Below, piece after piece: positions 1 to 12,124 of a DNA stretch of 12,124 nt. The translations under genes and the position numbers were made by a program. The DNA is from Micrococcaceae bacterium (GTDB lineage: Bacteria > Actinomycetota > Actinomycetes > Actinomycetales > Micrococcaceae): NCBI GenBank assembly GCA_003486025.1, contig DNHA01000293.1, positions 2,526 to 14,649 of the forward strand, given 5' to 3'. Positions within the stretch are counted from its first letter, which is position 1. Every line of letters starts with the position of its first letter. The notes beneath the pieces are model-generated. The model saw only the letters and a list, made by a program, of their open reading frames with translations. It had not been told where the DNA came from and did no database searches.

Positions 1-1050
1 GTGGAAGAAGGCAGCACCGTAGAAGTTTTCACCAATCCGCAGCATCCCTACACCCGGGGACTGCTCGCCGCCTCGGATCTGAATGCCACCGATGAAAAGG
101 GCCGGCTTTTCACCGTCGCCTCGGCCGCGGCCTATGTGCCGCCGACGGATCATGAGCCGCAGCCCGAGGCCTTGGCCCAACCGGCTGCCGTGTCCGCAGA
201 AGCCACGGCGGGAGGACCTGTGCTCCCGTTGCCTGCCGGGGATGAGCCGGTGATCAGCGTGGAAGACCTGCATCGGCGCTACCCGGTAGCCCGCTCCACG
301 CTCTTTGGAAAACCCTCCGAGGTCCATGCGCTGCGTGGAGTGTCCTTTGAGGTGGCCGCCGGGCAGCGCTTTGGCGTGGTGGGCGAGTCCGGGTCCGGCA
401 AATCCACCTTGCTGCGCATTCTGGCAGGCCTTGACCAGCCGACCTCGGGCAGCGTGAAAGTTGCCGGCAACCAGATCAGCGGCGCCAAAGAACGCGATCT
501 GATCCAGCTGCGCCAGCAGCTGCAGATCGTCTTCCAAGACCCGATGGGTTCCCTGGATCCGCGCATGCGGGTCCGCGACATCATTGCCGAGCCATTGCTG
601 GCTCCGGGACAGAAGGTGGACAGCGCAAAGCAGCGCAAACTGGTGGCGGAAATGCTGGGCGCCGTCGGCCTGCCGCGCGATGCGGCCGAGCGCTTCCCGC
701 ACCAGTTCTCCGGCGGGCAACGCCAGCGCATCTCCATTGCCCGCGCGTTGATCTGCGAACCCCGGGTGCTGGTGGCCGACGAACCGGTCAGTGCGCTGGA
801 CGTCTCGGTCCGTGCCCAGGTGCTGAATCTGCTCTCGGATCTGGTTGACGACTATCAGCTGACCCTGGTTTTTGTCTCCCACGATTTGGGGGTGGTGCGC
901 CATCTGTGCGACAACGTGGTGGTGATGAACAACGGGCAAATTGTGGAAAGCGGGAGTACCGAGCAGATCTACGGCAATCCGCAGCATGGCTACACCCGCA
1001 CCTTGGTCAGCTCCTCGATGTCGTTGCGCAACGAATTGTCTTTGCGCTAA
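1..1050 (+). CDS. Oligopeptide/dipeptide ABC transporter, C-terminal part of a tandem ATPase (5' partial)
   Basis: Energises import of peptides or similar small solutes by an Opp/Dpp-type ABC importer on the inner face of the membrane. The frame is open at base 1, so the gene starts upstream. Counting from the window edge, residues 1-30 (with NPQHPYTRGLL) are the typical C-terminal tail of a first Opp-type ATPase. An Ala/Pro-rich linker follows to about residue 82, then a complete second ATPase. That domain has Walker A GESGSGKST at 128-136, Q-loop Q179, signature SGGQRQR at 237-243, Walker B ending VLVADEP at 256-262 and H-loop H294. It ends with a second copy of the tail motif (NPQHGYTR). 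The product is therefore a DppD-DppF-like fusion with both ATPases in one chain. The Walker B context is DEPVSALD rather than the common DEPTSALD. The amidase gene follows after 29 bases on the same strand, suggesting cotranscription and an amide- or peptide-like cargo (inference). Confidence 0.93.
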   Translation: MEEGSTVEVFTNPQHPYTRGLLAASDLNATDEKGRLFTVASAAAYVPPTDHEPQPEALAQPAAVSAEATAGGPVLPLPAGDEPVISVEDLHRRYPVARSTLFGKPSEVHALRGVSFEVAAGQRFGVVGESGSGKSTLLRILAGLDQPTSGSVKVAGNQISGAKERDLIQLRQQLQIVFQDPMGSLDPRMRVRDIIAEPLLAPGQKVDSAKQRKLVAEMLGAVGLPRDAAERFPHQFSGGQRQRISIARALICEPRVLVADEPVSALDVSVRAQVLNLLSDLVDDYQLTLVFVSHDLGVVRHLCDNVVVMNNGQIVESGSTEQIYGNPQHGYTRTLVSSSMSLRNELSLR

Positions 1051-1079
1051 AAATCATTGTCTCCCGTGAAAGGTCCACC

Positions 1080-2495
1080 ATGTCCCAGCTTTCTCATCGC
1101 AGCACGGCCCTGCACCAACTGAGCGCCCGCGAGCTCGGGAATGCGTATGCGGCCAAGGAACTTTCCCCGGTAGAGGTTGCCGAGGCAGTCATTGAACGAA
1201 TCCAGGAGCGCGAACCGGTACTCAACGCGATGTATCGCTTCGACCCGCAGGATGTTCGGGAGCAGGCGCGGCTCAGCGAGAAACGCTGGGCCACCGGCAC
1301 CGCGCGCGGGGTGCTGGACGGGGTGCCAGCCACCGTGAAGGAAAACGTGGCCCGGGCGGGGATTCCCATGCCCTCGGGAACCGCCCTGCCGAACCCGAAA
1401 GTGCCCGCGGCGAATGCACCGATCACCAACCGGATTCTCGAAGCCGGGGTGGTGATCCTTGGCTCCACCACCATGCCGGACTGGGGAATGCTGTCTTCCG
1501 GAGTGTCGAGCTTGCATGGCATTTCACGCAGCGCCTGGAACCCGGCGTGGACCACCGGTGGTTCCAGCGCCGGTGCCGGTTCTGCCGCGGCCGCCGGGTA
1601 CGGGCCGCTGCATGTGGGAACGGATATCGGCGGTTCCATTCGGTTGCCCGGCAGCTGGCAGGGGCTCGCCACGCTCAAACCGAGCGCCGGGCTCATCCCG
1701 CTCGATGTTCCATACCTGGGCCGGGCTGCCGGTCCGATGGGGCGCAGCGTGGATGACATCGCCTTGTTCATGGCTGTTCTCGGCCAACCCGATGTGCGCG
1801 ATTACACCGCCCGTCCCTACCCGGCGCAAGACTGGGCTGGCAGCATCGAGGGCGTCGCGTCACTGAAGGTTGCGCTGCACACCGACGCCAACGCAGGATC
1901 CGCGGTGGAACCGGAAATACTGGCCGCGGTGCAGCAGGTCGCTGCCCTCTTTGCCCGGGCCGGGGCAACCGTGCAAACCCTTGACCCGTTTATCACCCAG
2001 GATATGCTCGACCGGCTGGACAGGTTCTGGCGCACCCGTTCCTGGGCGGACTACCGCGAACTTCCGCCAGCAGACCAGGCAAAGGTCTTGGACTACATTG
2101 TTGCCTGGTGCACCGTGGGTTCCAGCTTCGACGGTGCACAGACCATCAGGAACTTCGGCGCCATTGACCAGATGCAGCAGGCGGCCATCGCGGCGACCTC
2201 CGGCTTTGATCTGGTGATCTCCCCGGTCGCGCCCATGGCGGCATTCCCCGCGGAGCAGCCAATGCCGGTGGTGGATCCATTGGCAACCATGAGCCACATT
2301 GCCTTCACCGTGCCCTACAACATGTCCGGCCAGCCAGCGGCCACGGTGAACTGCGGATTCACCAGCGAGGGCAAGCCGATCGGCGTGCAGCTTTCCGGTC
2401 CGGTGGGTTCCGATGCCGCTGTGCTGCACGCGGCACGCTGGTATGAGGCGCACCGTCCGGCCAGCGCCAGCCCGTTATGGGACACGCTGGACTGA
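1080..2495 (+). CDS. Amidase, amidase-signature family
   Basis: Hydrolyses a carboxylic amide to acid plus ammonia or amine; probably cytoplasmic, since no signal peptide is seen. The product is 471 residues, normal for the family. The Ser-cisSer-Lys triad is visible: K87 in TVKEN, the bridging serine S162 in GGSSAGAGS, and the nucleophile S186 in GTDIGGSIR. The 24-residue spacing of the two serines matches my recollection of fatty acid amide hydrolase. The C-terminal IGVQLSGP segment is also typical. The ATG at 1080 is chosen because GAAAGG lies 7 bases before it and because the open frame further upstream overlaps the ABC gene. It sits 29 bases after the transporter ATPase, and the next gene is convergent with only 17 bases between stops. 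Substrate is not predictable; amidases of this family act on aliphatic, aryl or peptide-like amides, and GatA-type transamidation is unlikely with no gatC/gatB neighbours. Confidence 0.93.
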   Translation: MSQLSHRSTALHQLSARELGNAYAAKELSPVEVAEAVIERIQEREPVLNAMYRFDPQDVREQARLSEKRWATGTARGVLDGVPATVKENVARAGIPMPSGTALPNPKVPAANAPITNRILEAGVVILGSTTMPDWGMLSSGVSSLHGISRSAWNPAWTTGGSSAGAGSAAAAGYGPLHVGTDIGGSIRLPGSWQGLATLKPSAGLIPLDVPYLGRAAGPMGRSVDDIALFMAVLGQPDVRDYTARPYPAQDWAGSIEGVASLKVALHTDANAGSAVEPEILAAVQQVAALFARAGATVQTLDPFITQDMLDRLDRFWRTRSWADYRELPPADQAKVLDYIVAWCTVGSSFDGAQTIRNFGAIDQMQQAAIAATSGFDLVISPVAPMAAFPAEQPMPVVDPLATMSHIAFTVPYNMSGQPAATVNCGFTSEGKPIGVQLSGPVGSDAAVLHAARWYEAHRPASASPLWDTLD

Positions 2496-2512
2496 ACGCC
2501 GTCCGGGACCGG

Positions 2513-3283
2513 TTATTCCGGCGGGTTGTAGCGCCCGTCGATGGCGGTCCACCCGCCGTCGACGGTCAGCACCGAGCCGGTGACAAAGCTGGAGGCCTGC
2601 GAGGCCAGATACACGATGGCCCCGGCCATCTCCTCGGGTTTTGCCCAGCGGCCCAGCGCGCTCTTGGACGCATACGCGTTGTACCACTCTTTGTCTGCAC
2701 TGATTTGTGCGGTCAACGGGGTTTCCACCACGCCCGGGGCCACCACGTTCACGCGCACGCCCTGCGGGCCGAACTCGGCCGCCGCGGTGCGTGCCAGCTG
2801 CACCAGCGCGGCCTTGGTCGCCGCATAAACGCTCTGCCCCGGCTCCACCACCGAGGCCCGGATCGAGGCAATCCCGATGATGGAACCGCCGCCATTGTCT
2901 GCCAGGCGCGGGGCAAAAGCTTGAATCAGCGCGAAGGAAGCACGCAGGTTCAGATTCACTACCTGGTCGAATTCGTCCATCGTGTAATCCACGATCCGCT
3001 TGCGTACATTCATCGCCGCGGTGAATACCAGTGCGGCGATGTCCTTGAATTCCGCGGCGGTGGCTTGCACCGCCTCGAAGTCCAGCACATCCAATTCGAT
3101 CACGCTCGAGTCGCCGGGGAGCAGATCCGCGGTTTCTTGGGCTGCGAATACGTTGCGATCCGCGCAGATCACGTCGGCTCCGTACGCAGCCAGCGCCAGC
3201 GCGGCCTCGCGTCCGATCCCGCTGCCGGCGCCGATCACCAAGACGCGGCGGCCGTTGAAGCTGAAAAGTTGTGTGTAATCCAT
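2513..3283 (-). CDS. Short-chain dehydrogenase/reductase (classical SDR)
   Basis: NAD(P)-dependent oxidoreductase acting on an alcohol or ketone in the cytoplasm; 256 residues, the usual size. The Rossmann motif GAGSGIG is at 18-24. An acidic D42 at the end of the second strand (ADR) favours NAD(H) over NADP(H). D65 is the usual adenine-contacting Asp. The catalytic set is N112, S140, Y153 and K157 with correct S-x12-Y-x3-K spacing, followed by the PG motif at 183-184. The family NNAG motif after strand 4 is replaced by TAAM at about 88-91, which is unusual. ATG at 3283 is the natural start. The ribosome site is weak (AGCAGG about 10 bases upstream), part of a GAAAGCAGG string also present before the aldehyde dehydrogenase start. 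It lies 30 bases downstream of the aldehyde dehydrogenase on the same strand, so the pair could oxidise an alcohol to aldehyde and then to acid (inference). Confidence 0.93.
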   Translation of the reverse strand: MDYTQLFSFNGRRVLVIGAGSGIGREAALALAAYGADVICADRNVFAAQETADLLPGDSSVIELDVLDFEAVQATAAEFKDIAALVFTAAMNVRKRIVDYTMDEFDQVVNLNLRASFALIQAFAPRLADNGGGSIIGIASIRASVVEPGQSVYAATKAALVQLARTAAAEFGPQGVRVNVVAPGVVETPLTAQISADKEWYNAYASKSALGRWAKPEEMAGAIVYLASQASSFVTGSVLTVDGGWTAIDGRYNPPE

Positions 3284-3313
3284 GGGTGCTTGCCTGCTTT
3301 CAATACGGCGGCG

Positions 3314-4765
3314 CTAGGGCCGGATGATGGCCATACGGGTGACGGTGAACTCTTCCATGGCAAAACGCGGTCCCTCACGGCCGATCCCGGAATCCTTGAC
3401 CCCGCCGTAAGGCATGATGTCGGAGCGGAATCCGGGAATCTCGTTGACCACCACCCCGCCCACGTCGAGTTCTTCGATGGCACGGAACGCGGTCTTCAAG
3501 CTGGCCGTGTAAATTGCTGCCTGCAAGCCGTAGCGCGAGTCGTTGACCAGCTCAATTGCGGTGTCCAGGTCCGGAACGCGGTTCAGGCAAATCACCGGTC
3601 CGAAGATCTCCTCGCACCACAGATTCGCCTCGGTAGGCAGCTGGCTGATCACGGTGGGACCCAGGCTGGCTCCTTGCAGTTCGCCGCCATGCAGAATCTG
3701 TGCACCGCAGTCCACCGCCTCCTGAATCCAGGTCATGATCCGTTCGGTGGAGGCCGCATTGATCAGCGGTGCCACCCGGGTGTCCGGCGACCTCGGGTCG
3801 CCGACGGCCACCTCGTCCATCCGCTCCAGCAGCCGCCTCTGGAATTCCTCGGCAACCTGCTCCTCCACGATGACGCGCTGCACCGAAATGCAGGCCTGCC
3901 CGTTGGCGTAGAACCCGCCGCGGATGACGGCGTCTACCGCCTCGTCGATCCGCGCATCCTTGGCCACGATGAAACCGGTATTCGAACCGAGCTCCAGCAC
4001 CGTCTTGCGCGGTGCGGCGTTCTTGGCGATCTGATGGCCTACAGCGGCGGAACCGGTGAAGGACACCACCGCGGCCCGCGGGTCGGCGACGAGAGTTTGC
4101 CCCACGTCGATCCCGCCGGTTACCAGCTGCACCGCCGCCGGGCTGGCCTCATGCTCGGAAAGCGCCTGGCGGATCAGGTGCACCGCCCACAAGGTCGTCA
4201 ACGGCGTGTTGGGTGCCGGTTTCACGATGATCGGGCAACCGGCGGCGAGGGCCGGCGCAACTTTATGGCTAGCCAGCAGCAGCGGGTAATTAAACCCGGC
4301 AATGCCGATGACAATTCCTGCGGGTTTGCGCGTCCAATACCCGATCATGCCCTCGCCTGCGGGCTGCAAGTCCAGCGGAACCGTTTCACCGTGGCTGTGC
4401 GCCACCTCCTCAGCGGCCGCCGCCCAGGTGGTGAGCGTGCGGGCGACCTCTACCTGGCAGTCGACCAGCGGTTTGCCGGTTTCCAGCACCAGCAGGTTTT
4501 CGAGTTCTGAGCGCACCGCGGCAAGTTTGTTGTGGACCGCCATGAGGATGGAGCGGCGGGTGCCGGCACTGAGCGCGGCCATGGATTGACGGGCTTCTTG
4601 AGCCGCATCCAGCGCCTGCGCCGCGTGCTCCACCGTACCCCGCGGCGCGTGGGCAATCACCGAGGAATCATAGGGGAAAACGATCGGGTCGCTGTGCTCG
4701 CAAGGCACCCAATGCCCGCCAATGGGCAAACCGTCCGGATGGCTCTTGACGTGAACTGGCACCAT
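3314..4765 (-). CDS. NAD(P)-dependent aldehyde dehydrogenase
   Basis: Oxidises an aldehyde to the carboxylic acid, in the cytoplasm. It has 483 residues, full length for the superfamily. Key residues are present: N159 in GFNYP, cofactor-binding K182 in VKPAPNTP, SFTGS at 235-239, general base E258 in LELGSN, nucleophile C292 in GQACIS and E386 in EEIFGP. The C-terminal block MPYGGVKDSGIGREG resembles the lactaldehyde, phosphonoacetaldehyde, sulfoacetaldehyde and non-phosphorylating GAPDH branch more than the betaine aldehyde branch, but the substrate is not assignable. The position after KPA is Pro rather than the Glu common in NAD-specific enzymes, so cofactor choice is open. ATG at 4765 has an AGCAGGA string almost touching it, tighter than usual spacing. 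It is first gene of a probable operon with the SDR and is transcribed away from a region carrying two operator-like palindromes. Confidence 0.94.
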   Translation of the reverse strand: MVPVHVKSHPDGLPIGGHWVPCEHSDPIVFPYDSSVIAHAPRGTVEHAAQALDAAQEARQSMAALSAGTRRSILMAVHNKLAAVRSELENLLVLETGKPLVDCQVEVARTLTTWAAAAEEVAHSHGETVPLDLQPAGEGMIGYWTRKPAGIVIGIAGFNYPLLLASHKVAPALAAGCPIIVKPAPNTPLTTLWAVHLIRQALSEHEASPAAVQLVTGGIDVGQTLVADPRAAVVSFTGSAAVGHQIAKNAAPRKTVLELGSNTGFIVAKDARIDEAVDAVIRGGFYANGQACISVQRVIVEEQVAEEFQRRLLERMDEVAVGDPRSPDTRVAPLINAASTERIMTWIQEAVDCGAQILHGGELQGASLGPTVISQLPTEANLWCEEIFGPVICLNRVPDLDTAIELVNDSRYGLQAAIYTASLKTAFRAIEELDVGGVVVNEIPGFRSDIMPYGGVKDSGIGREGPRFAMEEFTVTRMAIIRP

Positions 4766-4798
4766 TCCTGCTTTCGAGTCGACTTAAGCGAAAGTTCC

Positions 4799-4813
4799 AC
4801 TGGTCTGACCAGT
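4799..4813. promoter_or_regulatory. Perfect 15-base palindrome, GntR/FadR-type operator candidate
   Basis: The sequence reads ACTGGTC-T-GACCAGT, two perfect 7-base arms around one base. The core TGGTCnGACCA is the form recognised by FadR-subfamily GntR regulators (established for E. coli FadR, and similar to LldR-type sites). It lies 33 bases before the aldehyde dehydrogenase start and about 200 bases before the LeuB-like gene, so it most likely controls the minus-strand operon and perhaps both directions. No regulator gene is in the window. Confidence 0.65.
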
Positions 4814-4828
4814 AGCTGTCAACAGCTA
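4813..4828. promoter_or_regulatory. Second palindrome with embedded minus-strand TTGACA
   Basis: TAGCTGTC-AACAGCTA is a perfect palindrome apart from its central CA, and shares base 4813 with the neighbouring operator-like palindrome. Read on the minus strand it contains TTGACA (4822 down to 4817), a consensus -35 hexamer for the aldehyde dehydrogenase/SDR operon. Seventeen bases further is only a poor -10 (TGGAAC), so the promoter assignment is tentative. If right, the 15-base palindrome lies between -35 and -10, a classic repression position. Confidence 0.45.
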
Positions 4829-4998
4829 ATCAGTGATCTGGCGCACAGTCAATGGATTTGCGCTAAAAGACTCACCAAGCAGGCAAAACTTACGGCTTCA
4901 TTGACAAGTTCTGGCCCAGCAGGAAAAGTGTTGCCCACCTGCAGGCATGGCATCAGCTTGCCGGTCTAGATGCCGTCGATGCACCACTAATTCACCAT

Positions 4999-5004
4999 GG
5001 AGAA
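4999..5004 (+). promoter_or_regulatory. Ribosome binding site fixing the LeuB-like start
   Basis: GGAGAA lies 5 bases before the ATG at 5010. This supports 5010 over the in-frame upstream codons back to 4947, whose translation is Cys/Arg/Ser-rich and unlike the family. Confidence 0.6.
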
Positions 5005-5009
5005 GCCGA

Positions 5010-6134
5010 ATGCAAAGCGCCGCAAGAACTTATCGCATCGCCGTGATTCCCGGCGACGGGATTGGACCCGAAGTCACCGACGGCGCACTGGCGGTACTGG
5101 CCGCGGCACAACGCGCCTTCGGCTTTTCGCTGGAACTCACCGGCTTCCAGGCCGGTGCCCAGCACTATCTGCGCACCGGTGAACTGTGGAACGAACAACT
5201 TGCCACGCAATTGCGTTCCCACGATGCAATCCTTTTCGGCGCGATGGGGGACCCGGCGGTGGAACCGGGAATCCTCGAGCGCGGATTCATCCTCGCCATG
5301 CGCCAGGCCTTCGAGCAGGCGGTCAACCTGCGGCCGGTGAAACTCTACCCGGGGGTGGCCACCCCGATAGCGGGGCTGACCCCGGAACGCTGCGATTTGG
5401 TGATCGTGCGCGAGAATACCGAGGGCGCCTACGTCGGCCAAGGCTCCACCATCCATGCGAACACCCCCAACACCGTCGCGGTCCAAGAATCAGTTAATAC
5501 CCGCCAAGGCATCACCCGAGTCGTGGAATACGCTTTTAAACTCGCCGCCAGCCGGCGCAAGAAGCTGACCCTCTGCCACAAGAAGAACATCCTGATCGAG
5601 GCCGGCAAACTCTGGCAAGAGGTGGTGGACCAGGTAGGTGCGCGGTACCCCCAGGTGCAGCTGGACTACGTGCACGTCGATGCCATGTGCTTCCACCTTC
5701 CGGTCTCGCCAGAACGCTTCGACGTGGTGGTCACCGACAACCTCTTCGGAGACATCATCACCGACCTCGGAGCGGTGATCCAGGGCGGCCTGGGCGTCGC
5801 CGCCAGCGCCAACCTGAACCTGGATGGTTCGGCACCGAGCATGTTCGAGGCGATCCATGGTTCCGCCCCGGACATTGCGGGCAAAGGCTGGGCCAACCCG
5901 GTCGGGGCGATCCTCTCGGCCGCGATGCTGCTGGCACACCTCGGTGAAGGCCACGCGGCACTGGCTATCGAGGCCGCCGCCGTGCAGGTGCTGCAGAAGC
6001 TGCCCGCGCTCGCCGGACCGCAGATGCTGATGAGCACCGGGCAGATTGCCGAGGCGGTAGCCGATCTGGTGACCGAAGACTTCCGCAGCATCGAAGGCCA
6101 TTCGGTGATGGAGAATTTAGCAGCCGTGCGCTGA
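5010..6134 (+). CDS. 3-isopropylmalate dehydrogenase-like beta-decarboxylating dehydrogenase
   Basis: Metal- and NAD-dependent oxidative decarboxylation of a 2-hydroxy-3-carboxy acid; 374 residues, cytoplasmic. By family alignment the nucleotide-binding start GDGIGPEV is at 15-22. Substrate carboxylates would be bound by R98, R108 (NLRP) and R134 (VRENTEG), with Y141 and K191 catalytic and D224, D248 and D252 as metal ligands (TDNLFGDIITD). HGSAPDIAG at 283-291 with D288 indicates NAD preference. Overall it resembles the short actinobacterial LeuB (for example the mycobacterial enzyme) more than isocitrate dehydrogenase. No other leucine-pathway gene is nearby. It is divergent from the aldehyde dehydrogenase and shares its operator region, so it may be a catabolic paralogue acting on a malate- or tartrate-like substrate rather than the biosynthetic LeuB (inference). 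For that reason no gene symbol is given. Confidence 0.88.
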   Translation: MQSAARTYRIAVIPGDGIGPEVTDGALAVLAAAQRAFGFSLELTGFQAGAQHYLRTGELWNEQLATQLRSHDAILFGAMGDPAVEPGILERGFILAMRQAFEQAVNLRPVKLYPGVATPIAGLTPERCDLVIVRENTEGAYVGQGSTIHANTPNTVAVQESVNTRQGITRVVEYAFKLAASRRKKLTLCHKKNILIEAGKLWQEVVDQVGARYPQVQLDYVHVDAMCFHLPVSPERFDVVVTDNLFGDIITDLGAVIQGGLGVAASANLNLDGSAPSMFEAIHGSAPDIAGKGWANPVGAILSAAMLLAHLGEGHAALAIEAAAVQVLQKLPALAGPQMLMSTGQIAEAVADLVTEDFRSIEGHSVMENLAAVR

Positions 6135-6178
6135 GGCCTCGAAGCTGTCACGTGGCGGTATCCGCGCGTTTGCCTGAG

Positions 6179-6205
6179 CGCAACCCACCGGCCACCGGCG
6201 TTGCG
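6179..6205. terminator. Possible stem-loop between the LeuB-like and GDSL genes
   Basis: CGCAAC (6179-6184) pairs with GTTGCG (6200-6205). The 15-base loop contains a smaller CCGG/CCGG pairing. There is no T tract, so termination is uncertain; it could also be chance in GC-rich DNA. It ends 14 bases before the GDSL start. Confidence 0.22.
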
Positions 6206-6219
6206 TAGCGTAACCAGTC

Positions 6220-7056
6220 ATGAGTCGGCTTTTTGTGGCAATCGGAGATTCCTTCACCGAAGGCGTGGGGGATTGGGAGCCACGCCTGCCCAACGGGGTG
6301 CGTGGCTGGGCAGACCGCGTGGCCAAGCAGCTGTCGAAGGAAGATGGCCAATGGCGCTACGCCAATCTGGGCATTCGCAGCCGGCGGCTGGATCGGATTA
6401 TCGAAGAACAGATCGAACCGGCGTTGGCGATGAACCCGGACGTGATCAGCTTCTACGCTGGCGGAAACGATATTCTTGAATTCCGCAAAGACCTGGACAA
6501 GGTGCTGGCCGACTACCGCGCCGCGGTGGAGAAGCTCGCCGCCTCGGGAGCGCAGATCCTGCTGTTCACCGGTTTTGATATCCCCGTGCATCCGATGCTC
6601 GCACCCTTCAAACGGCGCAACTGGAAGTTCAATGACTGCGTGCGCGAACTGGCCGCGAAATATGGCGACACCGTGACTCTGGTGGACTACTGGCAGTGGG
6701 ATGTTTACGCGGACCGGCGCATGTGGGATGTCGACAAGCTGCACATGAACCGTGCGGGACATCGTTATATGGCCATCCGGATACTGGAACTCCTAGGTGC
6801 AGAGCACCAGCTGGTCTTTGAACCTTTTGCCGACGCGCGGCGAATCGGTTTCCTGCAAGCCACCCGCCGGGACGTGGAGTGGCTGCGCCAATGGGTGCTT
6901 CCGATGTTTGGGCGCCGGCTGCGCGGAGTCACCCTGGGAGATGAGCTGGCACCGCGCTGGCCGCAGCCTATCTATCCGGCTCAGGGCATGAAAAAACTGC
7001 ACCGCAAACGAAGCCGGCACAAAATTGCGGACCCCACCGCGCCACCGGCACCATGA
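6220..7056 (+). CDS. SGNH/GDSL-type serine hydrolase (esterase/lipase family)
   Basis: Hydrolyses an ester or acyl bond; 278 residues. The family blocks are in order: GDSF with nucleophile S11, block II Gly at 51 (NLGIRS), block III GGND with oxyanion N83, and block V D172-x-x-H175 (DKLH) completing the triad. There is no signal peptide or membrane segment, so it is probably cytoplasmic, unlike many secreted GDSL lipases. The C-terminal third (about 190-278) extends beyond the hydrolase core and ends in a basic Lys/Arg-rich, Pro/Ala-rich tail. ATG at 6220 is used because the GDS motif follows within ten residues; no clear Shine-Dalgarno is seen. It follows the LeuB-like gene after 85 bases on the same strand and is convergent with the VOC gene. 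Substrate unknown; related actinobacterial proteins are usually annotated only as SGNH/GDSL hydrolases. Confidence 0.88.
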   Translation: MSRLFVAIGDSFTEGVGDWEPRLPNGVRGWADRVAKQLSKEDGQWRYANLGIRSRRLDRIIEEQIEPALAMNPDVISFYAGGNDILEFRKDLDKVLADYRAAVEKLAASGAQILLFTGFDIPVHPMLAPFKRRNWKFNDCVRELAAKYGDTVTLVDYWQWDVYADRRMWDVDKLHMNRAGHRYMAIRILELLGAEHQLVFEPFADARRIGFLQATRRDVEWLRQWVLPMFGRRLRGVTLGDELAPRWPQPIYPAQGMKKLHRKRSRHKIADPTAPPAP

Positions 7057-7085
7057 TGCCAGCGGCGCAGGTGAGGAAAGCTTGG

Positions 7086-7508
7086 CTACGCGGTGGGGTT
7101 TTCCATCGCTTCGGGGCTCATCCACGCGACTTCCCAGACGTGTCCGTCGGGGTCCTTGACTGCCGCCTGGTACATGCCGGGAAATGGTTCGTCGGCCGGC
7201 CGGTAGATGCTGCCTCCGCCAGCGACGGCGCGCGAGGCAAAATCATCGACCCCTTCGCGGGTCTCCGCGGACAGTGCGTTCAGCGCTTCGCGGTGCTTTG
7301 AACCGAGTGCCGGAACATCTCCGTCCACCAGGAAACTGGCAAAGAACTCTTCACGGAGCACCATGATCAAGATGTTTTCGGCAACGATCCAAGAGGTCGC
7401 GTTCTCGTCCGAGAAGGTGGTGTTCTTCTCGTATCCCATCGAGGAGTAGAAGGCGTCGGATCTGGCCAGATCGGCGGTCGGTAGGTTTACAAAGATCATC
7501 TTGCTCAT
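7086..7508 (-). CDS. VOC (glyoxalase/bleomycin-resistance fold) family protein
   Basis: A single-chain VOC protein of 140 residues with two beta-alpha-beta-beta-beta modules. The opening IFVNLPTADLARSDAFY (5-21) and closing DPDGHVWEVAWM (119-130) are characteristic. The usual first metal-ligand His/Gln near residue 8 is Asn, while the late acidic residue E126 is kept. A canonical Ni/Zn glyoxalase I activity is therefore doubtful, and the function is unassigned. The start is the ATG at 7508, because GAGG (7520-7517) sits 8 bases upstream. The ATG at 7514 is too close to that site, and the longer frame to 7571 has no family similarity. Convergent with the GDSL gene, 29 bases apart. Confidence 0.85.
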   Translation of the reverse strand: MSKMIFVNLPTADLARSDAFYSSMGYEKNTTFSDENATSWIVAENILIMVLREEFFASFLVDGDVPALGSKHREALNALSAETREGVDDFASRAVAGGGSIYRPADEPFPGMYQAAVKDPDGHVWEVAWMSPEAMENPTA

Positions 7509-7638
7509 GCTCATACCTCGGTAACTGGTGGGGCAGGGCGCGAACTGCGCCCAGGATAAACTTTGCCCCACCTCAGGCGCGTCGACAAGAGGTTTTCACA
7601 CCAAAATATTGGCGGTTAAGCTGAGCCTGGAAACGCGA

Positions 7639-7671
7639 ATGCCCCAGCCCGCACAACGCGGACTGGGGCAT
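7639..7671. terminator. Strong stem-loop downstream of the thioesterase gene
   Basis: ATGCCCCAG and CTGGGGCAT form a perfect 9-pair outer stem. Inside, after one C/A mismatch, CCGC pairs with GCGG around the loop ACAAC. It lies 43 bases past the thioesterase stop in its transcription direction. No T tract follows on either strand, so if it terminates it is of the GC-rich, U-poor type common in actinobacteria. Confidence 0.55.
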
Positions 7672-7714
7672 AGCACCGTCAACTAACCACTGGCTGAGGG
7701 TATCGGTTCAAAAA

Positions 7715-8137
7715 CTAGATCAGCGCCTTGGTGATTTCCAGCGGGATACGGTCGCGGGTGTAGGTGATGTGGTCATAACCGTGCGGCTCAGGCTTGCCGT
7801 CTTCACCGATGTTGACGAATACGATCTTCTCAATGGTCAGGATCGATTCCTGGGTGAAGATGTTGCGCACTTCGGCGCGCAGGGTGACCGAGGTGCGGCC
7901 GAAGTCGATGGCGGTCAGGCCCATTTCAATCAGGTCGCCTTCCTTGGCGGAGGCGATGAAGTTGATTTCAGACATGAACTTGGTGACCACATGCTTGTTG
8001 CCAAGCTGGATGATCGAATAGATGGCCGCCTCTTCGTCGATCCAACGCAGCAGGCTTCCGCCGAACAGCGTGCCGTTTGCGTTGAGATCTTCGGGGCGAA
8101 CCCATTTGCGTGTGTGAAAAGTGATTCCCTTAGCCAT
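7715..8137 (-). CDS. Acyl-CoA thioesterase, hotdog fold (YciA/BACH-like)
   Basis: Hydrolyses acyl-CoA to free acid and CoA in the cytoplasm; 140 residues, one hotdog domain. The diagnostic N-terminal block N-x-x-GTLFGG-x-LLRWIDEEAA is at 19-38. D34 corresponds to the catalytic acidic residue of YciA-type enzymes, with FGGSL at the CoA-binding helix. EINFIASAKEGD and GRTSVTLRAEV are the usual following strands. ATG at 8137 gives the normal family N terminus; no convincing Shine-Dalgarno precedes it. A stem-loop follows its stop codon. It is divergent from the glutaminase gene across about 209 bases. Acyl-chain preference cannot be read from the sequence. Confidence 0.92.
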   Translation of the reverse strand: MAKGITFHTRKWVRPEDLNANGTLFGGSLLRWIDEEAAIYSIIQLGNKHVVTKFMSEINFIASAKEGDLIEMGLTAIDFGRTSVTLRAEVRNIFTQESILTIEKIVFVNIGEDGKPEPHGYDHITYTRDRIPLEITKALI

Positions 8138-8172
8138 ATCTAAAATGCTAGGTCAACTAGGCCTCTTTGCGC

Positions 8173-8181
8173 TGTTATGCT
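8173..8181 (+). promoter_or_regulatory. Candidate extended -10 for the glutaminase transcript
   Basis: TGTTATGCT matches the TGnTATAAT extended -10 pattern, four of six in the hexamer. The corresponding -35 position is poor. If used, it gives a leader of roughly 160 bases before the glutaminase start. Confidence 0.28.
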
Positions 8182-8259
8182 CTGCACATTGTCGGGGAGA
8201 ACACAATCTTCTGGGGGAGAAATGATCGCTGAGCGGCGCTCGCACTGTGTAATGATGCA

Positions 8260-8277
8260 CTACTTGATGCCAAGTAG
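8260..8277. promoter_or_regulatory. Perfect inverted repeat upstream of glutaminase
   Basis: CTACTTG-ATGC-CAAGTAG has 7-base arms with no mismatch, 69 bases before the glutaminase ATG. It could be an operator in DNA or a hairpin in the leader RNA; nothing in the window discriminates. Confidence 0.4.
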
Positions 8278-8279
8278 GA

Positions 8280-8306
8280 GCGCTATTGATAGTCTCAACA
8301 TAGCGC
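8280..8306. promoter_or_regulatory. Second stem-loop upstream of glutaminase
   Basis: GCGCTAT (8280-8286) pairs with ATAGCGC (8300-8306). The stem can be extended by TGA/TCA across a two-base bulge. It follows the previous inverted repeat after only two bases and ends 40 bases before the glutaminase ATG. No T tract follows, so it is not a standard intrinsic terminator. Confidence 0.4.
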
Positions 8307-8346
8307 AGAGAAAAACGTAGAAAACATAAGTAGAAAGTGGGTGAAC

Positions 8347-9393
8347 ATGAACTATCCTTCGGACGGGAACGACACCATCCCTACCGATTTCGACGATGTT
8401 GTCCAGCAGGTCTCTACCGGTTCGCTGGCACACCAGAAAATTGACGAGCTGCTACGCGAGGCACACGAGCGTTATTCGGACGTAGACGATGGTTTGCTAG
8501 CCCACTACATCCCTATCCTTGGCCATGCGGACCCCGATCTATTCGCCATCGCCATGTCCCACGTGGGCGGCTCGGTGCACGAGGTCGGAGACTGCCAGCA
8601 CGAATTTTCCATTCAATCGATCGCCAAGATGTTCGTTTACGCGCTCGTGGTTCAGGAACACGGACGAGAAGTTGTCCGTGAACGCATCGGCGTGAATAAC
8701 ACCGGCATGCCGTTTAACTCCGTGATGGCGGTCGAGCTGAATAATGGGCACCCGATGAATCCGATGGTCAACGCCGGTGCGATCGCCACCACCGAGATGA
8801 TCCCGGGCCGTACCTCGGCTAAAAAATGGGAGAATGTCCGCGCCGGACTCTCCGCTTTCGCCGGACGCCAACTGACGCTGGATGACGACGTATATGCCTC
8901 TGAATCCGAATCCAATGAACGGAATAAAGCCGTAGGCCGGCTGCTCAAAAGCTACCGCCGCATCGAAGGCGACCCACTGGCCGCAGTGGATGTCTACACC
9001 CGGCAATGCTCGCTGAATGTCACCGCCTATGATCTCGCGGTCATGGGTGCGACGCTCGCCGATGGCGGCGTTAATCCCGTCACCGGCCAGCGCGTGGTGG
9101 ATGCGGACGTTTGCCGTGACACCTTGGCCGCCGTGGCCACGAGCGGTCTCTACGAGCACTCGGGGGATTGGCTGTTCGAGATCGGGATCCCGGCTAAGTC
9201 AGGTGTCTCCGGTGGCATCGTCGCTATAGCACCGGGCAAGGGCGCTATTGGCGCGTTCTCGCCACCATTGGATATTGCAGGCAACTCGGTGAAAGCGCAG
9301 TTGGCGATCGGGCACTTGTCGCGCGCCATGGGCCTGAACCTGTTTGCTTCGGCTCCGGAGAAGAGCCTGCTGTCGAAAGCCGGACGCGGGTAG
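8347..9393 (+). CDS. glsA: Glutaminase (serine-dependent, beta-lactamase-like fold)
   Basis: Converts L-glutamine to L-glutamate and ammonia in the cytoplasm; 348 residues, slightly longer than the usual roughly 310 because of about 20 extra N-terminal residues. The S-x-x-K pair is S91/K94 in FSIQSIAK. Substrate residues follow the family pattern: N142 in NPMVNAGAI, E186 and N193 in the ASE...RN segment, Y217 in VYTRQCSL, and Y269 before the PAKSGVSGG glycine-rich stretch. ATG at 8347 is preferred because AGAAAG is 9 bases upstream. An in-frame GTG at 8341 would add two residues and has only 3-base spacing. The gene stands alone, divergent from the thioesterase and convergent with the export operon. 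The leader region contains two stem-loops that may regulate it. Confidence 0.93.
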   Translation: MNYPSDGNDTIPTDFDDVVQQVSTGSLAHQKIDELLREAHERYSDVDDGLLAHYIPILGHADPDLFAIAMSHVGGSVHEVGDCQHEFSIQSIAKMFVYALVVQEHGREVVRERIGVNNTGMPFNSVMAVELNNGHPMNPMVNAGAIATTEMIPGRTSAKKWENVRAGLSAFAGRQLTLDDDVYASESESNERNKAVGRLLKSYRRIEGDPLAAVDVYTRQCSLNVTAYDLAVMGATLADGGVNPVTGQRVVDADVCRDTLAAVATSGLYEHSGDWLFEIGIPAKSGVSGGIVAIAPGKGAIGAFSPPLDIAGNSVKAQLAIGHLSRAMGLNLFASAPEKSLLSKAGRG

Positions 9394-9442
9394 CGGTTAC
9401 ATCAGCGGTCAATCGTAGATATCGATTTGTTAGCGAGCCCCC

Positions 9443-9958
9443 TTAGCGACACTTCATATAAACGTTAACGATGATTATGCCGACACTGGTGGCCGCTGCT
9501 GTGGACGCAGTTCCGGTCCATGTGCTGTTTTTGACTTTGGCGGTAACAGTGAAGGTCACGCCCAGCGACACGACGCTGAGCCCCGAAGCTGTGTATATGA
9601 ACGAGGTGTCACTGGTAGTCTTCGTACCGCTACTGGTAAATAAACCGGCCTCCTTCCAAGTGACTACATATTCCAGTGGCACGCCTTCTAAATTAGGAGG
9701 GCGATTCCACGTCAAACGGACCTGCCCCTCGCTAAGTAAGCCTGTTCCCAAGATTGATCTGCTGTCGTCGCAAGTAATAACGCCCAACGAACCAATGCTT
9801 ACTGTGGAGAAGGACGCCGAAGCGTAGGAATTATCTGTCCACGAAGCCTCTGTCTTGGCGAAGCGTTCTGAATTGAGCCCGAGTATCATGGCACTACTCA
9901 AAAATAGGACAGTAAATCCTAAAAGGTGTCGACGGAAGCGCCTTGACGGTTTTTCCAT
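9443..9958 (-). CDS. Secreted protein with SipW-type signal and fibronectin-III-like domain
   Basis: 171 residues, predicted exported. A basic N terminus (R6-R10) precedes a hydrophobic segment at about 12-28. The mature start ASWTDNSYASASF at 38-50 has the W-T-D and Phe pattern of substrates cleaved by SipW-like signal peptidases. Residues about 72-158 read as one fibronectin-III-like beta sandwich, with VRLTW, YVVTWKEAG, then FTVTAKV near the end. C63 and C170 flank the domain and could form a disulfide. The ATG overlaps the stop of the signal peptidase gene by one base, implying translational coupling and that this protein is its client. There is no anchor motif, so it may be released or polymerised. 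The exact function is not known to me. Local GC is lower than in the catabolic genes. Confidence 0.8.
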   Translation of the reverse strand: MEKPSRRFRRHLLGFTVLFLSSAMILGLNSERFAKTEASWTDNSYASASFSTVSIGSLGVITCDDSRSILGTGLLSEGQVRLTWNRPPNLEGVPLEYVVTWKEAGLFTSSGTKTTSDTSFIYTASGLSVVSLGVTFTVTAKVKNSTWTGTASTAAATSVGIIIVNVYMKCR

Positions 9959-11211
9959 CAGGGTTTTACCCGTTTACGCCCGTGATGCAGTGTTGCGCCA
10001 ACCGCGGTTAAAATTCCCCCGGCGATGACGAGCCACTGCCAGTTGCCTATGCCTGTGTCGGACAAGTGGAATTGGTCTTGCCGTTCTTCATTCGGATGCT
10101 TAGGAGACCTTGGAGGAGTCATGGACAGAACTTCTCCCGATCCGGAGGCTGAAATGCGAATATTCGACCCACTATCTCCGCCTGAATCGTGCAATGCATT
10201 TTTGGAAATTGTGCCTGTGATCAACAGTCGGTGGCGTTCTGCGGCAGAGAAGGTAACCAGATGCTGAGGGGCATCGCTGGATCTTTCTTGTAAGGTGCGA
10301 GCGCTGGAGTTTTTTATGAGAGTCCTCGCGCCGTCTGGACACCCTAATGCCGGGCTGGTCCCCGGAATCACGGGACAATCGACAACGGTGAAAGTCAGAA
10401 GATCAGAGGGATTTTCTTGTGGGCTTCCTACACTGAGCGACAGATCAATAGAGCCTGGTTCTGGTGCGTCTGCCCAGACGTCGATGCTCCAGACTGCGGA
10501 GTCTCCAGGACTTAGATTTTGCATTGTTAGGTAGTCAGCTGTCGATTCGATGCTCAGGTAGTCACCTGTGACGAGGTTTGCGCTCGATAGGTCGGTGGAC
10601 GAAGCAGAAGAGTTCAGCAACATGGGTGCGAGTAAGAACATGGGAAGCGCTACGGACAGGTTCGGCGGATGCGTTAGATCCCCCATCTCTTCGTCTGAGC
10701 GGCGTGGCCAGAAAGCCCACACAACCAGTGCCGTTGCGCCCAGGGTGAGGCCCCCTATTACCTTTGGGTTGCTAAACCATTGGATCACCGGGGCTATGGC
10801 CGGAACCGAAAAGAGTACGCGTTTGACAGTGGGGACCGCATAAGGTGCGGCATCAAGAGATTCGTTGGCGTCGCCCTTCATGGTAAAGGTTGCAAAACCG
10901 GTTGAATCGTCGACATCGAGTATTTCGACCACGCGATGGGTTACGGGTAGGATGGCGTGCTTTTGCTCGACGGTCACCACATCGTCGACGGCAATTTGGG
11001 CTGCAGGAATCTCTCGAACGAATGCGATCGAGCCAGCTGTGATCGTTGGACTCATCGAGCCGGTCCGGAACATCATGATGGAAATTTGGAAGAAGACTCC
11101 AAGAACCACTAGCACGATGCACAGCGACCTTGCGACTGCCAGGAGCGACAAAATTTGGTCACCAATTCGGGATGCGGCTGTGCGCCTTGTACTGGTCCTT
11201 TCATTGCTCAT
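9958..11211 (-). CDS. SipW/ER-type signal peptidase I fused to a TasA-like domain and sortase-like anchor
   Basis: Membrane protease that removes signal peptides from a dedicated client set; 417 residues, roughly twice a plain SipW. Hydrophobic helix 1 is at about 26-46. Catalytic S52 is in TGSMSPT, and H92 in THRV replaces the Lys of ordinary bacterial enzymes, as in SipW and ER/archaeal types. D114 (KGDAN) and D120 are candidate third residues. Helix 2 at about 151-168 is followed by WPRR, a cytoplasmic signature. Helix 3 at about 184-200 leads into a 180-residue outer domain. Its early part (DYLSIESTADYL, NLSPGD) resembles TasA/camelysin proteins. The C terminus has LSDTG at 383-387, helix 4 and RKRVKP, a cell-wall sorting layout. 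Positive-inside rules fit this topology. ATG at 11211 has only a weak GAAAG site. It lies between two probable clients in one operon. Confidence 0.88.
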   Translation of the reverse strand: MSNERTSTRRTAASRIGDQILSLLAVARSLCIVLVVLGVFFQISIMMFRTGSMSPTITAGSIAFVREIPAAQIAVDDVVTVEQKHAILPVTHRVVEILDVDDSTGFATFTMKGDANESLDAAPYAVPTVKRVLFSVPAIAPVIQWFSNPKVIGGLTLGATALVVWAFWPRRSDEEMGDLTHPPNLSVALPMFLLAPMLLNSSASSTDLSSANLVTGDYLSIESTADYLTMQNLSPGDSAVWSIDVWADAPEPGSIDLSLSVGSPQENPSDLLTFTVVDCPVIPGTSPALGCPDGARTLIKNSSARTLQERSSDAPQHLVTFSAAERHRLLITGTISKNALHDSGGDSGSNIRISASGSGEVLSMTPPRSPKHPNEERQDQFHLSDTGIGNWQWLVIAGGILTAVGATLHHGRKRVKP

Positions 11212-11330
11212 GGGTGGGCTTTCATAGTGGTCTCTTATCCGCGGGAAGTAGTGCCTACCGGGCGTCGTTGAGTCGAGTTTACTTATCTGGGGTCAATCCC
11301 AAGCAACTGGACTTCACCGTCATCGCGATT

Positions 11331-11346
11331 GGACCAGGGTTGGCCC
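11331..11346 (-). other. Small stem-loop between the first client and the signal peptidase
   Basis: On the minus-strand RNA, GGGCCA pairs with UGGUCC (one G-U pair) around ACCC. It lies 30 bases past the client stop and 119 bases before the peptidase start. With no T tract it is at most a weak attenuator or RNA-stability element. Confidence 0.22.
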
Positions 11347-11376
11347 GAAAAGATGAAAGTGAATTCAATGGTCGAC

Positions 11377-11997
11377 CTAACCGACGGAAGTGGTAGTGAA
11401 GTTCCATTGAGCGGTGGCTGTTGCTCCCTCGGTCAGCGTATTGTCTGCGGTCACCAGGAAGCAGAGATTCACAGGTGTTCCTGCGACAGCCTCGGTCCCC
11501 ATTGCTAGGTTGAAGCTGGCTGTACCTGCCACCGCATCCAACGCAGTTCCTGCGGGGATAATTTCCGTACCCGTGACGTCATTGTCACACGTTGCGAAAT
11601 CGGCAATCGAGAGGATTTGGTAGGTCAGCGCTCCTTCAGCTGTTCCCTCTCCCGCAGATGATGTTAGTGTCACGGTGGCATTGTAGGTAGTACCTGCACC
11701 GATCCGCATTGCATAAGGCATGGCAATTGTAGTTTCAGGGCTTAGATTATCGGCTCCGGCAAGTTCGACCGTCAGATCGGCCGCCGCGCCTGAAGTTTCA
11801 TGTTCGAAATATTCTGTGCCGTCGGTGGTTCCTTGGACGTTGAAAGAACCGGAGTTAAACGTCCCACCTACCCATTCTTGATCGGTCCACGCTGCCAATG
11901 TCACGGCTGTACCGATACCGAGGACAAGCCCACCGGCTAGCAAAGCTTTGACCTTGCGCGATTTTTGGCTTGGACGAGAAGGGCTACTTACGGCCAT
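11377..11997 (-). CDS. SipW-dependent-type exported protein, TasA/camelysin-like
   Basis: 206 residues, predicted exported and a likely major client of the neighbouring signal peptidase. The basic stretch KSRKVK (12-17) and hydrophobic core 18-34 precede LAAWTDQEWVGGTFNSGSF. This is the characteristic alternate signal of actinobacterial SipW-cognate proteins, with probable cleavage near A36. The mature part is Thr/Ser/Ala/Gly-rich and beta-strand-like. An NLSPETT segment at 84-90 matches the N-L-x-P-G/E-x region of TasA-type domains, and C137 and C179 may form a disulfide. The start at 11997 is chosen because TAAGGAG is 6 bases upstream; the frame extends to 12039 without support. First gene of the minus-strand operon and with the best ribosome site, consistent with high expression of a structural subunit (inference). 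It resembles the family often annotated as alternate signal-mediated exported protein. Confidence 0.86.
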   Translation of the reverse strand: MAVSSPSRPSQKSRKVKALLAGGLVLGIGTAVTLAAWTDQEWVGGTFNSGSFNVQGTTDGTEYFEHETSGAAADLTVELAGADNLSPETTIAMPYAMRIGAGTTYNATVTLTSSAGEGTAEGALTYQILSIADFATCDNDVTGTEIIPAGTALDAVAGTASFNLAMGTEAVAGTPVNLCFLVTADNTLTEGATATAQWNFTTTSVG

Positions 11998-12003
11998 GGT
12001 TGG

Positions 12004-12010
12004 CTCCTTA
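12004..12010 (-). promoter_or_regulatory. Strong Shine-Dalgarno for the TasA-like client
   Basis: TAAGGAG on the minus strand, 6 bases before the ATG at 11997. It decides the start against the longer frame beginning at 12039. Confidence 0.7.
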
Positions 12011-12051
12011 GAAGCGATGATGAACACCCGAGAGGGCATGATTGTTCTTAA

Positions 12052-12079
12052 AGCCTATCGAGTAAAGTTGACGCTTCAA
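12052..12079 (-). promoter_or_regulatory. Candidate promoter of the export operon
   Basis: On the minus strand, TTGAAG (12079-12074) and TAGGCT (12057-12052) are 16 bases apart. They lie 55 to 82 bases before the first gene. The match to the housekeeping consensus is moderate. Confidence 0.3.
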
Positions 12080-12124
12080 GGGCTACCATTGGGTAGATTG
12101 GTTTTATTCCAGTAATTTGTCCAT

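What the first reader, a model, noticed from the sequence alone, without database searches (positions are those of the whole stretch)
9958..11211. Signal peptidase fused to a copy of its own substrate type
After a normal SipW/ER-type catalytic domain (S52, H92, D114) the chain continues through two more hydrophobic segments into an outer domain whose start (DYLSIESTADYL, NLSPGD) resembles TasA/camelysin, the proteins such peptidases process. The third hydrophobic segment ends in NSSASS, a plausible cleavage site (S-S-A before S). The enzyme may therefore cut itself or a neighbouring copy, releasing the outer domain from the protease while the C-terminal anchor holds it. A protease, client and anchor in one chain would be an unusual way to nucleate or tether a surface fibre.
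Basis: partly seen in the sequence, partly recalled or inferred. Interest (0 to 1): 0.78.

Follow-up and report, generated by a model that had tools for sequence, protein, structure and literature searches.

The report
Signal peptidase fused to wall-anchored fibre-like domain
In a group of actinobacteria, the enzyme that probably trims fibre-forming surface proteins is joined in one chain to a fibre-protein-like domain that seems to carry its own export signal and a cell-wall attachment tag, which suggests a way of starting a surface fibre at the wall.

Summary
The 417-aa ORF at 9958-11211(-) is an ER/SipW-type signal peptidase (S52-H92-D114) followed by a third hydrophobic segment, a beta-sandwich domain and a C-terminal hydrophobic segment. 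The architecture is conserved: the 120 best-listed homologues carry both parts, and 50 of 80 genome loci are fused. In 24 of 80 loci the outer domain is a separate gene, mostly overlapping sipW by 4 bp, with an ordinary signal peptide. The TasA resemblance is supported: the outer-domain model's best Foldseek PDB hit is the TasA fibre, as is that of the upstream SipW-type client, and their profiles align above all shuffles. Self-cleavage by S52 is not shown and is disfavoured: stand-alone forms carry ordinary AxA signal peptides, not SipW-type ones. Most likely this is a SipW/TasA-type fibre operon with sipW linked to a wall-anchored TasA-like base or cap subunit. New variant of a known kind.

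The parts
9958..11211 (-). Fused ORF, 417 aa: ER/SipW-type signal peptidase + third hydrophobic segment + beta-sandwich outer domain + sorting-signal-like C-terminus
10774..11145 (-). Signal peptidase I (ER/SipW type) domain, residues 23-146 (TIGR02228 match); first hydrophobic segment about 23-47
   Evidence: 54.8 bits (cut-off 51.85); SEC11C/SEC11A
11056..11058 (-). Catalytic Ser52
   Evidence: nearly invariant; aligned with the GSM of SEC11C
10936..10938 (-). Catalytic His92
   Evidence: (invariant)
10870..10872 (-). Catalytic Asp114
   Evidence: (invariant)
10708..10761 (-). Second hydrophobic segment, residues about 151-168, ending in the invariant WAFWP
10615..10659 (-). Third hydrophobic segment, residues 185-199 (15 aa); equivalent of the signal peptide of stand-alone outer-domain genes
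10603..10614 (-).
   Evidence: sequence
10060..10602 (-). Outer domain as modelled (residues 204-384), about ten strands, invariant C279 and C291; TasA-like beta sandwich
9961..10065 (-). Sorting-signal-like C-terminus, residues 383-417: LSDTG, hydrophobic stretch, basic tail (degenerate LPXTG)
   Evidence: 119 of 120 listed homologues have L[P/A/S]x[T/S]G; LPXTG_anchor in relatives; no model hit in the window protein itself
11377..12039 (-). Upstream gene, 220 aa: SipW-dependent-type signal peptide (TIGR04088) and a TasA/type-1-pilin-like sandwich; probable fibre subunit and client
   Evidence: (38.8 bits, cut-off 19)
9443..9958 (-). Downstream gene, 171 aa, start overlapping the fused gene's stop (TGATG); SipW-like N-terminus (EASWTD) but no TIGR04088 hit itself, weak fn3; probable further client
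   Evidence: 5 of 30 family rows match TIGR04088; D-like ORF in 71 of 80 loci

Best explanation
This is the processing gene of a SipW/TasA-type fibre operon in Actinomycetota (mainly Micrococcales, order name recalled). The order is client(s), then sipW, then outer domain, then a further client. SipW trims the clients, which then polymerise by donor-strand exchange, as TasA does. The outer domain is a distant TasA-like relative that is produced together with SipW, either from an overlapping gene or, as here, fused to it. After export through the third hydrophobic segment it is most likely freed from the peptidase at that segment by a signal peptidase (housekeeping LepB more likely than SipW itself) and fixed to the peptidoglycan by a sortase at the C-terminal LPXTG-like motif. 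There it would serve as the wall-bound base or cap of the fibre, a part like that of TapA or CapP in Bacillus. Shown here: the fused architecture, its conservation, split counterparts, signal-peptide and sorting motifs in relatives, operon context, predicted folds and probable distant homology. Inferred: cleavage, sortase anchoring, fibre formation and the base/cap role.
For: Fused in 50 and split in 24 of 80 loci (L044 and L045 are near-identical). In 19 of 24 split loci an in-frame start codon of the outer gene lies in a 4-bp overlap with the sipW stop (its total of 20 includes L071 wrongly). AxA at the end of the third segment or signal peptide: 22 of 24 stand-alone, 24 of 28 other fused, 14 of 22 window-clade proteins (no chance control). 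Sorting motif in 119 of 120 listed homologues, against about 4 of 120 shuffled tails; LPXTG_anchor model over its cut-off in 4 of 9 proteins and at it in one more; sortase in 16 of 16 genomes, LepB type in 16 of 16. TasA fibre 8aur is the best Foldseek PDB hit of both the outer domain (E 8.4e-5) and the upstream client (E 2.3e-3). Profile-profile outer vs client: score 34.4 against a maximum of 15.6 in 150 column shuffles; above all 40 shuffles in 12 of 12 overlapping subset comparisons, 0 of 8 against the peptidase or downstream-gene profiles.
Confidence: 0.55

Rival explanations
1. The fusion is not cut: the outer domain stays joined to SipW at the membrane and acts as a cradle that receives each client's donor strand as SipW exposes it by cleavage.
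For: Fusion is kept in the window's clade (one starred branch of 23 rows: 22 fused and one Dietzia row on a long branch); AxA is missing in 8 of 22 there and the sorting motif is degenerate in the window. In the outer model a strand (residues 6-12) lies just before the part that aligns with TasA 43-233, where TasA has its donor strand (inference).
Against: 119 of 120 listed homologues keep a sorting motif; the third segment is short (median 15, range 12-35, against 33 and 18 for the first two in the clade; crude measure), more like a signal peptide than an anchor; in 24 of 80 loci the domain is not fused at all.
Confidence: 0.25
2. One reading: the SipW active site (S52) cuts its own chain, or a neighbouring copy, after the third segment.
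For: Small residues NSSASS follow the segment; the domain is TasA-like; 10 of 24 stand-alone signal peptides end in AW[A/G], and a tryptophan at P2 in TasA is reported to hinder LepB (PMC10269814, abstract).
Against: Stand-alone forms carry ordinary AxA signal peptides and none of 6 tested has a listed TIGR04088 hit at E<=1; LepB-type enzymes are present in 16 of 16 genomes.
Confidence: 0.15
3. The outer domain is an adhesin of MSCRAMM type that merely travels in the operon and has no part in fibre assembly.
Against: Linkage to sipW as a fusion or nearby gene in 74 of 80 loci, and probable distant homology to the fibre-type clients.
Confidence: 0.15
4. The outer domain is a regulatory or substrate-recruiting subunit of the peptidase, like the lumenal beta-sandwich subunit SPC22/23 of the eukaryotic complex (recalled).
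For: It is linked to an ER-type peptidase, and a hydrophobic segment followed by an outer sandwich is a similar layout (inference).
Against: A sorting signal would carry it away from the enzyme; it was not found in 6 of 80 loci.
Confidence: 0.08

Closest known systems
SipW of Bacillus subtilis (tapA-sipW-tasA operon)
   Same: ER-type signal peptidase encoded beside clients with SipW-type signal peptides; the upstream client is TasA-like by predicted fold. In B. subtilis too a neighbouring gene (tapA) overlaps sipW (PMC10151520, passage).
   Different: The Bacillus SipW model hits only in part (42.8 bits, cut-off 190). Here a TasA-like domain with a sorting-signal-like end is fused to the peptidase.
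TapA (B. subtilis) and CapP (B. cereus)
   Same: Accessory proteins that start or chaperone TasA/CalY filaments; TapA has an Ig domain and is thought to donate the first strand (PMC10151520 and PMC9674648, passages); CapP is found at the cell wall (PMC13082335, passages). Proposed here as functional analogues of the outer domain.
   Different: They are genes of their own, not joined to SipW; the CapP system is described as sortase-independent, whereas relatives of the outer domain have a sorting motif. No sequence comparison with either was made.
TasA / camelysin fibre subunits and archaeal bundling pili
   Same: Foldseek 8aur is the best match of outer domain and upstream client; 7ueg and 7pnb are among the VIA rows of the upstream client.
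   Different: The outer domain has no SipW-type signal peptide hit, lacks by eye the aromatic-Asp N-terminus (AWTD) of the clients, and has no Pfam hit.
MSCRAMM N-domains (ClfA, FnBPA, SdrD) of staphylococcal surface adhesins
   Different: Multi-domain adhesins not joined to a signal peptidase (recalled).

Membership tests
ER/SipW-type signal peptidase I | TIGR02228 above curated cut-off | tested here: met
   54.8 bits vs 51.85
ER/SipW-type signal peptidase I | Ser-His-Asp catalytic residues in the boxes of SEC11 | tested here: met
   S52, H92, D114
ER/SipW-type signal peptidase I | Encoded beside clients with SipW-dependent signal peptides | tested here: met
   TIGR04088 38.8 bits in the upstream gene; operon kept in relatives
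ER/SipW-type signal peptidase I | Peptidase activity on those clients | not testable with these tools
   needs cells or purified protein
SipW of Bacillus (NF046067 equivalog) | Score above curated cut-off | tested here: not met
   42.8 bits vs 190
TasA/camelysin (for the outer domain) | TasA-like beta sandwich | tested here: met
TasA/camelysin (for the outer domain) | SipW-dependent-type signal peptide | tested here: not met
   no TIGR04088 hit listed at E<=1 in 6 of 24 stand-alone proteins tested or in the fused window protein
TasA/camelysin (for the outer domain) | Pfam Peptidase_M73 (camelysin) match | tested here: not met
   window outer domain: 0 families at E<=0.1
TasA/camelysin (for the outer domain) | Polymerises by donor-strand exchange | not testable with these tools
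   experiment needed
TasA-like fibre subunit (for the upstream 220-aa protein) | SipW-type signal peptide | tested here: met
   TIGR04088 38.8 bits, cut-off 19
TasA-like fibre subunit (for the upstream 220-aa protein) | Donor-strand pilin fold | tested here: inconclusive
   Foldseek best hit 8aur but E 2.3e-3; VIA FimG 8.1, TasA 7.4; N-terminal segment low-confidence in the model; no camelysin Pfam hit in the window protein, 5 of 72 family rows weakly
Sortase substrate (LPXTG type) | L-P/A-x-T-G, hydrophobic stretch, basic tail at the C-terminus | tested here: inconclusive
   met in relatives (119 of 120 with L[P/A/S]x[T/S]G; model hits); the window has LSDTG and no model hit
Sortase substrate (LPXTG type) | Sortase encoded in the same genome | tested here: inconclusive
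   16 of 16 relatives' genomes; no genome is held for the window
Eukaryotic SPC22/23-like accessory subunit | Fold and sequence similarity to SPC22/23 | not tested
   no direct comparison made; profile search of the outer domain against PDB sequences gave two hits, the better at E 1, neither of that family

The most novel reading that the evidence does not exclude
A signal peptidase that carries its own fibre-assembly acceptor: SipW cuts a client and so frees its N-terminal donor strand, and the TasA-like domain on the same chain captures that strand at once, in place of a chaperone. Sortase may then hand the nascent fibre to the cell wall. Cleavage, nucleation and wall anchoring would be coupled in one polypeptide.
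Probability: 0.2. Interest if true: 0.85.

Novelty: new variant of a known kind. Interest (0 to 1): 0.56.

Why it matters
How TasA-type fibres are started and held to the cell is little explored outside Bacillus (my judgement). Here relatives show both arrangements, a separate sortase-tagged protein overlapping sipW and a fusion to it, which ties a probably wall-anchored domain to the peptidase and makes the idea of a wall-bound fibre base directly testable in harmless actinobacteria. It would also link two surface systems usually treated apart, SipW/TasA fibres and sortase anchoring. Eight text searches listed no paper whose title or abstract start describes the fusion or this actinobacterial operon. 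They cover only openly licensed PubMed Central papers, several lists were capped (for example 20 of 2,354, none of the 20 holding 'SipW'; 15 of 90), and the paper on archaeal bundling pili was not held.

Tried and rejected
No genome is held for the window, so its own sortase and LepB genes could not be checked. The single-sequence scan of genome contigs found no relative; the profile scan found 224 and kept the best 80. Sequence-profile searches of the outer domain and clients against PDB sequences gave no meaningful relative: one search found only SEC11, through the full-length rows; one search gave weak fluorescent-protein matches (and two cytokine-receptor rows) and weak photosystem matches, taken as chance. 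A protein search with the stand-alone outer protein of L067 reached only 13 proteins (184-214 aa), the one with a given name called 'hypothetical protein'. Internal translation start: the window has an ATG in the linker before the third segment (EEMGDL), but only 9 of 50 fused linkers hold a Met, so a separately started outer domain was not pursued. Strict family membership of the outer domain in TasA/camelysin was rejected because the SipW-type signal and the Pfam match are missing. 'Fusion is an assembly error' was rejected. An apparent triple fusion with the downstream client in L022 runs across undetermined bases (X) and was set aside. The tree (quick method, SH-aLRT only, 27 of 77 inner branches open) needs 5 fused/split changes by parsimony when loci without the domain are left out, but starred branches force only 2, so the number and direction of fusions are unsure. 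No comparison with TapA, CapP, TasA or SPC22/23 sequences was made. SPC22/23 is not among the 50 rows shown, which excludes nothing.

Rows left out: outer-domain alignments A2 and A5 used 43 of 50 fused and 24 of 24 stand-alone loci (A2 also 22 homologous proteins); A3 used the window plus 71 client rows picked partly by a signal-peptide motif; A4 used the window plus 29 of 33 downstream rows picked by position and motif; L045 was dropped as a near copy of L044; genome searches used 16 of 80 loci; one search tested 6 of 24 stand-alone proteins.

Full report
What is there. The ORF at 9958-11211 on the minus strand encodes 417 residues. Residues 23-146 match NCBIfam TIGR02228, the ER/archaeal-type signal peptidase I, at 54.8 bits against a curated cut-off of 51.85. 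The nearest solved chains by sequence are SEC11C and SEC11A, and S52, H92 and D114 line up with the boxes of SEC11C. Across 33 aligned homologues H92 and D114 are invariant and S52 nearly so; one fragment lacks the N-terminus. After a second hydrophobic segment ending in the invariant WAFWP comes a variable charged linker, a short third hydrophobic segment (LSVALPMFLLAPMLL), a soluble domain, and a C-terminus LSDTG + hydrophobic stretch + GRKRVKP.

It is a conserved architecture. The protein search gave 432 homologues at E<=1e-3, among them named species of Glutamicibacter, Yaniella, Enteractinococcus, Brevibacterium and Brachybacterium (120 listed; the tool admits only proteins of 0.55-1.75 times the query's length, so a stand-alone peptidase could not appear). 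Of the 120 listed, 120 carry both the peptidase and the outer domain by profile and 119 carry L[P/A/S]x[T/S]G at the end: 71 LPxTG, 44 LAxTG, 2 LAxSG, 2 LSxTG. Shuffled tails show the motif in about 4 of 120. The LPXTG model supports it in relatives: over the cut-off in 4 of 9 proteins tested and at the cut-off in one more. It does not hit the window protein, whose LSDTG is degenerate.

Split counterparts. A profile scan of one genome per species found 224 relatives and kept the best 80 loci, ranked by likeness to the fused query. In 50 of 80 the peptidase and outer domain are one ORF; in 24 of 80 the outer domain is a separate ORF near sipW; in 6 of 80 it was not found. In 22 of the 24 the separate gene follows sipW; in L035 and L071 it precedes it. 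In 19 of 24 an in-frame start codon lies in a 4-bp overlap with the sipW stop (the script's total of 20 wrongly counts L071). The stand-alone proteins start with ordinary Sec-type signal peptides, for example ...APAWA-APTTEV or ...APAHA-AVV (cleavage points by eye). The third hydrophobic segment of the fusion therefore corresponds to a signal peptide. An AxA motif at its end occurs in 22 of 24 stand-alone, 24 of 28 other fused and 14 of 22 window-clade proteins; the window lacks it (no chance control). A quick tree of the peptidase part (80 rows, SH-aLRT only) needs 5 fused/split changes if loci without the domain are not counted; starred branches force at least 2. The window lies in a starred branch of 23 rows, 22 of them fused.

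Operon. Upstream (11377-12039) is a 220-aa protein with a SipW-dependent-type signal peptide (TIGR04088, 38.8 bits, cut-off 19). Downstream (9443-9958), starting in the stop of the fused gene, is a 171-aa protein with a similar N-terminus (EASWTD) and a weak fn3 match, but no NCBIfam hit of its own. The order is kept in relatives: upstream client ORFs were picked in 77 of 80 loci, two of them in 62 of these 77, and a downstream-gene-like ORF was found in 71 of 80. In L032, L036, L049 and L053 a downstream-client-like ORF seems to follow sipW with no outer domain, so the outer domain is a module that can be absent. All 72 upstream rows match TIGR04088, but they were picked partly by a motif of that kind; 5 of 72 match camelysin weakly, the window's not; 5 of 30 downstream rows match TIGR04088.

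Mechanism. In B. subtilis TasA subunits donate an N-terminal strand to the next subunit, and TapA is thought to supply the first strand (PMC9674648 and PMC10151520, passages). In B. cereus CapP, found at the cell wall among other places, directs CalY/TasA filaments in a sortase-independent way (PMC13082335, abstract and passages). Here I think the outer domain plays such a starting or capping part, but fixed to the wall by sortase: sortases occur in 16 of 16 relatives' genomes tested and LepB-type peptidases in 16 of 16. Linkage to sipW would favour joint synthesis and nearness. Whether the third segment is cut, and by which enzyme, is not shown. The stand-alone forms point to LepB; against this, 10 of 24 end in AW[A/G], and a tryptophan at P2 hinders LepB on TasA (PMC10269814, abstract). 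In the window's clade the partly lost AxA and, in the window itself, the degenerate sorting motif leave room for a permanently tethered form, which is the more novel reading: a peptidase with its own strand acceptor.

Compared with what is known. The peptidase belongs with ER/SipW-type signal peptidases but not with the Bacillus SipW equivalog (42.8 of 190 bits). The outer domain works perhaps like TapA or CapP and folds much like TasA, but fails two tests of membership in TasA/camelysin (SipW-type signal, Pfam match). The combination of peptidase, TasA-like domain and sorting signal was in none of the listings of eight text searches, judged by titles and abstract starts, within an openly licensed library and with several lists capped.

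Verdict. New variant of a known kind, moderately high interest.

Noticed in passing
L032, L036, L049, L053 (downstream of sipW): The SipW operon exists without the outer domain: a downstream-client-like ORF seems to follow sipW directly, so the outer domain behaves as a removable module.
   Followed up: partly
L035:7890-8597 and L071:6278-7438: In two loci the separate outer-domain ORF lies upstream of sipW instead of downstream.
   Followed up: no
L036:1616-2245 and L065:10182-10811 (Dietzia): Two Dietzia loci lack the outer domain but both have a similar 209-aa ORF (MRIRHAAT.L...) near sipW whose role is unknown.
   Followed up: no
L047:2922-9179 (Arthrobacter crystallopoietes): Three ORFs with a signal peptidase match lie in one stretch of about 6 kb, one of them below the TIGR02228 cut-off. 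The genome of L078 has six TIGR02228 matches, five over the cut-off.
   Followed up: no
stand-alone outer-domain genes, e.g. L055, L056, L073: 10 of 24 signal peptides end in AW[A/G], with tryptophan at the position that hinders LepB on TasA; this might mark SipW processing in Microbacterium.
   Followed up: no
window 11212-11376: The window shows one upstream client gene before the fused gene (its start is near the window edge), whereas most relatives have two; the 165-bp gap was not examined.
   Followed up: no
L022:2325-4106: An ORF that seems to join peptidase, outer domain and downstream client runs across undetermined bases (X), so the triple fusion is probably an artefact.
   Followed up: partly
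window 8341-9393 (+): A glutaminase A gene (NF009020, 451.7 bits) lies next to the operon on the other strand; ordinary.
   Followed up: no
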